Part shown: positions 1-64,000 of the stretch, in pieces
How positions within the stretch are numbered: position 1 is the stretch's first letter
Layout: each line of letters begins with the position of its first letter
Origin: Spirochaeta lutea
GTDB lineage: Bacteria > Spirochaetota > Spirochaetia > DSM-27196 > Salinispiraceae
Length of the DNA: 64,000 nt
NCBI RefSeq assembly: GCF_000758165.1
Contig: NZ_JNUP01000065.1
Coordinates: 85,359-149,358 of the forward strand
Direction of reading: 5' to 3'
Made by a program: the position numbers and the translations under genes
The notes under the pieces: model-generated
What the model was told of the DNA's origin: nothing
The model's input: only the letters and a program-made list of their open reading frames with translations
Database searches by the model: none

Positions 1-1
1 G

Positions 2-985
2 AGTAGGTTACAAGATTTAGTCCAGGTACTGGATAAAAAACGCCCGGTGGTGATTCAGGTCCACGATTTTCCGGATCATGATGCAGTCGCCGCGGGCTTT
101 GCCCTGTCACGTCTCCTGGAAAACCGAGATTTCTCTGCGAGTCTCTGTTACTCCGGGAGAATTCAGAGCGCTAGCTTAGAGGAGGCTGTGGAAACCTTCA
201 ATATTCCCCTGGTTCCCAGCACATCCCTGGCAATAAATCAGAACACCCAGATTATTTTAGTGGATGGATTCATCGGCAATAAGAACGTCACCGAGCTTGA
301 GGGTTCGGTGGTGGGGCTGATCGACCATCATAATCCCCCGGAAAAGCCGGAATGCCCATTCTTTGATATCCGACCCCACTACGGCTCCTGTTCAACCATG
401 GTGTATGAGTATTTTCAGGAGTCGGGAGATGAGTTGTCCATAGAGGTTGCTACCTCCCTGCTTATGGGGTTGATGATGGATACCGCATTTATGACCCGGG
501 GTGTTACCGAGCACGATATGAAGGCCTTCTCCGAACTGTTTTTTCTTGGAGACTGGGAACGCGGCAGCCGGATGCTAAAAAACAGCCTGTCGCTGATTGA
601 CCTAGGCGTATTCCGAGAGGCCATCAACAGCTGTGAGGTAGCCGGCGACTTTGCCTTTGTACCCATTCAGAAGGAGTGCAGCCCGGAGGTTACCGCCCTT
701 ACGGCTGATTTTTTCCTGGGCTTGCGGGAAATCCGGTTTGTAGTAGTACTGGTTCCCGACCGGGAGGAATACCGGATCTCCGTACGGAGTGAGGATCTCG
801 AACGCCCCTCGGATGTCATCATCCGCAAGGCCCTGCGGGGTATAGGGTACGGCGGTGGACACGTACACATGGGCGGTGGAAATATACCCCGGGATCTGTT
901 CCCGGGACAACAGACCCTGCGGAACCGATTTTTGGTGGCCCTAGGCATGGAGGAAAAGGAAGCAAGTGGATCAACAAGTGAATGA
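2..985 (+). CDS. DHH-family phosphoesterase, 5' end outside window
   Basis: The frame is open to the left edge of the window, so the gene probably begins upstream; a GTG at 47 is the first start codon inside the window. The N-terminal part has the D-H-D metal motif (VHDFPDHDAV), the middle has the defining IDHHN motif, and the C-terminus has a glycine-rich GGGHVHMGGG stretch, as in the DHHA1 domain. This is the layout of NrnA-like nanoRNases and pAp phosphatases, which use divalent metal to hydrolyse short RNA, pAp or cyclic dinucleotide products. Which substrate is used cannot be told from sequence. The end overlaps the next gene by 20 bp, so the two are likely co-translated. Confidence 0.8.
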   Translation, partial: SRLQDLVQVLDKKRPVVIQVHDFPDHDAVAAGFALSRLLENRDFSASLCYSGRIQSASLEEAVETFNIPLVPSTSLAINQNTQIILVDGFIGNKNVTELEGSVVGLIDHHNPPEKPECPFFDIRPHYGSCSTMVYEYFQESGDELSIEVATSLLMGLMMDTAFMTRGVTEHDMKAFSELFFLGDWERGSRMLKNSLSLIDLGVFREAINSCEVAGDFAFVPIQKECSPEVTALTADFFLGLREIRFVVVLVPDREEYRISVRSEDLERPSDVIIRKALRGIGYGGGHVHMGGGNIPRDLFPGQQTLRNRFLVALGMEEKEASGSTSE

Positions 986-2213
986 AACCGAGCCGGTGGA
1001 GGCTGTGGAGTCCCCGAATACCTCGGAACCCCAGGACTCCGATACTATAACCCGCGTCAGCCTGGGGGGCCGGGAGTATACAATCATCGGTACCGCGCAT
1101 ATCTCGTCGGAAAGCGTCCGGGAGGTGGATGAGCGCATCCGCGAAGAGAATCCCCACCGGGTTTGTGTGGAACTAGACCAGGGGCGTTACAATGCCTTGG
1201 TAAACGGTCAAAACTGGCAGAATCTGGATATATTTAAGGTTATCAAAGAGAAAAAGGCATTTTTACTCCTCGGAAACCTGGTGCTTTCGGCCTCTCAAAA
1301 GCGAATGGGCATGGATTTAGGAATCAAACCAGGCCAGGAGATGAAGGCTGCCATCTCTACTGCAGAGGAATTGGGGATACCTGTGAGTCTCTGCGACCGG
1401 GAGATTCAAACCACCCTGCGCAGGGCCTGGGGCTTAAGCGGCTTCTGGGGTAAGAATAAGCTCCTGGCGTCCCTCATTGCCGGGGCGTTCTCCACTGAGA
1501 AACTGTCCAACGAAGATTTGGAGAAAATGAAGCAGAAAAGTGCTCTGCACGGGATGCTTGAAGAGGTGGCAGAGTATCTACCCTCGGCAAAACGGGTGCT
1601 GATCGACGAGAGAGATGAGTACCTTGCTAAGAAGATCTTTGAATCCCCCGGAGAAGCCGAGACCCGAATACTAGCAGTGGTCGGAGCCGGGCATGTTCCG
1701 GGAATCCTCCGGCATCTTGAAGCCCTTCACGCCAAGACCCAGACACCTGATGTGTCGGAAATCGATTTTGTCCCCCCGCCCTCCCGGGTGGGGAAGTTGA
1801 TTCCCTGGATTATTTCGGGGGTGATCATCGGTTTGATAGTCTGGGGATTTATCAGCGGAGGGGTCTCTCAGGGGCTTGAAAACTTCGGTGTGTGGGTGCT
1901 GGTGAACGGAGGGCTTGCCGCCCTGGGTGCCCTGGCGGCCTTGGGCCATCCCCTCACAGTGGTGCTGTCCTTTGCTGCTGCGCCGCTTACGAGTCTCAAC
2001 CCCACCATCGGGGTCGGGTTTGTATCCGCCTTTATTGAGGCCTGGGTGCGTAAACCCCGAGTTCGGGATTTTGAGAGTTTACAAACCGATATCCTTAGTT
2101 TTAGGGGATTTTACCGCAACCGCATTACCCGGACGTTGTTGGTGTTTCTCTTTGCCACCCTGGGAAGCGCGGTAGGAACCTTCATCGGAATCCCCCTATT
2201 AATCCCCGGGTAA
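966..2213 (+). CDS. TraB/PrgY-family membrane protein
   Basis: A 415-aa protein starting with GTG inside the end of the DHH gene. The N-terminal soluble half carries the TraB family signature (IIGTAHISSESV, then CVELDQGRY), and a second conserved GAGHVPGI stretch follows near residue 240. The C-terminal 140 residues hold about four hydrophobic segments (around residues 278-300, 305-325, 327-350 and 388-412), so this half is membrane-embedded. The family is related to the Tiki/ChaN superfamily and includes the enterococcal pheromone-shutdown protein PrgY, thought to be a metalloprotease or peptide-binding protein. The role in this organism is unknown. The family call is firm; the activity is not. 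Confidence 0.8.
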   Translation: MDQQVNETEPVEAVESPNTSEPQDSDTITRVSLGGREYTIIGTAHISSESVREVDERIREENPHRVCVELDQGRYNALVNGQNWQNLDIFKVIKEKKAFLLLGNLVLSASQKRMGMDLGIKPGQEMKAAISTAEELGIPVSLCDREIQTTLRRAWGLSGFWGKNKLLASLIAGAFSTEKLSNEDLEKMKQKSALHGMLEEVAEYLPSAKRVLIDERDEYLAKKIFESPGEAETRILAVVGAGHVPGILRHLEALHAKTQTPDVSEIDFVPPPSRVGKLIPWIISGVIIGLIVWGFISGGVSQGLENFGVWVLVNGGLAALGALAALGHPLTVVLSFAAAPLTSLNPTIGVGFVSAFIEAWVRKPRVRDFESLQTDILSFRGFYRNRITRTLLVFLFATLGSAVGTFIGIPLLIPG

Positions 2214-2275
2214 AGGAATGCAGCACCTGGTGCAGGGTGCACCCCTTGATGTTGTAGGAGATACCAAGATACTTA

Positions 2276-2384
2276 TATAGTGCGCAAAAGGTTGTAAACA
2301 GCACCAGATATAGCGGTGCAACCTATAAGTCCACCCTTAGGTGGTGTCGCCGGGGTTAAAAGTTACAACCTTTTGCGCACTATC
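2276..2384 (+). mobile_element. 109-bp MITE-like element, copy 1
   Basis: The element is bounded by long terminal inverted repeats (TAGTGCGCAAAAGGTTGT at the left, its complement at the right). It lies between direct repeats agatactta (2267-2275) and agatacttc (2385-2393), which match at 8 of 9 positions. Internal parts form short hairpins (gcacc...ggtgc and ccaccc...ggtgg). It is in the same orientation as copy 6 and inverted relative to copies 2, 3 and 5. It encodes no transposase. Confidence 0.85.
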
Positions 2385-2466
2385 AGATACTTCGAATATG
2401 CGCGCACTGCCCTGAGCCCGGCGATAAGGCCGTCCTGGAGCCATCCCGGAGATCCTATTTCCTGGG

Positions 2467-2895
2467 TTAATCCTCATCCTGGCAGCCTCGGGTACCCGTG
2501 CTGCAGTCTTTTTCTAGGTCCTGGAGATGTACCGTTAACGCCTCGGCGGAGATGAAGAGTTCCCGGACCGAGAAGACCAGGCTCGTAGCCATAGCAAGCA
2601 GGCTCAGACCGAATACGATCCGTCCCAGGGTTTCCAGGGTTACAAAGAGCAGTACCATGGTAATGACGCAGAGCAGCAGGCTGGTTACACCCAGAATTTG
2701 TGTGGATTTAACCAGGGCAATCCGCCGCCGCAGATTGCTGATCTGGGCAAGAACCTTGGCATCGGGGCGGTGATGGTACCGGTCGTAGAGCTCCCGGATG
2801 AGGTTTGCCAGGGTGAGAAATCGGTTTGTATAGGCCAGCATGAGGAGGGAGAGGGCGGGGAAGAGAAGCCCCGGGGTCTCGAGGGTTAGTTGCAT
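2467..2895 (-). CDS. DUF2721 membrane protein
   Basis: A 142-aa protein with the DUF2721 N-terminal signature (TPGLLFPALSLLMLAYTNRF) and two further hydrophobic segments around residues 67-90 and 93-110. A charged tail follows. DUF2721 proteins are small inner-membrane proteins of unknown function. The start lies 3 bp after the radA stop, so the two genes share a transcript. The gene ends next to an untranslated gap of about 80 bp and then MITE copy 1. Confidence 0.75.
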   Translation of the reverse strand: MQLTLETPGLLFPALSLLMLAYTNRFLTLANLIRELYDRYHHRPDAKVLAQISNLRRRIALVKSTQILGVTSLLLCVITMVLLFVTLETLGRIVFGLSLLAMATSLVFSVRELFISAEALTVHLQDLEKDCSTGTRGCQDED

Positions 2896-2898
2896 GGG

Positions 2899-4353
2899 TT
2901 ACTCCTTCTTGATTGAAAGGGCCTGTTTCACCGCTTCCTGAATGGTTTTGACTTTTTTAGCGGCACCGGGATCGATACTGTGGATGAACCCCAGGTCCTT
3001 CGCGGCGGATACCCGCTGCTTATAGTGGCTGACCGGGCGCAGTTCCCCGGCAAGGCTCACCTCACCCGCCACCGCCAGCTGCCGGCTCAAGGCCTGCCCG
3101 GTCCGAGCGGACATAATAGCCAGGGCCAGAGGCAGCTCCACCCCCACCTCCTGAATCCGAATGCCCCCGGACACGTTCACGTAAATATCCTGGTCGCTCA
3201 ACCGGATGCCCGCATGTTTCTCCAGGACCGCCGCAATCCTGCTTACCCGGCGGGCATCAATTTTATCCGAGTACACCCTGCCGTACCCCGCCTGGACGGG
3301 AACGGTCAGAGCCTGGATCTCTACCACCAGGATGCGTGATCCCTCAAAAATGGGAGCAGCCACCACCCCGGGGGGCAGGGGGGTATCCCGTTCCACGAGA
3401 AAGACCTTGGAGGGATCGGACAACTCTTCCAGTCCCTGGTCGCCCATGGTAAAGAGTCCCACCTCATCCACGCTCCCAAACCGGTTCTTCTGGGCCCGGA
3501 GAAAGCGGATATCGGAACCCGAGTGTTCAAAGAGAATGACCGCATCCACCATGTGTTCGATAACCTTCGGTCCGGCGATGCTGCCCTCTTTGGTAACATG
3601 GGCGATGAAAAACACCCCCGCCTGGTGGGACCGCGCCCATTCCGAGAGGGCGAACACCGAGAGTTTCATCTGGTTGACCGTTCCGGGGGCGGAGTCGATG
3701 TCCTGGGTAATGAGGGTTTGGATGGAGTCGATGATGATAATTCGGGGCTGGACCTGGTTCAGGACATCCTGAATATACTCTATCTGGGGGTTGCAAAACA
3801 GGAGCAGAGAAGCGGTATTCGTAATGCCCAGGCGTTCCGCCCGGAGCTTGAGCTGCTGGGCCCCCTCTTCACCGGAGACATAGAGTACCTGCCCGGCATG
3901 CTGGAATGCCCCCGCTGCCTGGAGCATCAGGGTGGATTTTCCGATGCCCGGCTCGCCGCCGATGAGCACGCTGGATCCCTCCATGAGCCCCCCGCCCAAC
4001 ACCCGGTCGAGCTCGCCTATGCCCGAGGCGAGGCGGGCCTGGGCCGGTTTCTGCACCGCCGCGAGACTCACCGGCTCATGAATTCCCTGGCCCTCCTGGT
4101 GGACCCCCGGGGCGTCGGTGCTAGGCACATGGGAATCACCCTGCCGGCTCCGGGAAATGTAGCCCCCGGCCCCGGCGAGGCTGCCCGAGGAACCCCGGGA
4201 ACCCGATCGGCCTCCGGCGAGGGTCCCTCCGGGGGAAACCCGCATCTCCTTGAAGCTGTTCCACTCTCCGCAGCCCGGGCAGCGGCCAAGCCACTTCGGT
4301 TCCTCGTGGCCGCATTGTTTACACATGAAAACGTATTGGTTCTTTTTTGCCAT
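2899..4353 (-). CDS. radA: DNA repair ATPase RadA
   Basis: RadA (Sms) is a hexameric DnaB-like helicase that drives branch migration of recombination intermediates. Visible hallmarks are a four-cysteine zinc finger (C11, C14, C25, C28), a Walker A motif near residues 133-141 (GEPGIGKST), the RadA-specific KNRFG motif near residue 289, and a C-terminal Lon-protease-like domain. At 484 aa it is somewhat longer than usual, because of a Gly/Ser-rich linker of about 50 residues between the zinc finger and the ATPase core. The gene is divergent from the cyclase gene, with start codons 47 bp apart. The only ribosome-binding candidate is a weak purine stretch. Confidence 0.97.
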   Translation of the reverse strand: MAKKNQYVFMCKQCGHEEPKWLGRCPGCGEWNSFKEMRVSPGGTLAGGRSGSRGSSGSLAGAGGYISRSRQGDSHVPSTDAPGVHQEGQGIHEPVSLAAVQKPAQARLASGIGELDRVLGGGLMEGSSVLIGGEPGIGKSTLMLQAAGAFQHAGQVLYVSGEEGAQQLKLRAERLGITNTASLLLFCNPQIEYIQDVLNQVQPRIIIIDSIQTLITQDIDSAPGTVNQMKLSVFALSEWARSHQAGVFFIAHVTKEGSIAGPKVIEHMVDAVILFEHSGSDIRFLRAQKNRFGSVDEVGLFTMGDQGLEELSDPSKVFLVERDTPLPPGVVAAPIFEGSRILVVEIQALTVPVQAGYGRVYSDKIDARRVSRIAAVLEKHAGIRLSDQDIYVNVSGGIRIQEVGVELPLALAIMSARTGQALSRQLAVAGEVSLAGELRPVSHYKQRVSAAKDLGFIHSIDPGAAKKVKTIQEAVKQALSIKKE

Positions 4354-4365
4354 ATCTTCTTTCTA

Positions 4366-4394
4366 TTGACTTATTTACAGTCTGTCTTTATTGT
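4366..4394 (+). promoter_or_regulatory. Promoter of the cyclase gene, leaderless type
   Basis: TTGACT (4366-4371), a 17-bp spacer and TATTGT (4389-4394) form a good housekeeping promoter. The ATG at 4401 begins 6 nt after the -10 box, so transcription should begin at or next to the start codon. No Shine-Dalgarno sequence is present. Confidence 0.65.
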
Positions 4395-4400
4395 CGAATA

Positions 4401-6716
4401 ATGGACCACAAGGACTACCGCCTGGCGGCGATCGTATTTACCGACATTGTCGGTTTTAGCCGAATGATGGAGCAGGATGAGTCGGGGACTATCCAGCTCC
4501 TGGAATACCACAACCAGCTTATCCGAAGCCGTACCGATGAGTTTAAGGGAAGCATCATTAAGACCATCGGCGATGCCTTCCTGGTGGACTTTACCAACAC
4601 CGTGAACGCCGTCCGCTTTGCCGTGGCAGTCCAGGGCGATTTAGAACAGTATAACCAGGAACATCCGGAAAAGAAACTCATTCTCCGCATCGGAATCCAC
4701 CTGGGGGATATTTATTTTTACGAAAACGATGCCCTGGGCGAGGGAATCAATATCGCCAGCCGCCTGCAGTCCCTGTGTAATCCCGGGCGTATCTGCATCA
4801 GTCAGGATGTGTACAACCTATCCCGGGGCAAGTTCGACGGCCCCGAGGTCCGGGAGCTCGGCGATGTTAAGCTCAAGAATATTACCCGGGAGATCCGGGC
4901 ATACGAAATCCTGACTGCCGGTACCGGCGATCCTGTGCCGCACCATGAGTATGCTCCCAAGGCTTCGGATCAGGGTGATTCCAATGCCCGGCCGTCCAAA
5001 CCCTCCCAGGCAGACAAGTCGTCTGCAGCTACCCCCCAAGGCCCTGCCACCAACCCCGACGGCACCGTGGACGAGGCCAAGCTCAAGGAGCTGGTGATCC
5101 TGGAGATCAAACGCGCCGGCCAGCGGCTGACCCCATCCCAGGTCCGAGGGTGGTTCGGTAACGGTCCCCTGCCCGAAGGATTGGATGCGGCCGTTACCAT
5201 GTTATCCCGAAAGGGGTTTCTTGCCCCGGAATCCCAGAATCCCCGACCCCAGGGCCGCCGCGGAAGCGGTTCCGGGTACGAATACAGTTCCGGATCCCCC
5301 GGGGGCAGCGGTGGGCGTCCCTCCTCACCCGGCCAGGGAAGAGCCCAGGACGGGGAATTCGAAGAAGGGATCCGGGAGCTGAAGCGGGCTGCCAAGCTGG
5401 TCGGCCGGGAGATTCAGAATGCCTGGCGCGACCGGGACAGCTGGTTCGCCGACGATCCCCGGGGCCGGCGCCACCGCATACCACGGCACCGGGCGGACGG
5501 TGAGAACGACCGCCGGGATAAGGAGGTGGAGCGCCAGTGGGACCGGGTGCTGGAAACCACCGGCGATCCCCAGGACGAAGAACAGTACATAATCCAGGAG
5601 TACCGGAAGCAGACCGATATTAGTTTGAAGAAGAGCGAGACCGGCCTAAAGGGTCATCTTGCCTCCTACATAGGGGTTAACGGATTGTTAACCTTCATCT
5701 GGGCCACCACCACGGCTCCGGGATTTCCCTGGTTCCTGATCCCCGCCGCTGCCTGGGGTATCGGTATGCTCAGTCACATCGGAAGCATCCGCCGGCGGCG
5801 CCGGGAGAACGCCGAGCTCAAGGCCCTGCCGGGATTGAACAAGTTTCAGCTTCGCCTGCTCCGGAAACTCCATAAAAACCGAGAACGCTGGGGTGGTCAC
5901 TTCCTCGGTTCCCTGGGAGCAAGCCTCTTTTTGGCCATGTTAAACCTCATTACATCGCCCATGGTTCCCTGGTCGGTATTTCCCATCGCGGGTATGGCCA
6001 TTGGGATTTTTACCCACCTGCCGGGATTCAAAAGCAAGGAACACCAATTGCTGGCCGATCTTCGCGATCAGGGGGTTCCGGTACAGATGCTTATGGACCG
6101 CAAGGACCGAAAGAAGCTCCTGGGTATGGCCCGGGATATTCCGGAGAACGCCACCCCCCAGGAGGCGGAGGCAGAACGGATGCGGGCTGTTATCCTGGCC
6201 CAGCTTGGGTCGTTCAAGGGAAAAAATCCCCTAGGGGATGATTTTGAGGATCTGCTGAACGACTATGTAGATCAGATTCATAGCCTCAGCCAAAAGGACA
6301 GGGAAATCGATTCCCTCCTGGGTGATCTCTCTGTCCAGAGTCTGGATAGGGATAAGGCTGAGTTGATAAAACAGAGGGATCAAACCGACCATAAGGCCCT
6401 ACGCGCCGAATACGAAAAATCCATTACCCAGATCGAGAAGCAGCAGAAGGCCTTTAATGACCTTGAGGCCGAGCGGCGGATGGTGAAGCTCAAGCTGTCG
6501 GGTGCTATGAATTCCCTGAGGCAGGTGCAGCTGGAGCTGGTACGCCTGAAGGGAACAGGAAGCCAAGAGCTTCCGGATCTGCGGGAACGATCTGGCCAGC
6601 TTAGTAGCTACCTCAGCGATATGCGTTCCGGCTATTCGGAACTGGAAAACAGCGACTTTGCTGAGCTTGAAAAATACCGGGATGAGCTGAAGAATGAAGG
6701 TTCTGATTTAGGCTGA
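4401..6716 (+). CDS. Class III adenylate/guanylate cyclase with duplicated 2TM modules
   Basis: A 771-aa protein. Residues 1-170 are a class III cyclase domain with both metal aspartates (D15 in FTDIVGFS, D58 in TIGDAF), a candidate purine-contact lysine K54, and the transition-state pair N117 and R121 (GEGINIASR). It should therefore be active, most likely making cAMP. A linker rich in Gly, Ser and Pro and a winged-helix-like stretch follow (to about residue 350). Two similar membrane modules come next, near residues 413-460 and 490-535. Both resemble the 2TM domain (HLASYIGVNGLL...WGIG and HFLGSLGASLFL...MAIG). The last 160 residues look coiled-coil. The cyclase is thus N-terminal and cytosolic, the reverse of many receptor cyclases. 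The start at 4401 is chosen from the promoter and the domain edge. Confidence 0.85.
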   Translation: MDHKDYRLAAIVFTDIVGFSRMMEQDESGTIQLLEYHNQLIRSRTDEFKGSIIKTIGDAFLVDFTNTVNAVRFAVAVQGDLEQYNQEHPEKKLILRIGIHLGDIYFYENDALGEGINIASRLQSLCNPGRICISQDVYNLSRGKFDGPEVRELGDVKLKNITREIRAYEILTAGTGDPVPHHEYAPKASDQGDSNARPSKPSQADKSSAATPQGPATNPDGTVDEAKLKELVILEIKRAGQRLTPSQVRGWFGNGPLPEGLDAAVTMLSRKGFLAPESQNPRPQGRRGSGSGYEYSSGSPGGSGGRPSSPGQGRAQDGEFEEGIRELKRAAKLVGREIQNAWRDRDSWFADDPRGRRHRIPRHRADGENDRRDKEVERQWDRVLETTGDPQDEEQYIIQEYRKQTDISLKKSETGLKGHLASYIGVNGLLTFIWATTTAPGFPWFLIPAAAWGIGMLSHIGSIRRRRRENAELKALPGLNKFQLRLLRKLHKNRERWGGHFLGSLGASLFLAMLNLITSPMVPWSVFPIAGMAIGIFTHLPGFKSKEHQLLADLRDQGVPVQMLMDRKDRKKLLGMARDIPENATPQEAEAERMRAVILAQLGSFKGKNPLGDDFEDLLNDYVDQIHSLSQKDREIDSLLGDLSVQSLDRDKAELIKQRDQTDHKALRAEYEKSITQIEKQQKAFNDLEAERRMVKLKLSGAMNSLRQVQLELVRLKGTGSQELPDLRERSGQLSSYLSDMRSGYSELENSDFAELEKYRDELKNEGSDLG

Positions 6717-6830
6717 TTTTCCTCCGGCAGCTACACCCTCGCATGCGAGCCCTGCCTTGGGGTACACCTGCCCAGCATCAACCAAGGGCTGTGTAGCCGA
6801 TTTCCGGGAGGTTGGTGAGTGAATGGCGGA
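6717..6830. other. Structured gap between convergent genes
   Basis: The gap can fold into nested stems. An outer stem is formed by cctccgg (6721-6727) with ccgggagg (6804-6811), and a second by gctacac (6730-6736) with gtgtagc (6791-6797). Inside these lie a 12-bp perfect palindrome ctcgcatgcgag (6738-6749) and a ccttgg/ccaagg stem (6755-6760 with 6782-6787). No T-tract follows on either strand, so it is not a textbook terminator. It may still separate the convergent cyclase and opp transcripts. Confidence 0.5.
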
Positions 6831-7373
6831 TCATTTTGTTTCGGTAATTTCCAAAGGAATACCCCAGGCGTCGCTGATTTGCCTTCCCAGCTGCTGGGCT
6901 TCATGGTAATCGGTGGTTTCGTCCAGAAAAACGAGGCCGGAATCGGCGACCAGGGAGGTTTTGCACAGGTATCTGCCGCCTGAGCGTAGGCCCCGTCCCG
7001 GTGCCGTGAGCTGAATGGCTAGAACCTGGAGCACCGGGGTGGTGCCCAATTCATGGTTTGTCCTTCGAAGGGGCAGTGGTCCGAGGCCGTGGGTTGTTTC
7101 CAGGGTATTGTCCGGGCCGAGACGGATCTGTTTCTTATACAGGCCTATACCCAGACAGACCAGGGTAAGGGCCAGGTAGAGCAGCGTACCCAAGGGATTC
7201 GCTGTTTCTGTAAGCGTATCCGCTCCGGTCCCTAGGGTAAGGGCAGCCAGGGGACCGGATACTAGCAGTACCCCCAGGGCAAAAAAAGTACCACGACGCA
7301 GAGGATTGGATTGGAGCTGAAAATCCCCCGAGGCAGTGTATCTGCCCCGGAGGGTCCGGTGAATTGCAATCAT
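6831..7373 (-). CDS. Hypothetical membrane protein at the end of the opp operon
   Basis: A 180-aa protein that I do not recognise. It has two hydrophobic segments (about residues 28-48 and 60-79) followed by a soluble C-terminal domain of about 95 residues. The start is 15 bp after the oppF stop, so it is probably the last gene of the oligopeptide transporter operon. Nothing in the sequence shows a catalytic motif. The protein may be an accessory membrane factor, but that rests on position only. Confidence 0.6.
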   Translation of the reverse strand: MIAIHRTLRGRYTASGDFQLQSNPLRRGTFFALGVLLVSGPLAALTLGTGADTLTETANPLGTLLYLALTLVCLGIGLYKKQIRLGPDNTLETTHGLGPLPLRRTNHELGTTPVLQVLAIQLTAPGRGLRSGGRYLCKTSLVADSGLVFLDETTDYHEAQQLGRQISDAWGIPLEITETK

Positions 7374-7388
7374 AGCGGTCTGTTCCTA

Positions 7389-8528
7389 TCAGCCCTTGGG
7401 GGGATTATGGCAGGCGATCAGGTGACCGTTCTGGTTCTTCTCCAAAACCGGGGTTACCTTTGTACAGATGTCGGTCTTGTATAGGCACCGGGGATGGAAG
7501 GCACAGCCCGAGGGGGGATTCACCGGGCTCGGCACATCCCCTTCCAGGATAATCTCCTCTGATTGGTAATCCGGATCGGCTACCGGTACGGCGGAAAGCA
7601 GACTCTGGGCGTAGGGGTGCCGGGGGTTGGAGTAGAGCTGGGCCGATGAAGCCTTTTCTACGGCCTTCCCCAGGTACATAACCATCACGCGGTCGGAGAT
7701 AAATTCCACCACCGAAAGATCGTGGGCAACAAACATAAAGGTTAGCCCGAAATCCTCCTGAAGGCTGATCAAGAGGTTTAAGATCTGTGCCTGAATGGAT
7801 ACATCCAGGGCGGATACCGGCTCATCGCAGACGACCACCTCAGGGGTAAGGGCCAGGGCTCTGGCGATGCAGATTCGTTGACGTTGTCCCCCGGAAAATT
7901 CATGGGGATAGCGGTTGGCTGCAGCCCGGGGTAAGCCAACCCGGTCCAAGAGCTCCATGACCCATTTGTCCAGGCTCATTCCCTTACTCATACCGAACTC
8001 CTTCGGCCCCTCGCCCACGATGTCTTTTACAATCATATGGGGGTTTAGGGATGCCCAGGGATCCTGGAAAATCATCTGCACCGATTTTCGTGCGGCTTTT
8101 AGGTGCTTAGGATCCATGGATAGGAGGTCGGTATTGGCTGTAGCGGCATCCGCATCAGCTTTGAGTTTTTTGATCTTAGACTTTAGGTGCCGGGCGGCCG
8201 AGGCCGTTCCTTGGGCTGCTTCCAGGGTGCGGAGCTCTGCCTCCAGGGCGATTCTCTGGGTATCCAGGGCGTCTACCTCATCAATAATACGTTGTTTTGG
8301 ATGGAGATAGATGCGGCCCTCATCCGGTTCATACAGCCTGAGGATGCACCGGCCTACCGTTGTCTTTCCGCAGCCGGACTCTCCCACAACCCCCAGGGTT
8401 TCTCCCTTATACAGGTCGAAGGATACATCATCCACCGCCTTGAGGGTAAGGTTGTGGGTGGAGAACGCTCCCGCCTTCACAGGGAAGTACTTTTTCAGCC
8501 GTTGTATGGTTATAATTCGTTCGCTCAC
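7389..8528 (-). CDS. oppF: Oligopeptide ABC transporter ATP-binding protein OppF
   Basis: An ABC ATPase with Walker A (GESGCGKTT near residue 54), Q-loop ([14 protein letters not shown]), signature (FSGGQRQR), Walker B ([12 protein letters not shown]) and the C-terminal oligopeptide/dipeptide extension (GCAFHPRC) with its cysteine cluster. About 75 residues rich in Lys, Glu and Ala, likely a helical hairpin, are inserted between Walker A and the Q-loop (around residues 75-150). This is unusual for the family and would project from the nucleotide-binding domain. The start overlaps the oppD stop by 4 bp. It acts with OppD to power peptide import. Confidence 0.93.
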
Positions 8529-9637
8529 ACCGTGCTCCCTGTTTTGGTATTTTTTTTCTCCCGCCGGTTAACTTCTCGGAGCCAGTTTTTTCCGCCGAGT
8601 TTTCCCAGCTCTTCCATACTGGTGATGGTGGCCTGGTCCCGCACCTCATCGCTGTACAAGAAGCATCGTACCTTGCGATTGTTTTCTATCTGAACCAGTT
8701 CCGGCTCTGCTTCCCAGCATTTTTTCATTGCCTTGGGGCACCGGGATGCAAACCGGCAGCCCTTGGGGAAGCGTTTGGGATCCGGTAGGGTGCCGGGAAT
8801 CGTATAGAGGTGGCGCCGTTTGCCCTGGTCGTCCCGCTTGGCCTCGTTCAGCACGGGGATTGAACCCAGGAGGCCCTGGGTGTAGGGATGCAATGCTTTC
8901 CGAAAAATATCACGTACCGGGCTGTCTTCTACCACAACACCGGAGTACATCACGATGACCCGCTCGGTAAAACTGGCGATAACCGCCAGGTCATGGGTAA
9001 TAAACATGGTCGCCATGTTTTTTTCCAGCTGAAGACTGCGCATGAGCCGGAGGATCTGGGCTTGAATGGTGACATCCAAGGCCGTGGTGGGTTCGTCCGC
9101 AATGAGGAGCTGGGGCTGGCAGGCCATGGCTATGGCTATCATGACCCGCTGGCGCAGGCCGCCGGATAGCTGGAAGGGATATTCTTTGAGGCGTTCATGG
9201 GGATCCGAGATTCCCACCATGGCCAGGAGATGGGCTGCCTCCGCCTCCGCCTCCTTGGGTGACATATCCCGGTGGAGCATGAGAACCTCAGCTATCTGAA
9301 ATCCTATGGTGAACACCGGATTCAGGCTTGTCATGGGCTCTTGGAATATCATGGAAATGTCGTTGCCCCGGACCTTTCTCATGGCCTCTTGGTTTAGGGA
9401 GAGGAGATCTCGTCCCTGAAAATTGATGGATCCTCCAACAATTTTGCCGGGAGGATCGGGAACAAGCCCCATGATAGACATGGAGGTTTGGCTTTTACCG
9501 CAACCTGATTCCCCTACAATTCCCAGGGTTTCTCCCTGGGAGATGCTGAAGCTAACCCCGTCAACCGCCCGGACGGCGTATCCCGGGAGGAAGAAATAGG
9601 TTCGCAGATCCTGTATATCTAATAGTACATCACTCAT
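8525..9637 (-). CDS. oppD: Oligopeptide ABC transporter ATP-binding protein OppD
   Basis: A 370-aa ABC ATPase with Walker A (GESGCGKSQ), Q-loop ([13 protein letters not shown]), signature (LSGGLRQR), Walker B ([12 protein letters not shown]) and the C-terminal peptide-transporter extension with a cysteine cluster (CRFASRC). It pairs with OppF as the second motor subunit. Unlike OppF here, it has no helical insertion. The gap to oppC is 9 bp and a purine-rich site (aggaac) precedes the ATG. Confidence 0.94.
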
Positions 9638-9646
9638 AAGTTCCTC

Positions 9647-11041
9647 TTAATGTTTGCTTTTTGGATCCAAGGCGTCTCTGATCCCATCGCCGAAGAAGTT
9701 CCAAGCCAGAATCGACAGGAAGATAAAGAAACCCGGAATGAGGACCCAGGGAAAATCCCGGACCACCCGGAAGTTTCTTCCTACCGCCAGCATGAGTCCC
9801 CAGCTCGATTGGGGTTCGCTGATACCCAGTCCCAGCAGACTCAGAGCCGATTCACCCAGGATATAGCCCGGAATGCTCAGGGTAGACTGGATTATTACGT
9901 AGGAAAAGGTACTGGGTAATACGTGGCGGAGGATGATTTTAAACTGACTGAGCCCCATGGTTCTGGCGCTGAGTACAAAATCCTCGTTTTTAATGGAGAG
10001 TACCTGACCGCGAATGATACGGGCAACGTTCGACCAGCCGATAAAGCTGAGGATCAGCACGATAATCAAATACACCTGAACCGATGATAAATCGCTGGGC
10101 AGGGCTGCACGCAGGGCAAATAACAGGTAGAGCTGGGGGATGGAGATCAGTACCTCGGTAAACCGCATAAGAATATTATCAATCCAACCGCCGAAGTACC
10201 CGGCAAGACCGCCGATAAGCAGCCCCAAGATGATGGTAATCATTGCTCCAAGAATACCGACGCTCAGAGAAATCCGCGATCCGTGAAGCAGCCGGGAAGC
10301 CAGATCCCGTCCGGTGGCGTCGGTTCCTATGGGAAAGTAGCCCCCGGTTTCCGAACCGAAGAGGTGGGTCCGGGTAGGAATTCCGAAGAAACTGTAGATG
10401 ATTCCTTGGTTGAAGAACCGGAGAAAGTTTTTGTTCCCCTTGGCTAACAATATCTGCCGCGGGATCTGTTGTCCCCCTTCGGTGGTTGACGGGCCGAGAT
10501 CTACTAACCGCCTGGCATCCGGATCCGGATCATGTTCCAGATCCTGAAGCGCCTCCCGGAGGATGGAAACCGCCGGGTCCGAGGTTCCAAGGCGGTATTG
10601 GCGCGTTACAGCCAGGAGCACAGAGGAGGCCCGGCGGGCTTGGCTATCCTCGTCAGCCACCACCCGGAGGCCGTTAACCCCCACTCGGGATTCTCGGGAT
10701 ATGGCCCGGATGGTATGTTCGGGCACGGGTTCATAGGTGCGCAGGGCAATGTTGGTTATCTTGTACTCATACGTAAAGGGTTTGAACTGCCGCCCTTGGG
10801 GACCATCGTACATGAGCTGAATATCCGAGGGTTGGTGATAGGGCTTGGTTTTATCTCCCCAAGTCATGGTGTAGGGTGAAATAAAATCCGCGAAAAGCGC
10901 GCCTAAATACAGTACCAGAAGGATAACCAAGCCGATCTTGCCTAGGCTGTGTTTCCGGAACCGGCGGATGTAGTGTGACCAGAGGGATTCGGGTTTTTCT
11001 GTAATGCCCTCTCGGAGCAAAGTTTCGTTGGTTGTGCTCAT
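9647..11041 (-). CDS. oppC: Oligopeptide ABC transporter permease OppC with large insertion
   Basis: An inner-membrane permease of 464 aa, much longer than the usual 300 or so. The first membrane segment lies at about residues 36-55. About 150 extra residues follow before the conserved PIGTDATGRDLASRLL motif, and this part should lie outside the inner membrane. The remaining membrane segments and the EAA loop (ARTMGLSQFKIILRHVLP) are normal. The insertion may contact the binding protein or the substrate. It forms the channel with OppB. Confidence 0.92.
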   Translation of the reverse strand: MSTTNETLLREGITEKPESLWSHYIRRFRKHSLGKIGLVILLVLYLGALFADFISPYTMTWGDKTKPYHQPSDIQLMYDGPQGRQFKPFTYEYKITNIALRTYEPVPEHTIRAISRESRVGVNGLRVVADEDSQARRASSVLLAVTRQYRLGTSDPAVSILREALQDLEHDPDPDARRLVDLGPSTTEGGQQIPRQILLAKGNKNFLRFFNQGIIYSFFGIPTRTHLFGSETGGYFPIGTDATGRDLASRLLHGSRISLSVGILGAMITIILGLLIGGLAGYFGGWIDNILMRFTEVLISIPQLYLLFALRAALPSDLSSVQVYLIIVLILSFIGWSNVARIIRGQVLSIKNEDFVLSARTMGLSQFKIILRHVLPSTFSYVIIQSTLSIPGYILGESALSLLGLGISEPQSSWGLMLAVGRNFRVVRDFPWVLIPGFFIFLSILAWNFFGDGIRDALDPKSKH

Positions 11042-11053
11042 AGCTGTTACTCC

Positions 11054-12190
11054 TTAGGCGATTCTGACCCGGGGGTCAACCACGGCAAGCAGGATATCGG
11101 CGATGAGGTTTCCGACAACCAGCAGCACCGAACTGTACAGAAGACTGCCTACTACCAGATACAGGTCCTGACTCGTGATGGCCGATAGAATCAGGCTGCC
11201 CAAACCGGGCCAGGATAGAACGACCTCGGTCAGCGCCGCACCGGACATAACGTTGGCAATCTGAAATCCCAGGATGGTTATCATGGGATTGATGGCGTTC
11301 CGCAGGGCATGTCGGTATACTACGACCCGTTCACTCTGCCCCTTGGCCCGGGCGGTTACGATGTATTGCTGGTTCATTATGTCCAGCATATTTGCCCGCA
11401 TGATCCTGGTAAGGGTTGCCATACCAGCGGTACCCAAGACTATTACCGGGAGTATCATGTGCCGTGCTACATCGAAAAATCTCCCCACGGCACTGAGACT
11501 CCCATGGTCTATACTCATCATTCCCGCGATAGGAAGCCATGTGCCCGGAGGGGTGGATGTAGTGGTAATGACGTACTGGAGTAGAAAGGCCAGGAAGAAG
11601 TTCGGTATAGCAAGACCGAAGAAGGCAAACACAGAAATTACCTGGTCCTGCCATTTATACTGTTTTGTCGCTGCGATTATTCCCATGGGGATGCTCATGC
11701 CCCAGGAAAAAATGAGGGCAGTCATGCTCAGCAGGATGGTGTTGAAGGCCCGTTGGCTCACCAGAGCAAATACCGGCGCCCGGAAGGTAATGGATAAGCC
11801 GAAGTTTCCCCGGATGGCGTTCCAGAGATAGAGAACGAACTGAATAAACCAGTGTTGATCCAAACCGAATTGTCTGCGGAAGGTTTCTAGATCGCCCTGG
11901 TTCATATCGGGCCGCAGCTGCATCTGGGTGAACATATCCCCGGGTGCTAACTGGATGAGCAGGAATCCGATAGCCAGAACGGCTAACACGATGGGTATCA
12001 TATGTAGGAGCCGCCTGAGGATAAACCGGAGCATGGCTTGGCTTATCCACAGAAGCCGGACCAACCAAAACAGAATTTCGGTAATAACGATTGCCCCTAG
12101 CCAGGATGTGCCCGTGGCAATGAGGAACACCGCAAACAGTACATCCAGGATAAAGGTCAGACGCCAGTCGATACGATTCAGTATATTCAT
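11054..12190 (-). CDS. oppB: Oligopeptide ABC transporter permease OppB with N-terminal extension
   Basis: A 378-aa permease. The family-typical start (MLRFILRRLLHMIP) begins only near residue 53. The 52 residues before it carry one or two extra hydrophobic segments. The upstream start is favoured because a good ribosome site (aaggac) precedes it. The EAA loop is visible (TARAKGQSERVVVYRHALRN). The gene lies 12 bp upstream of oppC. The extension makes the topology unusual for the family. Confidence 0.92.
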   Translation of the reverse strand: MNILNRIDWRLTFILDVLFAVFLIATGTSWLGAIVITEILFWLVRLLWISQAMLRFILRRLLHMIPIVLAVLAIGFLLIQLAPGDMFTQMQLRPDMNQGDLETFRRQFGLDQHWFIQFVLYLWNAIRGNFGLSITFRAPVFALVSQRAFNTILLSMTALIFSWGMSIPMGIIAATKQYKWQDQVISVFAFFGLAIPNFFLAFLLQYVITTTSTPPGTWLPIAGMMSIDHGSLSAVGRFFDVARHMILPVIVLGTAGMATLTRIMRANMLDIMNQQYIVTARAKGQSERVVVYRHALRNAINPMITILGFQIANVMSGAALTEVVLSWPGLGSLILSAITSQDLYLVVGSLLYSSVLLVVGNLIADILLAVVDPRVRIA

Positions 12191-12240
12191 AGATCGTCCT
12201 TATAAAACATGAGGTCGGAAGCAGCCTGAGGCAGCGCTTC

Positions 12241-12317
12241 CGGTTTTACCTGGAGAGCCCGGACGCATGGTGTCCAGCGGGTTGTCCAGGTAAAACCGCC
12301 GGCCCCGAAGGGCCGGC
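12241..12317 (-). promoter_or_regulatory. Double hairpin between oppA and oppB
   Basis: Reading the minus strand after the oppA stop, there is first a GC hairpin (gccggccc/gggccggc, 12298-12317, loop cgaa). A 14-bp perfect stem follows (cggttttacctgga at 12241-12254 with its complement at 12285-12298). No T-tract follows. Such structures often shield the 3' end of a binding-protein mRNA, so that oppA is expressed above the permease genes. Confidence 0.6.
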
Positions 12318-12333
12318 GTAGTAATGCAGATTC

Positions 12334-14175
12334 TTATTTTACATAGAGTCGGGCGGTAAGACCTTCCCAGTCATAATCTTCTGTGGGGTGTGGTTTTACG
12401 TTACCCAGTTTGCTGTTGTAGGCCTCCAGCACGAGCAGGTTGTAGGTGTACACCCAGGGCAGCTCATCGGCCCAGATCCGCTGGATCTTTTCGTAACCGC
12501 TGATGCGCTGAGCTTCTTGTACGGTGTTATTGGCCTCAATCCATGCCTCATCCACGGCCTTTTCCCAGTCGCGCCGGGGACTTTCCTGGTTCGGCTCGAT
12601 CATGTGCAGGTTCCCGTAGGAGGGATACACATTGGCGCCGGATATGGGGTCGATGGAACCGGTAAGTCCGATAAGAATCAGGTTCCAGTCATAGGTTTCG
12701 GTAAGCTGGCCTACCAGAACATTGAAGTCGATGGGACGGAAATTCAACCGGATTCCCACATCTGCAGCTTCCTGGGCGATGGCCGTACCGATGGCTTCCC
12801 GGGTTCTGTTGCCGGAGTTGGTAATGAATTCCAGGGATATGGTATTCCCGTCGGGATCTTCCCTCCAGCCGTCCCCATCTCTATCGGTGTAGCCAATTTC
12901 GTCCAAGAGTTCGGCAGCCCGGATGGGATCATAGTGGGGGGCCGCATCGTCAACCCCATCCCAGTAGTAGGGACTAAACCGGGGAACGAAGCTGTATTGG
13001 GGATACCCGAAACCGAATTCAATGTTGTTGATCAAGGATTCCCGGTCAATCAGGTGAGCGATGGCGGTCCGGAAGGTTTTGTTGGAGAGCCAGGTCAACT
13101 GGGGCTCGGAGATTCCCAAATCATCGGGTCCTTCAATGGGATTCTGATTGAAGGTAATGAAGTTGGTTGCGGTAGCCGGGCCGACCTCGTAGATATTAAA
13201 GCCTACCTGATCCTTAGCGTCTACCAGGGTGGAGTAGTCCTGACCACGGGCAACGTAGAAGTCTGTCTGTCCGGAGATGAACTGCTGAAGCTGGGTATCC
13301 TGATCGGGGGTATAGATGTATACCATTTCGTTCAGGTAGGGCAGTCGGGTGCCGTTGGCATCCTTCTCCCAGTAGAGGGGGTTCGGTTTGAAGGTGGTCC
13401 GCTGAGCGGGAACATGTTCGGAGATAACCCAGGGGCCTGAGCTTGGAATCTCAGTGGGATCCGAATCAACACCCCAAAGGGTGTTTACCGCGTCGGCACC
13501 GCCCTCATCGTAGAGGGGGCCAACGATGTGCATGGGCAGGCTGTATACGTTGAGCATATTCATGACACCGGCGTATACGGTGTCCAGGGTTACCTTCAGG
13601 GTATACTCATCGATGAGTTCCCATTTGGAAGGAACACCATTTACCGTTAGAGAATCCCGGGTGGAAGTCTGAATATTTTCATCGTAGATAATCTTATTTA
13701 CGGTTTCTACCCAGTCCCGGGCGGTAACGGGTTCTCCGTCGGACCATTGCATACCGCGGCGAACCTTTACGGTGATGGACTTCTGATCATCCGAGAAGGT
13801 CCAGCTTTCAGCTGCTGCGCCCTCCCATTCCAGAGTCATCTGATTTCTCCGGGTCAGGGGCGTAAACAGCCGTTCGGTAACATCCGTTGAGCTGGTTTCT
13901 TCTGCCAGGGCGAAGTTGAAGGTCTTGGGTCCAGCGCCAAGCTGGGAAATTACAAGCCGTCCACCTTTTTTTCCGATTTCCCATCCCTCATGGACGGGTA
14001 TGGTAAGCCCGGGTGCGACGGGCTGACGTGTCTGGGCAACTTCCTCCCTGGGTGCCTCCTCAGCTACTTCCTCGGTCTGGGTGGGACCTTGGGGTGCGGG
14101 TTCTGAGGAACCGCCTGCAAATACAGGGGTCAGAACCATGAGCGCAATAAGCGCGAAAAGGAAAAACCTATTCAT
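12334..14175 (-). CDS. oppA: Oligopeptide-binding protein OppA-like (SBP family 5)
   Basis: A 613-aa extracytoplasmic solute-binding protein of family 5 (SBP_bac_5). It has a cleavable signal peptide ending AFAG-like (VLTPVFAGGSSE) with no lipobox cysteine, so it is predicted to be free in the periplasm. A Pro/Glu/Gln/Thr-rich linker of about 30 residues follows. Family motifs include the N-terminal VTERLFTPL region and RRGMQWSDGEPVTARDWV. Of two adjacent ATG codons (14178 and 14175), the second is spaced better from the aaaggagg site. It captures peptides for OppBCDF and heads the operon. Confidence 0.92.
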   Translation of the reverse strand: MNRFFLFALIALMVLTPVFAGGSSEPAPQGPTQTEEVAEEAPREEVAQTRQPVAPGLTIPVHEGWEIGKKGGRLVISQLGAGPKTFNFALAEETSSTDVTERLFTPLTRRNQMTLEWEGAAAESWTFSDDQKSITVKVRRGMQWSDGEPVTARDWVETVNKIIYDENIQTSTRDSLTVNGVPSKWELIDEYTLKVTLDTVYAGVMNMLNVYSLPMHIVGPLYDEGGADAVNTLWGVDSDPTEIPSSGPWVISEHVPAQRTTFKPNPLYWEKDANGTRLPYLNEMVYIYTPDQDTQLQQFISGQTDFYVARGQDYSTLVDAKDQVGFNIYEVGPATATNFITFNQNPIEGPDDLGISEPQLTWLSNKTFRTAIAHLIDRESLINNIEFGFGYPQYSFVPRFSPYYWDGVDDAAPHYDPIRAAELLDEIGYTDRDGDGWREDPDGNTISLEFITNSGNRTREAIGTAIAQEAADVGIRLNFRPIDFNVLVGQLTETYDWNLILIGLTGSIDPISGANVYPSYGNLHMIEPNQESPRRDWEKAVDEAWIEANNTVQEAQRISGYEKIQRIWADELPWVYTYNLLVLEAYNSKLGNVKPHPTEDYDWEGLTARLYVK

Positions 14176-14205
14176 CATAGCCTCCTTTGAATTGTCTATC
14201 TATTC

Positions 14206-14234
14206 ACTGTATTACGATCCAGGCGTTCCTGCAA
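14206..14234 (-). promoter_or_regulatory. oppA promoter
   Basis: On the minus strand, TTGCAG (14229-14234), a 17-bp spacer and TACAGT (14206-14211) match a housekeeping promoter. The oppA ribosome site aaaggagg follows about 20 bp later, giving a normal short leader. Confidence 0.6.
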
Positions 14235-14295
14235 TATTTTTGGATAGAAAATTTACCATTGTGTTAGAAATGAAAAAAGAGACTACAAAAACGTA

Positions 14296-14327
14296 AGAAA
14301 ACGCCCGGACTAAGGCATCCGGGCGTT
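14296..14327 (-). terminator. Rho-independent terminator of the PPIase transcript
   Basis: A perfect 10-bp stem (aacgcccgga at 14300-14309 with its complement at 14318-14327) is followed on the minus strand by ttttc and, a little later, a second T-run. It lies about 280 nt downstream of the isomerase stop codon. Confidence 0.6.
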
Positions 14328-14360
14328 CGAGGATCTTCCGCATCAGACGCTTATGCAAGA

Positions 14361-14520
14361 GTTTTCCAAAATTGCGAAACAGTTTTGGAAAACGGGGCGG
14401 CGGGCAAGCCCGCCAGCTGTCCTGCGTTGCTTCGCAACTTCGGACAACTGACGGGTATCCACCATGTCTCGGTCAAGCCTGCTGCTTGCCCAAGCCGCTG
14501 CGGATACCCACCGCCCCGTT
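14361..14520. repeat. Cloverleaf-like cluster of inverted repeats
   Basis: Hairpin one is a perfect 11-bp stem (gttttccaaaa, 14361-14371, with 14383-14393). Next to it, aacggggcgg (14391-14400) pairs with ccgccccgtt (14511-14520) and encloses three more stems. These are ggcgggc/gcccgcc (14399-14414), cagctgtcc/ggacaactg (14414-14450, with an inner gttgc/gcaac stem) and gggtatcc/ggataccc (14453-14460 with 14502-14509, inner caagc/gcttg). It could be a structured RNA or a folded DNA element. Confidence 0.6.
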
Positions 14521-14570
14521 GTAGGAGTGCCGGCTGCCCATGTCCTGGGGTACCGGCGCTATGTGGAAGA

Positions 14571-14596
14571 CGGCTCATTCAGGGATGAATGAGCCG
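14571..14596 (-). terminator. Hairpin just after the PPIase stop
   Basis: A perfect 10-bp stem (cggctcattc with gaatgagccg, loop agggat) begins within 10 bp of the stop codon. It lacks a clear T-tract, so it may act as an mRNA 3'-end stabiliser rather than a terminator. Confidence 0.45.
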
Positions 14597-14604
14597 CGGC
14601 GATA

Positions 14605-15654
14605 TTACTCGACAATATCCAGGAGTTCGATCTCAAAGTAGAGGTATGCTCCCGGTGGGATGACCCCGCCTGCTCCCTGATCGCCGTAGGCGAACTCCGG
14701 GGGAAGAACGAAGATACGTTTCTCGCCGACCTTCATCTGGGGCACCATGATGTCCCAGCCGGGGATCAGCCGTCCTACTCCGATGGGGAATTCTGCTGGG
14801 CCGCGCTGCTGGCTGGTGTCGAATACTCGGCCGTCTAAAAAGGCCCCGGTGTAATGAACGCGGACAGTCTGGCCGGGGTCTGGAGAGCTGCCGCTTCCTT
14901 CCTGGGTGATCTTGTAGCGGATACCGTTGGAATCCACCTGGGCATCGGGAATAATGGCTTCGGCACGTTTACGGTCCGCCTCCTGCTGTTCCTGCTGGTA
15001 GGCTGCCTGGCGCTCCGCAGCATTTTGAAGTTCCTGATCGAATAGCTCCTGGGTAACCTGGAAGTTTTCGGCCGCCTCGCCCTTCCGGATAATCTCCAGG
15101 GTATTGATGGAATCGCCCTGTTCAATGGCGTTTACGACATCCATGCCTTCCACTACGCGGCCGAAAACGGAGTGTTTGTCATCCAGCCAGGGAGTCGGCA
15201 CATGGGTTATAAAGAACTGAGATCCGTTGGTATTCGGACCGGAATTCGCCATAGAGAGAATTCCCGGCTGGTCATGGCGGAGCTGGCTGTGGAACTCATC
15301 GGGAAACCGGTAGCCCGGTCCGCCAGTTCCATTTCCCTTGGGGTCTCCCCCTTGGATCATGAAGTCGTCGATGACCCGGTGAAAGGTGAGTCCGTCATAG
15401 AAGGGCTGCCCCTTTTTGGCATCCGTATCGAGGGATCCTTCGGCGAGCCCCACAAAATTCATAACGGTAACGGGGGTTTTTTCGAATTCCAGTGAGAGCA
15501 GGATGTCTCCCTTGGTTGTATCCATTCTTGCATATAGGCCGTCTGGATGTTGTGACATATCAAAGCCTCCTTCCGCGCATCCCAGCACGGTTGTTGCGAG
15601 GAGGAAGATGGCTGCATGTATTGCCAACCGCCATCCTTTCCGGATGTTTATCAT
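14605..15654 (-). CDS. Cyclophilin-FKBP fusion lipoprotein
   Basis: A 349-aa lipoprotein with signal sequence and lipobox (TTVLGC, C26). Residues about 36-190 are a cyclophilin domain ([15 protein letters not shown], then [17 protein letters not shown]). Residues about 245-349 are an FKBP domain ([38 protein letters not shown]). A Gln/Glu/Ala-rich helix joins them. Both are peptidyl-prolyl cis-trans isomerases, so this is a dual-domain folding catalyst anchored in an envelope membrane. ATG 15654 is preferred over codons further upstream because gaggag precedes it. It appears to be a single-gene unit with its own structured 3' region. Confidence 0.92.
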
Positions 15655-15714
15655 TCTTATGTCTCCTCTAGTATGAAAATAGTGCGGGCAGTCTACCATA
15701 GGGGGATGGGGGGT

Positions 15715-17553
15715 TCAAGTTTCATTTCTGCGGTAATGCCGCGCCTCGGCAAGCAATTGACGGACACCTTCTATGCGGATGGGTTTTTGAAGGACCCCCT
15801 GGATGGCTGATAGGCCTGGATCGTCCTTGGTATTGAACTGGCTCGGATCGTGGCCCGAGAGAAGGTAGAGCAGGGCCGGGGACCGTTTGAGGAGGGTTTC
15901 GAGGGTTCGGATTTCTTGGGCTGTCTCAACCCCCGAATATCCGGGCATTTGGTAGTCAATGATGGCGAGGTCGATGGGCTGCTGTTTGAAGATATCCACG
16001 GCCTCTCTGCCGGAAGCCGCAACATAGGGGGTAGCTCCGTAGCGGGTGACCATCCGTTCCAGTATCCGCCGGTTGCCGGGATTATCGTCCACGATGAGGA
16101 CCCGGAGAATGGATTGGCTTTCCAGGTCGAAGAGTTCGGTCTGGTTTGAGCCGGCGAGGTGCTGCAAGGATGCGGTTTGTTCGCCTAGGGGCAGATACAC
16201 GGTAAACACCGAGCCGGTTCCGGGGGTGCTGGAAACGGTGATGCTGCCTCCTAAAAGCTGAACCAGTTCTTTGGTGATTGCGAGGCCTAAACCGGTGCCG
16301 CTGGGGGTGCTGCGCTGCTGACGGGCATGGGAATCACCATAAAATTGAGAATACTTTTCGAAGATTTGACTCAATTGCTCGGGTGGGATTCCCGGTCCGG
16401 TGTCGCTGATCCGGAAGGAGAGGGTGGGCTCTGGGAAGTCGGCTGAGACGGGCTCCCGGTGGATTTCCAGGGCGACCTGACCCCGGTGGGTGAATTTGAC
16501 GCCGTTTCCCATGAGGTTGAAGAGGATTTGCATCAGGCGGCCTTGGTCCCCGGTGATGAAGCGTGGGACTCTGGGATGAATCCGTGCGGATACCTGGATA
16601 TCCGCTCCCGAGGCTGAGTGGGAGACGGTTTGGAGGACCAGATCGATGGTTTTTTTGAGGTCGAAGGATCGGGATTCGGGGATGAGTTTTCCTGCTTCTA
16701 TCTTCGAGAGGTCCAGGATGTTGTTTATCAGGGTAAGGAGGGCCTCGGCGTTGTTTTGAATGCCCTGGGCGTATTCATGCTGGTCTTGGGTGGGTTTGGA
16801 TTCGATGATCAGTCCGGCCATTCCCAGAATACCGTTCAGGGGGGTTCGCAGCTCGTGGCTCATTCCGGCGAAGAATTCCTGTTGGGATGTTTTCGTTTTT
16901 TCAAGTCGGTCCCGCTGGCGGCGGAGCATGTTTTGGTATCCCAGGACCCGGAGGTATCGCATACGGTTGGAATCGATGAGGGAGGCGATGATCAGTCCCT
17001 GGAGGGCCAGGATGGCGCAGGAGAAGACAAAGAGGAATATCCACTGGGGCTCCCGGGGAAGTTGCTCACTCCGGGAGAGGTAGGAGAGCACCAGTCCGAA
17101 GGATAGGCCCCCGGTTATCCCTGCCGTGATGCTCAAGGATGATCGGAGGAGCAGGCTTGGTAAAAGGAGAAAGGGGGGAATAAACAGGTACAGGATGATG
17201 AGCCGGGGGATTTCGGCAGGCAGCAATAGCCCGAGGCTGGCAATGAGTATGATGTCTATGCTGAGAAAGGGATGAAAGAGGCTTCCCGGGAATTCACGGT
17301 TTTTACGGTGACGCAAATAGCAGATGATGGGCATGATGGGCAGGTAGATCAGCATGCCGAGGGCGTAGATGATCCGTTGGGTTGTATACGGATCGGGCAG
17401 GGGTAGACGGCGGTACCAGAATACTAGCTCATAGAGGAACAGCCCGGCAAAAATGAGGAGTCTGACACGCTGCATCCGTAATTCTGATTTTCGCCTGTCG
17501 TCGGGATCCAGGACGTTGCTGTTGGAAAGAAACCGGCGGATACGGGAGTTCAT
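15715..17553 (-). CDS. Hybrid sensor histidine kinase with receiver domain
   Basis: A 612-aa protein. The N-terminal 190 residues contain about six hydrophobic segments and no recognisable sensor domain. A HisKA domain follows, with the phospho-accepting histidine near residue 233 (MSHELRTPLNGI), then HATPase_c motifs (N-box LMGNGVKFT, G1 DTGPGIP, G2 GTGLGLAI). A C-terminal receiver has the acidic pocket (VDDN) and phospho-acceptor aspartate near residue 533 (IIDYQMPGYSG). No phosphotransfer domain or partner regulator is nearby. The start at 17553 is chosen because the sequence before it is intergenic and carries the serA terminator and a mobile element. A -10-like TACACT ends 6 nt before this ATG. 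Confidence 0.9.
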   Translation of the reverse strand: MNSRIRRFLSNSNVLDPDDRRKSELRMQRVRLLIFAGLFLYELVFWYRRLPLPDPYTTQRIIYALGMLIYLPIMPIICYLRHRKNREFPGSLFHPFLSIDIILIASLGLLLPAEIPRLIILYLFIPPFLLLPSLLLRSSLSITAGITGGLSFGLVLSYLSRSEQLPREPQWIFLFVFSCAILALQGLIIASLIDSNRMRYLRVLGYQNMLRRQRDRLEKTKTSQQEFFAGMSHELRTPLNGILGMAGLIIESKPTQDQHEYAQGIQNNAEALLTLINNILDLSKIEAGKLIPESRSFDLKKTIDLVLQTVSHSASGADIQVSARIHPRVPRFITGDQGRLMQILFNLMGNGVKFTHRGQVALEIHREPVSADFPEPTLSFRISDTGPGIPPEQLSQIFEKYSQFYGDSHARQQRSTPSGTGLGLAITKELVQLLGGSITVSSTPGTGSVFTVYLPLGEQTASLQHLAGSNQTELFDLESQSILRVLIVDDNPGNRRILERMVTRYGATPYVAASGREAVDIFKQQPIDLAIIDYQMPGYSGVETAQEIRTLETLLKRSPALLYLLSGHDPSQFNTKDDPGLSAIQGVLQKPIRIEGVRQLLAEARHYRRNET

Positions 17554-17673
17554 GGTGTAAGTGTAGCCTAGTGGACAAAACAATGTAACATGTTCCTTGG
17601 ACGCACTAGGCAATGGGTCGGGCAGGTTAACAAACCCAGTCGTGGTAGGCCCTGTCGTCCCAGACCGCGGCCC

Positions 17674-17706
17674 AAAAAAGGCCCCCGGTCTCTGAGAACC
17701 GGGGGC
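17674..17706 (-). terminator. serA terminator
   Basis: A 9-bp GC-rich stem (gcccccggt at 17681-17689 with its complement at 17698-17706) is followed on the minus strand by six T. It lies 140 bp beyond the serA stop, on the far side of a mobile element copy. Confidence 0.8.
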
Positions 17707-17731
17707 TGATACTGGGTATCTTGAAGGGGTA

Positions 17732-17840
17732 TATAGTGCGCAAAAGCTTGTAACATTGCACCTCGGAGACACAACCCATGGGTGGGATTATAAACTGCTC
17801 CGCTATATCTGATGTCGTTTACAACCTTTTGCGCACAATG
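17732..17840 (-). mobile_element. 109-bp MITE-like element, copy 2
   Basis: It has terminal inverted repeats like the other copies and lies between direct repeats gaaggggta (17723-17731) and gaagggtta (17841-17849), 8 of 9 identical. The right repeat contains the serA stop codon. The element separates serA from its terminator. It is inverted relative to copy 1. Confidence 0.87.
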
Positions 17841-17846
17841 GAAGGG

Positions 17847-19019
17847 TTAGCGGGTAAGCACCCGGGTCATGAGAATGCCCTCGATGGAGCGGATTCTCCC
17901 CAGCGCGGCATCGCTGATGGTCCCGTCCAGGTCGATGATGTTATATGCAACCTCGCCCCTATGTTTATTGATCATATCGGCGATGTTGATGCTTTCCTCG
18001 GCGAGGATGGTGGTAATCTGTCCGACCATGTTGGGGATGTTCTTGTTGGCGATGAGAAGCCGGGTATTTCCGGTGAAATCCATCTGGCAGTCGGGGAAGT
18101 TTACGGAGTTTTTGATGTTTCCGGTCTCAAGGAACATCGCAAGCTCCTGAGCGGCCATGATGGCACAGTTTTCCTCTGCCTCGGGGGTTGATGCGCCAAG
18201 GTGAGGGATGGGTATGACCCCGTCCACACCGAGTAGTTCGTCGGATGGGAAATCGGTGACATAGGCTGAAACCTTGCCGGCTTCTATGGCCCGGATGACA
18301 GCCTGGTTATCGACGAGTTCGCCCCTGGCAAAGTTCAGAAGGCGTAATCCGCTTTTTGCCTTGTTCAGAAGGGCGTCGTTTACCATGTGTTTGGTAGAGT
18401 CCAAGAGGGGAACGTGGATGGTGAGAAAATCCGCATCGGCAATGCAGGCCTCGAGGCTGTTTGCCCGTTTTACGGCCCGGCTCAAACCCCATGCGCTCTC
18501 TACGCTGATGTAGGGGTCAAATCCGTAGACCTCCATACCCAGGGCTACAGCTGCATTGGCTACCATGACGCCGATAGCTCCCAGGCCGACTACGGCCAGA
18601 CGCTTTCCGAGAATCTCGGGGCCGGCGAAATTCTTTTTTCCCTTTTCGACCAACTTACCCACCTCGGCGCCTTTTCCTTTGAGGGTTTGGCTCCAGGTTA
18701 TGGAATCGTGGATCTTTCTGCTGGAGATGAGCATGCCGGTGAGCACCAGTTCTTTTACTGAATTGGCGTTTGCCCCGGGGGTGTTAAATACAACAATTCC
18801 CTTCTGGGTGCAGACATCCAGGGGAATATTGTTCACCCCTGCGCCTGCACGCGCCACCGCTTTCAGGCTCTCGGACATTTCCATGTCATGCATCTTGAAT
18901 GAGCGCAGGATAATACCGTCCGGATCCGTGGCATCGCTGCTGATCTGGTAGCGATCCTTGGGTAACAGGGATAGTCCCTTATCGCTTATCTCGTTGAGTG
19001 TTTGGATGGTGTACATCAT
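17847..19019 (-). CDS. serA: D-3-phosphoglycerate dehydrogenase with ACT domain
   Basis: A 390-aa enzyme for the first step of serine synthesis, oxidising 3-phosphoglycerate with NAD. The Rossmann motif is present (VVGLGAIGVMVANAA, near residue 145), as are the D-isomer dehydrogenase pattern (LLNFARGELVD) and the active-site histidine (IPHLGAST). The last 75 residues look like an ACT domain, which would allow serine feedback. A good aaaggag site precedes two adjacent ATG codons (19019 and 19016); the second has the more usual spacing. The 145-bp gap upstream carries a hairpin. Confidence 0.93.
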   Translation of the reverse strand: MMYTIQTLNEISDKGLSLLPKDRYQISSDATDPDGIILRSFKMHDMEMSESLKAVARAGAGVNNIPLDVCTQKGIVVFNTPGANANSVKELVLTGMLISSRKIHDSITWSQTLKGKGAEVGKLVEKGKKNFAGPEILGKRLAVVGLGAIGVMVANAAVALGMEVYGFDPYISVESAWGLSRAVKRANSLEACIADADFLTIHVPLLDSTKHMVNDALLNKAKSGLRLLNFARGELVDNQAVIRAIEAGKVSAYVTDFPSDELLGVDGVIPIPHLGASTPEAEENCAIMAAQELAMFLETGNIKNSVNFPDCQMDFTGNTRLLIANKNIPNMVGQITTILAEESINIADMINKHRGEVAYNIIDLDGTISDAALGRIRSIEGILMTRVLTR

Positions 19020-19049
19020 CGTCTCCTTTTTATTGTTCCTCTTTATTGT

Positions 19050-19087
19050 TACCCCCCTTCCGGATGGTTCGCACCGTCAGGGGGGCT
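19050..19087 (-). promoter_or_regulatory. Hairpin in the serA leader / aspS 3' region
   Basis: Runs of six C and six G (cccccc at 19050-19056, gggggg near 19080-19086) can form a strong stem. On the minus strand it lies about 30 bp before the serA start and about 80 bp after the aspS stop. There is no T-tract, so it could be a partial terminator for aspS or a leader structure for serA. Confidence 0.35.
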
Positions 19088-19164
19088 GTGGATTCTTGGG
19101 TTGCGCACCCCGGGGCCTGATGAAGGGCTGTATCCAGGGCAGCAGCTTCCGGGATTGTCGGGCC

Positions 19165-20982
19165 CTAGTCGGCCGCCCCGGTATTGTCGGGATCGGTGTT
19201 TCCCTGGGCGCGTAAGACGCCGGGAAGAAACTGCAGGCCCAATTCTTGGAGCTGTCCTGGCTCCACGGGACTGGGGCTTTCGTCCATGGGGCTGAGCCCG
19301 GCTGAGTTTTTAGGAAAGGCCATGACCTCCCGGATGGTTGATTCTCCGGTCATGATCATGAGGAGGCGGTCCAGGCCTGGGGCAATTCCGCCGTGGGGAG
19401 GTGCGCCGTACTGGAAGGCATCCAGGAGGAATCCGAATCTCTGTTTTGCTTCTTCTTCGGGAAAGCCCACAATATTAAAGATACGCTGCTGCAGCTGTGG
19501 ATCGTGAATACGGATAGAGCCCGAGGCCAGCTCGTAGCCGTTGCAAACCAGGTCGTAGAGGTTTCCCTTCACGCTCCCCGGGTCGGATTCCATGGTTTCG
19601 AGATACTGGGCTTGGGGCATGGTGAACATATGGTGGGCTGCATCCCATTTTTCTTCATCCTCGTTCCATTCAAAGAGGGGAAAATCCACAATCCAGGCGA
19701 AACGGAAGCTGCCCTGTTCGGCAAGCCCTAGGTCCTTTCCGAGCCGGGTACGGACCGCTCCCAGAGCGGTGTTGGCCACTGTTTTTTTATCTGCCACGAA
19801 CAGAACCAGGTCGCCGGATTGGGCGCCGAGTTTGCTGCGGATTTCTGAAGCCTTGGATGTGAAGAACTTTGCAATCCCCCCGTCCAAACCGTCATCGGTT
19901 ACCTTTAGCCAGGCAAGCCCCTTGGCATGGTAGGTCTTTGCTACATCCTCGAGGTCTGAGATCTGTTTCCGGCTGTATTCTGCTTTGCCGGGCACCACCA
20001 GGGCCCGGATGGCGCCGCCCCGTTCCAGAACCCCGGAGAAGACCTTGAAATCGGTATCCTGTCCCATGAAGGCAGCGTCTTTCATCTCGAGGTCGAAGCG
20101 CAGATCCGGCTTATCCGAACCGAAGCGGTCCATGGCCTCTTCATAGGGCAGTCGCTGGAAGGGCAGGGGCAAATCCAGGCCCATGGTATTCTTAAAAATA
20201 TGCGCCATGAGGCCCTCTACCAGGGCAAAGACATCCTCCTGGTCGACGAAGCTCATTTCCATATCAATCTGGGTGTGTTCGGGTTGACGGTCGCCCCGGG
20301 GGTCTTCGTCCCGGAAGCAATGGGCTAGTTGAAAGTACTTATCGAAACCTGAGACCATCAGAATCTGTTTAAAGAGCTGGGGACTCTGGGGAAGGGCGTA
20401 GAACCGTCCCTTGCTGATCCGGCTGGGAACCAAAAAGTCCCGGGCCCCCTCGGGGGTGGAGCGGATCATGGTGGGGGTTTCTATCTCCAGGAATCCCTGG
20501 TTGGTGAGGTATTCCCGGGTCCTAAACATGACCTGGCTTCGGAGGGAGATCTTCTTCTGCATGGAGCCGGTCCGAAGGTCCAGGTAGCGGTATTTGAGCC
20601 GCAGATCTTCATTGGTTTGGGCCTTCTCGTCGATCATGAAGGGCAGGGTAGCGCATCGGGACAGGATGGTAATATGTTCCGCGATGACCTCAATGCCTCC
20701 GGTGTTCATTTCGGAGTTGACCATGGAATCCGGTCTGGCCTGAACGGTTCCGGTAACGGCAATACAGTATTCAAATTTCAATTCTTCGGCAGTCTCCCGG
20801 AGCTGGGGAGCCGCGTGTTCATCCACTACAACCTGGGTAATTCCGTAGCGGTCCCGGAGATTAATGAAGATAACTCCGCCGTGGTCACGGTGGCGGTGAA
20901 CCCATCCATTGAGTACAACCTGCTTCCCTGCATCCTCAGTCCGAAGCTGACCGCAGGTAACAGTACGTTTATGTGCTTCCAT
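19165..20982 (-). CDS. aspS: Aspartyl-tRNA synthetase, bacterial type
   Basis: A 605-aa class II synthetase that charges tRNA-Asp. It has an N-terminal OB-fold (GWVHRHRDHGGVIFINLRDR), class II motif 2 (HCFRDEDPRGDRQPEHTQID), the bacterial GAD insertion domain in the middle, and motif 3 (GGIAPGLDRLLMIM). ATG 20982 is chosen over a TTG 36 bp upstream because a promoter (TTGAAG-18-TATTGT) ends 6 nt before it. No Shine-Dalgarno sequence is present, so the mRNA is predicted to be leaderless. Confidence 0.96.
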   Translation of the reverse strand: MEAHKRTVTCGQLRTEDAGKQVVLNGWVHRHRDHGGVIFINLRDRYGITQVVVDEHAAPQLRETAEELKFEYCIAVTGTVQARPDSMVNSEMNTGGIEVIAEHITILSRCATLPFMIDEKAQTNEDLRLKYRYLDLRTGSMQKKISLRSQVMFRTREYLTNQGFLEIETPTMIRSTPEGARDFLVPSRISKGRFYALPQSPQLFKQILMVSGFDKYFQLAHCFRDEDPRGDRQPEHTQIDMEMSFVDQEDVFALVEGLMAHIFKNTMGLDLPLPFQRLPYEEAMDRFGSDKPDLRFDLEMKDAAFMGQDTDFKVFSGVLERGGAIRALVVPGKAEYSRKQISDLEDVAKTYHAKGLAWLKVTDDGLDGGIAKFFTSKASEIRSKLGAQSGDLVLFVADKKTVANTALGAVRTRLGKDLGLAEQGSFRFAWIVDFPLFEWNEDEEKWDAAHHMFTMPQAQYLETMESDPGSVKGNLYDLVCNGYELASGSIRIHDPQLQQRIFNIVGFPEEEAKQRFGFLLDAFQYGAPPHGGIAPGLDRLLMIMTGESTIREVMAFPKNSAGLSPMDESPSPVEPGQLQELGLQFLPGVLRAQGNTDPDNTGAAD

Positions 20983-20988
20983 GGGCCA

Positions 20989-21018
20989 ACAATAGCACTT
21001 GCACCATTGGAACTTCAA
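20989..21018 (-). promoter_or_regulatory. aspS promoter, leaderless type
   Basis: On the minus strand, TTGAAG (21013-21018), an 18-bp spacer and TATTGT (20989-20994) are followed after 6 nt by the aspS ATG. Confidence 0.6.
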
Positions 21019-21068
21019 GGGCAGGAGTCATCACAAAAACTAACCTGGGGGTTCTTTTTTAGGGTGAT

Positions 21069-21575
21069 TTACAGGCCCGACCGACAACGGGTACAGCCCA
21101 AGACATGGAGATGGGGCTTTTTCCCCTCCTGCTCGAACATTCTGGCCACCACATAATCGGTTTTTCTGAGGACAGCCTTACACGCCGGACATCTGCGGTC
21201 CGGGGTTGCTTTTCCAAAGGGAATAATCTCCGCCCGGCTTTCCTCCGGTCCAAGGTCGGCGGGTCCGGAGCGTTCATCACAGTAGGGACAGCCGTAGATA
21301 TGCACCAGGCTGTCCTGGATACCCATGGCAGCCTTGGTGCCCTGGGTTGACTTTTTTTTGGGTGACGGGGCGGTAAAGACCTTCATGCGGACCTTTTCTC
21401 CGGGTTTCAGCAGGGATTTACAGAGCGGACAGGGTCGGAGAACCTTAAAATTCTGCCGGGACATATCAGCCATGGCATCCGCTAATTGGGTGAAGTTTCT
21501 CCCGCCCAAGCGGATAATACTTGCAATGAGGATGATTATTAGGATTCCCAAAAGGATGATGACGGTGTATTCCAT
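21069..21575 (-). CDS. Membrane-anchored protein with four CxxC motifs
   Basis: A 168-aa protein with one N-terminal membrane segment (residues 4-23). Four CxxC pairs follow (CPLC near 49, CPYC near 96, CPAC near 129, CTRC near 163). The four pairs could make two zinc ribbons. A Lys-rich loop (PSPKKKSTQ) separates them. I do not recognise the family and see no catalytic motif. It is divergent from rsmI and about 90 bp upstream of aspS. The protein could be a metal-binding or redox-sensing membrane factor, but nothing decides this. Confidence 0.6.
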   Translation of the reverse strand: MEYTVIILLGILIIILIASIIRLGGRNFTQLADAMADMSRQNFKVLRPCPLCKSLLKPGEKVRMKVFTAPSPKKKSTQGTKAAMGIQDSLVHIYGCPYCDERSGPADLGPEESRAEIIPFGKATPDRRCPACKAVLRKTDYVVARMFEQEGKKPHLHVLGCTRCRSGL

Positions 21576-21615
21576 GCGGCTTTTCCCTCGCGTAAAAATA
21601 CCCTACACTGGGTTC

Positions 21616-22320
21616 ATGGCGCAACTCTTTATTGTGGGAACACCCATTGGAAATCTTGGAGATATAACCATCCGTGCCCTGGAGGTACTTCGCTCGGTGG
21701 ATATCATAGCCGCGGAAGACACCCGGCACAGTCTACGGCTGTTGAATCACTATACCATCTCAAAACCCATGATCAGCTGCCATGGCCATAACGAAGACAG
21801 AAGCGCCCAGCGCATCATCCAGGAATTGGAGCAAGGCCGCAGCATTGCCTATGTGAGCGACGCAGGAACCCCGGGTATCAGCGACCCCGGCACCGTTCTG
21901 GTCCGCCGGGTACGGCAGGCAGGATTCCCGGTGGTACCCATACCCGGGGCGAGCGCCCTGACGAGTATTGCATCGGTCAGCGGATTTTCCGGAAGGCGGC
22001 TCATTTTTGACGGATTCCTGTCGCCAAAGGCCGGGCGGAGAAAAAAACAGCTACAGGAACTTCTGAATACGGGCGACAATTGTATTATCTACGAATCGCC
22101 CTTTAGGATCGTAAAGCTCCTGGGTGATTTAGCGGATTTGGATCCCGAACGGCCGGTTGTCATCGGCCGGGAGCTTACAAAAAGTTTCGAGGAGATTCTC
22201 GGTGCTACCGCCCGGGAGGCCTTTGAAGATTTTGCCAGCCGTAGTACAATAAAGGGTGAGTTTGCACTGGTTATATCCGGTTCAAGCCCTTCGGTTGAGG
22301 ATGGGAACGAAAACGCTTAA
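21616..22320 (+). CDS. rsmI: 16S rRNA (cytidine1402-2'-O)-methyltransferase
   Basis: RsmI methylates the ribose of C1402 in 16S rRNA. The tetrapyrrole-methylase fold is clear: FIVGTPIGNLGDIT at the start, AAEDTRHS, YVSDAGTPGISDPG, and VVIGRELTKSFEEI near the end. At 234 aa it is shorter than the usual 270-290, lacking the small C-terminal domain. ATG 21616 begins the family-typical sequence. A -10-like TACACT lies 6 nt before it and there is no ribosome site. The stop codon overlaps the flgM promoter. Confidence 0.93.
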   Translation: MAQLFIVGTPIGNLGDITIRALEVLRSVDIIAAEDTRHSLRLLNHYTISKPMISCHGHNEDRSAQRIIQELEQGRSIAYVSDAGTPGISDPGTVLVRRVRQAGFPVVPIPGASALTSIASVSGFSGRRLIFDGFLSPKAGRRKKQLQELLNTGDNCIIYESPFRIVKLLGDLADLDPERPVVIGRELTKSFEEILGATAREAFEDFASRSTIKGEFALVISGSSPSVEDGNENA

Positions 22321-22344
22321 CTTTTGCCTAGTAGTTGCCGATAG
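22318..22344 (+). promoter_or_regulatory. Sigma-28 (FliA)-type promoter of flgM
   Basis: TAAC (22318-22321), exactly 15 bp, then GCCGATAG (22337-22344). This is one mismatch in each box from the flagellar consensus TAAA-N15-GCCGATAA. It overlaps the rsmI stop codon and lies 26 bp before the flgM ATG. Confidence 0.75.
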
Positions 22345-22370
22345 TGTTAGTGAGAAAGGAAGGATGTAGA

Positions 22371-22658
22371 ATGAGTATCGAGCGTCTTGGTCCATTAGAT
22401 CCCATATCTACGTACAACAAAAACCAGAAGACTCAACGGGTACAGCGGGAGAACCAATCCGATTCGGTGTCGGTTTCCAACGAGGCCCGTACGAAGGCTG
22501 AGCTCTTAAAGCTTGACCGGGCGGTGCGCGAGGCCGATGATATCCGGGCTGACAAGGTTGACGAGATAAAAAAGAAACTCCAGGATCCTTCCTATATTGA
22601 TGAAAAGATGATCGACGAGGTGGCTGACCGCTTACTGGAACTCTTCGGTATCGAGTAA
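22371..22658 (+). CDS. flgM: Anti-sigma-28 factor FlgM
   Basis: A 95-aa protein matching FlgM in length and layout: a disordered polar N-terminal half (RVQRENQSDSVSVSNEA) and a C-terminal helical region (RADKVDEIKKKLQDPSY...MIDEVADRLLELFG) that binds sigma-28. It holds FliA inactive until the flagellar hook is complete and FlgM is exported. ATG 22371 is preceded by aaaggaagg. The promoter upstream is itself of sigma-28 type, which would give autoregulation. No other flagellar gene is in the window. Confidence 0.85.
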   Translation: MSIERLGPLDPISTYNKNQKTQRVQRENQSDSVSVSNEARTKAELLKLDRAVREADDIRADKVDEIKKKLQDPSYIDEKMIDEVADRLLELFGIE

Positions 22659-22707
22659 CCCCGACAGCAGAATGATTCGACAAGTTGTTCGTGAATGCGT
22701 ACAATAC

Positions 22708-22733
22708 AAAGGAGGCCCTGAGCCTCCTTTTTT
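22708..22733 (+). terminator. flgM terminator
   Basis: A 9-bp stem (aaaggaggc with gcctccttt, loop cctga) running into six T. It lies 50 bp after the flgM stop. Confidence 0.88.
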
Positions 22734-22836
22734 CATATGGCAGTCATACCGGCAACCGGCAAGACCCTGTTGCGCCGGTGTTCCGTTTTTGTTTCTAAGA
22801 AATGGTATTGGTACCCAGCAAGGAGGCAGTTGATTC

Positions 22837-23961
22837 ATGTCCTTTTCTACCCTCGAATTACCTGCAGGCATTGTATTCGGCACAGACGCCCTCCTGAGTG
22901 CCGGTCCCCGAGCGGCCGCCCGGGGGAATAGGGCTGTCATCGTTACCGAGCCGGCCATGCAGACCGAGGATCACCTCCAGCGTCTTCGGGAGATTCTCGA
23001 TGAATCCGGGGTTGATTCCATCGTGTACAGCGAGTTGCCCCCGGGGGTAAGTACCGTGGCGGGGGAGGAGGCGGCGTCCCTGATTACCGCAAGCAAACCC
23101 CAGACCGTTATCGGGTTGGGGGGCATGCGGGTACTCGCAGTGGCGCGGTATGCCGCCGAGCAGGCCTTTTTCGGCCGGTCCCGAGGGGGAGGCTCCGGGG
23201 GCAGGTACATTGAAATCCCCACATCCTGTAGAAATCACTTTATGTTCAGAAACGAATCGGTCCTCACCGATGCCAATAGCGGTTTGCCCCGGATTTTTCC
23301 CCTGACCAGGGGGCTGGTAAGCGGGGTGATCGTTGATCCAAGCCTCACCCAAAGTCTATCCAATAAGTATTTCGCCGTCGCCCTCCTGGACATTTTGCTG
23401 GCGAGCATTGAGGGGTATCTGTCCGAGGATGCTGATTTTTTAGCTGAAATACACCTGACTGCTGCTATTGAGAAGCTCTACCAATCCCTTTCCATTTACG
23501 TACGGATGGCTGACGACTCCCGGGCACGGCTGAGGGGCAGCGAGGCCGGGATGCTTTCGGCCCTGGGGCTCGGGCGGGCCGGCCAGGGTCCCGGGGGGGC
23601 TCTGAGTTATGTGATCAATAGCCGGCATAAGGTTCCTAAATCCTGGGTCAGCGCCGTGTTACTTCCCCATATAGTGGACCTTTATCAGGAGAGCGAAGCC
23701 CCCAGGGTCGCGAGGATTGCCGGTTGTCTTGGCGAGGATGTGATAGGCAGGCCTGTTGAGGAGGTCGCTCCCCTGGCCTCCGGGGCTCTGCGCCGTATCC
23801 TCGGACAACTGAACATTCCCACCCGTCTCAGAGACCTTAACCTTTCCCTGGGAGATCTGGGCGAGGACTGCGCCTTTGCCATGGATCTGCCCTACCTCAA
23901 GACAGCCCCCTTCCGGTTGAGTGAGGCAGAGCTCTACGAATTGGCAAAATCGGCCTTTTGA
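22837..23961 (+). CDS. Iron-containing alcohol dehydrogenase-like protein, divergent
   Basis: A 374-aa protein with the overall plan of the Fe-ADH/glycerol dehydrogenase family. The start (ELPAGIVFGTDAL) and the nucleotide-binding half (VIVTEPAM..., QTVIGLGGMRVLAVARYAA) are recognisable. The family motif GGGSxxDxAK is altered to GLGGMRVLAVAR. The metal-binding region, normally with histidines spaced HxxxH...H, is changed (ALSYVINSRHKVPKSWVSAVLLPH). It may have lost iron binding or have another role. A strong aaggagg site lies 9 nt before the ATG. The downstream methyltransferase follows after 13 bp. Confidence 0.65.
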   Translation: MSFSTLELPAGIVFGTDALLSAGPRAAARGNRAVIVTEPAMQTEDHLQRLREILDESGVDSIVYSELPPGVSTVAGEEAASLITASKPQTVIGLGGMRVLAVARYAAEQAFFGRSRGGGSGGRYIEIPTSCRNHFMFRNESVLTDANSGLPRIFPLTRGLVSGVIVDPSLTQSLSNKYFAVALLDILLASIEGYLSEDADFLAEIHLTAAIEKLYQSLSIYVRMADDSRARLRGSEAGMLSALGLGRAGQGPGGALSYVINSRHKVPKSWVSAVLLPHIVDLYQESEAPRVARIAGCLGEDVIGRPVEEVAPLASGALRRILGQLNIPTRLRDLNLSLGDLGEDCAFAMDLPYLKTAPFRLSEAELYELAKSAF

Positions 23962-23974
23962 CCGGCGAATCGGT

Positions 23975-24886
23975 ATGATTTCTCCCCGAAAATTCCTAAC
24001 CCTCGACGATGAACACCAACTGCGTAAGCTCCGTAAAATTCTCCTGGAACTGCGGTCTGCCGCCCGAGGGGCCGGGCTCGACGGGGTGTATGCCCGCCAG
24101 GCATCAGTGGTCCTGGAAGCCGGCCGGGCGGGGGCCCCGGGGGCAATCGCCGACCTGGATGAAATTCTCGCGGCTTGCCTCCGGGCCTTGCAAACCCCCC
24201 ATGAATCCGGAGCTCGGGTATCCCGGCTCTGTCACCAGGGGGTGTTAAGCCTAGAAGCCGCCCTGGGGGTGCCCCTGGGGGAATGGGATCTGGATAGTCC
24301 GGATACCATCGGGGCGGATGCAGACCCAGTACCTGATCCCAGGTACTATCCCGGGCACACCCGGGTCGGCCCGGAAACCCGTTCACCCGGGGAAACGGGG
24401 CAGCCCATCAGCACCTCCGAGGGGAATGCCGGGTCCCGGGAACCGGAGATACAGGTGTACCTGGAGGATCTGCGGAGCCCCTTCAACGTGGGTAGTATTT
24501 TCAGGACCTGCGATGCCATGGGGGTATCCCGGGTGCTGCTCAGCCCCCGTTGCCCCCAGCCGGGCACGAAGCGGGTTGATCGTTCCAGTATGGGCAGTGT
24601 GGATTGGATTCCCTGGAGGGTACTTGCCCCGGAAGATATCCCGAGCTACTGCCGGGATGAGGAGCTTTCGGTTCTGGTGCTTGAAACCGGGGGGACGGAC
24701 TACACCAGGACGGTGCTGCCTCCCCGGTGCCTGGTTATTCTCGGCTCGGAGGAGCTGGGGGTTTCCCCCGGGTGTGCTGCCTTGGGACCGGTGGTAAGTA
24801 TCGGTATGTCGGGCCGCAAGGGGTCCCTGAATGTCGGGGTGAGCTTCGGCATCGTAGCCTCCCGGTGGCGGGAATGCCGGTCCTAG
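23975..24886 (+). CDS. SpoU/TrmH-family RNA methyltransferase
   Basis: A 303-aa protein. The C-terminal 150 residues form a SPOUT methyltransferase with all three family motifs: motif 1 (RSPFNVGSIFRTCDAMG), motif 2 (LVILGSEELGVSP) and motif 3 (MSGRKGSLNVGVSFGI). These make the knotted SAM site for 2'-O-ribose methylation of tRNA or rRNA. The N-terminal 150 residues match nothing I recognise: a helical part, then a Pro/Gly-rich linker, perhaps for RNA binding. The start is 13 bp downstream of the Fe-ADH-like gene. The target nucleotide cannot be told. Confidence 0.82.
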   Translation: MISPRKFLTLDDEHQLRKLRKILLELRSAARGAGLDGVYARQASVVLEAGRAGAPGAIADLDEILAACLRALQTPHESGARVSRLCHQGVLSLEAALGVPLGEWDLDSPDTIGADADPVPDPRYYPGHTRVGPETRSPGETGQPISTSEGNAGSREPEIQVYLEDLRSPFNVGSIFRTCDAMGVSRVLLSPRCPQPGTKRVDRSSMGSVDWIPWRVLAPEDIPSYCRDEELSVLVLETGGTDYTRTVLPPRCLVILGSEELGVSPGCAALGPVVSIGMSGRKGSLNVGVSFGIVASRWRECRS

Positions 24887-24946
24887 GCCGTCCCAGGAGC
24901 GGGTGGTTCTTCTCGCCCAGCTCCGGGAAGCAGGTCTGTCCGGGAG

Positions 24947-25363
24947 CTAGGGATTCATGAGTAATTCATGCTTCAGGGTTGCTGTCTTTTTTAGGGTGGC
25001 CGCCACGGCGCAGTATTTCCCGAGGCTCAGCTCGATAGCGGTTTCAATCTTATCCTCATTCAGCTGATCCCCGGTAAAACGATAACGCACCAGGATATCC
25101 GTGTAGACCTTGGGATGCTCGTCAGCCTGCTTTGCCTCAATCTCAATGGAAAAACTATCAAAGGGGATCCTCATTTTTCCCAACATCGAAACCACATCCA
25201 TCCCGGTACAACCCGCCAGGGCGGTAAGCATGAGGGCCTTCGGTTTCGGACCGTACCCGGCCCCGCCAAATTGTTCATCGGCATCCACCGGAATGGTGGC
25301 ATCCTCTATTGTAAGGTCAAAGGCCATGGCCTTCTTCCATTGGGCGGTAACAAATTTTTGCAT
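24947..25363 (-). CDS. OsmC-family peroxiredoxin-like protein
   Basis: A 138-aa OsmC/Ohr-family protein. The buried catalytic cysteine is in the family motif (LTALAGCTGMDVVSML). A second conserved cysteine is expected near the end, and one is present in LSLGKYCAVAATL. These thiol peroxidases reduce organic hydroperoxides in the cytosol. It is of the YhfA-like subtype rather than Ohr by motif. An aaggag site precedes the ATG. The glutaredoxin gene is 40 bp upstream in the same direction, so the pair may form a redox unit. Confidence 0.85.
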   Translation of the reverse strand: MQKFVTAQWKKAMAFDLTIEDATIPVDADEQFGGAGYGPKPKALMLTALAGCTGMDVVSMLGKMRIPFDSFSIEIEAKQADEHPKVYTDILVRYRFTGDQLNEDKIETAIELSLGKYCAVAATLKKTATLKHELLMNP

Positions 25364-25403
25364 ATGCAGATCTCCTTATTGTAGGGTGATTTTAATGCCG
25401 GGG

Positions 25404-25634
25404 TTATCGCTTCAAGGCGCGTTCAACCTCGGGCTGGTTAAATCCCACAAGTATCTTCCCGTGAATATCAATAACCGGAACCCCCATTTGGCCTGACTTT
25501 CGAACCATCTCGTCGGCTCTCCGAGGATCCCTAGAAACATCGTACTCGGTAAAGGGGACGCGGTTTTCCTTGAAATACCGCTTCGCCTTGTGGCAAAACG
25601 AACAGCTTGGGGTAGTATACATGGTAATAGACAT
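25404..25634 (-). CDS. Glutaredoxin/NrdH-like thioredoxin-fold protein
   Basis: A 76-aa glutaredoxin-fold protein with active site CSFC (residues 10-13) and the cis-proline segment (GQMGVPVIDI). The size and the CxxC with Phe fit the glutaredoxin family of the YruB/Grx-like type. It would reduce disulfides in the cytosol. An aggagg-like site (cggaggttcat) precedes the ATG. Its promoter region carries an A/T palindrome. Confidence 0.88.
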   Translation of the reverse strand: MSITMYTTPSCSFCHKAKRYFKENRVPFTEYDVSRDPRRADEMVRKSGQMGVPVIDIHGKILVGFNQPEVERALKR

Positions 25635-25644
25635 ATGAACCTCC

Positions 25645-25684
25645 GTATATATAAAAAAATATATACAACAGCTGTTCTTGTCAA
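25645..25684 (-). promoter_or_regulatory. Glutaredoxin promoter with A/T palindrome
   Basis: On the minus strand, TTGACA (25679-25684) is followed after 15 bp by TATATT (25658-25663). An inverted repeat gtatatat/atatatac (25645-25652 and 25659-25666) overlaps the -10 box and could be an operator. Confidence 0.45.
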
Positions 25685-25694
25685 GCCGGGGCGT

Positions 25695-27185
25695 TCATTC
25701 CTGATGGCTGGAGGTTTCGTGTTCGAAGGCAGTATCCAGCTTTTCCTTGATGAGAAGCAGATGTCCCTCCCCTGCCACATTGAAGCGCCGTAAGACCGTG
25801 GGGTTCAGCTCTTCCAGGGATAGATTCTCCGTCTCGTAGTTTGCCAGGCTGTTGGCCATGTAGATCACATCAATCATCTCCCGGTAGCGCCGGGGAGCCT
25901 GGGTCGGGTCGTGGTGAAATCTGATGGCCGAAACCAGGTTGTCCGGGAAGTTCCATTTTTCCGCGATTCGTGCTCCGATTTCGGCGTGGTTCAGTCCTGC
26001 GCTTATATCCTCCAGGAACTGGGGTTCGATATTCCGCTCCTCACAGAATTTTCGAATATTTGTGAGCAGATCCGGGTGAACCGAGGAGAAAATGATCTTC
26101 CCCATATCGTGGAGAATGCCGCCCACATACACGTCATCCAGGATGTCTTTCCGCTTGAGAATGTTTTTTGCCAGGTTGTAGGCAAAGAAGGCGGTCTTAT
26201 GGGAATGCAGCCAGAGTCCCCGGGTTTCGGCGGTTTCATCGCCAAGGATTTTTTGGGTACCGTAGGAGTAGAGCAGATTTTTTAGGCCCCGAAGGCCCAC
26301 GAGCTTAACGGCTTCGGCGATATTGTCTACCCGCTTGGGAAGCATGAAGGCCGCGCTGTTAACCAGTTTAAGAAGGTCGGCGGTCAATGCGGGATCAACG
26401 GCGATGGAGCGGGCAATGTCGTTCATTTCCACCTCGGGGTCGCTGAGTTGACGCTGCAGGGTGGCGACATTTTCTGGAAACTGAGGAATATGCTCCAGCT
26501 TTTCTGCCAGGAGATTGGATATTTCGTGGAGGTGATCCAGATGAACCTTTGCCATGGGAATGGAGAGGCGCGCAACGGTCTCTCCGTTCTCGGTGTCAAT
26601 GTCGAAGGATTCCTCCGACAGCCCCATCTTCCGGAGCATGAGGATCATAATGACGATTCCCAGCCCGGCACCCTCGGAATCATCCAATACCATGGAGAAG
26701 GCCTCCTCCAGGCTGTCGTAGGCCCTGGCGCGGGCAATGCGGTCGTAGACCCGCATCTGCTCCTTCTTGGTTATGGATGTATTATTGGCAATGTAAATGT
26801 TCAGGATGTCTGATTTTTGGTGGAAGACTATCTTAATATACAAGCCGGCCTTTTTTTGAAGTTCCAGGTAGTGGGAGATATTGTTCAGGGTTTCTTCCTT
26901 GAAGGTCTGCATACCCTTTTGGTAGTCTTCGTTGTTCAGTAAATCCAGGTTCTTCTCTTGAAAGTACACCCGTTTGGTGTTGGCCTTCTTGGCATTAACC
27001 GCCAGCTCTCGCAGGCAATAGTACAGGGGATCTTTCAAATCGCCCTGACCTATCTCTTTTAGAAATCCGTCCAGGATCTGTTCAAGCTGGGCTTCCAGCT
27101 CGGATGGCAGGGTGTAGGTCTTGATCGTAACCGGGATTGAGTTTCTGACTGCGAGTTTTATTTTTTCAGGGTCAATGGTCATCAC
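25695..27185 (-). CDS. GHKL ATPase-HDOD fusion regulator
   Basis: A 496-aa protein. Residues about 45-210 have histidine-kinase-type ATPase features without a phospho-accepting histidine: an N-box (CLRELAVNAKKAN), a D-containing segment (ILNIYIANNT) and a glycine box (SEGAGLGIVIMILMLRKMG). Residues about 230-440 are an HDOD domain, with the start pattern (LPQ-like PQFPENVATLQRQLSD), GVxLxRNL-like GLRGLKNLLYS and GILHDMGKI. HDOD proteins are regulatory; an HD pair is kept here, so phosphodiesterase activity is not excluded. The gene follows the Lon-like gene by 41 bp on the same strand. Confidence 0.75.
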   Translation of the reverse strand: MMTIDPEKIKLAVRNSIPVTIKTYTLPSELEAQLEQILDGFLKEIGQGDLKDPLYYCLRELAVNAKKANTKRVYFQEKNLDLLNNEDYQKGMQTFKEETLNNISHYLELQKKAGLYIKIVFHQKSDILNIYIANNTSITKKEQMRVYDRIARARAYDSLEEAFSMVLDDSEGAGLGIVIMILMLRKMGLSEESFDIDTENGETVARLSIPMAKVHLDHLHEISNLLAEKLEHIPQFPENVATLQRQLSDPEVEMNDIARSIAVDPALTADLLKLVNSAAFMLPKRVDNIAEAVKLVGLRGLKNLLYSYGTQKILGDETAETRGLWLHSHKTAFFAYNLAKNILKRKDILDDVYVGGILHDMGKIIFSSVHPDLLTNIRKFCEERNIEPQFLEDISAGLNHAEIGARIAEKWNFPDNLVSAIRFHHDPTQAPRRYREMIDVIYMANSLANYETENLSLEELNPTVLRRFNVAGEGHLLLIKEKLDTAFEHETSSHQE

Positions 27186-27226
27186 ATTCCGCCTTCTTTG
27201 GAGCCTTAGGTCTAGAGTATACTAGA

Positions 27227-29971
27227 TTACTGCGAATCATGCTCCTTAGAAATTCGAGACATGGCCCGTAATTTTTTTTCTACGATGCCATTGACCGTAC
27301 CCTGTTGGAATACTCCCTTCTGGGTTCGATTGCCTGCGGGCATCCCGGTAAGTATTTCGATGCCCTGGTTCACATTGGAAATAGCCCAGATATGAAACCG
27401 GCCTTCTTGTACGGCCTGATTTAATTCGGCGTTGAGGATGAGGGACTCGATGTTTTGTGCGGGGATGATTACCCCCTGGCTTCCGGTAAGACCGTGTTGT
27501 TTACAAACCTGGTAGAAGCCCTCTATTTTTTCGATGACCCCCCCTACCGGCTGGATATCCCCCATCTGGTTAACCGATCCGGTTACTGCAATGTCCTGAC
27601 GCAGGGGGATGGATCCGATGGCAGAGAGCAGGGCGTATATTTCGGTGGAGCTCGCGCTGTCGCCGTCAACTTCAACGTAGCTTTGCTCAAAACAGAGTCG
27701 GGCGGTCATAGAAAAGGGAAAGCTCTTGGCGTAGGTGGCATGAATGTAGCTTTCAACGATGTAGGTTCCCTTGTCGTGGATCTCTCCCGAGAGGCCGGCC
27801 TCCCGTTCCACGTTGATGATTCCGTCGGTGCCCGGTGCTGCCTGGGCCGTGATGACCGTGGGTCGGCCGAAACTGTAGTATCCCCGGTCCAGTACGGCAA
27901 GGCCATTGACCCGGCCTATAGCGGTTCCCTCCAGGAGCATGAGCAGTTCCCCGGTCCGGATCTGTTCATCGATTTTCTCCTCGGGTAAATTCAGGAGAAA
28001 CGCCCGGGCCTCCAGAGCCTTATTGATGGCTTGGCGGGTGATAGTGGACAAGGGAATCTTCCCCGCCCAGTAGTTCGCCTCCCGTAGTATATCGGCTATC
28101 TGGCTGAACTGGGTGGAAAGCTTTGATCGTAGTTCCGCCAGGCGGACGCCGTATTCCAGAAGGGCGGCGACACCTGAGCTATCCACGGGCAGCAGGGATT
28201 CTTCCCGTTGAATCATCCGGATAAAGTGGATGTACTCCCGGGTGGTAGAGTTGTTGCGGTCCATGATGTAGTCGAATTCCGCCGGAACCTTGAAGAGCTT
28301 CTGGAAATCCTCATCCTGCATGTAAAGCAGGTCATAGAGCATATCATTGCCCAGAATAACAACCTTTAGGTTGAGGGGGATGGGCTGGGGTTTCAGGTTG
28401 GACCCCCCGTGGCCGTAGGGGTTGGGGCTGGTACGCATCTCCAAGAAACAGTTTTGCAGGGCCCGTTTGAGGCTTATATAGGTTTCTTCTTCCATGAGCA
28501 GGTCTTCAGCCTGGAGGATCAGGTAGCCCCCGTTGGCACGGAGAAGGCTGCCGGGACGTAGGCTCAGGTACCCGGGGCGTTCGGTCTGGGTGGTCCCCGG
28601 GGTTTGGCTTGTTTCGCTGGGAGTATCAATGCTTCCGAATAGTTTTGTAAAATCCGGATAGGTTTCAAAAATGATGGGCGGTTTGGTGGTTTTGCTATGA
28701 TCCACCAGGATGTTTACATCGTAGCGGAGCAGTTCGTCCGGTAGAGCGGTTAGGCTGGCCGGCAGTCCGGTTATCCGGTAGGGGTGGGACTTGCCTTGGG
28801 AGGACGGGGAGGTCCCCGGTTTTCGGGTAGAGGCTCGGGCATTCTCGGAACCCGGGGTATGTTCAGATTCGCCATGACCCGGGGCCCCACTGCCGGGATT
28901 GCTTTGTGCCTGGGGGGAGGTTCGGGCCATGAAATCTCTCCGGTCCCGGGCCTGCTGGCCTGGCCGTCCCGGTTTGTTTCGTTCCGTGCTTCGAGGGGAT
29001 TTAGCCGAGGTGCCGGCGGACGGCTCTTCAGAGGGATCATCCGAGCCTGGTGCGTCGCCTGGTTGATTCGTTCGGGACGGGTCGTCAAGAAAAATGGGGA
29101 GTTGTTCGATGATATCCTGTCCTAGCTGCTCCAGGTGTTCCTCCATGGAGGGGTAGGGAAAGTCCTTTCCCAGGGAACTTAGGCGCTGGTGGACCTCCGG
29201 GGCTATGGATTCCCGGTGGAGTTCCAGGAGGTACTGCTCGGTTCTGCGGCGGTTTCGTTGGATAGAGGTGAAAAGCTGTTTCATTTCTTCCATGAACTGG
29301 GAGTATTTTTCCCTGAGATCCTGGTACTGATTCTGTTCAAGCTCTCCGGCGGAGACCATTTGGTGCAGATCCTGGATATTGGTCAGGTTATCGTTTACCA
29401 CCGCAGCTAGATCGGCTTTTTCCTCGTTATTCTCTTCTATTTGTACGATCTTGAATCCTTCCTGTTGCAGGCGGTCTTCAAAATTGAAGAGGAGTTGGTT
29501 CTCCTGGCTTTCTGTTTTGGTGAGAAACTCCTCTTTGGCATGCTGGAAGGAGGATCGGTGCTGGATTTCTTGGGCGAGGGCCTGGATGTCCAGGATGGTT
29601 TTCCGGATGGCGCTCCTGAACCGCGAGGCCTCTCCAGCTGGCATGATGAGCACCCGGGGGCTGTCTTCCTGGGAGAAATTATGGACGTAGGCGATATCCC
29701 GGAGCTGCTCCTTCTGCAGGTCCTGTTTCCCCAGGATATGCTGAATAGCGGTCCGCTTTCCTGTTCCAGCCGGGCCGGTAGCAAAAATGTTGTATCCCTT
29801 GGAGGGGATGGCCAGAGCCATCTCAATAGCCTGGATCGCTCTATCCTGGCCGATAACCCCGAAGGTCTCATGATCCTCCGGGAGCTCCGGGAGCTCGGAT
29901 TCCTGAATTGTAAAAATTACCCGTTCTGGGGTGAGTTTGCAGTGTTGTTCGGCGGTATTCTTTTTGGTCAC
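27227..29971 (-). CDS. Lon-like ATP-dependent protease (AAA_32 type)
   Basis: A 914-aa protein of the Lon-related family. It has an N-terminal LonB-like domain (IGQDRAIQAIEMAL), Walker A (GPAGTGKRT), a coiled coil around residues 120-250, and a Pro/Ser/Gly-rich disordered insertion of about 110 residues (roughly 290-400). The AAA part resumes (LLRANGGYLILQAEDLL). The C-terminal protease domain has the catalytic Ser (VDGDSASSTE) and Lys (GGVIEKIEGF). A GTG at 29971 is chosen: it starts the family-like sequence and has TACATT 6 nt upstream. A GTG at 30067 would extend the protein 32 residues into the divergent nif3 gene. Confidence 0.88.
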   Translation of the reverse strand: MTKKNTAEQHCKLTPERVIFTIQESELPELPEDHETFGVIGQDRAIQAIEMALAIPSKGYNIFATGPAGTGKRTAIQHILGKQDLQKEQLRDIAYVHNFSQEDSPRVLIMPAGEASRFRSAIRKTILDIQALAQEIQHRSSFQHAKEEFLTKTESQENQLLFNFEDRLQQEGFKIVQIEENNEEKADLAAVVNDNLTNIQDLHQMVSAGELEQNQYQDLREKYSQFMEEMKQLFTSIQRNRRRTEQYLLELHRESIAPEVHQRLSSLGKDFPYPSMEEHLEQLGQDIIEQLPIFLDDPSRTNQPGDAPGSDDPSEEPSAGTSAKSPRSTERNKPGRPGQQARDRRDFMARTSPQAQSNPGSGAPGHGESEHTPGSENARASTRKPGTSPSSQGKSHPYRITGLPASLTALPDELLRYDVNILVDHSKTTKPPIIFETYPDFTKLFGSIDTPSETSQTPGTTQTERPGYLSLRPGSLLRANGGYLILQAEDLLMEEETYISLKRALQNCFLEMRTSPNPYGHGGSNLKPQPIPLNLKVVILGNDMLYDLLYMQDEDFQKLFKVPAEFDYIMDRNNSTTREYIHFIRMIQREESLLPVDSSGVAALLEYGVRLAELRSKLSTQFSQIADILREANYWAGKIPLSTITRQAINKALEARAFLLNLPEEKIDEQIRTGELLMLLEGTAIGRVNGLAVLDRGYYSFGRPTVITAQAAPGTDGIINVEREAGLSGEIHDKGTYIVESYIHATYAKSFPFSMTARLCFEQSYVEVDGDSASSTEIYALLSAIGSIPLRQDIAVTGSVNQMGDIQPVGGVIEKIEGFYQVCKQHGLTGSQGVIIPAQNIESLILNAELNQAVQEGRFHIWAISNVNQGIEILTGMPAGNRTQKGVFQQGTVNGIVEKKLRAMSRISKEHDSQ

Positions 29972-30009
29972 ACCTTGAATGTACCCAAGAACCGGGGAAA
30001 TTTCTATGG

Positions 30010-30015
30010 TATACT
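30010..30015 (+). promoter_or_regulatory. nif3 -10 box, extended type
   Basis: TGG-TATACT ends 7 nt before the nif3 ATG at 30023, with no ribosome site between. A TG motif one base upstream could make up for a poor -35. On the other strand, TACATT (29978-29983) ends 6 nt before the Lon-like GTG. Confidence 0.5.
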
Positions 30016-30022
30016 GCGAATC

Positions 30023-30790
30023 ATGGGAATACTGATTGAAGAGTTTGATACGTGGGCGCGGGGCCACTTGTCAATTGATGAGATGGCCGGGATCGACAAT
30101 AGCATAAACGGTATACAGGTTAGCTGCGGACAACGGGAGATTACCCGGGCTGCCTTTGCCGTGGATGCCTGTTTGGAAACCTTCACCCGGGCCGCCGACT
30201 GGGGTGCCCAGCTGTTATTTGTACATCACGGCCTGTTCTGGGGGCGTGAACAGCCCTTGGTGGGAACCCACTATCGCCGGATTCATGCATTGATGAAGGA
30301 GGATATTGCCCTGTATGCGGCCCATCTACCCCTGGATGCCCACCCTGAGTTGGGGAACAACGCAGGGATGTGCCAGGTTCTCGGACTTCAGGAACGGGAA
30401 CCCTTCGGCAGCTACCATGGTGTTAAAATTGGGTACAAGGGCCTGCTACCCGAAGCCCGGACGGTAGAACAGGTGGTTCAGCAGCTCTTCGGGGATCCTG
30501 GCCAGGCCATCGCAGTGCTGCCCTTCGGACCCTCGAAGGTTCGGTCCCTGGGAATCATCTCCGGCGGGGCACCCTTTGAGGTGGACCAGGCTATTGATGA
30601 GGGGCTGGATCTCTTTATTACCGGTGATGCAAACCATGTGGTATACCACCGTTGTCTTGAAGCCGGCATTAATGTAATCTTTGCCGGACACTATGCGACC
30701 GAGGTTTTCGGTCCCAAATTGATGATGCAGCGGGCGGAGGCGGAGCTTGGTCTCGAGGTCCGGTTTATCCATGTACCCACCGGGCTATAG
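30023..30790 (+). CDS. Nif3-like dinuclear metal centre protein
   Basis: A 255-aa member of the Nif3/YbgI (DUF34) family. Metal-binding positions are visible: LFVHHGLFWG near residue 70, a conserved aspartate in AAHLPLDAHPELGNN, and H and E in the C-terminal stretch (FAGHYATEVFG). These proteins bind two metal ions and have been linked to GTP cyclohydrolase-like and metal-handling roles, without an agreed function. The gene is divergent from the Lon-like gene. A mobile element copy lies between it and lspA. Confidence 0.9.
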   Translation: MGILIEEFDTWARGHLSIDEMAGIDNSINGIQVSCGQREITRAAFAVDACLETFTRAADWGAQLLFVHHGLFWGREQPLVGTHYRRIHALMKEDIALYAAHLPLDAHPELGNNAGMCQVLGLQEREPFGSYHGVKIGYKGLLPEARTVEQVVQQLFGDPGQAIAVLPFGPSKVRSLGIISGGAPFEVDQAIDEGLDLFITGDANHVVYHRCLEAGINVIFAGHYATEVFGPKLMMQRAEAELGLEVRFIHVPTGL

Positions 30791-30809
30791 GAATTTGCTG
30801 TAGAACCTA

Positions 30810-30918
30810 CCTAGTGCGCAAACGGTTGTACCATTGTACCCCGGCAGCACCACCCATGGACGGAATTCTGGGGTGATAGACTATACCTGGTGCCGATTAC
30901 AACCCTTTACGCACTACA
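30810..30918 (-). mobile_element. 109-bp MITE-like element, copy 3
   Basis: It is the most diverged full copy. The terminal repeats read tagtgcgcaaacggttgta and tacaaccctttacgcacta. Flanking 9-mers tagaaccta (30801-30809) and taaaacgta (30919-30927) match at 7 of 9 positions. Its length is the same 109 bp. It lies between nif3 and lspA and ends 21 bp before the lspA ATG. Confidence 0.8.
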
Positions 30919-30939
30919 TAAAACGTAAGGATGTGAAGA

Positions 30940-31494
30940 ATGTTGAACGAAAATCATCTAGGAAAACGGATGATCCCCCTGCTTTTAAGTGCGGGATTAA
31001 TTCTGGCTGATCAATTATCGAAGTTATGGATCTTATCCTCTATTCCCCTGAATACCGTGGGGCACCAGGTAGGGGGAGGCGATTTTTTACGGATCATCCA
31101 CGTCCGGAACCTGGGTATGGCCTTCAGTCTCGGGGCGGGCATGCCCGATTGGCTGCGGGTCGTGGTATTCATTGTGATACCCCTCTCCATGCTCATTGCT
31201 CTGGGTTTTTATCTGGTGCTGAGCCGGGAGCCCAGCACCTTTCAGCGGTGGATCCTGGCGGGGATTATCGGCGGCGGTCTGGGGAATCAGATTGACCGAA
31301 TTTTCCGACCCCTCGGGGTTGTTGACTTTATCGATGTGAAGTTTTACGGCTTATTCGGGTTGGAACGGTGGCCGACCTTTAATATTGCAGATTCCACCGT
31401 GGTGATTTGTGCCATTTTACTGGGGCTGAACCTGCTTTTCGGGCTCGGCGAAGGGAAGAAACACGAAAAGGAACTGGGAGGTATCCGTGAATAA
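30940..31494 (+). CDS. lspA: Lipoprotein signal peptidase (signal peptidase II)
   Basis: A 184-aa inner-membrane aspartyl protease that removes lipoprotein signal peptides. It has four membrane segments and the conserved motifs: LILADQLSKLW at the start, RNLGMAFSL, and the two catalytic aspartates in GGLGNQIDRIF and FNIADS. A linker (ERWPTF) before the last helix is normal. An aaggatg site precedes the ATG. It would process the lipoproteins in this window (the PPIase and the M16 protease). The stop overlaps the next gene by 8 bp. Confidence 0.96.
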   Translation: MLNENHLGKRMIPLLLSAGLILADQLSKLWILSSIPLNTVGHQVGGGDFLRIIHVRNLGMAFSLGAGMPDWLRVVVFIVIPLSMLIALGFYLVLSREPSTFQRWILAGIIGGGLGNQIDRIFRPLGVVDFIDVKFYGLFGLERWPTFNIADSTVVICAILLGLNLLFGLGEGKKHEKELGGIRE

Positions 31495-31774
31495 AAAGGT
31501 TAATTCGGTATTATTTGTATTAGGCGCCACTGTGGTGAACATCCTGCTCATGCTTATTCTGTTCATCGGTACCTTCGTGCTCTACGGTAGATTTCTGGCT
31601 CCCTTGGTAGATCCGTCGGTCTCGCAGTTTATTGTGATTTTTCTGTTTTTTGCATCCATTATTTTGACCTATGTTCTCTATAACGTTCTTGTAAACAAGC
31701 TTGCAGATAAGATTGACTTTGATACCTACTTTGATCCTATCGTTAAGCCCCGCAAACGGAACAAGGAAAAATAG
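31487..31774 (+). CDS. Small membrane protein coupled to lspA
   Basis: A 95-aa protein with GTG start overlapping the end of lspA by 8 bp, so translation is coupled. Two membrane segments (about residues 7-33 and 47-70) are followed by a basic tail (KPRKRNKEK). The overlap suggests a role with LspA or simple co-expression. I do not recognise the family, though small proteins of this kind follow lspA in other spirochaetes as far as I recall. The last codons and the following DNA resemble a decayed copy of the mobile element. Confidence 0.65.
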   Translation: MNKKVNSVLFVLGATVVNILLMLILFIGTFVLYGRFLAPLVDPSVSQFIVIFLFFASIILTYVLYNVLVNKLADKIDFDTYFDPIVKPRKRNKEK

Positions 31775-31796
31775 AGGACGGCCCTCCTGAGGGGCA

Positions 31797-31860
31797 GCCA
31801 ATACTGCCACCCATGGATGGTGTCGCCGAGGTGCAATGCTACAAGCTTTCGCACACTAGA
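31797..31860 (+). repeat. Decayed partial copy of the MITE-like element
   Basis: The stretch ccacccatggatggtgtcgc (31808-31827) and the following gaggtgcaatgctacaagct...cacacta match the right half of copies 1 and 6. The left half is too changed to place with confidence. No direct repeats could be assigned. Confidence 0.6.
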
Positions 31861-31861
31861 T

Positions 31862-31900
31862 AAAAAAGCAGGCCCCGGGAATGAACCCGGGGCCTTTTTT
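31862..31900. terminator. Bidirectional terminator between lspA and M16 genes
   Basis: A perfect 10-bp stem (aggccccggg with cccggggcct) is flanked by six A on the left and six T on the right. It can stop the lspA unit on the plus strand and the M16 gene on the minus strand. Confidence 0.9.
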
Positions 31901-31958
31901 AAGTACTGCCGGATAGGGATAAACGTGGTATCCGGCAAGAGCCTAGAGACCGGTGGTC

Positions 31959-34814
31959 CTAGGGTTTCTGCTGCTCGGGCAACAGGGTGACTGAGAAGGA
32001 TGTATCTTGGTCAAAGATCTCTGCGGCCAGGGTTTGGATGTCCTGGGCGGTGAGGGCTTGGACGCGGTCTGTAAGCTGGGCCGGGGTAAGGATTGGGGAT
32101 CCCGTGCGGACCGACTGCTCCATTTGGCTGAGCCAGAATGAGTTTTCTACATCCTGGTTTTCCAGGCCACGTATAAGTACCTGCCGGACGGTGGTGAGTT
32201 CTTCACTGCTGGGACCCGACTTCGCCAACCCTGCGAGGATTTCGGTGATAGCCTGGAATAGTTCTTCCCGGCGGCTGGGTTCGAAGCCGGTGCTTACGGT
32301 GAACCAGGTATCCGGGTAGGGCACGGGCTGATGACCGGTTGATACGCTTACCCCGTAGGAGGCACTTTTATCCTCCCTGATCTCCTTGCGCAAGCGGATG
32401 GAGGCTGTCTCCTTCAGCGCCTCCAGGGCGAGCTGCTGGGTCCGGGATAACGGGATATCCTGATTATAGGCGATAAACATAAGCCCCTTATCCTCGATGC
32501 CGCGGTACAGGAGGGAATGTTCGTCTGCAGCAGCCCGGATTCCCAGATCCCGGGCGTTCTCGCTACGGTCCTTCCCCGGGGGCAGGCTCGCGAGGTAGGT
32601 TTCAGCCAGAGGCCGGAGCTGATCCGGCGTCAGATCGCCGGCGAAGATCAGGGTGAAGTCCCCGGGGTTGTAAAATCGTTCTTGGAATAGACTCAAGGCC
32701 CTCTGGGGCTCAACCATTGCAAGGGTTTCGAGACTCAGGGGTTCGCCCCGGGGATGACTGTCAGCGAAGAGCCGGTTGATCTCATCGGAGAATATCGTTT
32801 GGGGATCCTTGTCCCGGTTTTCAATGTTGGTTCTCAGGCGGCTGAGGATGGACTGAATTCCGCCTGGCTCGGATCTGACCTGGGAAAGCTGGAGATGTAT
32901 GAGCTGAATAAATTCCTCGAGATGGGCATTACGGGTAGTGCCCGAAAGGCCCTCAAAATAATCTCCCAGGTAGGGCTGGAGGGAGATTGCTTTGTCGGCC
33001 AGGTAGGTTTCCAGGGCGCTGTAGCTGAAATCCGCCAGGCCGCTTTCCGCGAGAAGGGTGGGCGCCAACAAGGCAGTCCAATAATCCTCCTCGGACACCA
33101 GGCTGAGTCCCCCCGGACTGAGGGCGGTGAAGAGGACTTCTCCGGGTGTTTCTGTGGAGGGACGAAGGAGGACGGTCATACCGTTGCTGAGTTCCCATGT
33201 CAGAATCCCGGTTTCCTGGTTCAGCTCCTCGTTTACAATGCTTCCTGCTTGCGGAGGGACGGGGATGAGGGTGTCCAGAGTTTCCAGGGAAGTTGCTGTC
33301 TGTACCAGATCCGCCCGCTGGTTCACCAGGGCTTCCAACTGGCTCGTATCAACCTGGGGATCAGCCTCGGATAGGGAGAGTAGCAGCCGGTAATGTTCCA
33401 GGGAGAGCAGCTGGGAGGCATGGGCATTGAAATCACCCAAAGAAATAGATGCAAGGGTCTCAAGCTGGGTCTGGAGCTGCTTCTCGGGACCCAGGTAGGG
33501 GCTGTTGGTGAGGAAATGCTGGGTGAATTGTCCAACGATTTGGCCGGATTCGGTGCGGCCTGCCTGCTCCAAGGCTGCCTCAAGGTCAGCCTGGATCCTG
33601 GATTTAGCCCGCTGAAACTCCGCCTGGTCTATGCCCTGCAGTTCTAGGTAAGCCGTTTCCTGGAGAAGTGCCGAGAGGGCTCGGGTGAGGTCCCCACCCT
33701 GGGCGATGGCCAGGTATGAGACGAGATTGCTTCCCCGGGTCAGCTGCTGGGTGGCAAAATTAGCTCCCAGGAATGGGGGCTCGGAACTTCGGGCCGCTTC
33801 GCTCAGCCGGAAGGAAAGGGCGGTGGCTGTGAGGCTGTTGAGCAGCTCCTGGCGTGCCAGGGTTGGGTAATCCTGGGTGTCGGGGGTTTTTTGATACCCG
33901 TAGAGCTCCACAATATCGTAGGGAAATTCCGGATCTCCCCATTGGAAGCTTTTTATGCCTTGGTACGGGGGCTGGACGGGATCCTTCCAGGCTTGGGCAG
34001 GAGAATCGGCTTGGGCCTGGAGTTCCTCCTCGGTCCAGGTATCTTGGAATGCGGTGATGATTTGATCTTCCATGGTATCGGGTTCAATACTCCCGACGAT
34101 GGATACCGCCATTCTTGTGGGGATGTACCAGGTGTCATAGAAGGATGTTAGTTCTTCGGCACTCACCCCTTGGATGACTTCGGGGATTCCGATGGGAAGA
34201 CGGCGGGCGAATTTACTGTTCTCCAGGACCGCGGGTAGGAGGAAGTCTGCTCGCCGTCCCTGGGCGTTCTGCCCTAGGCGCCATTCTTCCATGATGACGC
34301 CCCGCTCCTTTTCGACCTCCTGGGGGTCAAAACTCAACCCGTTCATCCAATCCTCCAGGACCTGGAGGGTGGTGGTGAGGATTTCGGGATCGTCGCCGGG
34401 GATTTCCAGGATGTATACGGTTTGCTGAAATCCCGTGAAGGCGTTTACCCCGTCTCCAAAGGCCATACCAATGGATTCGAAATAGTCTACCAGGGCTTGT
34501 TGGGAAAAGTTCCGGGTGCCGTTGAAGGCCATGTGTTCTACAAAATGCGCAATCCCGCGCTGGGATTCGTCTTCTTGAACAGCTCCGGCATCTACTGCAA
34601 GCTGGAGGAATATCCGGTTTTCTGGATGTTCGTTGGGATAGAGGTAGTAGGTTAATCCATTTTCTAACACTCCGGTTACGGCTGATTCCGGAAGTGCTGC
34701 TGGTTCCTGAGTTTGCTGCTCAGGGGGGGTGATTCCCTGCTCCGAAGTTACGCACCCGGTCAGAAGGACGAGTGCTCCGAGTAGCAGGGTGATGATGGTT
34801 GATAACGGTTTCAT
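31959..34814 (-). CDS. M16-family zinc metalloprotease lipoprotein (PqqL-like)
   Basis: A 951-aa lipoprotein (signal peptide, lipobox LLTGC, C21). Residues about 45-480 are an active M16 half with inverted zinc motif HFVEH (H90, E93, H94) and a downstream glutamate in ERGVIMEEWR. Residues about 530-950 are the second M16 half without the zinc motif. Such two-lobed proteases clamp and degrade peptides in the periplasm. ATG 34814 is chosen because gaggag precedes it. It may feed the Opp transporter with peptides, but that is only a suggestion from co-occurrence. Confidence 0.9.
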   Translation of the reverse strand: MKPLSTIITLLLGALVLLTGCVTSEQGITPPEQQTQEPAALPESAVTGVLENGLTYYLYPNEHPENRIFLQLAVDAGAVQEDESQRGIAHFVEHMAFNGTRNFSQQALVDYFESIGMAFGDGVNAFTGFQQTVYILEIPGDDPEILTTTLQVLEDWMNGLSFDPQEVEKERGVIMEEWRLGQNAQGRRADFLLPAVLENSKFARRLPIGIPEVIQGVSAEELTSFYDTWYIPTRMAVSIVGSIEPDTMEDQIITAFQDTWTEEELQAQADSPAQAWKDPVQPPYQGIKSFQWGDPEFPYDIVELYGYQKTPDTQDYPTLARQELLNSLTATALSFRLSEAARSSEPPFLGANFATQQLTRGSNLVSYLAIAQGGDLTRALSALLQETAYLELQGIDQAEFQRAKSRIQADLEAALEQAGRTESGQIVGQFTQHFLTNSPYLGPEKQLQTQLETLASISLGDFNAHASQLLSLEHYRLLLSLSEADPQVDTSQLEALVNQRADLVQTATSLETLDTLIPVPPQAGSIVNEELNQETGILTWELSNGMTVLLRPSTETPGEVLFTALSPGGLSLVSEEDYWTALLAPTLLAESGLADFSYSALETYLADKAISLQPYLGDYFEGLSGTTRNAHLEEFIQLIHLQLSQVRSEPGGIQSILSRLRTNIENRDKDPQTIFSDEINRLFADSHPRGEPLSLETLAMVEPQRALSLFQERFYNPGDFTLIFAGDLTPDQLRPLAETYLASLPPGKDRSENARDLGIRAAADEHSLLYRGIEDKGLMFIAYNQDIPLSRTQQLALEALKETASIRLRKEIREDKSASYGVSVSTGHQPVPYPDTWFTVSTGFEPSRREELFQAITEILAGLAKSGPSSEELTTVRQVLIRGLENQDVENSFWLSQMEQSVRTGSPILTPAQLTDRVQALTAQDIQTLAAEIFDQDTSFSVTLLPEQQKP

Positions 34815-34891
34815 AGTGCTCCTCATTGTTTTTGGCATTTGGCTGTATGGAGATTTCCCCCATATCCTAACTGTTTGTTGTACTCATGTGC

Positions 34892-34897
34892 TATAGT
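34892..34897 (+). promoter_or_regulatory. -10 box of the TVP38-like gene
   Basis: TGC-TATAGT (extended -10 type) ends 7 nt before the ATG at 34905. No ribosome binding site and no good -35 are seen. Confidence 0.5.
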
Positions 34898-34904
34898 AAT
34901 ATTC

Positions 34905-35630
34905 ATGAATGATGAAAAGAAACCCGGGGTTTCCCATAGGGGAGCTCGGATAGTAAAGGGCCTCGCGTTCCCGGTCATATTGTTGGGGATAACAGTGGTG
35001 GGGATTGTTCATCGGGAGACCCTGTTCTCCGTGTTCACCGACCAACAGGCTATGGAGGAAATCCTGGTGAAGGCAGGCTGGCAGGCGCCCTTCCTGTACA
35101 TGGCCGTTCAGATTATCCAGGTGTTTGTCTTTATTGTACCCGGAGATGTGGTGCAGTTTGCCGGGGGCTACCTGTTCGGGGTGTTCGGCGGGATGGCCTA
35201 CTCGTTGTTAGGCATCCTCATCGGGTCGGGGATTAATTTTTTATTGGCCCGGTGGTTGGGACGGGCCTTTGTAGAGAGCCTGTTTAATCCTCAGGCTGTT
35301 CAGCGATTCGAAACGATTCTGGCCAGTCCCCGGGCGCAGACGGGCTTTTTCCTTCTCTTCCTTATTCCCGGACTGCCGGGAAAGGATCTTCTCTGTTACG
35401 TGGCGGGAATTTCTAAACTGAGATTCGGCATGTTTCTCCTTATCTCCATGGCAGCCCGGCTGCCGGGGATTCTCGGATCCAGCATCATGGGAGGCGCTGT
35501 GTCCGGCGGACAGTACGGTATCGCCATAGCAGCGCTAGCGCTGGCTGTGCTGCTGTTCGGCTTCGGGTTTATCTACCGAAAAAAAATCCACCAATGGATC
35601 GAGATGCGTATCCATAAATCGGATCAATAG
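34905..35630 (+). CDS. TVP38/TMEM64-family (DedA-like) membrane protein
   Basis: A 241-aa inner-membrane protein with the SNARE-associated/VTT domain. Key stretches are FIVPGDVVQFAGGYLFG (re-entrant-loop type), the GSGINFLLARWLGR motif and FLLFLIPGLPGKDLLCYVAG. Five or six hydrophobic segments are visible. DedA/VTT proteins are thought to act as lipid scramblases or transporters. The start at 34905 follows a -10 box directly. The 3' end overlaps the convergent hypothetical gene by 7 bp. Confidence 0.85.
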   Translation: MNDEKKPGVSHRGARIVKGLAFPVILLGITVVGIVHRETLFSVFTDQQAMEEILVKAGWQAPFLYMAVQIIQVFVFIVPGDVVQFAGGYLFGVFGGMAYSLLGILIGSGINFLLARWLGRAFVESLFNPQAVQRFETILASPRAQTGFFLLFLIPGLPGKDLLCYVAGISKLRFGMFLLISMAARLPGILGSSIMGGAVSGGQYGIAIAALALAVLLFGFGFIYRKKIHQWIEMRIHKSDQ

Positions 35631-37228
35631 CCGTCGGACATGGAGCGATTCATATCTTTTTTAGCCAGTTCAGCATAGACGAATCCGCGGTTTTTAAGGA
35701 CGTCCCGGACCTCCTGGGGGAAGGGCATGTAGCGCCAGAATATATCCCGGGTCTCCCGGGCTAGTTTCTGGGTTCCCTCGGATTCTTTGGAGATCCAGAG
35801 GATGTAGTCCTGGATGAACTGATCCTTAACATCTCCTTTGAGTTTATTATCGCTGAACCACTGGTAGTACCAACCTGTCAGGCCTTCTTCCATCCAGTAA
35901 TGCTGGGCTTTTTCCTTGGCGACCTGCCACCGCAGGTCCCCTAGGGCGGCAATGACGGCTGTCCTGAGATCCTTGGGATACATAGGTATGGCTAGCCGTC
36001 CCCGGCTGGTGGCACGGTTGAATCGTTCGAAGGGTTCCCAGCAGATTCCGTAATCTCCGTAACAGGGGATGAGGATAATATTTGGGACTATGCGGTTGGT
36101 CTGTTGTTTGAAGGTGCGCAAGAAGAGGCCGGGGTCCAGGTATTCTACCTCGGCGATGGTATTCAGCACCTGCTCCCGGGTGCCGGTGTCCCGGATACTG
36201 CCGTGGTAGTACTGTTTGTATAGGATGGGGAAGTGGTTACCCTGTCGTCCGACGCAGAGTTTTGCCATCTGCCGGAGGGTATTCATCTCCTCCTCGGAGG
36301 CCTTGGCGTCGGCGGTGGCCTGGGCAGAATCATCGCCCTCCTGTTCCTCCAGGACGGCTAACTGTTCCTGGATACTGATGAATTCGTTCTGGGCGATTCC
36401 CAGCTTCCGGTTGAGGTTGCTCAGCTGCCGGAGCAGGGAGTTAATTTCGGAGAAACTGGCGCGTTGGGGCTCTGTGTAGGGCTGGATGATGGCGTCATGG
36501 CCGGGCAGGCTGTCATGGTAGGTGATGCGCCGAGCGGAGTCCATGAGGGAGCCCTCGTGGGCTTTTATCTCTTCCGTGAGATTCTGAAGCAGCTGGGTTT
36601 GGGCTTCGAAGCGGCCCCGGGCCTTTTCGAGTTGGGCGTTGATCTGCCGCACCTGGTTTTTCGAAGGGGTCTTGGTCTCATCGGTGGCGGAGGGGGTAAC
36701 CCTGCCGTAGGACACCTCTTTAAGCCATTCATCCTGGTAAAAAATCGGTTCGCCGCTGGTATTTTTATCGGGGATCTGACTGATAAGTTTGCGTTGCTCG
36801 GGACTTATGGCCGTGGGCAGTAGGATGGCAAATCGCAGTAGCATTTTTTTAGGTTCAGGGAATTGCCGGGTACTGACCTTCCCGGCGATACTCCGGTAGA
36901 GATCCCATACGCCGGGTACCAGGCGTCCCCGGTGCACTGACCGGTCCTGAGGATCCGTGGCCTTGAGGAATGCGCCTAGGAGCTGATGGACCCGTTTAGA
37001 GATGTCCCCCTCGCCGGTGAGGAGGTCCTGATAGTAGGTTTGGGTAAAAACCGGTCTTGGTTCGCCCAGTACGGTTTCCATTTTTTTGAAGGTGGTCCCG
37101 GGTTTGGTGCTGGTATCCTGGGATGAATCCTCGGAAAAGAGGTCGGAAAAATCCGGTGCATCCTCTTCGCCAACGGTTTGTTTGAGTACGTCCTCAAAGA
37201 GATTATCAAGATCCGATATATCGCTCAT
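35624..37228 (-). CDS. Large hypothetical protein with coiled coils
   Basis: A 534-aa soluble protein that I do not recognise. It has an acidic N-terminus (residues 1-45), a first globular part, a coiled-coil region around residues 195-330 rich in Gln, Glu and Leu, and a C-terminal domain with many aromatic residues (HYWMEEGLTGWYYQWFSD). The true start is ATG 37228: codons further upstream belong to a mobile element copy. No signal peptide is present. It is unlike an enzyme family I know; a structural or regulatory cytosolic protein is possible. Confidence 0.7.
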   Translation of the reverse strand: MSDISDLDNLFEDVLKQTVGEEDAPDFSDLFSEDSSQDTSTKPGTTFKKMETVLGEPRPVFTQTYYQDLLTGEGDISKRVHQLLGAFLKATDPQDRSVHRGRLVPGVWDLYRSIAGKVSTRQFPEPKKMLLRFAILLPTAISPEQRKLISQIPDKNTSGEPIFYQDEWLKEVSYGRVTPSATDETKTPSKNQVRQINAQLEKARGRFEAQTQLLQNLTEEIKAHEGSLMDSARRITYHDSLPGHDAIIQPYTEPQRASFSEINSLLRQLSNLNRKLGIAQNEFISIQEQLAVLEEQEGDDSAQATADAKASEEEMNTLRQMAKLCVGRQGNHFPILYKQYYHGSIRDTGTREQVLNTIAEVEYLDPGLFLRTFKQQTNRIVPNIILIPCYGDYGICWEPFERFNRATSRGRLAIPMYPKDLRTAVIAALGDLRWQVAKEKAQHYWMEEGLTGWYYQWFSDNKLKGDVKDQFIQDYILWISKESEGTQKLARETRDIFWRYMPFPQEVRDVLKNRGFVYAELAKKDMNRSMSDGY

Positions 37229-37315
37229 GGGGACAAGTATAAAAGTATCCGGATGGGTATTCAATGCTGGATTTCGATGGACCGCTCTGGAGATGGTTCT
37301 GGCGGGTAACCGGTA

Positions 37316-37424
37316 TATAGTGTGCAAAAGGTTGTAATTTTGCAACCCGGCGACACCACCCATGGGTTGAATTATTGGTTGCTCCGCTATATCTGGTGTA
37401 GTTTACAACCTTTTGCGCACTATC
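37316..37424 (-). mobile_element. 109-bp MITE-like element, copy 5
   Basis: It is flanked by perfect 9-bp direct repeats taaccggta (37307-37315 and 37425-37433). The terminal repeats pair over about 21 bp with one mismatch. It sits between the coiled-coil hypothetical gene, whose start is 80 bp away, and the tRNA-Ala terminator. Confidence 0.92.
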
Positions 37425-37448
37425 TAACCGGTAGAATCACCCGGGGAT

Positions 37449-37482
37449 AAAAAAACACCGGCGAATGGGCCGGTGTTTTTTC
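37449..37482. terminator. tRNA-Ala terminator
   Basis: A 9-bp stem (aacaccggc with gccggtgtt) with A-run on the left and T-run on the right. On the minus strand it directly follows the tRNA gene. Confidence 0.88.
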
Positions 37483-37502
37483 CATAAGAGCTTCAGGATA
37501 AC

Positions 37503-37576
<74 letters not shown>

Positions 37577-37604
37577 AAAAAGGTTGTTGTACTATGCCCG
37601 GTTA

Positions 37605-37838
37605 TCAAGCGCTTGTCAATACGGGTTCGTGGATTTCCTCGAGATACCCAGTGCGGATGCAGGATTCGAAGAGTTCCTTGGTGAGGGTCTCTTCGGACTC
37701 GCTGGTGCCGTAGGGGGTGGTGCTGACCATAAGAATGGTGTAGCTGGAGCGGTTTTCACCGAGGATGGATATGGTGGTTTCAACCCCTGCCATGCCCTGT
37801 ACTCTGAATTGCCGTCCGGTATGATGGGTGTTTTTCAT
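37605..37838 (-). CDS. Small hypothetical protein
   Basis: A 77-aa soluble protein with a good ribosome site (gggagga, 5 nt before the ATG), which argues that it is a real gene. The sequence (FRVQGMAGVETTISILGENRSSYTIL) suggests a small beta-rich domain. No family is recognised. It lies between tRNA-Ala and the divergent Dabb gene. Confidence 0.6.
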   Translation of the reverse strand: MKNTHHTGRQFRVQGMAGVETTISILGENRSSYTILMVSTTPYGTSESEETLTKELFESCIRTGYLEEIHEPVLTSA

Positions 37839-37934
37839 GACTTCCTCCCGTTACCCTTTGTATCGGAGGTTTGTACCGGGGGCTGTACGGTTTTTTATGT
37901 TTATGATTCTCCGTAAGCTGTGTACAATATGCCC

Positions 37935-38261
37935 ATGATTACTCATATCGTAATGTGGAAGACAGCCGGAAAGAATCCGGCGGAGAAGCAGGCTGCAGCC
38001 CGGACCATCAAGGAGGCATTGGAATCCCTGCCAGGAAGGGTTCCGGGAATTGAGTTTCTTGATGTCGGACTGGATGAAACACAGGGTCCGAGTTCCTTTG
38101 ATGTGGTGCTGACTACCAGGTTTAGGTCCTGGGAGGATTTGCAGAATTACCGGGTGCATCCCGAACATGTTGCCGTGGGAGATGTGGTGGCAGCCCATAC
38201 CGAGGACCGCGCTGTGGTGGATTATGCCGGCGGGTCAGCGGATTATAGCTCCGGGGAGTAG
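37935..38261 (+). CDS. Dabb (stress-responsive A/B barrel) domain protein
   Basis: A 108-aa protein with the Dabb dimeric alpha/beta-barrel pattern: ITHIVMWK at the start, the conserved histidine at position 4, ALESLPGRVPGIEFLDVG in the middle and YRVHPEHVAVGDVV near the end. The function is unknown in most bacteria; some members bind small ligands or are enzymes. TACAAT ends 6 nt before ATG 37935, so it looks leaderless. addB begins 2 bp after the stop. Confidence 0.85.
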   Translation: MITHIVMWKTAGKNPAEKQAAARTIKEALESLPGRVPGIEFLDVGLDETQGPSSFDVVLTTRFRSWEDLQNYRVHPEHVAVGDVVAAHTEDRAVVDYAGGSADYSSGE

Positions 38262-38263
38262 GA

Positions 38264-41200
38264 GTGATTCGTGAAACGGCCGAGAGGATTCTGAGCTTTT
38301 GGGAGGAGAAACCCAACGGGGTGGTGGTATTCCCATCCCAGGTTGGGGTGGATTATTGGGCCAGGGCGCTGATCTCTCGGTTTGGCATGGGTACGGTGCG
38401 GCTGGACCGGGTGGTTTCCTGGGACCATTTCAAGGAAGAGGTGTTCCGGGGAGATCAGAGCCGGAGACCGGCGAATATGCTTGTCCGGTCGTTGTTTGCC
38501 GAGTCCTTTCTGGCCGAAAACGCCCGGAATCCCCAACTGTCCCGGGTGCTGCCCCGGGAGTACGCCCAGGATTACCAGGGGTTCGTGCAAACCCTGGTGC
38601 GGATGGTGCCCGGGCTGGGACTCCTGTTCAGCACAGGGAGGATGGGTGATAGATCTCGGGAACTCGCCCGGGCTATCCGTGAAACCACCGACCCGGGGCT
38701 CTGGGCTGATTGGCAGCTGCTCTACCGGCGATACGCCCAGTTTCTGGCTGATCATCAGTACTACGAACCCCGGTGGCTTTCTACCCGCAACCCCGAGTGC
38801 ATATTTGATTATCTGATTGTTTTTCCCCAGGTTCTGGAGGATTGGGCGGAGTATCAGGGCCATCTTGAAGGGCATCCGCGGATTGCGATCTGGGATGACA
38901 AAGAGTACCCAGCCAAGGGTCCCTCCCCGGGAGGGGATGGAATCTCCTTGGAGGTTTTCCCGAATCTGGCCGAAGAGGTTGGCGCGGTGCTCGATGGGGT
39001 TGAGCAGGCTCTGGAGGCCGGTACTGCCCCTGAGGAGATGGTTCTGTCTTTGGCCGGGTATGAATCAGCCCTGGACGAGGTCATGCGGGAGGCTGAGCGC
39101 CGCGGGCTGCCGCTGCGGCCCCGGCGGGGGAAGAGTCTCTCCGGATTTCCCGGTCCCGGGCTATTCACCCTACTCGCTCAGTGGGTGTGGTCCCAGGGTA
39201 GTCTGGAGGCAACCCAGGCCCTTCTTAAACACGCCCAGATTCCCTGGCTGAGGCCAGAGCTGGGTGACCGATTGCTCGCCCTGGGGGTGCAGGCGGGGCT
39301 GGGGCTCACGGATTTTGAGGGCTGGTCCTGGGCAGTGAGCCGGTTACCCTTGTATACCCCAGAAGAGATTGAATCCGGACTACCCCGGGAGATTCAGGAC
39401 TGGCTGAACCGGCTGCGAAGAGCCGTCCAAGGGCTTACCGGCGCGGGGAGTTTCGCCAAGGTCCAGGAGCATCTGGAGGGGTTCCTTCGGGGTTTTATTG
39501 ATTCTCAGGGTTGGAGCGCCATTGCGGAGGCCGCCCTTCAACGGAGCCGGGAGGTATTGAACGACCTATCCAGGACGGAGGCGGAGCTAGGCCTGCATGT
39601 TCCCGGGCCGTTCCGGTTCTGGCTGGCACGGCTTGAGACGGCGGTATACGTGCCCCAGGATGATCAGGGGGGCATATCGGTGTACCCCTATAGGGTGGCC
39701 GCGGGGGTTCCCGGAGAATTTCACTGTATCATGAATATGAACCAGGAGGATGTAACGGTAACCACCGGCGGGTTGGATTTTCTTCGGGAGGACCAGATCC
39801 GGCTGGTAGAGGGTACCTTGTACAGGAATCTGACCGAGGATTTTTTGCATCTCTACCAGCAATCGGGGCGGCGGGTCAGGATTACCTGTTCCCGGGAAAA
39901 TCACCAGGGCCACCGGCTTCCGGCGGGTATGTTCATTGCCCAGGATCGGATTAGCAACACAACCTGGGGTAGCACCAGCCTGATGGATCGTACGGTGTAT
40001 GAACCGGAGTACCGGGGGGTGGAGCGGTGGAAACACATGCAAATCCCCCTGAATCCCCTCAGCCCCGCCCCCAGGGCAACCCTCCATGGGCGGCTGACCC
40101 AGGACAGGGTTGATGCGGGGGCTGGTGGGGTGTTTTGGGTGTCCAATGCCCAGCTGGAGCTCTTCGGCCAGTGTCCCCTGGCATATCTCATTCGATACGG
40201 CCTGGGGGTTGATCAGGATGACTGGGCGGCTGAGGTTGAGAGCCCGCGCATCGAAGGCATGCTCTACCATCAGGTCTTTGAGGAGTTTTTTGACTGGTTG
40301 CGCCGGGAGGATCACGGCATTATCGATGCTGGGCGACTAGAATCCCATTACCTTCCCAAGGTAACGGCCCTGGCCCGGGAGGTACTGAGAGGCGGCATGG
40401 CACCGGGGCTGGCTCGGTTGCTGGAGCAGGCATTTCTCCAGACCTGTCAGGAGGTGCTTACCCAGGATGTGCTACGCTTTGACCGCTTCCGGGTTGCCCA
40501 ACCCGAGGCTGAGTGGAAGCGGCTGACCTCCCTTGGGATTGTCGATGATCGCCTCGCCCTGGGGCTTTCCGGTAGGATAGACGCGGTATTGCTTCATCCC
40601 AAAACCGGGCAGGCTGTGGTGGTGGATTATAAGCGCAGCGTAAACGGGTACACCATGGGAAAGATCAAGGGTAGCCTCCTGGAGGATGCCGTCCCCGGGG
40701 GCTCACCGGGGGATGGTAGCCCAGGGGATGGTACCCCGGCGGGGGCAGATGAATCCGGCAATTTCGGCAATGCAGACGGCTCCGGGGAATCCGAGGGGAG
40801 TATGCAGCTGCCCTTGTACGCTCTCCTGGTTGCTCCCCCGGAGGAATTGGTTCAGCCCAGGGGGGTGGTGAGCCCCCGGGTCTACCGCAGCAAGAGTGAC
40901 GGGGATCAGGATGCAATAAAGGATGTCTGCGCCCTGGTGTACCTGGGTTTCCGGGGGGACAAGCGCTACCGGCTGGTGTACGACCGGTATCCCGGGGACG
41001 GTCAGGCCACCATCCCCGTACTGGAGGATGAAAAATCCCCCTTTACCGGCAAGAAAGCCAACCAGCCCCTGGCGGGGCCGAAGGAGCTCGGGGTGCTGCA
41101 GGCGTACATTCTATCCCGCCTCGGTGATTTGCAAACCCGGATTGATAGGGGTGATTTTACTCCCAGCCGGGAAGGTGATTGCGGGGCGTGCAGGTTCAGG

Positions 41201-41365
41201 GGCGTTTGCCGGACCCGGTTCGGTTTGCAGTACGGCGCTGATCCGAGGCCGGGTCATACATCCGGCAGATCCGGCGTACCCGCCCCAGCACAGAATTCGC
41301 CTGGAACCAGTACCACGCCCAGGGGTGTACCGGGCAACGAGGGGGACCAGAATGAGCCGGTTTAA
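38264..41365 (+). CDS. addB: AddB-type nuclease subunit
   Basis: A 1033-aa protein with GTG start. The N-terminal part has helicase-like sequence, but the Walker A motif is not intact (VVVFPSQVGVDYW). The C-terminal part is a PD-(D/E)XK nuclease of RecB type with histidine (GMLYHQVFEEFF), aspartate (SGRIDAVLLH) and lysine (VVVDYKRS). An iron-sulfur cluster is suggested by one cysteine at FGQCPLAYL (near 636) and three in CGACRFRGVC (near 973-982), as in AddB. A loop near residues 812-830 is built from three 15-bp repeats (SPGDG units). With AddA it makes the RecBCD-like enzyme for double-strand break resection. Confidence 0.9.
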   Translation: MIRETAERILSFWEEKPNGVVVFPSQVGVDYWARALISRFGMGTVRLDRVVSWDHFKEEVFRGDQSRRPANMLVRSLFAESFLAENARNPQLSRVLPREYAQDYQGFVQTLVRMVPGLGLLFSTGRMGDRSRELARAIRETTDPGLWADWQLLYRRYAQFLADHQYYEPRWLSTRNPECIFDYLIVFPQVLEDWAEYQGHLEGHPRIAIWDDKEYPAKGPSPGGDGISLEVFPNLAEEVGAVLDGVEQALEAGTAPEEMVLSLAGYESALDEVMREAERRGLPLRPRRGKSLSGFPGPGLFTLLAQWVWSQGSLEATQALLKHAQIPWLRPELGDRLLALGVQAGLGLTDFEGWSWAVSRLPLYTPEEIESGLPREIQDWLNRLRRAVQGLTGAGSFAKVQEHLEGFLRGFIDSQGWSAIAEAALQRSREVLNDLSRTEAELGLHVPGPFRFWLARLETAVYVPQDDQGGISVYPYRVAAGVPGEFHCIMNMNQEDVTVTTGGLDFLREDQIRLVEGTLYRNLTEDFLHLYQQSGRRVRITCSRENHQGHRLPAGMFIAQDRISNTTWGSTSLMDRTVYEPEYRGVERWKHMQIPLNPLSPAPRATLHGRLTQDRVDAGAGGVFWVSNAQLELFGQCPLAYLIRYGLGVDQDDWAAEVESPRIEGMLYHQVFEEFFDWLRREDHGIIDAGRLESHYLPKVTALAREVLRGGMAPGLARLLEQAFLQTCQEVLTQDVLRFDRFRVAQPEAEWKRLTSLGIVDDRLALGLSGRIDAVLLHPKTGQAVVVDYKRSVNGYTMGKIKGSLLEDAVPGGSPGDGSPGDGTPAGADESGNFGNADGSGESEGSMQLPLYALLVAPPEELVQPRGVVSPRVYRSKSDGDQDAIKDVCALVYLGFRGDKRYRLVYDRYPGDGQATIPVLEDEKSPFTGKKANQPLAGPKELGVLQAYILSRLGDLQTRIDRGDFTPSREGDCGACRFRGVCRTRFGLQYGADPRPGHTSGRSGVPAPAQNSPGTSTTPRGVPGNEGDQNEPV
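40700..40744 (+). repeat. Three 15-bp tandem units inside addB
   Basis: Units ggctcaccgggggat, ggtagcccaggggat and ggtaccccggcgggg encode Gly/Ser/Pro/Asp-rich residues in a loop inserted within the nuclease domain. Confidence 0.7.
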
Positions 41366-44300
41366 TGACGATCAGATGGCAGCGGTGCAGCTTCGACGGA
41401 ACGGGGTTTGTGCAGCCGGTGCTGGGGCTGGTAAGACGACGGTGCTGACCGAGCGCTTTTTAACCCTCCTTGCCCAGGAAGGGGTAGGGGTGGATCAAAT
41501 ATTGACCCTGACCTTCACAAGAAAAGCAAGCCAGGAAATGTACGAACGGATCTATCGCCAGCTCTCCAAGCGGAAGGATGAACATCCCGCATGGATGAAG
41601 GGATTTTTGGAGTTCGAACGGGGGCAGATCAGCACCCTGGATAGCTTTTGTACCCAGATAGTCCGTTCCGGTGCGCCGCGCTTTGGAATCCCTTCAAGTT
41701 TTACCGTGGATGAGGGGCGGCTGTTGAGTCTGGTTCACCAGGCGGTGCAGGGGTTTCTGTTGCATAACGGTGATGATCCGGTGATGCATAGGTGGGTTCA
41801 GGCCTTCGGTGTTCAGGGGGTAATCGACCAGGTTTTACAGCCCCTGGGAATGGAGCTGACCGTACCCGGGAATCTCGTATCCTCGGTGCCGGCGGCGGCA
41901 GAGGAAGATCTCCAGGCATTGGAAACCCAGTTGATCGGGTCCATTGACAGAATGGCGGAACAGGCCCGGGAGGCACGGAAGCTCCTGGAGCAGGGATACG
42001 AGGATCTAATCGCCCAAAACCCGGCGAAGGCGAAAAAACCCCCTGCTAATCTCCTGGAGAACATGGATTTTCTAGGTCAGATGGAGCAGTGGGAGGGAGC
42101 TGTATTGTTCCGGGACTGTCTTGAACCGGATTTTAGCTGGCCCGAGGTTCCCAAACCGGTGATGCGCCGGACGGGGTTTCCCGAGAGCCTTACGGCCGGT
42201 ATTAAGGTCTACCGTGAGATTTGGGACAGTTACAAGGCTCTGCCGGGGATCATCCGGGTGCTGGTAAATAGAGGGGACCTGATTCATGTATCGGGGCTGT
42301 TGGAGGATCTGCGCCAGGAGATTGTGGCCCAGAAGCGTGCCCAGGGGATTTTGTCCTTCTCAGACCTCACTATTCTATCCATCGCCATCCTCCAGGAGGA
42401 TACCGACCTGGCTGATTTTTACCGCCGGCGGTTTCGCTACATCATGATCGATGAGTTCCAGGATAACAACGACCTGCAGCGGAGGCTGTTATTTCTCCTG
42501 GCTGCTGAGCCCGGCTTTTCCGAGGACCGCATTCCCCGGGGTGACGAGATCCGTCAGGATGTCCTCTTTTTTGTGGGGGATGAAAAGCAGTCCATCTACC
42601 AGTTCAGGGGCGCGGATGTCCGGGTATTCAAACAGCTGAAGGAGGAGCTCGCCGGCGGCCAGATTATGCTTGGTACAAACTACCGCAGCCATCCTCAGTT
42701 GATCCGGTATTTTAATACCCTGTTCTCCCGGGTGTTTTCCCACCATCCCATGATGGACCCGGCCTACCAGGCCTTTGAGGCAGAGTTCCGTCCGATCCAA
42801 TCCCGGCCGGATACCGATCAGGCGCCGCCTGGGCTGCTGGAGTTCTGGCTTCAGCCGGATTATCGATCATTTCCGGGGCCGGGTAGGGATTCCAGTGACG
42901 ATCCCAGTGACGATCCCAGTGACGGTTCGGACGGAAGCGCCGAACCCCTATCGCCCGGGGAAACCGAGGCCCTGGCGGTCGCCAGAAGGATCACCCGGCT
43001 GATCCAGGAGAAAACCCCGGTTTGGGACAGGGATTTGCAGACCCTGCGACCGGTCCGATACGAGGATATCGGTATTCTGTACAAGTCCGGTTCCCGGCAG
43101 ATGGACCTGGAACGGATGCTCAGGTATCACGGCATTCCCTACCGGCTTAAGCAGGTTCGGTCTCTGTTTCTGGATGCCCTGGCCCACGATTTCTACGCCA
43201 TGCTTCAGCTGGTGGTGTATCCCACCGACACCGAGGCCTGGGCAGGCGCGTCCCGCAGCCCGTTTCTGAATCTATCCTACCAGGGCTTGGATGAACTCCT
43301 GGAATGGGTCCGGGCTCAAAAGCACATCCGGCCCCGTCAGCTCCTTTCCCAGGACACCCAACACGCCGCCATTCCCGAATTCTCCCAACCGGCCGACCGG
43401 CACAACTGGCAGAGCTTCCAGGCACTCTACGCCAGCCTTCTGGAAGCCGCAGACCTCAAGGAACCCGGCACCCTCGGGGACATCCTCTGGATTCAGGGCG
43501 GCTACAAGGGATTAGTCTGCAGCTCCCCGGGAAACCAGGTATTCCTGGAGCACTTTGATTTCTTCCGTGCCTATCTCCAGGCCCAGGCGGACCGACCCCT
43601 GGCGATAATTTTGAAGGATATCCGAAGCAACCTCGGCAGGTTTGAAAAAATCGACGAGCTGCCGGTACTGCTTCCCCAGGCCAGGGGAGTTTCCATCATG
43701 AGCGTTCATGCCAGCAAAGGCCTGGAATTCCCCGTGGTCATCCTCACCAACACCGGGGGAGGGAGTATGTCCGACCGGGCCGCCAGCCAGGCGGGTATTG
43801 TGACCAGGGACGGGGAAAACCGCCCCCGGCTTCTGCTCAACGGCGGATTTACCCAGGGCCAGGCGGAACGCAATCCCCATATTGAGGCCCTGGCCCGGCA
43901 GAAAACCTTTCAGGATGCCGCCGAACTGCGCAGGCTCTTCTACGTTGCCTGTACCCGTGCGGAGCACCATCTGTTCATCTTCGGTACTCACAATAGCCAA
44001 AACAAGGCCGGTCTTACCCAGGAAGAGTATTGGAGCGATCAAAACAACCAGAATCCCCGGCAGCCCAAGACCTTTTTAGCCCTCCTGTCCTGGGCCTACT
44101 TTGCCCGGGATGAATGGCCCTGGAAGCGTCAGGATACCGAGACCCCGCTGGAGGACCTAATTCCCCAGCAGTATAGGTTTTCAGACGGTTTGGTCTTCCA
44201 TCGGATCGATCAGGTGACCCGTGAACAGTGGCAGAGGTACCGGCGGGATCTGTCGGCGTTTGTTTCTCAAGGTGATTCCAATGCCCTGGCATCCCGCATC

Positions 44301-45170
44301 CGTCGGTGGCAAACAAACCCGGCAGTGCGGACCACCACGGATATTCAGCAGAGTCTACGAAGCTCCTTCCCCGGGGATGACGCCGAGGATCTCCGGGACA
44401 CCATTCTATCGCCCTGGGCCGAAGCGTCCCCCGTCCAGTCGAGCAGCCTTGGGGCCGGTAACACCAAGGATCGCCGGGAGGAACAGCAGTCCTGGGAGGG
44501 GGCTCAGATTGTAGGCAGTCTCAGCCACTGGTGCATTGAGGTTGGGATACGGACTGTCGTGGATAGTTTGGGACGTCTTGTACATCCGGGAATGTCGGGT
44601 GATTCCTTCATTGAGCGGACGGGCTTCACCTACGAACCCCCCGGCGAGCAGGATCTCATCCCCCGGTCCCTTGCCAGGGCATTACAGCAGTCCCGGGATC
44701 CAGAAGCGCTCTGGGAGGAGGGGTTGACCCTGGCTCGGAGATTTTTTGACGGCACCTTCTGGCAGGGGTTGGGACGACGCTCCGGAGTATATCTCTACCC
44801 GGAGCTTCCAGTGCTCTTTGCCGACCCCGGAACCGGTGAGGACCGGTCTACCCGCCGCCGGGAATCTCAAGGCCAATCGACCGACCCCGGGGCCGGCGGG
44901 GTAACCACGGTGAAGGGGTTTGTCCGGGGGATTATAGACTTGGTGGTGGATCTGCCGGATCAGCGGTTGGTGGTGGATTTTAAAACGGACCACCACCTGG
45001 TTCCGGAGCATTACCGGGTTCAGCTTGCCCTGTACTCCCAGGCTGCCCGTAATCTCCGGCTGCCGGGTTATCCGGACCGGGGAGGGAGCCGGGGTCTGCC
45101 CGGGGAGTCGGTCTCCCTGGGTGCCCGGCTCATCTCCCTGCGAAGCGGGGAGGTGTTTCCCCTGGACTGA
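41352..45170 (+). CDS. addA: AddA-type helicase-nuclease subunit
   Basis: A 1272-aa UvrD-family helicase. Walker A is at residues 23-30 (GAGAGKTT), motif II at about 360 (MIDEFQDNN), then DEKQSIYQFRGAD, TNYRSHPQL, MSVHASKGLEFPVV and YVACTRAEHHL. The C-terminus is a nuclease domain with GIIDLVVDL and VVDFKTDHH (near residues 1195-1220). It overlaps addB by 14 bp. A loop of Asp/Ser/Pro repeats (three 12-bp units) lies near residue 515. It provides the 3'-5' motor and one nuclease of AddAB. Confidence 0.93.
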   Translation: MSRFNDDQMAAVQLRRNGVCAAGAGAGKTTVLTERFLTLLAQEGVGVDQILTLTFTRKASQEMYERIYRQLSKRKDEHPAWMKGFLEFERGQISTLDSFCTQIVRSGAPRFGIPSSFTVDEGRLLSLVHQAVQGFLLHNGDDPVMHRWVQAFGVQGVIDQVLQPLGMELTVPGNLVSSVPAAAEEDLQALETQLIGSIDRMAEQAREARKLLEQGYEDLIAQNPAKAKKPPANLLENMDFLGQMEQWEGAVLFRDCLEPDFSWPEVPKPVMRRTGFPESLTAGIKVYREIWDSYKALPGIIRVLVNRGDLIHVSGLLEDLRQEIVAQKRAQGILSFSDLTILSIAILQEDTDLADFYRRRFRYIMIDEFQDNNDLQRRLLFLLAAEPGFSEDRIPRGDEIRQDVLFFVGDEKQSIYQFRGADVRVFKQLKEELAGGQIMLGTNYRSHPQLIRYFNTLFSRVFSHHPMMDPAYQAFEAEFRPIQSRPDTDQAPPGLLEFWLQPDYRSFPGPGRDSSDDPSDDPSDGSDGSAEPLSPGETEALAVARRITRLIQEKTPVWDRDLQTLRPVRYEDIGILYKSGSRQMDLERMLRYHGIPYRLKQVRSLFLDALAHDFYAMLQLVVYPTDTEAWAGASRSPFLNLSYQGLDELLEWVRAQKHIRPRQLLSQDTQHAAIPEFSQPADRHNWQSFQALYASLLEAADLKEPGTLGDILWIQGGYKGLVCSSPGNQVFLEHFDFFRAYLQAQADRPLAIILKDIRSNLGRFEKIDELPVLLPQARGVSIMSVHASKGLEFPVVILTNTGGGSMSDRAASQAGIVTRDGENRPRLLLNGGFTQGQAERNPHIEALARQKTFQDAAELRRLFYVACTRAEHHLFIFGTHNSQNKAGLTQEEYWSDQNNQNPRQPKTFLALLSWAYFARDEWPWKRQDTETPLEDLIPQQYRFSDGLVFHRIDQVTREQWQRYRRDLSAFVSQGDSNALASRIRRWQTNPAVRTTTDIQQSLRSSFPGDDAEDLRDTILSPWAEASPVQSSSLGAGNTKDRREEQQSWEGAQIVGSLSHWCIEVGIRTVVDSLGRLVHPGMSGDSFIERTGFTYEPPGEQDLIPRSLARALQQSRDPEALWEEGLTLARRFFDGTFWQGLGRRSGVYLYPELPVLFADPGTGEDRSTRRRESQGQSTDPGAGGVTTVKGFVRGIIDLVVDLPDQRLVVDFKTDHHLVPEHYRVQLALYSQAARNLRLPGYPDRGGSRGLPGESVSLGARLISLRSGEVFPLD
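42891..42926 (+). repeat. Three 12-bp tandem units inside addA
   Basis: Three units like cccagtgacgat encode a D/S/P-rich loop between helicase motifs. Confidence 0.75.
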
Positions 45171-45212
45171 GGTCCGGGGAGGCCGGATCTTGTTCTTCCG
45201 GGGGATCGGTTC

Positions 45213-46223
45213 TTAGAACACCAGGAGATTGCCCCCGTAGGTTAGCCCGGAGCCGAATCCTATGGTCAGGACTGTTTGGCCGCGCGTTAGAATCCCTTTA
45301 GAAATCATCTCGTCCAGAGCAATGGGAATGCTGGCGGCGCTGGTATTGGCGAAGCGGTCCATGTTCATGAAGAACTTTTCCTCCGGCCAGCCGGTGCGCT
45401 TACAGCTGGCTTCTATAATCCGGCGGTTTGCCTGGTGGGGGACTACGTGATCGATCTGGTCGAAGGTCAGGCCGTTAATCTCCAGGAGTTCTTTGATGGT
45501 GTCGATGATCGCCTGGACTGCAAAAATGTAGACCTGCCGCCCATTCATGGAAAGGTACAGCTCCTCTTCCGGGGTTTCGCCGGGCACGAAGGCCTTGCGG
45601 GTGCCCCCTGCCTTGCGGAGGAGATGCTCCACCCCGCTTCCCCGGGATCCCAGAACCGACCGCATGATCCGGGAGCTCGAGCCCTCGGGGCTGGGGCTGA
45701 CCAGGGCGGCGCCTGCCCCGTCGCCGAAGAGTACGCAGGTGGACCGGTCCTTCCAGTTTACGATTTTACTGTACACCTCCGCGCCGATTACCAGGACGTT
45801 CCGAGCCGATCCTGATTCGACGTAATTCCGGGCGGTTTCCAAGGCATAAATGAATCCTGAGCAGGCGGCAACCATGTCCACCGCTCCGGCCTTTTCTATC
45901 CCAAGGCGGTCCTGAACAACGCAGGCCGTGGAGGGTAGGCCGATATAGTCGGGGGTCGAGGTTGCTAATAGGATCAGGTCTATGTCCTGGGGGTCGATGG
46001 CTTGACCGTCCGGGGATAACAGTGTTCCGCGTTCCAGAGCCGCCCGGGCCGCGTGGACGCCCAGATCGCTGGCGGCTTGTTCGGGCTCTGCAATTCGCCG
46101 TTCTCTGATGCCCGTGTGGCTGAAAATCCACTCATCCGAGGTGTCTACCACCTTGGCGAGGTCGTTGTTCGTCATTATCCGCCGGGGCAGATATGCGCCT
46201 AAACTTCTAATATAGGCATTCAC
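45213..46223 (-). CDS. fabH: 3-oxoacyl-ACP synthase III
   Basis: A 336-aa ketoacyl synthase III that starts fatty acid synthesis by condensing acetyl-CoA with malonyl-ACP. The triad is present: Cys in VAACSGFIYA (near 113), His in VVPHQANRRII (near 252) and the Asn of the C-terminal region. The C-terminus GFGSGLTYGGNLLVF is typical. It has a good aaggag site and lies 19 bp downstream of the ChaN/EreA-like gene. Confidence 0.96.
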   Translation of the reverse strand: MNAYIRSLGAYLPRRIMTNNDLAKVVDTSDEWIFSHTGIRERRIAEPEQAASDLGVHAARAALERGTLLSPDGQAIDPQDIDLILLATSTPDYIGLPSTACVVQDRLGIEKAGAVDMVAACSGFIYALETARNYVESGSARNVLVIGAEVYSKIVNWKDRSTCVLFGDGAGAALVSPSPEGSSSRIMRSVLGSRGSGVEHLLRKAGGTRKAFVPGETPEEELYLSMNGRQVYIFAVQAIIDTIKELLEINGLTFDQIDHVVPHQANRRIIEASCKRTGWPEEKFFMNMDRFANTSAASIPIALDEMISKGILTRGQTVLTIGFGSGLTYGGNLLVF

Positions 46224-46242
46224 TGTATGCTCCTTACCGTGC

Positions 46243-47508
46243 TTACTTCATGTCGGAGAGAATATTACTCCGGTTTTCCGCGTATTTCCGAATGAAGGTC
46301 TGGAAATCCTCTATGCGGATATCGCTGCTTATTGGACCGGGGAAGGTTTCTTTTGCTTGGTCAAAATTTTCTGCTGTAACGAAATGAGGAATCGGTGTTG
46401 CACCATGAAGGCGGTTTAGCCTCTGCAGGATGATGAACGCATCGGCCATATCTCCAAAGTACAGGGTTCCCTGTTCGTCTTCTCCGAAGCCGTACGCATA
46501 AATTGTATCGGTTATTTCTACCTCTGCAAAGGCGGTGCCCGAAACCGGTACGGCAACTGGCAGGTCAGGTATGGTGGCATCGGATAGAAGAATGTCCAAG
46601 GCCGCATCAACGGTGCCTTCGGCGGGATATTGACTGCGATTCTGGGTGTTGTTGGTGGGCCAGGGTGAATGGAAGGTTATATGCGCCACATCTCGGTATC
46701 CCCGGCGGTGGAGAATCCGGGCAAACTGGTACTGGTCAGGGTACCCAAGACCCTCCATCTGTTCGGTGTACATCCTCAGATCAACCTCCGGCATGGCCTG
46801 TTCCCGGGTGGTGTACGCCAAAACCGTTGAATCCGGATGATCTTCCAGGTACCCTGTCAGGGTGTCGGCCATAGCCAGGTCGGGTATGCCCGGTTCTAGG
46901 ATCGTTCTGACCTTGGCTGGATCCTTCATGTCATCTTCGGAGGAAATTTCTGAGTAGTTCTGGCGGATGTTCAAGCCCAGGATCCGGAAGGATTGGGCCC
47001 TGGCGCTCTCCCTCTGGCGTACTACCCAGCCTGCTTTAAGAACCTCCAGGTATTCTTGGTATCCCCAGAGGGGCAGCCGGTTAAAAAGAAGCTCCTTGGC
47101 CTTCTCCTGGTCAAACTCCGGAGCGGATAGCAGGGCATCGATGGCGTCTTGATCCTCGGCGAGGAGAAAATACACACCCAAGACATCGGCTCCACCCTGA
47201 TCCACCGCCTGGGGTAGGGTCTGGGCAAGGAAAAGAGGTTCCTCTTTCAGGCCGCCGAGTTCGCTGAGGTAGACTACATCATGGGTTTGCAATGCATCTA
47301 TGAGGAAGTCCTGGGCGTTTTCTCCCCTGGTCCGGATTACCCGGGCATACTCCTGGGCGTTCTCAGGCTTCACCCCTGGTCGGAATACGCTGGGAGGGGT
47401 GAACCATCCGAAGGGATCAATAAAGACCAGGGCGGCAAAGATGATGAGTCCGATGACCGTCAGCCGATATTTGCTATTGCTCTTGGGTTGTGTCGGAGTT
47501 TTTTCCAT
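46243..47508 (-). CDS. Membrane-anchored protein, possibly EreA/ChaN-like
   Basis: A 421-aa protein with one N-terminal membrane segment (about residues 15-34) and a large exported part. The stretch DALQTHDVVYLSELGGLKEEPLFL resembles the start of the EreA/ChaN-like (Tiki) superfamily fold, where a glutamate follows a hydrophobic strand. A later IPDLPVAVPVSGTAF region resembles the second strand. The match is weak and catalytic residues cannot be assigned. The start at 47508 lies 7 nt after a TATAGT box that is inside a 17-bp palindrome. It is upstream of fabH on one transcript. Confidence 0.5.
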   Translation of the reverse strand: MEKTPTQPKSNSKYRLTVIGLIIFAALVFIDPFGWFTPPSVFRPGVKPENAQEYARVIRTRGENAQDFLIDALQTHDVVYLSELGGLKEEPLFLAQTLPQAVDQGGADVLGVYFLLAEDQDAIDALLSAPEFDQEKAKELLFNRLPLWGYQEYLEVLKAGWVVRQRESARAQSFRILGLNIRQNYSEISSEDDMKDPAKVRTILEPGIPDLAMADTLTGYLEDHPDSTVLAYTTREQAMPEVDLRMYTEQMEGLGYPDQYQFARILHRRGYRDVAHITFHSPWPTNNTQNRSQYPAEGTVDAALDILLSDATIPDLPVAVPVSGTAFAEVEITDTIYAYGFGEDEQGTLYFGDMADAFIILQRLNRLHGATPIPHFVTAENFDQAKETFPGPISSDIRIEDFQTFIRKYAENRSNILSDMK

Positions 47509-47510
47509 GG

Positions 47511-47527
47511 CCAGTACTATATACTGG
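47511..47527 (-). promoter_or_regulatory. Palindrome over the -10 box of the ChaN/EreA-like gene
   Basis: The 17-bp inverted repeat ccagta-ctata-tactgg contains TATAGT (minus strand, 47516-47521), which ends 7 nt before the ATG. It could be an operator for the fabH unit. Confidence 0.4.
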
Positions 47528-47551
47528 TTGTGGGGCTTGAATCCACCCGGA

Positions 47552-47566
47552 AATAATGTAATTATT
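47552..47566. promoter_or_regulatory. A/T palindrome between divergent fab units
   Basis: aataat-gta-attatt is a perfect inverted repeat in the 200-bp gap between the fabH unit (minus) and fabG (plus). Its place fits a shared operator. Confidence 0.3.
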
Positions 47567-47628
47567 GAATCAAATTCAGGAATACGCCTTCCCACGGGAC
47601 AATCTTAGGGTGTATGGTCTGAAGGGTA

Positions 47629-47680
47629 AAAAAAAGCAGCTTGGTATGAAAATGTTTTTTTCTCCCAGCTGCCAAAGTTA
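47629..47680 (-). other. Hairpin with T-run upstream of fabG
   Basis: gcagcttgg (47637-47645) can pair with the later cccagctgc. On the minus strand eight T follow. It looks like a minus-strand terminator with no obvious gene to end, since only the fabG 5' region lies before it. It might block antisense read-through from the fab region. Confidence 0.35.
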
Positions 47681-47710
47681 CCGTAAAATCTCCACCAAGA
47701 GGAGCTTACC

Positions 47711-48454
47711 ATGATGTTACAAGGAAAAACCGCGGTTGTTACCGGGGGATCACGGGGTATCGGACGAGAAATCGTCCTGTCGTTTTTGCACCAGGGCGCA
47801 AGTATTTACTACTTGGACCTCCAGGAGGGGGAATACCTCGGGGAGTACCAGAAGCTTGCCCAGGAGCACGGTGCCCAGGCCTTCTTCAAAGAGGCCAATG
47901 TTGCCGATGAAGAGCGGGTAAACCAGGTGTTTGATGAGATAGCCAAAGAGGCCGGCAGCATCGATATTCTGGTGAATAACGCCGGTATTACCCGGGACAC
48001 CCTGATATTCCGGATGAAAACCGAAGACTGGAAGTCGGTACTGGATGTGAATCTGTCCAGCGCCTTTTACTGCAGCCGGGCGGTGAGCCGTCAGATGATC
48101 AAACAGCGGGGCGGTTCGATTATTAATGTGGCTTCCATCGTCGGGGTGATTGGAAACGCCGGTCAAACCAATTACTCGGCATCCAAGGCAGGCCTCATCG
48201 GTCTGACCAAGAGTCTTGCCCGGGAGGTTGCAAGCCGGGGTGTACGGGTGAATGCCGTTGCTCCCGGATTTATCGTTACGCCCATGACGGATAAGCTGAA
48301 CGAAGAGCAAAAAGGGGCGCTGTATTCCCAGATTCCCCTGGGAAGGTTGGGAGATCCCGAAGAGGTCGCGAAGGTGATTCTCTTTCTCGCCTCCGACCTG
48401 TCCAGCTATGTAACCGGTGAGGTGCTAAAGATTACCGGCGGATTGGGAATGTAA
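47711..48454 (+). CDS. fabG: 3-oxoacyl-ACP reductase
   Basis: A 247-aa short-chain dehydrogenase: NADPH motif TGGSRGIG (residues 12-19), NNAG near 91, and the catalytic Ser-Tyr-Lys (ASIVGVIGNAGQTNYSASK). It reduces 3-oxoacyl-ACP in fatty acid elongation. The length is typical. The start is ATG 47711 or the adjacent ATG 47714, after aagaggag. A hairpin separates it from fabF. No acpP gene lies next to it, unlike many bacterial fab clusters. Confidence 0.95.
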   Translation: MMLQGKTAVVTGGSRGIGREIVLSFLHQGASIYYLDLQEGEYLGEYQKLAQEHGAQAFFKEANVADEERVNQVFDEIAKEAGSIDILVNNAGITRDTLIFRMKTEDWKSVLDVNLSSAFYCSRAVSRQMIKQRGGSIINVASIVGVIGNAGQTNYSASKAGLIGLTKSLAREVASRGVRVNAVAPGFIVTPMTDKLNEEQKGALYSQIPLGRLGDPEEVAKVILFLASDLSSYVTGEVLKITGGLGM

Positions 48455-48470
48455 TAGCTACGAGGCCATT

Positions 48471-48509
48471 CCGGTCCGGAGGGAACTGCCAAGAACCCTC
48501 CCGGACCGG
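48471..48509 (+). terminator. Hairpin with T-run between fabG and fabF
   Basis: A stem of about 13 bp (ccggtccggaggg with ccctcccggaccgg, one bulge) is followed by ggtggtattttttatt. It is likely a partial terminator tuning fabF below fabG. Confidence 0.65.
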
Positions 48510-48541
48510 GGTGGTATTTTTTATTGCTGTGGAGGCACTGT

Positions 48542-49786
48542 ATGGCACGACGGGTTGTTATCACCGGCATGGGCACGGTGAATCCCCTGGCTCATAACAC
48601 CGATGATTTCTGGCAGGCAATTAAGGCCGGGAAGAGCGGTATTGGGCCCATTACGAAGTTTGACACCACCAATCACGCCACGAAAATTGCTGGGGAGATC
48701 AAGAATTTTGATGTGCGAAACTATCTTGATCGGACCGAGGCCCGGAAGATGGAGGCCTTTTCCCATTATGCAGTGGTTAGCGCCCTGGAAGCCTGGCGGG
48801 ATTCGGGATTAACCGACGGGGATGTGGATCCTATTAAGGTTGGAGTGATTCTCGGTGTCGGTTTCGGGGGATTTGAAACCCTGGAAAGCGCCTACAAGAG
48901 CCTGATGGATAAGGGACCCGGCCGGGTTCCTCCTATGACGATTCCGAAACTGATTTCGAATATCGGACCCGGGAATATCGCCATAACCTTAAACGCCCAA
49001 GGCCCCAGTTACTCCCTTGCTACCGCCTGTGCGTCGGGTACGGATGCCATAGGACATAGTCTTCGGTCCATACAAGACGGGGTTACCGATGTGGTAATTA
49101 CCGGCGGGGTAGAGGCCGTCATCACGACACTGGGGATTGCATCCTTCAATGTCATTCATGCCCTGTCTACCCGGTACAATGATACCCCGGAAAAGGCCAG
49201 CAGACCCTTTGATAAGGATCGTGACGGGTTTGTCATGGGAGAAGGATCCGGCATTTTGATTCTGGAGGAGCTGGAACATGCCAGGGCACGGGGTGCTAGA
49301 ATCTACGCCGAGGTTGTGGGTGTGGGGGCTACCACGGATGCGAACCACCTGACTGCACCCCATCCCGAGGGTAGGGGGGCGATTCAGGCTATGCAGATGG
49401 CGCTGAACACAGCAGGGGTCTCGCCCCAACAGGTGGATTATATCAATGCCCACGGAACATCGACGCCCATCAACGATCCGGTGGAGACCAAGGCAATAAA
49501 GGCGGTCTTTCAGGACCACGCCTACTCCCTGAAGGTGAGTTCAACCAAATCCATGACCGGCCATTGCATCGGGGCTGCAGGGGCCATCGAGGCCATCATT
49601 TGTGCGAAGTCCATTGAGGATCAGTTTTTCCCGCCCACCATCAACCTGGATAATCCCGATCCGGACTGCGATTTAGACTACGTCCCTCACCGGGGATACC
49701 ACGGGCCCATCGAATATGCTATGTCCAACAGTTTGGGCTTCGGCGGACATAACGGTGTACTGTTATTGAGGAAGTTCCGGGATTAA
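48542..49786 (+). CDS. fabF: 3-oxoacyl-ACP synthase II
   Basis: A 414-aa ketoacyl synthase II, elongating acyl-ACP with malonyl-ACP. Catalytic residues are Cys (ATACASGTDAIGHS, near 165), His (YINAHGTSTPIND, near 305) and His (SMTGHCIGAAG, near 342). The C-terminal SNSLGFGGHNGVLL is typical. ATG 48542 follows a ggagg site; six in-frame codons upstream are not used. Confidence 0.96.
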   Translation: MARRVVITGMGTVNPLAHNTDDFWQAIKAGKSGIGPITKFDTTNHATKIAGEIKNFDVRNYLDRTEARKMEAFSHYAVVSALEAWRDSGLTDGDVDPIKVGVILGVGFGGFETLESAYKSLMDKGPGRVPPMTIPKLISNIGPGNIAITLNAQGPSYSLATACASGTDAIGHSLRSIQDGVTDVVITGGVEAVITTLGIASFNVIHALSTRYNDTPEKASRPFDKDRDGFVMGEGSGILILEELEHARARGARIYAEVVGVGATTDANHLTAPHPEGRGAIQAMQMALNTAGVSPQQVDYINAHGTSTPINDPVETKAIKAVFQDHAYSLKVSSTKSMTGHCIGAAGAIEAIICAKSIEDQFFPPTINLDNPDPDCDLDYVPHRGYHGPIEYAMSNSLGFGGHNGVLLLRKFRD

Positions 49787-50054
49787 GAACCATGCGAGCT
49801 TTTACGCACGAGGGAGGGAGTTCGGCTGCTGTCAGGATGTTCTGGGGGCGGCCGGATAGTATGTGCGAAGTACCCTGTAGGGTGCACCGGGCATGGTGGG
49901 ACTGTGGAACAGCAAGCCCGGGGTGAAGGCCGTGTCCATGGCACTTGCAATAGACTTATGCAATTGGCCCTTAGAATCACCGTAAAAACCTAGGCAGGTC
50001 ATCCGGCAGCCTAGGCTTTTTTTTATTATACTAGTCAGCATCGGAGGTGGCAGA
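49787..50054 (+). other. fabF 3' region with hairpins
   Basis: About 200 bp lie between the fabF stop and its terminator. They contain caccgggc (49885-49892) able to pair with gcccggggtg (49916-49925), and a small taccc/gggta hairpin near 49871. No ORF looks real. Confidence 0.4.
49989..50024 (+). terminator. fabF terminator
   Basis: A 7-bp stem (cctaggc with gcctagg) with an internal loop, then eight T. Confidence 0.8.
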
Positions 50055-51362
50055 ATGAAGCGATCCATTATTACCCTGGTTCTTGCCGGTTTGCTAGTCT
50101 TGGCGGCTGCGTCGCTGTTCTTGGATAGCCAGGGGAATTTTTCCCTGCTCTATGAAGGGAAACGGCTCATGGGACTTTTTGCCATGGTGCTACTCACCTT
50201 CCAGGTGTTTCTGGCCTCCCGACTGCCGCTTCTGGAGCGAGGATTCGGTCAGGATCGGCTGCTTGGCTACCATCGGCTGGTGGGAATCGGGGTACTGGTT
50301 ACCGCCCTCATTCACGGCGTTTTTGATATTATCTTCCAGCTGAGCGTCTACGGAAGTTTAATGCTCTATTTTCCCGGCGATCTTCCTAAGTTACTGGGAA
50401 GTTTCACCCTGGTGCTGTTGCTCTTGGTAGCCATTCCGGCACTTCTGCGGGGTTCCATTGCGATTTCCTATGATTCGTGGCGGAGAATTCACCGGATCGG
50501 TTTTTTCTTGGTGCCCCTGATGCTCATTCATAGTTTGGTACTTGGGACAACCATTCGGTACCAGCCTCTGGCTCTGGCCCTCTGGATCGGTTGCGCTGGC
50601 TTGTACGGGGTTTCTCTCGGATATCGGTTGGTTATCCAGATTCGGAAAAACCGCGATCCCTACCTGGTGGAATCTGTTCACCGGGAGACCCACGATGTAG
50701 TGAGTATCCGTGCGGCAGGCAAGCGCAAGGACTTCCTCCCCGGGCAATTTATGCTGGTTCAGATTAAAAAGGCCGGCAAAAAGAGCCCGGTTCACCCTTT
50801 TACTATCAGTGCCCCTCCATCTTCTGAGGAGCTGCGTTTTTCAGTGAAGGCTATCGGTGATTTCTCCGGAGAGGATATTCCCGATCTCACTGTTGGTGAT
50901 GAGCTGGTTCTCGAGGGGCCCTACGGCTGGTTCAGCCATGTGAGGTTTCCCTTGTCCGCCCCGCTGCTGTTCATTGCCGGGGGAATCGGTATTACACCCT
51001 TTCTGAGTATGCTGGCTTTCTTGGCTGAGCATGATCCTGATCGCCGTGTCATGCTGGTGTGGGGAAACAAAGAACCGAAGGATGCGGGGTTCCAGGATGA
51101 GTTAGTGCGCTATAAATCTTCCATGCGGGCCCTGTCCGTGTTGCATGTATTTTCTCATTCTACAGATAATCATGAGGTCTTGTCCGATCCCTGGGTTTCA
51201 GGTTTTGTGACCACTGAACTTTTAAACACCCGGCTTACCGATTTGGACTCATGGGGTGTAATGCTCTGCGGCCCCCCGGTGATGATGAAGAAACTGGTTC
51301 CTGATCTTTTGGCTGCCGGGGTGGAAAAAAAGAACCTCTTATATGAGCGCTTTGATTTTTAA
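50055..51362 (+). CDS. Ferric-reductase-like transmembrane flavoprotein
   Basis: A 435-aa membrane protein. The N-terminal 200 residues hold about six membrane segments, with histidines suited to haem (LGYHRLVGIGV, TALIHGVFD, WRRIHRIGF, MLIHSLVLG). An FAD-binding domain follows (HPFTISAPPSSEEL) and then an NAD(P) domain (FIAGGIGITPFLSML, MLCGPPVMMKKL). It would pass electrons from NAD(P)H through FAD and haem across the inner membrane to ferric iron or another acceptor. A cggagg site precedes the ATG. A mobile element begins 9 bp after the stop. The DOMON gene downstream may supply a haem partner. Confidence 0.88.
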   Translation: MKRSIITLVLAGLLVLAAASLFLDSQGNFSLLYEGKRLMGLFAMVLLTFQVFLASRLPLLERGFGQDRLLGYHRLVGIGVLVTALIHGVFDIIFQLSVYGSLMLYFPGDLPKLLGSFTLVLLLLVAIPALLRGSIAISYDSWRRIHRIGFFLVPLMLIHSLVLGTTIRYQPLALALWIGCAGLYGVSLGYRLVIQIRKNRDPYLVESVHRETHDVVSIRAAGKRKDFLPGQFMLVQIKKAGKKSPVHPFTISAPPSSEELRFSVKAIGDFSGEDIPDLTVGDELVLEGPYGWFSHVRFPLSAPLLFIAGGIGITPFLSMLAFLAEHDPDRRVMLVWGNKEPKDAGFQDELVRYKSSMRALSVLHVFSHSTDNHEVLSDPWVSGFVTTELLNTRLTDLDSWGVMLCGPPVMMKKLVPDLLAAGVEKKNLLYERFDF

Positions 51363-51765
51363 AAGGATTCCGTAGTGCGCAAAAGGTTGTAAACGACACC
51401 AGATATAGGGGAGCATCCCATAAGTCCACCCATGGGTGGTGTCCCCGGGGTACAATGTTACAACCTTTTGCGCACGATGAAAGGATTCTGATCCGCGAAG
51501 GATTGTGACGGTTCCCCTCCGCGACACCGCATCTGGGACCAAAAGCGCTATCAGTGACCGGGACTGCATGTGACCGGGGCCGACCGCCGCGGAGTGGTAC
51601 CAGAACACAAAGGGTAGTGCTTAATAAAGATTTGGGTTGAACCCCCGGGTAAAGCGTATTATTTTTGTCAGAAATACAAGAAGCCGGTGGAGGAAGATGG
51701 GTGTTGCCATGCCTTAGGCATTGGGGGCGCATGGTTTCTGGCACCGGCGGAACAAGGATGGTGCT
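51363..51765 (+). other. 403-bp gap: mobile element copy 6 and DOMON 5' region
   Basis: The left part is mobile element copy 6. The rest, 51489-51765, holds no convincing ORF. An outer stem gccggtg/caccggc (about 51683-51689 with 51742-51748) encloses atgcc-tta-ggcat (51709-51721) shortly before the DOMON ribosome site. I see no known riboswitch. Confidence 0.5.
51371..51479 (+). mobile_element. 109-bp MITE-like element, copy 6
   Basis: It lies between perfect 9-bp direct repeats aaaggattc (51362-51370 and 51480-51488). The left repeat begins with the last base of the upstream stop codon. Orientation is as in copy 1. The inner palindrome ccaccc-at-gggtgg is intact. Confidence 0.92.
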
Positions 51766-52326
51766 ATGAACCGAAAGGGATTACTGTTTATTCTTACACT
51801 TAGCCTAATACCGGCATCGCTCAGCTTCGGACAGACGGGCCTCGGGGCGGCGGCCTCCCAGGCTGAGATTACCGCCCAGGGTTACGACTATTTCAGCTCC
51901 CAGGGATATAACCTTGGCATTAAGGTTCAGGGGGAAGCTTTACAGGTGTACATGAGCGCCCCGACTACAGGCTGGCTGGCTGTGGGATTTAATCCCTCCC
52001 GGAGGATGAGAGACGCAAACATTACCATAGGGTATGCGAAAGACGGCGAGCTTACGATTCGTGATGATTACGGCATTGCGGATACCATGCATGGTCCTGA
52101 TACCGCCCGGGGGGGCAGTGATGATGTTACCCTCCTGGCAGGGGGTGAGGCCGCCGGACGCACATGGTTCGAGTTTCAGATTCCCCTGGACTCCGGGGAT
52201 TCCATGGACAGGGCCTTGGAACGGGGAAAAACCTACCCGGTTATTTGGGCCTTCGGTCCGAATAACCGAGATGATTTCCGGACGGTTCATGGCCGGCGGG
52301 GTTCATTCAGAATTACTATACCCTAA
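51766..52326 (+). CDS. Exported DOMON-domain protein
   Basis: A 186-aa protein with signal peptide (cleavage near SLSFG-QTG). The mature part is a DOMON fold, with the core GWLAVGFNPSRRMRDANITIGY and a C-terminal histidine (RTVHGRRGSF). In DOMON cytochromes a Met and a His bind haem b; here M in SRRM and H in RTVH are candidates. It would sit in the periplasm as a haem or sugar-binding electron carrier. ATG 51766 follows aaggatgg. It lies between the ferric-reductase-like gene and the DUF3592 gene. Confidence 0.82.
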   Translation: MNRKGLLFILTLSLIPASLSFGQTGLGAAASQAEITAQGYDYFSSQGYNLGIKVQGEALQVYMSAPTTGWLAVGFNPSRRMRDANITIGYAKDGELTIRDDYGIADTMHGPDTARGGSDDVTLLAGGEAAGRTWFEFQIPLDSGDSMDRALERGKTYPVIWAFGPNNRDDFRTVHGRRGSFRITIP

Positions 52327-52338
52327 TAGGAGGTTGTA

Positions 52339-52782
52339 TTGACGTTATCACGGTTGTTCTCAAGAATTTTTTATGTTCTCGGTATCGTGCTTATCGGTGT
52401 CGGGGGGGCAGTACTTGTTCAGAAGCTGGTTTTTCAATCCAGCAGTGTGCAGACCATGGGTCTCGTGGTGGATGTGCGGGTGGTTCAGAACCAGGTACTG
52501 TTTATGGACGATGGCACAGGCTTTCATTACTATCCCACGGTGGAATTCTCCGCCAATGACGGCCGGGCCTACCGCTTCGAATCCCCTGCCGGGGTAACCT
52601 CGGTTTCCTATGAAAAGGGGCAGGAGGTGCCGGTGTTGTACCGTACCCAAGATCCCGGTGATGCTATGATCGCCACAACCTGGGGACTCTACGGTCTGCC
52701 GATTATTTTCGGAGGTACTGGGGTATTGTTTGTTCTCTTCGGTTTGGTGGCCCAGCGTGGCTTTGATAAAAAGAAGTACTGA
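52339..52782 (+). CDS. DUF3592 membrane protein
   Basis: A 147-aa protein with TTG start behind a strong aggagg site. Two membrane segments (about residues 9-31 and 115-137) flank a central domain of the DUF3592 type (YYPTVEFSANDGRAYRFES, GQEVPVLYRTQDPGDA). The function is unknown. The DOMON stop is 12 bp upstream, so both are on one transcript ended by the terminator at 52826. Confidence 0.8.
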   Translation: MTLSRLFSRIFYVLGIVLIGVGGAVLVQKLVFQSSSVQTMGLVVDVRVVQNQVLFMDDGTGFHYYPTVEFSANDGRAYRFESPAGVTSVSYEKGQEVPVLYRTQDPGDAMIATTWGLYGLPIIFGGTGVLFVLFGLVAQRGFDKKKY

Positions 52783-52825
52783 GGCTAGGCTGCCGGAGAA
52801 ACGACGAGGATGCAAGGTTGCAATA

Positions 52826-52866
52826 AAAAAGGCCCTGATTGCTGATACACAGCATCGGGCCTTTTT
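52826..52866 (+). terminator. Terminator of the DOMON-DUF3592 unit
   Basis: A long stem with two bulges (ggccctgattgctg with cagcatcgggcc) with A-run before and T-run after. Confidence 0.82.
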
Positions 52867-52978
52867 CTTACTTTGTTAATTACTCCCGTATTGAGCTGGT
52901 TACGCCGCGGGATGGTACGGCTCGTTGGTGATGGATCGTGGTAGATATGACCTACCAAATTCCAATCAGACTTTGAGA

Positions 52979-53599
52979 TTAGCGTTTTTTAGCGCTGTTG
53001 TTCCGCTCTTCTACAATCTCTTCAATTTTGTTTGAAAGAGCCTGAATATCGATGGGTTTTGCCATAAACGCATCTGCACCTGCTTCGGTAATGGCTGCCT
53101 CTGTGGATGCATCTCCAGAAATACCGACAATTACCGGCTGGGCAATTCCCGTATCATCACGAAGAGATTTACAGAGCCGTACGCCGTCCACCCCGGGAAG
53201 ATCCACATCTAGAATGATGAGATGAGGCTTCTTCTCAGCGCTGAGCTTACCGGCCTCAAATCCGTCGAAGGCTTGGTAAATGGTATAATCTTCGTTGATT
53301 ATTTCCAAGCCCTTCTTGATGCTGTCATTCAGTTCCCGCTCGTCATCAACGATCAGGACTGTATCAATGGAGAGCTTGTCCTCAAGAAATTTGTGTAACT
53401 CATCAGGCATCCTCATTCCACGTTCGGTAAGGAAGCTGATAAGGTCCTCGGAGTAGACCCGGTACTGACCACCCGGGGTCTGAAATGCCTGCAAGTAGCC
53501 ATTTTTAATCCAATTAATTGCAGTTTGGTTGACCACACCGCAAATATTGGCTACTTCGAGAGCAGAGAAAATACGAATCTTTTTGTCTGTTCTTGCCAT
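52979..53599 (-). CDS. HTH (MerR/excisionase-type) and receiver domain protein
   Basis: A 206-aa protein. Residues about 8-62 are a MerR/HTH_17-like DNA-binding domain (ALEVANICGVVNQTAINWIKNGYL...TPGGQYRVYSEDL). Residues about 80-200 are a receiver with acidic pair (VDDE), phospho-acceptor (ILDVDLPGVDG), Ser/Thr (GISGD) and Lys (MAKPID). The order is the reverse of usual response regulators, where the receiver comes first. The tail is basic. It has its own promoter with TTGACA, and no kinase is adjacent. Confidence 0.88.
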   Translation of the reverse strand: MARTDKKIRIFSALEVANICGVVNQTAINWIKNGYLQAFQTPGGQYRVYSEDLISFLTERGMRMPDELHKFLEDKLSIDTVLIVDDERELNDSIKKGLEIINEDYTIYQAFDGFEAGKLSAEKKPHLIILDVDLPGVDGVRLCKSLRDDTGIAQPVIVGISGDASTEAAITEAGADAFMAKPIDIQALSNKIEEIVEERNNSAKKR

Positions 53600-53630
53600 A
53601 GTCCCTATCCTTTCTTAATATCCTACCTAC

Positions 53631-53660
53631 ATACTAATAAAAAATTGTCTAATTTGTCAA
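53631..53660 (-). promoter_or_regulatory. Promoter of the HTH-receiver gene
   Basis: On the minus strand TTGACA (53655-53660), 18 bp, TAGTAT (53631-53636). The spacer and -35 contain two direct half-sites (aattgtc and aatttgtc, about 10 bp apart on the plus strand), which could be sites for self-regulation. Confidence 0.6.
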
Positions 53661-54365
53661 TCAAAATTTTAAGTGAATTGGCAATCCTGTTATTTTTTCG
53701 ATCTCCCGTGCACTTCGCCGAATAACGGCCATGGAGAATCCCCGGGAAAGAAGCTTTTTCGGTAATTTTTCGCCATCTACATTTCTAGCTGATAGCTGTT
53801 TGGCGGCATCAAGGCATAAGCGGTATTCTAAATCGGGTTCTTCTTCGAACATGGCCGTTATGATGCTGCGGGCCGTGGCCTTGTCCACGCCCCGTTGCAC
53901 GAGGCCCATGGTTAGGAGGGTTGTCGATTCGGGATGTTTCCGCAGGCGACCGCGTATCCAATCCTCAGAATACCGACTGTGGCTGATGATCTTTTGATCT
54001 ACAGCACGATTCAGAGCATGATCCCTGGATTCTCGGGAAAAGCCCTTTTTAATAAGACGGAGCTCAAGTTCCTTTCGGGTATACTCCCTGCGGGCTAAGA
54101 GATCAAGGATCTTCTGATAGGCTAGGTGTTCTTCGCTCCGGGTTTGAAGGGATTGAACCGTCTCAGCCTCGAGCACTACCCCTGGGCGAAGGCCGTATTC
54201 CCGGGCAAGAGCGGGTGGGCATAAAAAAGAGGAACCCTCCACGACCTCCACACGGAGGGCGGGAACGGTTCCTCTTGTTTTATGAATCGAACGGATAACC
54301 AGATTATCGCTTGGAGAACTGGAACCGCCGTCTTGCACCGCGTTGTCCGTACTTTTTCCGTTCAA
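53661..54365 (-). CDS. recX: RecX regulatory protein, start uncertain
   Basis: RecX modulates RecA filaments. The family pattern is clear: AYQKILDLLARREYTRKELELRLIKKGF, then SRYSEDWIRGRLRK, and three-helix repeats to the end. Reading from the TTG at 54365 gives 234 aa but overlaps rpsI by 62 bp. The family-like sequence (VIRSIHKTRGTVPALRV) begins only after the rpsI stop codon at 54304, with no standard start there; a CTG at 54302 is in frame. Neither has a ribosome site. It is placed as the third gene of the rplM-rpsI unit. Confidence 0.8.
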   Translation of the reverse strand: MNGKSTDNAVQDGGSSSPSDNLVIRSIHKTRGTVPALRVEVVEGSSFLCPPALAREYGLRPGVVLEAETVQSLQTRSEEHLAYQKILDLLARREYTRKELELRLIKKGFSRESRDHALNRAVDQKIISHSRYSEDWIRGRLRKHPESTTLLTMGLVQRGVDKATARSIITAMFEEEPDLEYRLCLDAAKQLSARNVDGEKLPKKLLSRGFSMAVIRRSAREIEKITGLPIHLKF

Positions 54366-54696
54366 CCATACGGGGATCCCGGGTCATGAACCCGTTAGCC
54401 CGCAGACTGCTGAGGTTTGTTTCATCATAGGCAACCAAAGCTCTTGAAAGCCCGTGCCGTACCGCTTCAGCCTGACCTGCTTTACCGCCGCCCCGTACCG
54501 TTACTACGATATCGAACTTCGTAAGGGTATCGGTAACATTCAGGGGTTGGTTTACCACGAAAAGCATCTCGGGGCTATCAAAATACTGGTCAGCGGCTTT
54601 TCCGTTAACCGTAATAGCGCCCGATCCCTGACGAAGGTAAACCCGGGCAACAGATGTTTTTCTTCTGCCAATTGCATTTGAAAGATTCTTAACCAC
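54304..54696 (-). CDS. rpsI: Ribosomal protein S9
   Basis: A 130-aa S9/uS9 protein of the small ribosomal subunit. The N-terminus (AIGRRKTSVARVYL), GGGKAGQAEAVRHGLSRAL, and the C-terminal RKKYGQRGARRRFQFSKR that contacts tRNA are all present. GTG start behind aggag. The rplM-rpsI order is the usual one. Confidence 0.98.
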   Translation of the reverse strand: MVKNLSNAIGRRKTSVARVYLRQGSGAITVNGKAADQYFDSPEMLFVVNQPLNVTDTLTKFDIVVTVRGGGKAGQAEAVRHGLSRALVAYDETNLSSLRANGFMTRDPRMVERKKYGQRGARRRFQFSKR

Positions 54697-54711
54697 GTTT
54701 TACTCCTGGTC

Positions 54712-55140
54712 CTAAATTTCGAGTGGAAGGGGCTGCTGAGCAGTATGCGGATGATTAGGTCCTGCATACACCTTAAGATTCTTGAAGAGCTTTCTTCCAA
54801 GACGATTCTTAGGCAGCATACCGCGAATAGCCCTTTCAAGGGGGAAGGTTGGTTTCTTAGCCAACATATCCTTGAGAGGCGTAGTGGTGAGACCGCCGGG
54901 ATATCCACTGTGTCGGTAGTATTTCTTTGCTGAAAGCTTATCTCCGCTTACAACAACCTTTTCTGCGTTTACAATTACCACATAATCACCGCACTCCTGG
55001 TGGGGGGTGTAGTATGGCTTATTTTTGCCCCGGAGAACAAACGCCACCTCGGAAGCAATTCTTCCCAGCGTTTTTCCTTCCGCATCGACGATGTACCACT
55101 TCCGGTCAAAGTCTTTAGGCTTAACAAATATCGTTTCCAT
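54712..55140 (-). CDS. rplM: Ribosomal protein L13
   Basis: A 142-aa L13/uL13 protein of the large subunit. Typical motifs are [31 protein letters not shown] and [13 protein letters not shown]. It is followed by rpsI after 15 bp. The ribosome site is aaaggg. A leader region of about 200 bp precedes it. Confidence 0.98.
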
Positions 55141-55358
55141 GTAATGCGCCCTTTAAATAATATTCATGTTTCATGATCAGACATCCCCAATGGGATGCTC
55201 CGAACCTCTTTTTGATACTTCGGAGGTATGAGGTGCTAACCGAGGATACACCGGGGAAAGGAGTGGGCCACTCGGAAATTCCTCATGATCCCCAACAAAT
55301 CAGGAGCAGTGATTAGTCGGGGATGCCGAAATATCGGAACAGTAGGGGCTGCCGGCCT
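55141..55358 (-). other. rplM upstream region
   Basis: On the minus strand this gap contains two hairpins close to rplM: ccgaagtat...ggttcgg and catccc-att-gggatg. Near the other end, gaacagtag pairs with ctactgttc (about 55337-55369) at the 3' end of the next gene upstream. Ribosomal operon leaders often bind a ribosomal protein for feedback; that is not shown here. Confidence 0.4.
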
Positions 55359-55598
55359 CTACTGTTCTTCAGACTGAGCAGCATCTTCCTTCGCTTCCTC
55401 AGCCTCTTCTTTTTTAGCTTCAATTCGGTCCTTAATATCCGCAATCCCGATAAACACGGCGATCAAACCGATGAAAAGTGCAAATACTGGCACACCGCCC
55501 TTCAGGAAATTGAGGATTTCATCCCACCATGCGAGGGGAGGGAAAGCAGAAAATACTGCAAATCCTATAAAGACAATTCCTACAATCAATGCGACCAT
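55359..55598 (-). CDS. Small membrane protein with acidic tail
   Basis: A 79-aa protein with two hydrophobic segments (about residues 2-20 and 34-52) and a charged helical tail (AKKEEAEEAKEDAAQ). A ggagga site lies 4-6 nt before the ATG, which supports it as real. I do not recognise a family. The stop codon lies within a hairpin that may end its transcript. Confidence 0.6.
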   Translation of the reverse strand: MVALIVGIVFIGFAVFSAFPPLAWWDEILNFLKGGVPVFALFIGLIAVFIGIADIKDRIEAKKEEAEEAKEDAAQSEEQ

Positions 55599-55730
55599 TT
55601 CATCCTCCAGTTAGTGTACAGGTTGTATCATGAAAGCGGAAAACCGCTGAAAAGTCAAGGGACTCTAGGGAGTCAGCGGTAAAAGTAATCCTGCCTCATT
55701 TGCTCATGCCCCAGGGAATCCCAGCGACTT

Positions 55731-56021
55731 TTACCTCCGTCTCCGGGCGGCGATGAAAAAGCCGATGAAGAAGAACAGAAAGGGGAGGCTTTTTAGAACC
55801 CCCTCAGCGATGAGCCTGGGGGTTCCCTGGAGCACCACCGACTGGATGATTCCGAAGAATGAGAGCAGATCGTACACGATGCCGCCGAAAAGCAGGACCA
55901 TGCCTAGAATCACCATCATCCACGCTGGATCCCTGGTCCGTGACCAAAGCAGAATGGCAGTAAAGGTTGCCGCCCCCGAAAAGACCATGCGGATGAGCAG
56001 TTCGATCAGAAAGGCAGTCAT
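55731..56021 (-). CDS. Small membrane protein at the end of the uvrD operon
   Basis: A 96-aa protein with three hydrophobic segments (about residues 3-25, 32-55 and 70-92) and a basic end (ARRRR). ATG 56021 overlaps the upstream stop (ATGA) and is preceded by aggaggt. No family recognised. The layout suggests a small inner-membrane protein translated by coupling with the gene before it. Confidence 0.65.
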   Translation of the reverse strand: MTAFLIELLIRMVFSGAATFTAILLWSRTRDPAWMMVILGMVLLFGGIVYDLLSFFGIIQSVVLQGTPRLIAEGVLKSLPFLFFFIGFFIAARRRR

Positions 56022-56884
56022 GCCGGCACCTCCTGAAACAGGGCCTTTAGTCTGTCCCATTCTCCCTTGGAGGCATGGGCCGGAAGGATACTCACCCCCC
56101 CCCAGTAGGGGTTAAAAACAAATTTTTGGGCCCTGGCCGCCTTGTACCATGCAAAGTACTGGCCTTGATCCAGCCGGGGAATCAGGTACCGTCCGGAGCG
56201 GTGAAATCCTGGAGTATGCAAAGATTCCGGCGGGGGCACCTGGGATCGATCGCGGTTCTGGCCCCGGGGGCGGTGTTTCGCCTCGGGTTTTATCTCCGGA
56301 GAGAAGAGGGCTAATCCCAGGAGCATGGCCTCAATTTGGATTGGTGAGGCCCCGGGGCTGGAGATTGCTTTCAAGAGGGGATGCTGCTTCCGAACCATGA
56401 GAATCTGACCGAAATACCCTGCGAGCTGGGGCAGGATCGGGAGGATCAGCCCGGTTCCGGGGGTCGGGGTATCGGGTCGGTGGAAGGCTATCTCCTGGTT
56501 TTCCGGTGTGGCAGTGGGCTGCCAACGGCTGAATGCATAATCGTCTAGGGTGATTCCAATGCTTTGTAGGCCGAGGACTGCGGCTTCCTGACTGGGAAAT
56601 ATCCGGGGCTCATATTCCGGATAGAATGCCGTTAACCCCTTCGTAAGCCGGAGGAAGAGGGAATTCGGCAGGGGACCGAAGAGCTTGGTGCTGATTCGGT
56701 TTTTAATAGCCTGGGTGAACCCGGCGGGAGAGTGGCCACGGTAGGCGAGGCCGTTGTTCTGCCATAGATCCAGATAGCGGGTGCCATCCGGAGCGTAGAA
56801 ATAGAACCCCCGGGCCCGTTTTACGGCGGGAAGCCGGAAAAGCCGTTCATGGGGAACCCCCGGGGTATCGGGATCTTGTATCAT
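56018..56884 (-). CDS. Aminotransferase-like protein without a clear PLP lysine
   Basis: A 288-aa protein. The N-terminal 90 residues look like the start of a class III aminotransferase or GSA aminomutase (FYFYAPDGTRYLDLWQNNGLAYRGHSP). The rest is short and lacks the usual large PLP domain and the lysine motif; the end (ILPAHASKGEWDRLKALF) resembles the small C-terminal domain. It could be a shrunken paralogue with a new role. Start and stop overlap the neighbours by ATGA on both sides, so it is translated with uvrD. Confidence 0.6.
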   Translation of the reverse strand: MIQDPDTPGVPHERLFRLPAVKRARGFYFYAPDGTRYLDLWQNNGLAYRGHSPAGFTQAIKNRISTKLFGPLPNSLFLRLTKGLTAFYPEYEPRIFPSQEAAVLGLQSIGITLDDYAFSRWQPTATPENQEIAFHRPDTPTPGTGLILPILPQLAGYFGQILMVRKQHPLLKAISSPGASPIQIEAMLLGLALFSPEIKPEAKHRPRGQNRDRSQVPPPESLHTPGFHRSGRYLIPRLDQGQYFAWYKAARAQKFVFNPYWGGVSILPAHASKGEWDRLKALFQEVPA

Positions 56885-59049
56885 TGAATTTTCTCCAACC
56901 CTGAGTATTTCGGGATAAACTGACCGCTCCGGCCCGTTTCAAATTGAACGATGACGACCTCGTTGTCACCGTTTTCCCAGGCTTTGACGACCTCGCCGGA
57001 TCCGTAATCGTCATGGTACACCCGGGTTCCCTTGGGGAAGGTGAAGCTGTTCCGGGTTTGGGGTGATGACGGGCCGCGTCGGACTGTAGTATGGGCTGCC
57101 GGGTAGCCTCGAGGGACCGCGAACCGGGTTTGATCATCAATTTCCCGGAGGTGTTCGGGAATTTCAGAGAGAAACCGGGAGGGCATGGTATCGACGATCC
57201 GGCCGTGAATACGGCGGCTGCGGCAGCTGGTGAACAGTACCTGCTCCTGGGCCCGAGTAACAGCAACGTAGAAGAGTCTGCGCTCCTCTTCGATCTCCTG
57301 CTCATCCTCATCGGAACGGGGGAAGAGCCCCTCTTCCATGCCCGTTATAATCACCTTGGGAAATTCCAACCCCTTGGTATTATGCATTGTAATAAGGGTA
57401 ACGCCGTTTTCTGATTCGGTGTCCCGGCTACGGGCGGCATCTAACTCCACAGCTTCGAGGAATTCCGTGAGCCCTTCCGGGGTGTTCGAATACAGGCTGG
57501 CGGCATTAACCAGTTCCTCAAGATTCTGGACCTTCTGGGTTCCGGCTACCGTATCCTGCTGGGCATGGTATTCGGCCAATCCGGATTCTCGGATCACCGT
57601 CTCGACCCAGGCTGCCAGGGTTTCGCCCTTCTCTGGGGGCTGGGATAGGGTGGTGACCATGGCGAGAAAGGATGCGATGGATTTCTTGGACCGCGGGGAA
57701 ACCTCGGGTACGGTGTATTCTGTGGCCAGGAGCAGGTTGCCCCTGGCCGGCCCGAGGCGCTCCAGGATTTTTGCAAGGCTGGAAGCGCCTATACCCCTGG
57801 CGGGTTTGTTTATAATCCGCCGGAAGGCGACTTCGTCTTTCGGGTTGGCCAGAAATTTGAGGAATGCGATGCTGTCCTTGATTTCCTCCCGTTCGTAGAA
57901 GCGGAGTGTCCCTACAATGCGGTAGGGGATTCCGGCCTGGAGGAACGCGGTTTCAAACAGACGGCTTTGGGCATTGGTCCGGTAGAGGATGGCGGTGTCG
58001 GACAGGGGGGTGCCGGTTTCAATTTCGGTCTGCAACAGCTTGGTGGCAAGCTGAGCCTCGGATTCTGCATCGTCTAAAAGAAAGATGCGGGGCAGTTCTC
58101 CCTTACCCTTGGCGGTCCACAGGACCTTTCCCAAGCGGCCTTGATTGTTGGCCACTACGGCCCCGGCTAACTCAAGAATATGGCCGGTGGACCGGTAGTT
58201 TTGTTCCAGTCGAATGACATCCGTGCCGGGAAATTGCTGGGAAAATTCGAGAATATTCCGAACCTCCGCCCCCCGAAACCGGTAAATGGACTGGTCATCA
58301 TCGCCTACCACACAGATATATGCCTCCGGGCCGGCCAAGGCGCTGAGCAGCTTGAATTGGGCACTATTCGAGTCCTGGTACTCGTCCACCAGGATAACCC
58401 GGAACCGGTGGTGCATTCGTTCCTGAACCTCGGGATGCTGGGTGAGCAGCTCCGTGGTGCGTAGAATGAGATCGCCGAAATCAGCGTTGCCGATTTCGCG
58501 GAGACGTTTTTCATAGGCCTGGTAGGCCTGGGGAAATTCCGGATCGTGGGATATCTGTTCCAAGGGGTCATGGGGTCCCAGGCCGAAGTCTTTCGCTCGG
58601 GAGATTTGGTTGGATAGTCCCCGGAGTTGACTGCGGTTTGTTTCGGGATACAAGCTATGCAGCAGGGTCAGCTGGTCATCGTCATCGTAGATGGTAAACT
58701 GTGAAGCCATAGAAAGCAGAGCTGCATTACGCCTGAGTAGCCAGGAGCCGAAGCTATGAAAGGTTTTTATCAGAACCTGGCCGGCTTGGGGGGTAAGAGA
58801 CGCAGCCCGGAGCTGCATTTCCTGGGCCGCCTTATTAGTAAAGGTTACCGCCAGGATTGATCGGGGATCCACCCCCATGTGTTCAATAAGGTAGGCAATT
58901 TTCCCGGTTATAACCCGGGTTTTTCCCGAACCGGCACCGGCCAGAATGAGGAGGGGATTTCCTGTGTGGGTTACCGCCTGGCGTTGAACCTCATTCAGGC
59001 CCTGAATAAAGGCATCGAGACTGGTATTAGGCTGTTGAGCAGACACCAT
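56881..59049 (-). CDS. UvrD/PcrA-type DNA helicase
   Basis: A 722-aa superfamily 1A helicase: Q-motif (LNEVQRQAVTHTGNPLLI), Walker A (GAGSGKTRV, near 39), ILVDEYQDSN, GDDDQSIYRFRGAE, QNYRSTGHIL, ITMHNTKGLEFPKVII and YVAVTRAQEQV. The C-terminus has the PcrA-like tail domain (GTRVYHDDYGSGEVV). It unwinds DNA in repair and at blocked forks. Whether it is UvrD or PcrA by function cannot be settled. A ggagga site precedes the start. Confidence 0.94.
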   Translation of the reverse strand: MVSAQQPNTSLDAFIQGLNEVQRQAVTHTGNPLLILAGAGSGKTRVITGKIAYLIEHMGVDPRSILAVTFTNKAAQEMQLRAASLTPQAGQVLIKTFHSFGSWLLRRNAALLSMASQFTIYDDDDQLTLLHSLYPETNRSQLRGLSNQISRAKDFGLGPHDPLEQISHDPEFPQAYQAYEKRLREIGNADFGDLILRTTELLTQHPEVQERMHHRFRVILVDEYQDSNSAQFKLLSALAGPEAYICVVGDDDQSIYRFRGAEVRNILEFSQQFPGTDVIRLEQNYRSTGHILELAGAVVANNQGRLGKVLWTAKGKGELPRIFLLDDAESEAQLATKLLQTEIETGTPLSDTAILYRTNAQSRLFETAFLQAGIPYRIVGTLRFYEREEIKDSIAFLKFLANPKDEVAFRRIINKPARGIGASSLAKILERLGPARGNLLLATEYTVPEVSPRSKKSIASFLAMVTTLSQPPEKGETLAAWVETVIRESGLAEYHAQQDTVAGTQKVQNLEELVNAASLYSNTPEGLTEFLEAVELDAARSRDTESENGVTLITMHNTKGLEFPKVIITGMEEGLFPRSDEDEQEIEEERRLFYVAVTRAQEQVLFTSCRSRRIHGRIVDTMPSRFLSEIPEHLREIDDQTRFAVPRGYPAAHTTVRRGPSSPQTRNSFTFPKGTRVYHDDYGSGEVVKAWENGDNEVVIVQFETGRSGQFIPKYSGLEKIQ

Positions 59050-59066
59050 GATCCTCCCTCAGCGGA

Positions 59067-59411
59067 TCAGCCCGGAGGCCACTGAAGTCGCCGTCCTCCG
59101 AGGATGTGGGCATGGAGGTAGGGTACCTCCTGGCCGCCGTTACTTCCCGTATTAAAAACCACCCGATATCCGTCGGTCTCCAGGCCGAGGTTTTGGGCTA
59201 GGGAGCTTACACCGGTGATGAAGTCAGAGACTACCCGGGGATCCTGGGTTTTCAGGTCCGCGAAACTCACCATCCGTGTTTTTGGAATAACAAGGATATG
59301 CACCGGGGCCTGGGGATTGATGTCCCGGAAGGCGAGAATGTGCTCATCCTCATGGACAACATCTGCCGGGATTTCTTTCCGGAGAATTTTATCAAAAATT
59401 GTATCTTCCAT
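59067..59411 (-). CDS. HIT-family (HINT-like) nucleotide hydrolase
   Basis: A 114-aa histidine-triad protein that hydrolyses purine nucleotide phosphoramidates. It starts with IFDKILRKEIPADVVHEDEH and ends YLHAHILGGRRLQWPPG. The triad HxHxH is YxHxH here, so the first histidine is tyrosine, while the catalytic middle histidine remains. No ribosome site is seen; the rimO stop is 9 bp upstream. Confidence 0.92.
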   Translation of the reverse strand: MEDTIFDKILRKEIPADVVHEDEHILAFRDINPQAPVHILVIPKTRMVSFADLKTQDPRVVSDFITGVSSLAQNLGLETDGYRVVFNTGSNGGQEVPYLHAHILGGRRLQWPPG

Positions 59412-59420
59412 GGGAGTAGT

Positions 59421-60797
59421 TTACAGGGCTTGGGCTATCAGGTCTACGCCGTTTCTCTTTTTGATGGTCACCGGTACAACCATGCCGGGTTTGAGGTGTC
59501 CCGGGGGGGCGGGGAGAACCGTGAGACCGTCCACATCCGGAGCCTGGAAGGGAGTCCGGCCTAGGGCGGCAGCGGCTTGGCCATCCCGTTGGGGAACCAG
59601 GTCTTCGATAATCATGCTGCTGGGAGAACCGATAAACCGGTCAATCCGGGAATGCATGATGGGAATCTGACGGTCTTCCAGGAGGTGTTTTCGGCGCAGG
59701 GCTTCTTCCGGGGGGATTTGATTGCCCATGGCCGCCGCCCGGGTTCCCTCCTCCCGGGAGTAGGCAAATACGCCCAGCCATTCGATGCGCGCCCTATCCT
59801 GAAAATCCATGAGTTCCCCCAGGTCATCCTGGTCCTCACCGGGAAATCCGGTGATGATACTGGTGCGGATAACAGCCTGGGGAAGGCGCTCCCGAATCCT
59901 CTGGATTAGTTCAAGGTTAGATTCTTTTGTACCCGGCCTGCCCATGGCCTTGAGTATTTTCGAAGAAGCATGCTGCATGGGAATATCGAAGTAGGGAAGG
60001 ACCCGGGGGTCCTGATTACAGATCTCCAGAATCTCAAGGGGAAAGTGTTCAGGGTAGATGTACAGAAGCCTGATCCAAAAATCTCCGGGAAGCTCCAGCA
60101 GGGACTTTACCAGGGCCGGGAATTCGCCCCGGCCTGCTGGACCGCGGTCCCGCCCGAAATCGCTGAGATCCTGGGCGATGAGGTTGAGCTCTTTTATTCC
60201 CCGGCTCAAGAGCCCCCGGGCCTCCTGGGTGACGTCTTGAATTGTCCGGCTCCGGAGGGAGCCTCTGATTAGGGGGATGGCGCAGAAGGAACAGCGGTTC
60301 CGGCAGCCCTCGGAAATCTTAAGGTAGGCAGATCCGGGATAGGATAACAGCCTCGTTCTGTGCCGGGAATCAAATTCCGGGGCGGGGAGCTCCGGATTCG
60401 GTCCATAGGATGCCCCGGGAATAAAGACCCGCTGACCCCGGGGTAGGCGGTCTTCGAGAAACTCGGCGATACGTTGTACGGAATGGTTGCCGAACACCCC
60501 CTCCACCTCGGGAATGTCTTGGGAAAGATCCTCCGGATAGCGCTGAGCGAGGCAGCCGGTTAGGATTACCTTGCTTTCGGGGTAGTCCCGGAGATACTCC
60601 ATGGTTACCTCAATACTCTCCTCCTTGGCGGGTTGGATGAACCCGCAGGTATTGATGAGGATGTACTGGGCATCTCCGGCCTGGTCCGTCAGCCTCCAGC
60701 CGCGGTCTTCCAGGCGGGATATCATGATCTCAGCGTCAACCTGGTTTTTAGCGCATCCGAGGTTTTCGAGGAAAAAGGTTGGATGTAGTTCTTCCAT
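59421..60797 (-). CDS. rimO: Ribosomal protein S12 methylthiotransferase
   Basis: A 458-aa radical SAM enzyme that methylthiolates Asp of ribosomal protein S12. It has the N-terminal MTTase domain (FFLENLGCAKNQVDAE, with C in INTCGFI and C in TGCLAQRY), the radical SAM site (EGCRNRCSFCAIP) and a C-terminal TRAM domain. ATG 60797 begins the family-like sequence 7 nt after the rodZ-like stop. Confidence 0.95.
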   Translation of the reverse strand: MEELHPTFFLENLGCAKNQVDAEIMISRLEDRGWRLTDQAGDAQYILINTCGFIQPAKEESIEVTMEYLRDYPESKVILTGCLAQRYPEDLSQDIPEVEGVFGNHSVQRIAEFLEDRLPRGQRVFIPGASYGPNPELPAPEFDSRHRTRLLSYPGSAYLKISEGCRNRCSFCAIPLIRGSLRSRTIQDVTQEARGLLSRGIKELNLIAQDLSDFGRDRGPAGRGEFPALVKSLLELPGDFWIRLLYIYPEHFPLEILEICNQDPRVLPYFDIPMQHASSKILKAMGRPGTKESNLELIQRIRERLPQAVIRTSIITGFPGEDQDDLGELMDFQDRARIEWLGVFAYSREEGTRAAAMGNQIPPEEALRRKHLLEDRQIPIMHSRIDRFIGSPSSMIIEDLVPQRDGQAAAALGRTPFQAPDVDGLTVLPAPPGHLKPGMVVPVTIKKRNGVDLIAQAL

Positions 60798-60804
60798 AGT
60801 AGGC

Positions 60805-61959
60805 TTAGTACATAGGGATGAGTTCAAGCCGGTTGGCTTGGGATCCCGGGGTTTGGTTCCAGGCGATCATGGCGGCGGTGGGTTCCCCACTGGTGCCAAG
60901 CCGGACAGCCTGACCGTTTACGTCGATGCCTGAGGCCCCTGCGTTGCTGGTCCATATCCGGATCCACTGAGCGGCCGAGGATTCCAGGATGTCTCCGTCT
61001 TCAAGGTACCGCTCCTGGGTGCGTCCCTGGTCGTCCATGGTTCTGATCAGCACCGGGGCGGAAGGCCTGGCGATGAGCCTGATTGCCGAGGGGGACGGCT
61101 GTTCCAGAATGGTCCGGCTGGATTGCACCCGGCCCGGCAGGGTTGTGCGGCCGAGGTTCGGGGCGTCCTCCGGCGGATTACTGCCCGGAAGAAACTCAGT
61201 TCCGGTCTGCTGCTCTGCCAGGAGATCCGAGGGGGCATCCGAGGGCAGCTGGATAAAGCGGTCGATGCGGATCACCGACTGGGGGGAATCCCCTTCCTGG
61301 GCGGTATTGCCCTTGGTTTGAATTCTGATGTCATCCTCGCCGTCTCTGTTCAGGTCGATTAACGCGGCATCCATCGTAGATAGGCGGAAATCACCCCCGG
61401 GGGATGAAAAAAAAATCTCCTGGTCGGTGATGGTTTCCAGGAGGATGGTCTGTTCCAGGTTTTCCAGACTAACCCGGATTTGATCGCCCTCGGAGAACAG
61501 CTGTTCAAGAATTTCTCCCGTGAAGGCGATAGTCCTGCCCTGGTCCCCGGTAGCGGGGGCTTGTACACCCTGGATGGGTTGGGGTTCGGGGGCATCGGAA
61601 TCATTTAGAAGCAGAACCGCGGCAATACCGCCGGCGACTATCAGGATGAAGGCTAGAATAAAGATGATCTTTCCCCAGGGTCTCGATTTCGGGTAGAGCA
61701 GCTCCTCCACCGGGGAGGGGTTTTCCTGAAGTTGCATATTCTTGTAGAGGGTTACCATTTCTCCCTCGTTAAGGCCGAGGTAGTTGGAATAGTTCCTGAG
61801 GAAACCGAGAAGGTAGGATTCTCCGGGAAAGATGGTGAAATTCTCCTCTTCCAGGGCCTCGAGATAGCGCTTGGTAATATGGGTGTCTCTGGCTACCTGT
61901 TCAATACTGTAACCGCGCTCTTCCCGGTTGGTGCGGAGTTTATCACCGATTGATTCCAT
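60805..61959 (-). CDS. RodZ-like helix-turn-helix membrane protein
   Basis: A 384-aa protein with a cytosolic HTH_25 domain (IGDKLRTNREERGYSIEQVA, residues 4-70) and a membrane segment near 94-115. A periplasmic part of about 270 residues ends in a DUF4115-like domain (near 290-380). RodZ links MreB to the cell-wall machinery in rod-shaped cells. A spirochaete with helical shape could use it for cell form. A ggagg site precedes the ATG. Confidence 0.85.
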   Translation of the reverse strand: MESIGDKLRTNREERGYSIEQVARDTHITKRYLEALEEENFTIFPGESYLLGFLRNYSNYLGLNEGEMVTLYKNMQLQENPSPVEELLYPKSRPWGKIIFILAFILIVAGGIAAVLLLNDSDAPEPQPIQGVQAPATGDQGRTIAFTGEILEQLFSEGDQIRVSLENLEQTILLETITDQEIFFSSPGGDFRLSTMDAALIDLNRDGEDDIRIQTKGNTAQEGDSPQSVIRIDRFIQLPSDAPSDLLAEQQTGTEFLPGSNPPEDAPNLGRTTLPGRVQSSRTILEQPSPSAIRLIARPSAPVLIRTMDDQGRTQERYLEDGDILESSAAQWIRIWTSNAGASGIDVNGQAVRLGTSGEPTAAMIAWNQTPGSQANRLELIPMY

Positions 61960-61986
61960 TCCTGCTGTTCCTCCCTCTGGTTCTGC

Positions 61987-62697
61987 TTAGTTCGTACCGA
62001 ATAAAAAGTTGTTGAAATTATTGGACGAGGACGGAGATTCGTATCTGAATCGGGCGTCCGGGATGTTTTGGTTTGTCCGTATGTTGGTAAAGGTAAGAAT
62101 TACCCGGCGCCGGTCCCCGGTGAGACCTGATATGCGGCGGATCATTTGATCAGAATCGATGGAGAGCTCAATCTCCCGGAATCCCTCGTTGGTATTTTTC
62201 CACTGCAGCAGAAGTTTGACCACCGGTTCGCTGGAGCCCCGGGGGTTTTCTTCCAGATTATCCAGGGGTACGGGGTTCGGGCTGTCCAGGAAGGCGATAG
62301 TGTAGTTCCGGCGTAGGAGATCCAATCCCTGGGCGGTGGCTATACCGCCGGGTGAGGTCGTGCTCAGAGGATCCAGCGCCTGGTTCAGGGTTACATCGTA
62401 GCGCGGCACGTAGATTTGCAGAACCGATCCGTCGCTTACCAGGACTTGTTCCTCTGGATCTGTAAAGTCTATCCGTAGGAGGTTGGGTTCTTTGTAGTAG
62501 ATCTGGCCTTCCATGCGCTCGGATTCTACCTGGAGCACTAAATCAGCAACATAGTCGTTGAGATCGCGGTAATTTGCAGCTACCTGGTCAAAGTACATGG
62601 GTGCCGTAATAATGGACTGGGCAGCCAGGGGTGAAAGCAGGACCAGGAGGAGTGCGCTGAGAAATAGTCGGGCCGGGAGGGTTCGTTTCATATTCAT
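61987..62697 (-). CDS. LolA-like outer-membrane lipoprotein carrier
   Basis: A 236-aa exported protein with signal peptide (ending LLSPLAAQS). The mature part has the LolA fold: DYVADLVLQVESERMEGQIYYKEPNLLRIDF, SDGSVLQIYVP, and a beta-rich end. LolA shuttles lipoproteins across the periplasm. ATG 62697 is chosen since a promoter ends 12 nt before it; an in-frame ATG at 62691 is also possible. It heads a run of seven genes on the minus strand. Confidence 0.82.
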   Translation of the reverse strand: MNMKRTLPARLFLSALLLVLLSPLAAQSIITAPMYFDQVAANYRDLNDYVADLVLQVESERMEGQIYYKEPNLLRIDFTDPEEQVLVSDGSVLQIYVPRYDVTLNQALDPLSTTSPGGIATAQGLDLLRRNYTIAFLDSPNPVPLDNLEENPRGSSEPVVKLLLQWKNTNEGFREIELSIDSDQMIRRISGLTGDRRRVILTFTNIRTNQNIPDARFRYESPSSSNNFNNFLFGTN

Positions 62698-62709
62698 GAC
62701 GTAGGTCTC

Positions 62710-62738
62710 ACTATTCCGAAAAGCGCTAGGCTTGTCAA
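62710..62738 (-). promoter_or_regulatory. Promoter of the lolA-rodZ-rimO-hit-uvrD unit
   Basis: On the minus strand TTGACA (62733-62738), 17 bp, AATAGT (62710-62715). The start codon follows after 12 nt without a ribosome site, so the leader is very short. Confidence 0.65.
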
Positions 62739-62742
62739 TATA

Positions 62743-62771
62743 TTGCCTCTTTGGTGTATTTACCCTAGGAT
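62743..62771 (+). promoter_or_regulatory. pyrH promoter
   Basis: TTGCCT (62743-62748), 17 bp, TAGGAT (62766-62771). A ribosome site (aggag) and the ATG at 62798 follow. Confidence 0.5.
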
Positions 62772-62797
62772 TGCCGAGAATTAACGAGGAGTAGAAC

Positions 62798-63493
62798 ATG
62801 GTAAAGATTGTATCACTTGGCGGGTCTATTGTCGCGCCTGACGGGGTGGATGCCGAGTTTGTCCGGTCGTTTGTGGATGAGGTCCGCAGCTACCTGGGGG
62901 AGGATGATCGGCGTAGATTGATATTAATCGTCGGCGGGGGGGCTCCTGCACGGAGGTACCAAGAGGCGTACCGTGTGCTGACCGGCGGGGAATGTTCGGA
63001 GGACCAGGACTGGGTGGGTATAATGGCAACCCGGTTGAATGCGGAACTTGTGCGCGCCGTGTTTCACCATGAGGGGTTGTGTGATGATCCGGTGGTGACT
63101 GATCCCACGGCTCCGGAGGTGAGGTTCAGCGGCAGGGTGTTGGTGGGGGCCGGTTGGAAGCCTGGTTTTTCTACGGATTTTGATGCGGTGAAACTTGCCG
63201 AACGCTACAGCGCTGATACGGTTATTAATTTGAGCAATATCGAGCAGGTTTATACTGCCGACCCCCGGATCGATGCTGATGCGGTTCCCCTCAGTTCTAT
63301 TTCCTGGAAGGATTTTACGGCCTTAGTGGGCGAGGACTGGAAGCCGGGGAGCAATCTGCCCTTTGATCCAGTAGCAACCAAGCAAGCCCGTCAGCTGGGA
63401 CTGAAGGTGGTCGCTGCAGGGGGGCGAGATCTGGCAAACATTGGGAAGATTCTCCGGGATCAGGAATTTTTCGGTACCAAGATCGGCGGTTAG
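62798..63493 (+). CDS. pyrH: UMP kinase, archaeal type
   Basis: A 231-aa amino-acid-kinase-fold enzyme that makes UDP from UMP. It has the start KIVSLGGSIVAPDGV, the loop ILIVGGGAPARRYQ, the family motif GAGWKPGFSTDFDAV and NLSNIEQVYTADPR. These fit the archaeal branch of UMP kinases (TIGR02076-like) rather than the common bacterial PyrH. Spirochaetes are among the bacteria I recall having this type. It has a good aggag site. Confidence 0.9.
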   Translation: MVKIVSLGGSIVAPDGVDAEFVRSFVDEVRSYLGEDDRRRLILIVGGGAPARRYQEAYRVLTGGECSEDQDWVGIMATRLNAELVRAVFHHEGLCDDPVVTDPTAPEVRFSGRVLVGAGWKPGFSTDFDAVKLAERYSADTVINLSNIEQVYTADPRIDADAVPLSSISWKDFTALVGEDWKPGSNLPFDPVATKQARQLGLKVVAAGGRDLANIGKILRDQEFFGTKIGG

Positions 63494-63522
63494 TATAGAA
63501 GAAACCGAGATGGGGTTGGGGG

Positions 63523-64000
63523 TTAGGACGGTTGACGGTCCCATTCAGCTAAGAGGTTCCGCAGCCGATCTGTCTGAGGTTGCAAAGTTCCCGGGGGAAT
63601 AATTGAAAAGAGGTTACTGGCTGCCAGGCTTAGGGTGTAGGGGTCCTGAATGGTTCCGAGAAGCTCCAGGGCAGCGTCTGTTTGGCCGGTCCGGGCCAGG
63701 GCCAAGGAGGCGTTGAGCAGGCTCTGATCCCGCTGGTTCTCCAGGGTGTTGAGGGTGGCCACCAGCCGGTCCGAGAGCATCTGGCGCTGTTGGGTGGCGG
63801 CCTGATCCTGAGAACCGCTTTCCTGGGCGAGGGCTTCTAAGGCCCGGGAGAGGGCGCTCGCTCGAACCGCCCCGGACTGGATACGGGCCAGCAGGGCGGT
63901 GGCGGCGTCCGTAATCCCCAGCCGAGAAGCCAGAACAAACAGATCTGCCTTTCCGAAATCGTCCAGAAGCGCTGGGTTCTGCTGCAGCTCTTGGATCAAC
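63523..64000 (-). CDS. Hypothetical alpha-helical repeat protein, cut by window edge
   Basis: The last 159 codons of a gene whose start is beyond the window; the TTG near 63999 is only the first possible start inside it. The sequence is helical and rich in Ala, Leu and Gln with TPR-like stretches (SLLNASLALARTGQTDAALELL). It probably belongs to a larger TPR/HEAT-like protein. No function can be given. Confidence 0.6.
   Translation of the reverse strand, partial: LIQELQQNPALLDDFGKADLFVLASRLGITDAATALLARIQSGAVRASALSRALEALAQESGSQDQAATQQRQMLSDRLVATLNTLENQRDQSLLNASLALARTGQTDAALELLGTIQDPYTLSLAASNLFSIIPPGTLQPQTDRLRNLLAEWDRQPS

Follow-up and report, generated by a model that had tools for sequence, protein, structure and literature searches.

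The window, by which we mean the whole 64,000-nucleotide stretch of Spirochaeta lutea DNA analysed here, carries on its minus strand an ORF for a cyclophilin-FKBP peptidyl-prolyl isomerase (PPIase; positions 14605-15699; Pfam PF00160 and PF00254), followed by an ORF for a peptide ABC solute-binding protein (12334-14178; Pfam PF00496). Between these two host-side genes lies a folded element, located 3′ of the PPIase stop and 5′ of a terminator-like hairpin on the same (minus) strand (14299-14328). The element does not overlap the PPIase coding sequence and would be part of the 3′ UTR of the PPIase mRNA, which agrees with the first-pass annotation of this DNA, where it had been placed between the PPIase stop and a terminator and hence expected to be transcribed. 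The PPIase is a fusion of a cyclophilin and an FKBP domain and has full-length relatives in same-family genomes. One of these genomes (G001) has the genes for SerA, the PPIase and the solute-binding protein in identical order, with a spacing between the last two of 187 bp versus 426 bp here. No match to the element was found in G001 by a DNA search of 60 relatives, and direct alignment of the G001 and window intergenic DNA scored no better than shuffled sequence, so that the absence of the element from G001 is deduced from gene order, spacing and the lack of a match rather than from an aligned empty site. The element is also absent from G002, another genome with an orthologous PPIase gene. In the window a hybrid histidine kinase gene (15715-17772) separates SerA from the PPIase, the two being adjacent in G001 and G002.

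The nested pairing at 14361-14520 was confirmed and greatly exceeds what chance would produce. The 11-bp hairpin (GTTTTCCAAAA, 14361-14371, with TTTTGGAAAAC, 14383-14393) and the 10-bp closing stem (AACGGGGCGG, 14391-14400, with CCGCCCCGTT, 14511-14520) described in the first-pass annotation were both found in place, and its opinion that such pairing was unlikely to be accidental is borne out by the fold energies. The RNA fold of 14340-14540 has an energy of -88.6 kcal/mol compared to a shuffle mean of -69.6 (z -4.5), and none of 200 shuffles was as good. For the exact 160 nt, measured against dinucleotide shuffles, the top strand gave z -6.5 with RNA and -5.0 with DNA parameters, and the bottom strand was far more stable (z -9.6 and -8.0, respectively), with 0 of 300 shuffles as good in each case. 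The cloverleaf proposed for the region corresponds to the integrated form; what the full-length members have in common is the Y of the re-closed unit described below.

Comparison of the copies delimits a unit of 157 bp on the plus strand (14362-14518, TTTTCC...CCCCG), a putative gene-less integron cassette whose boundaries are shared, at 157-158 bp, by six full copies from three genomes and which matches our covariance model with 173 bits. The 160-nt interval originally outlined overshoots this unit, its last two bases, TT (14519-14520), being the right flank. The unit starts with TTTTCCAAAATTG directly after a G, which precedes it in every copy with a recognisable 5′ end, and the crossover point would lie between 14361 and 14362, at the G/TT boundary. 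This target G and the cassette start form the R′ arm (GTTTTCCAAAATTG, 14361-14374), which pairs with 14380-14393, the R″ arm. The R″ box reads CAATTTTGGAAAAC (CAGTTTTGGAAAAC in the window), is the covarying complement of the cassette start, ends in a conserved AAC and leads into the attC body. The sole sequence separating the cassette start from the attC is, as read from the sequence, CGAAA (14375-14379), a loop that differs between copies, and since only these 5 bases lie between the cassette start and the R″ box, the unit carries no gene. Nor does it contain a sigma-70-like promoter match. The left half of the body stem (GGGGCGGCGGG, 14394-14404) pairs with 14507-14517; its right half, together with the terminal G (CCCACCGCCCCG, 14507-14518), was assigned from this pairing and from the unit boundaries in aligned copies. 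Between the two halves are the first arm of the Y (14409-14455), with GTTGCTTCGCAAC at its apex, and the second arm (GGGTATCC...GGATACCC, 14453-14509), which shares 3 bases with the first arm and 3 with the body stem, these bases being able to pair in either way. The outer triplets AAC (R″, 14391-14393) and GTT (R′, 14518-14520) are those of a canonical attC site; in G079 they are ATC and G/AT instead, and the right-flank GTT is not kept at four isolated copies. Together with the G at 14361, the flanking TT gives the inferred target G^TT, in line with the rule that integrase secondary sites read 5′-GNT-3′ (PMC10127599; PMC4618277).

Re-closed into a circle, each of the nine full-length members adopts, as bottom strand, a Y shape that has two hairpin arms. 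The stem of the Y measures 24-26 bp and is uninterrupted in the best copies, with a mismatch or a few in the others. The re-closed fold is paired continuously, with no unpaired central spacer (UCS) between the R and L boxes, and the two or three extrahelical bases (EHBs) of a canonical R″-L″ arm are absent from the 24-26 bp stem of C21, G016a, G016b and G010b. By contrast, the canonical attC of the unit's own genome has a stem with interruptions. The bottom strand is more stable than the top strand in 11 of 11 members, by 0.8 to 12 kcal/mol. The arms of 13-14 bp bring the cassette start together with the complementary R″ box of its own attC, and, as the first-pass annotation had proposed to look for, their pairing is conserved in relatives, the arms covarying between genomes: GTTTTCC/GGAAAAC is replaced by GTTGTCC/GGACAAC in G097, GTTGGAT/ATCCAAC in G089 and GATGAGC/GCTCATC in G079. 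This covariation rests on comparing the two arms within each copy; RNAalifold run on aligned copies did not support it (covariation term +3.5 kcal/mol; double changes in 3 of 52 pairs), because close copies hardly vary and MAFFT misaligns divergent palindromes.

A search for further copies, likewise suggested at the outset, found them both in the same genome and in relatives. DNA searches of the own genome yielded copies at 92%, 88% and 76% identity as well as shorter ones, to which pattern and covariance-model searches added weaker copies, so that about seven other sites bear a full, diverged or partial copy; the 64-kb window holds one. The isolated copies stand singly between ordinary genes, unrelated from site to site and in differing arrangements. 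In the five with both ends, the base on the left is G and the bases on the right are TT, GT, GT, CT and CT, and a sixth, which has no 5′ arm, ends G/TT. All six are single, outside any array and at 5′-GNT-3′ without target duplication, as is known of secondary-site (attG) insertions, although four of the six right flanks, being GT or CT, are covered solely by the loose GNT rule and not by TT. The probability of such junctions arising by chance is about 1e-6 when both bases are counted (five copies) and 1.6e-4 when the T alone is (six copies), the latter being the safer figure because the left G also precedes array copies; the G could belong to the element, which would make the junction statistic partly non-independent. 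This scoring left out the own-genome relatives at C62:29115 and C56:22836 as too diverged. The left flanks of the copies (AAGAG, CCCCG, AAAGG, ACCAG, CAAGG, GGGAG, GAACG and ATCCG) have one G in common. Some of the joined flanks of isolated copies pair with each other when folded, in a comparison run with no control. The same genome also harbours a 59-bp miniature (L011:2038-2096; contig C62, near 215 kb), consisting of the R′/R″ hairpin and a single short GC-rich stem and ending G/CT.

Beyond the own genome, the unit was found in two of the 60 relatives, G010 and G016 (Alkalispirochaeta alkalica DSM 8900), and, partly in divergent form, in seven of 395 genomes of the class; its relatives reside in A. 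alkalica, a congener and Treponema-like genomes. The two A. alkalica copies (4577-4733 and 5665-5821) have the same orientation, are spaced 1088 bp apart and flank a gene cassette. A defining trait of integron cassettes is that the cassette start supplies the half that its own attC lacks, and the cassette between the copies indeed begins, at the end of the first copy, with GTTATGAGAAATACCC, which pairs with its own R″ box GGGTACTTCTCATAAC; this box precedes the cassette's attC-like hairpin, which extends up to the G in front of the second copy. G010 has a like arrangement, with cassettes starting GTTGCCAACC and GTTATAAGCA and boxes GGTTGGCAAC and TGCTCATAAC. The Treponema-like genomes G324 and G089 have a homologous unit, 149-150 bp long, after canonical attC sites that end in AAGCGGATG and GAGCGAATG directly before the TT, and the unit ends at G/TTAGG before the next cassette gene. 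Within their arrays, the copies in G016, G010, G324 and G089 are bounded by a G/TT crossover at either side. A chimeric site in G010 (L022:2615-2760, contig C32) has the left part of a canonical attC (TATAACAGCAAGTATATG) fused to the right-hand portion of the gene-less unit, such as a deletion or a recombination event between two adjacent sites would leave behind. The cassette gene that follows the unit in G089 (L099:2951-6727) encodes a protein of 1258 aa that, judged by eye, looks like a DNA methyltransferase.

An integron integrase (IntI) is encoded in the own genome, scoring 343 bits against a TIGR02249 cut-off of 265; this cut-off was exceeded in G000, G010, G016, G089 and G097, and a search with the same profile did not find IntI in G324. 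The own predicted integrase (L035:15747-17372, contig C44, minus strand) comprises 541 aa, with a long Gly-rich stretch inside the N-terminal SAM-like domain. In G097, a second, partial integron-integrase match (C36:9588-10118) occurs just upstream of the unit, at the contig end. Directly beyond the own IntI lies a first cassette with the start GTTATGTT, the R″ box AACATAAC and a canonical attC. Shortly beyond this the contig stops, and several other contigs carry attC-like pieces, many of them located at contig ends, as expected where an array breaks an assembly. The unit was not found in the pieces of this fragmented array that were examined. A generic AAC...GTT scan combined with fold energies was discarded as a means of listing attC sites, being too unspecific and missing the obvious site beside IntI.

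Taken together, the element is quite probably a gene-less integron cassette reduced to its attC and inserted off-array at G^TT between the PPIase stop and the terminator. The direct support for this consists of a repeat with fixed boundaries, its position between cassettes, the covariation of the arms, the bottom-strand bias, the presence of IntI, the G/NT junctions and the element-free gene order in a relative. Of the three possibilities raised in the first-pass annotation, that of mobile DNA working as a folded strand fits a repeated unit lying between integron cassettes and folding best as bottom strand, while a small RNA or an RNA-stability element gained no positive support. By analogy with established integron biology, the bottom strand would fold when the DNA becomes single-stranded, and the host IntI would cut the folded strand at the G/TT boundary and join it to another site. 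Joining to attI or another attC would give the copies in arrays, and joining to a degenerate chromosomal G^NT site the isolated ones. That IntI moves the unit, that the unit retains its mobility and that its presence at the PPIase site is selfish rather than of use are presumptions of the same kind. Canonical IntI might recombine it poorly, because the stem has neither a UCS nor EHBs. For the Vibrio cholerae VCR, removing the EHBs and pairing the UCS together lowered bottom-strand recombination about 85,000-fold (PMC2727003), although recombination was not prevented when the extrahelical bases alone were lost. One of three things would then apply: spirochaete integrases have a greater tolerance, the unit seldom moves, or it takes a different route.

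The best of the alternatives is that the unit is an independent miniature element, MITE-like or derived from IS200/IS605, which is mobilised by a different transposase and by coincidence inserts at attC crossovers and at junctions resembling them. A near-palindromic, non-coding, dispersed sequence without UCS and EHBs, whose 59-bp version keeps the end architecture, would suit such an element. However, there is no target duplication, the constant left target is a single base, unlike the fixed 4-5 nt of IS200/IS605, the ends fall exactly on the integron crossover in arrays from different genera, and pattern and covariance-model searches found no longer element with these ends. We therefore regard this explanation as unlikely, though it deserves more credit than the others. 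Searches of phage and plasmid collections gave no match to the element.

It is less probable still that the copy in the window is the leftover of a former cassette array at this locus, of which one cassette remained. Integrase-less attC clusters are common, and an attC that stands alone can be genuine (PMC9024848), but one genome has at least six isolated copies at unrelated loci, and the gene order around the window copy matches that of G001, where no array is seen. Least credible of all is a structured RNA of the PPIase transcript (a 3′-derived small RNA, a stability element or an accessory terminator), for which the site before the terminator and the greater stability of the transcribed strand could be invoked, but whose copies adjoin unrelated genes, are lacking in G001, G002 and like genomes with an orthologous PPIase, show conservation that tracks cassette boundaries rather than a gene, and have no Rfam match above the gathering score. 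At a permissive threshold a single Rfam family came up, as a chance match far below its gathering score. Even if the element is an off-array cassette, a local effect on mRNA stability is possible.

Several aspects of the cassette reading have precedents. Gene-less cassettes are known, including in Treponema and Vibrio, and several of those tested had promoter activity (PMC6557892, PMC11014356). Like them, the unit has no ORF and lies between gene cassettes, but it has only about 5 nt outside the site and no sigma-70-like match, is repeated and conserved, and also occurs off-array. With the VCR (PMC2727003) it shares a long site, a stem of about 25-34 bp, a branched top, a bottom-strand fold and the AAC/GTT triplets, whereas the missing unpaired central spacer and extrahelical stem bases and the two-armed Y set it apart. 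Cassette insertion at secondary or attG sites is known from Recchia and Hall 1995 and Loot et al. 2024, as cited in PMC10127599 and PMC12901181; from what those citations convey, a single off-array cassette at GNT without target duplication is a common feature, and the difference is that here, in a single natural spirochaete genome, one gene-less cassette would have gone to sites of this type repeatedly, its insertion being deduced from sequence. For spirochaete chromosomal integrons, earlier reports describe IntI, arrays and, in Treponema, attC sites measuring 63-132 bp (Wu et al. 2013, PMC3607928; attC models in PMC8352920), and according to Wu et al. Treponema is the only spirochaete clade found with integrons, compared to which IntI and arrays occur here also in Alkalispirochaeta and in the genome of the window. 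No description of this Y-shaped unit was met in the sections of PMC3607928 and PMC8352920 that were consulted, nor did a literature search, with most subscription journals beyond its reach, return any cassette that is Y-shaped, near-palindromic and site-only and that is dispersed inside as well as outside arrays. What appears new is therefore such a cassette common to Spirochaetia, gene-less cassettes and off-array insertion being already known.

One may go further, although we hold this as a tentative and rather doubtful proposal, and envisage a class of bare-site integron parasites: near-palindromic, Y-shaped, gene-free cassettes without the landmarks that integrases are believed to require, spread in arrays and chromosomes of Spirochaetia, where either the integrases would read folded DNA differently or another recombination route would mobilise them. 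The spirochaetes are a phylum proposed as a source of some resistance cassettes (PMC8352920). If the cassette reading is right, integrons with such cassettes would be documented in free-living spirochaetes, a natural site without spacer or extrahelical bases would be available for testing what integron integrases recognise, and integron recombination sites alone could act as dispersed selfish repeats in natural genomes.

Follow-up and report, generated by a model that had tools for sequence, protein, structure and literature searches.

SpNOX combines, in a single polypeptide, a bis-haem membrane domain and an FAD/NAD(P)H domain, and no DOMON or DUF3592 partner of this protein is known to us. 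MsrQ (YedZ) of the MsrPQ system is a flavin-less membrane protein of the ferric-reductase (FRE) type that supplies a periplasmic partner. Among DOMON proteins, the cytochrome domain of cellobiose and pyranose dehydrogenases is part of a secreted flavin dehydrogenase, and in CYBDOM proteins (DOMON and cytochrome b561) a b cytochrome in the membrane serves the DOMON domain. FRE proteins bearing extracellular DOMON domains have been described from eukaryotes, in a source that lists DOMON as an electron-transfer agent; there the two are fused and confined to one eukaryotic clade (PMC3591440).

The present analysis concerns three neighbouring genes of Spirochaeta lutea within a 64,000-nucleotide stretch of DNA (the window). 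The FRE protein encoded there shares the SpNOX architecture. It differs from MsrQ in having its own flavin domain and a DOMON protein as its neighbour, whereas short FREs of relatives have the same flavin-less shape as MsrQ. The DOMON protein has the fold and the Met/His ligand pattern in common with the dehydrogenase cytochrome domains, but it is a protein of its own. Compared with CYBDOM, the components are separate genes, and an NOX/FRE membrane protein takes the place of b561; the fused eukaryotic proteins likewise contrast with separate bacterial genes in the window. In the literature searched, no account of paired FRE and DOMON genes in bacteria was found, although a 2007 DOMON paper fell outside that search and may hold a prior mention. 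The reading favoured here, to which a probability of about one half is given, is that the FRE passes electrons to the DOMON protein and that DUF3592 is an older companion of the FRE. It draws on domains, haem-ligand patterns, recurrent FRE-DOMON linkage and FRE-DUF3592 synteny, as obtained from sequence and comparison, and on structural models.

Organisation of the locus

The FRE, DOMON and DUF3592 genes lie in that order, all on the + strand, at 50055-52782. The FRE gene (50055..51362, +) encodes a 435-aa NOX/ferric-reductase-type flavohaem transmembrane reductase, as indicated by Pfam, the match to SpNOX, histidine conservation and motif filters. Directly upstream lies a gene for a fabF-type ketoacyl synthase (48524..49786, +; Pfam and synteny), and the FRE gene also follows a fabF-type gene in the sister genus (G203). 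The DOMON gene (51766..52326, +), 403 bp beyond the FRE gene, encodes 186 aa from its ATG, with an alternative TTG start at 51721, and its product is a predicted exported beta-sandwich protein of the haem-b type (Pfam, conservation, model and fold matches). The DUF3592 gene (52339..52782, +; 147 aa) follows after 12 bp, has a TTG start preceded by AGGAGG, and was assigned from Pfam, a model and its synteny with FRE in two relatives, G203 and G336. Downstream on the - strand is a gene for an HTH and response-regulator receiver protein (52979..53599; Pfam), which is syntenic in the sister genus. Farther upstream, 46243-47595 encodes a 450-aa protein without Pfam match that is syntenic in the sister genus at 37% identity.

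Hydropathy and models are consistent with FRE as a flavohaem protein of the membrane, DOMON as an exported beta-sandwich and DUF3592 as a two-helix membrane protein with an intervening beta domain. The preliminary description had placed a transmembrane flavohaem reductase, an exported DOMON protein with candidate haem ligands and a DUF3592 protein in order on one strand. Open reading frames and Pfam domains confirmed this arrangement at the same coordinates, the four haem histidines and the NOX-type FAD and NAD(P)H motifs bore out the reductase, and the view of the DOMON protein agrees with its haem-b-type fold match and paired ligand conservation. The unequal spacing of the genes and the repeat between FRE and DOMON were absent from that description.

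The flavohaem reductase

The FRE matched Ferric_reduct (52 bits), NAD_binding_1 (58.7 bits), NAD_binding_6 (25.9 bits) and FAD_binding_8 (25.0 bits) in Pfam. Its best relative in the PDB was SpNOX (8qt6; E 1.8e-22), in an alignment spanning 42-434 that pairs histidines in both haem-binding membrane helices, with all four histidines aligned. These are arranged as H73-X13-H87 and H146-X12-H159, within the 12-14 spacing used as a filter for membrane-helix pairs, and with an FAD motif HPFTI at 247 and an NAD(P)H motif GIGITP at 310 the protein passed the filters for bacterial NOX; the FAD, NADPH and His-pair filters are those given in PMC5676040. In the alignment of the window FRE with 15 relatives, H87, H146 and H159 are present in 16/16 rows and H73 in 15/16, the exception being G336, which has Gln at that position. 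By analogy with SpNOX, for which the basis of the assignment is given in PMC11031084, H73/H146 would be the inner-haem pair and H87/H159 the outer-haem pair. An identity as MsrQ was considered and rejected, as the protein scored 9.2 bits with a family cut-off of 130. A family of short, exported-looking proteins without Pfam match was also observed directly before other FRE genes (L138:5403-5894 and L135:4711-5181), and the exported partners of FRE proteins may be several and unrelated.

The DOMON protein and its haem

DOMON is the sole domain above cut-off in the 186-aa protein (64.9 bits; cut-off 32.7), and with no b561 in the same polypeptide the protein was not classed as a CYBDOM. The N-terminus is signal-like, and the protein contains no Cys, so by sequence it does not qualify as a lipoprotein. 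In an alignment of the window protein with 58 relatives, M81 and H175 are each present in 56/59 rows, and the rows without them are the same three for both residues (L241, L074 and L240); such joint loss is the pattern expected of axial ligands, and M81 and H175 are regarded as candidate axial haem ligands. H109 (window 52090-52092) occurs in 57/59 rows, including two of the three without the Met/His pair, and is therefore not simply a member of the haem pair.

The AlphaFold2 model (pLDDT 89.2) was matched by VIA-align to the cytochrome domains of pyranose and cellobiose dehydrogenases with Z 14.3-15.3 (rmsd 2.4-2.6 A over 148-151 residues, identity 9-15%). Further matches were to dopamine beta-hydroxylase (Z 14.7), ethylbenzene dehydrogenase (12.8) and Nxr (12.2), followed in rank by carbohydrate-binding modules with Z near 8. 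No match was obtained in phmmer and profile searches of the DOMON protein against PDB sequences. The haem ligands of the cellobiose dehydrogenase cytochrome are given as Met65 and His163 (PMC11112829), and M81/H175 resemble them by pattern. Together, the fold of the model and the paired ligand conservation support the prediction that the DOMON protein is of the haem-b type.

As to the supply of haem, ferrochelatase (PF00762) had no match in the window genome, which is 96% complete, and matched in 8/14 control genomes. AhbD reached 46.9 bits in the window genome, under the cut-off of 500; it matched in 14/14 control genomes, one of them over the cut-off. With no ferrochelatase and no AhbD over the cut-off, haem would come from elsewhere, by uptake, or from an unrecognised route.

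Linkage of FRE and DOMON genes in other genomes

In a sample of the phylum, DOMON was found in 36/296 genomes at 38 places, 37 besides the window, and an FRE with a membrane domain was found by FRE queries within about 5 kb of none of these 37; a weak FRE match at L068 belongs to a protein of 250 aa which appears to consist of a flavin domain only. In the order, DOMON occurs in 21/46 genomes at 24 places, 23 besides the window. At four of the 23 (L232, L234, L236 and L238) the DOMON gene is directly followed on the same strand by a flavin-less FRE of 217-235 aa in which the four histidines are kept. In named genomes, no relative was retrieved when the DOMON sequence by itself served as query, and the DOMON alignment as query yielded 250 relatives, from which 80 loci were kept for analysis.

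Among these, an FRE of at least 30 bits, a cut set after the matches had been seen and leaving out a weak 70-aa match at L264 (15 bits), lies within two genes of DOMON on the same strand at 8/80 loci. Four of the eight (L273, L275, L311 and L315) were judged to be the same contigs as L232, L234, L236 and L238, and the others are L300, L304 (Desulfuromonadaceae), L305 and L268. At L305 a full-length FRE gene precedes DOMON by 83 bp, which is the order of the window. At L268 (Candidatus Aegiribacteria; 1510-4751) a full-length FRE, a DUF5777-like barrel and two DOMONs are encoded on one strand, the barrel having been called by clustering with that of L252 (DUF5777 match, 62 bits). L275 also has a further FRE, the ninth, at a greater distance from DOMON. 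FREs are enriched beside DOMON (8/171 near genes vs 1/477 others; Fisher p 1.4e-4), a p value that overstates the evidence because related loci are counted separately. On a DOMON tree of 139 rows, the FRE-linked rows need five label changes, four of them forced by supported branches; as few changes were reached in 0/500 shuffles of the labels, a result helped by near-copies. Apart from the window's own, at least three DOMON lineages thus show the linkage, namely the flavin-less clade, L305 and L268, the last carrying two rows. The window DOMON itself sits on a long branch, placed without support and with no supported sister. FRE-DOMON is a recurrent but minority partnership, and most DOMONs have other genes as neighbours.

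The commonest neighbours of DOMON in the 80 loci are DUF5777-like barrels (21), COX1 (11) and SCO1/SenC (9). Barrel-linked DOMONs (21/80) are mostly found in Cloacimonadota, Fermentibacterota and WOR-3. In the phylum sample, a small membrane protein after DOMON at L054 and L055 resembles cytochrome b561, on a reading of the sequence alone, and L056 has genes reading as SCO and COX1, with neighbour clusters common to L070 and L072. A broader proposal would be that an FRE, flavin-less or not, and an exported DOMON form a recurring, independently assembled electron-export module with b haems only, which in Fermentibacterota (L268) reaches the outer membrane via a DUF5777-like barrel. Such a module, for which porin-cytochrome conduits are the proposed counterpart, would have no c-type cytochromes; this proposal is considered distinctly unlikely.

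A mobile repeat between the FRE and DOMON genes

The gap between the FRE and DOMON genes contains a palindromic MITE-like repeat of ~105 bp (51373..51477) with terminal inverted repeats of ~20 bp and wider arms at 51368-51392 and 51458-51482. It is flanked by target-site duplications, identified by direct reading and a flank test: the left copy of AAAGGATTC (51362..51370) shares one base with the FRE gene, the last of its stop codon, and the right copy of AAAGGATTC lies at 51480..51488. The window holds five copies of the repeat (2278-2380, 17733-17843, 30814-30917, 37317-37422 and 51363-51490). In the whole genome, the 18-base repeat end, with at most one mismatch, had 112 forward and 117 reverse matches vs 0 in a backward control; for this genome of 3.5 Mb, the total of 229 end matches implies a copy number above 100. 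The best direct repeats in the flanks of 26 copies averaged 7.96 bases vs 5.29 (sd 0.21) for swapped flanks, and 15/26 copies had one of 8 or more bases. These sequence patterns fit a transposed MITE-like element with duplications of about 9 bp. No copy of the repeat was found in the loci compared from outside the window genome.

The repeat folds strongly as RNA (z -4.7) and no T run follows it, so that it need not terminate transcription. An Rfam scan of the window returned one tRNA only, and the intergenic repeat, at the threshold used, matched none of the known RNA families. With a gap of this length occupied by a mobile repeat, co-transcription of FRE and DOMON is unsure.

DUF3592 and the history of the gene group

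The third protein matched DUF3592 (PF12158) with 35.7 bits (gathering cut-off 25.3), and its model (pLDDT 85.9) has membrane helices at residues 3-34 and 114-141 around a beta domain. In a 16-row alignment G41 and F131 alone are invariant, and a role as redox carrier is unlikely because no Cys or His is conserved there. Foldseek gave weak matches to the model, the best being a BK-channel beta subunit (E 5.3e-4, TM 0.31), which were not used.

In the sister genus G203 the syntenic block comprises fabH, an unknown gene, fabG, fabF, FRE (40% identity), a 163-aa ORF, the receiver protein and a recX-like gene, and ends with two more genes reading as ribosomal. The 163-aa ORF, missed by Pfam, is related to the window DUF3592 protein (86 bits, E 1.7e-26), and searches found no DOMON in this genome. 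In G336, of the same family, a DUF3592 gene (50% identity) lies 77 bp beyond that for a 202-aa flavin-less FRE; this genome is 57% complete, and an error or truncation of its FRE is possible. The third relative, G337, showed no DUF3592 match and weak FRE matches only. A protein search of the order matched DUF3592 in 31/46 genomes, with 33 places other than that of the window genome. Of these, 18 were examined, and FRE adjoins DUF3592 at two (L132 and L181) and DOMON at none. Among the 296 phylum genomes, DOMON and DUF3592 have a common neighbourhood in the window genome only.

The three genes had been taken as a unit in the preliminary description. The neighbour check argues against this, the trio being absent from the 37 other DOMON sites of the phylum sample, the 23 of the order and the 80 loci of named genomes. 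The place of DUF3592, which had been offered as a lead, holds with respect to FRE, beside which it stands without DOMON in G203 and G336, but not with respect to DOMON, with which no other pairing was found. Judged from gene order, DUF3592 appears to go with FRE rather than with DOMON, and its retention beside the flavin-less FRE of G336 hints at a tie to the FRE membrane part. The best reading of this history, and the simplest, is an older FRE-DUF3592 pair that was later split by the insertion of DOMON in the window lineage; the alternative is two losses.

Proposed mechanism and alternative explanations

In the favoured reading, the FRE would be a NOX/ferric-reductase-type enzyme of the inner membrane that uses NAD(P)H to reduce FAD at the cytoplasmic face, and electrons would traverse the membrane via two stacked b haems, held by H73/H146 and then by H87/H159. 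The exported DOMON protein is predicted to hold a single haem b with Met81 and His175 on either side, and it may take electrons from the outer haem of the FRE by direct contact, thereby serving the periplasm as a mobile carrier of single electrons. The DUF3592 protein would be an older membrane companion of the FRE, probably an assembly or stabilising subunit and not a carrier, and DOMON would have been inserted between the two genes in the window lineage. A path from NAD(P)H across the membrane to a periplasmic haem protein had already been proposed in the preliminary description; the features of the FRE and DOMON proteins and the recurrence of their linkage favour that path, but the linkage is a minority arrangement, with none at the 37 other phylum sites.

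A different account of the same gene order is that FRE and DUF3592 are the working pair, and that DOMON was gained between them by chance and has other partners in the cell. The syntenic loci of the two family relatives without DOMON, the wide variation of DOMON neighbours across loci, the mobile repeat in the FRE-DOMON gap and the unsupported long branch of the window DOMON would all be in keeping with chance neighbours. This account is nevertheless considered somewhat unlikely, as FRE-DOMON linkage arose several times elsewhere, both ligands are kept in the window DOMON protein, and DUF3592 follows closely downstream on the same strand.

Two further possibilities concern the acceptor. The FRE could be an oxidase like NOX, with oxygen as electron acceptor and superoxide as product, and the DOMON protein would then have a separate function such as haem storage or sensing. 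The choice of acceptor is not readable from sequence, but the pairing of flavin-less FREs with DOMON in relatives is a better fit to an electron relay than to a full NOX, and an oxidase is thought improbable. Iron, the acceptor named in the preliminary description, would make the gene group a ferric reductase for iron uptake, in line with the family name (Ferric_reduct) and with the reduction of ferric iron by plant haem-DOMON proteins (CYBDOM), as reported in PMC10784544; no iron transporter or regulator was found among the Pfam-scanned flanking genes, and this is judged very improbable. If the favoured reading, electron transfer from FRE to DOMON, is true, it would provide a testable electron-transfer partner for a bacterial DOMON protein and for bacterial NOX/FRE proteins without a known acceptor.
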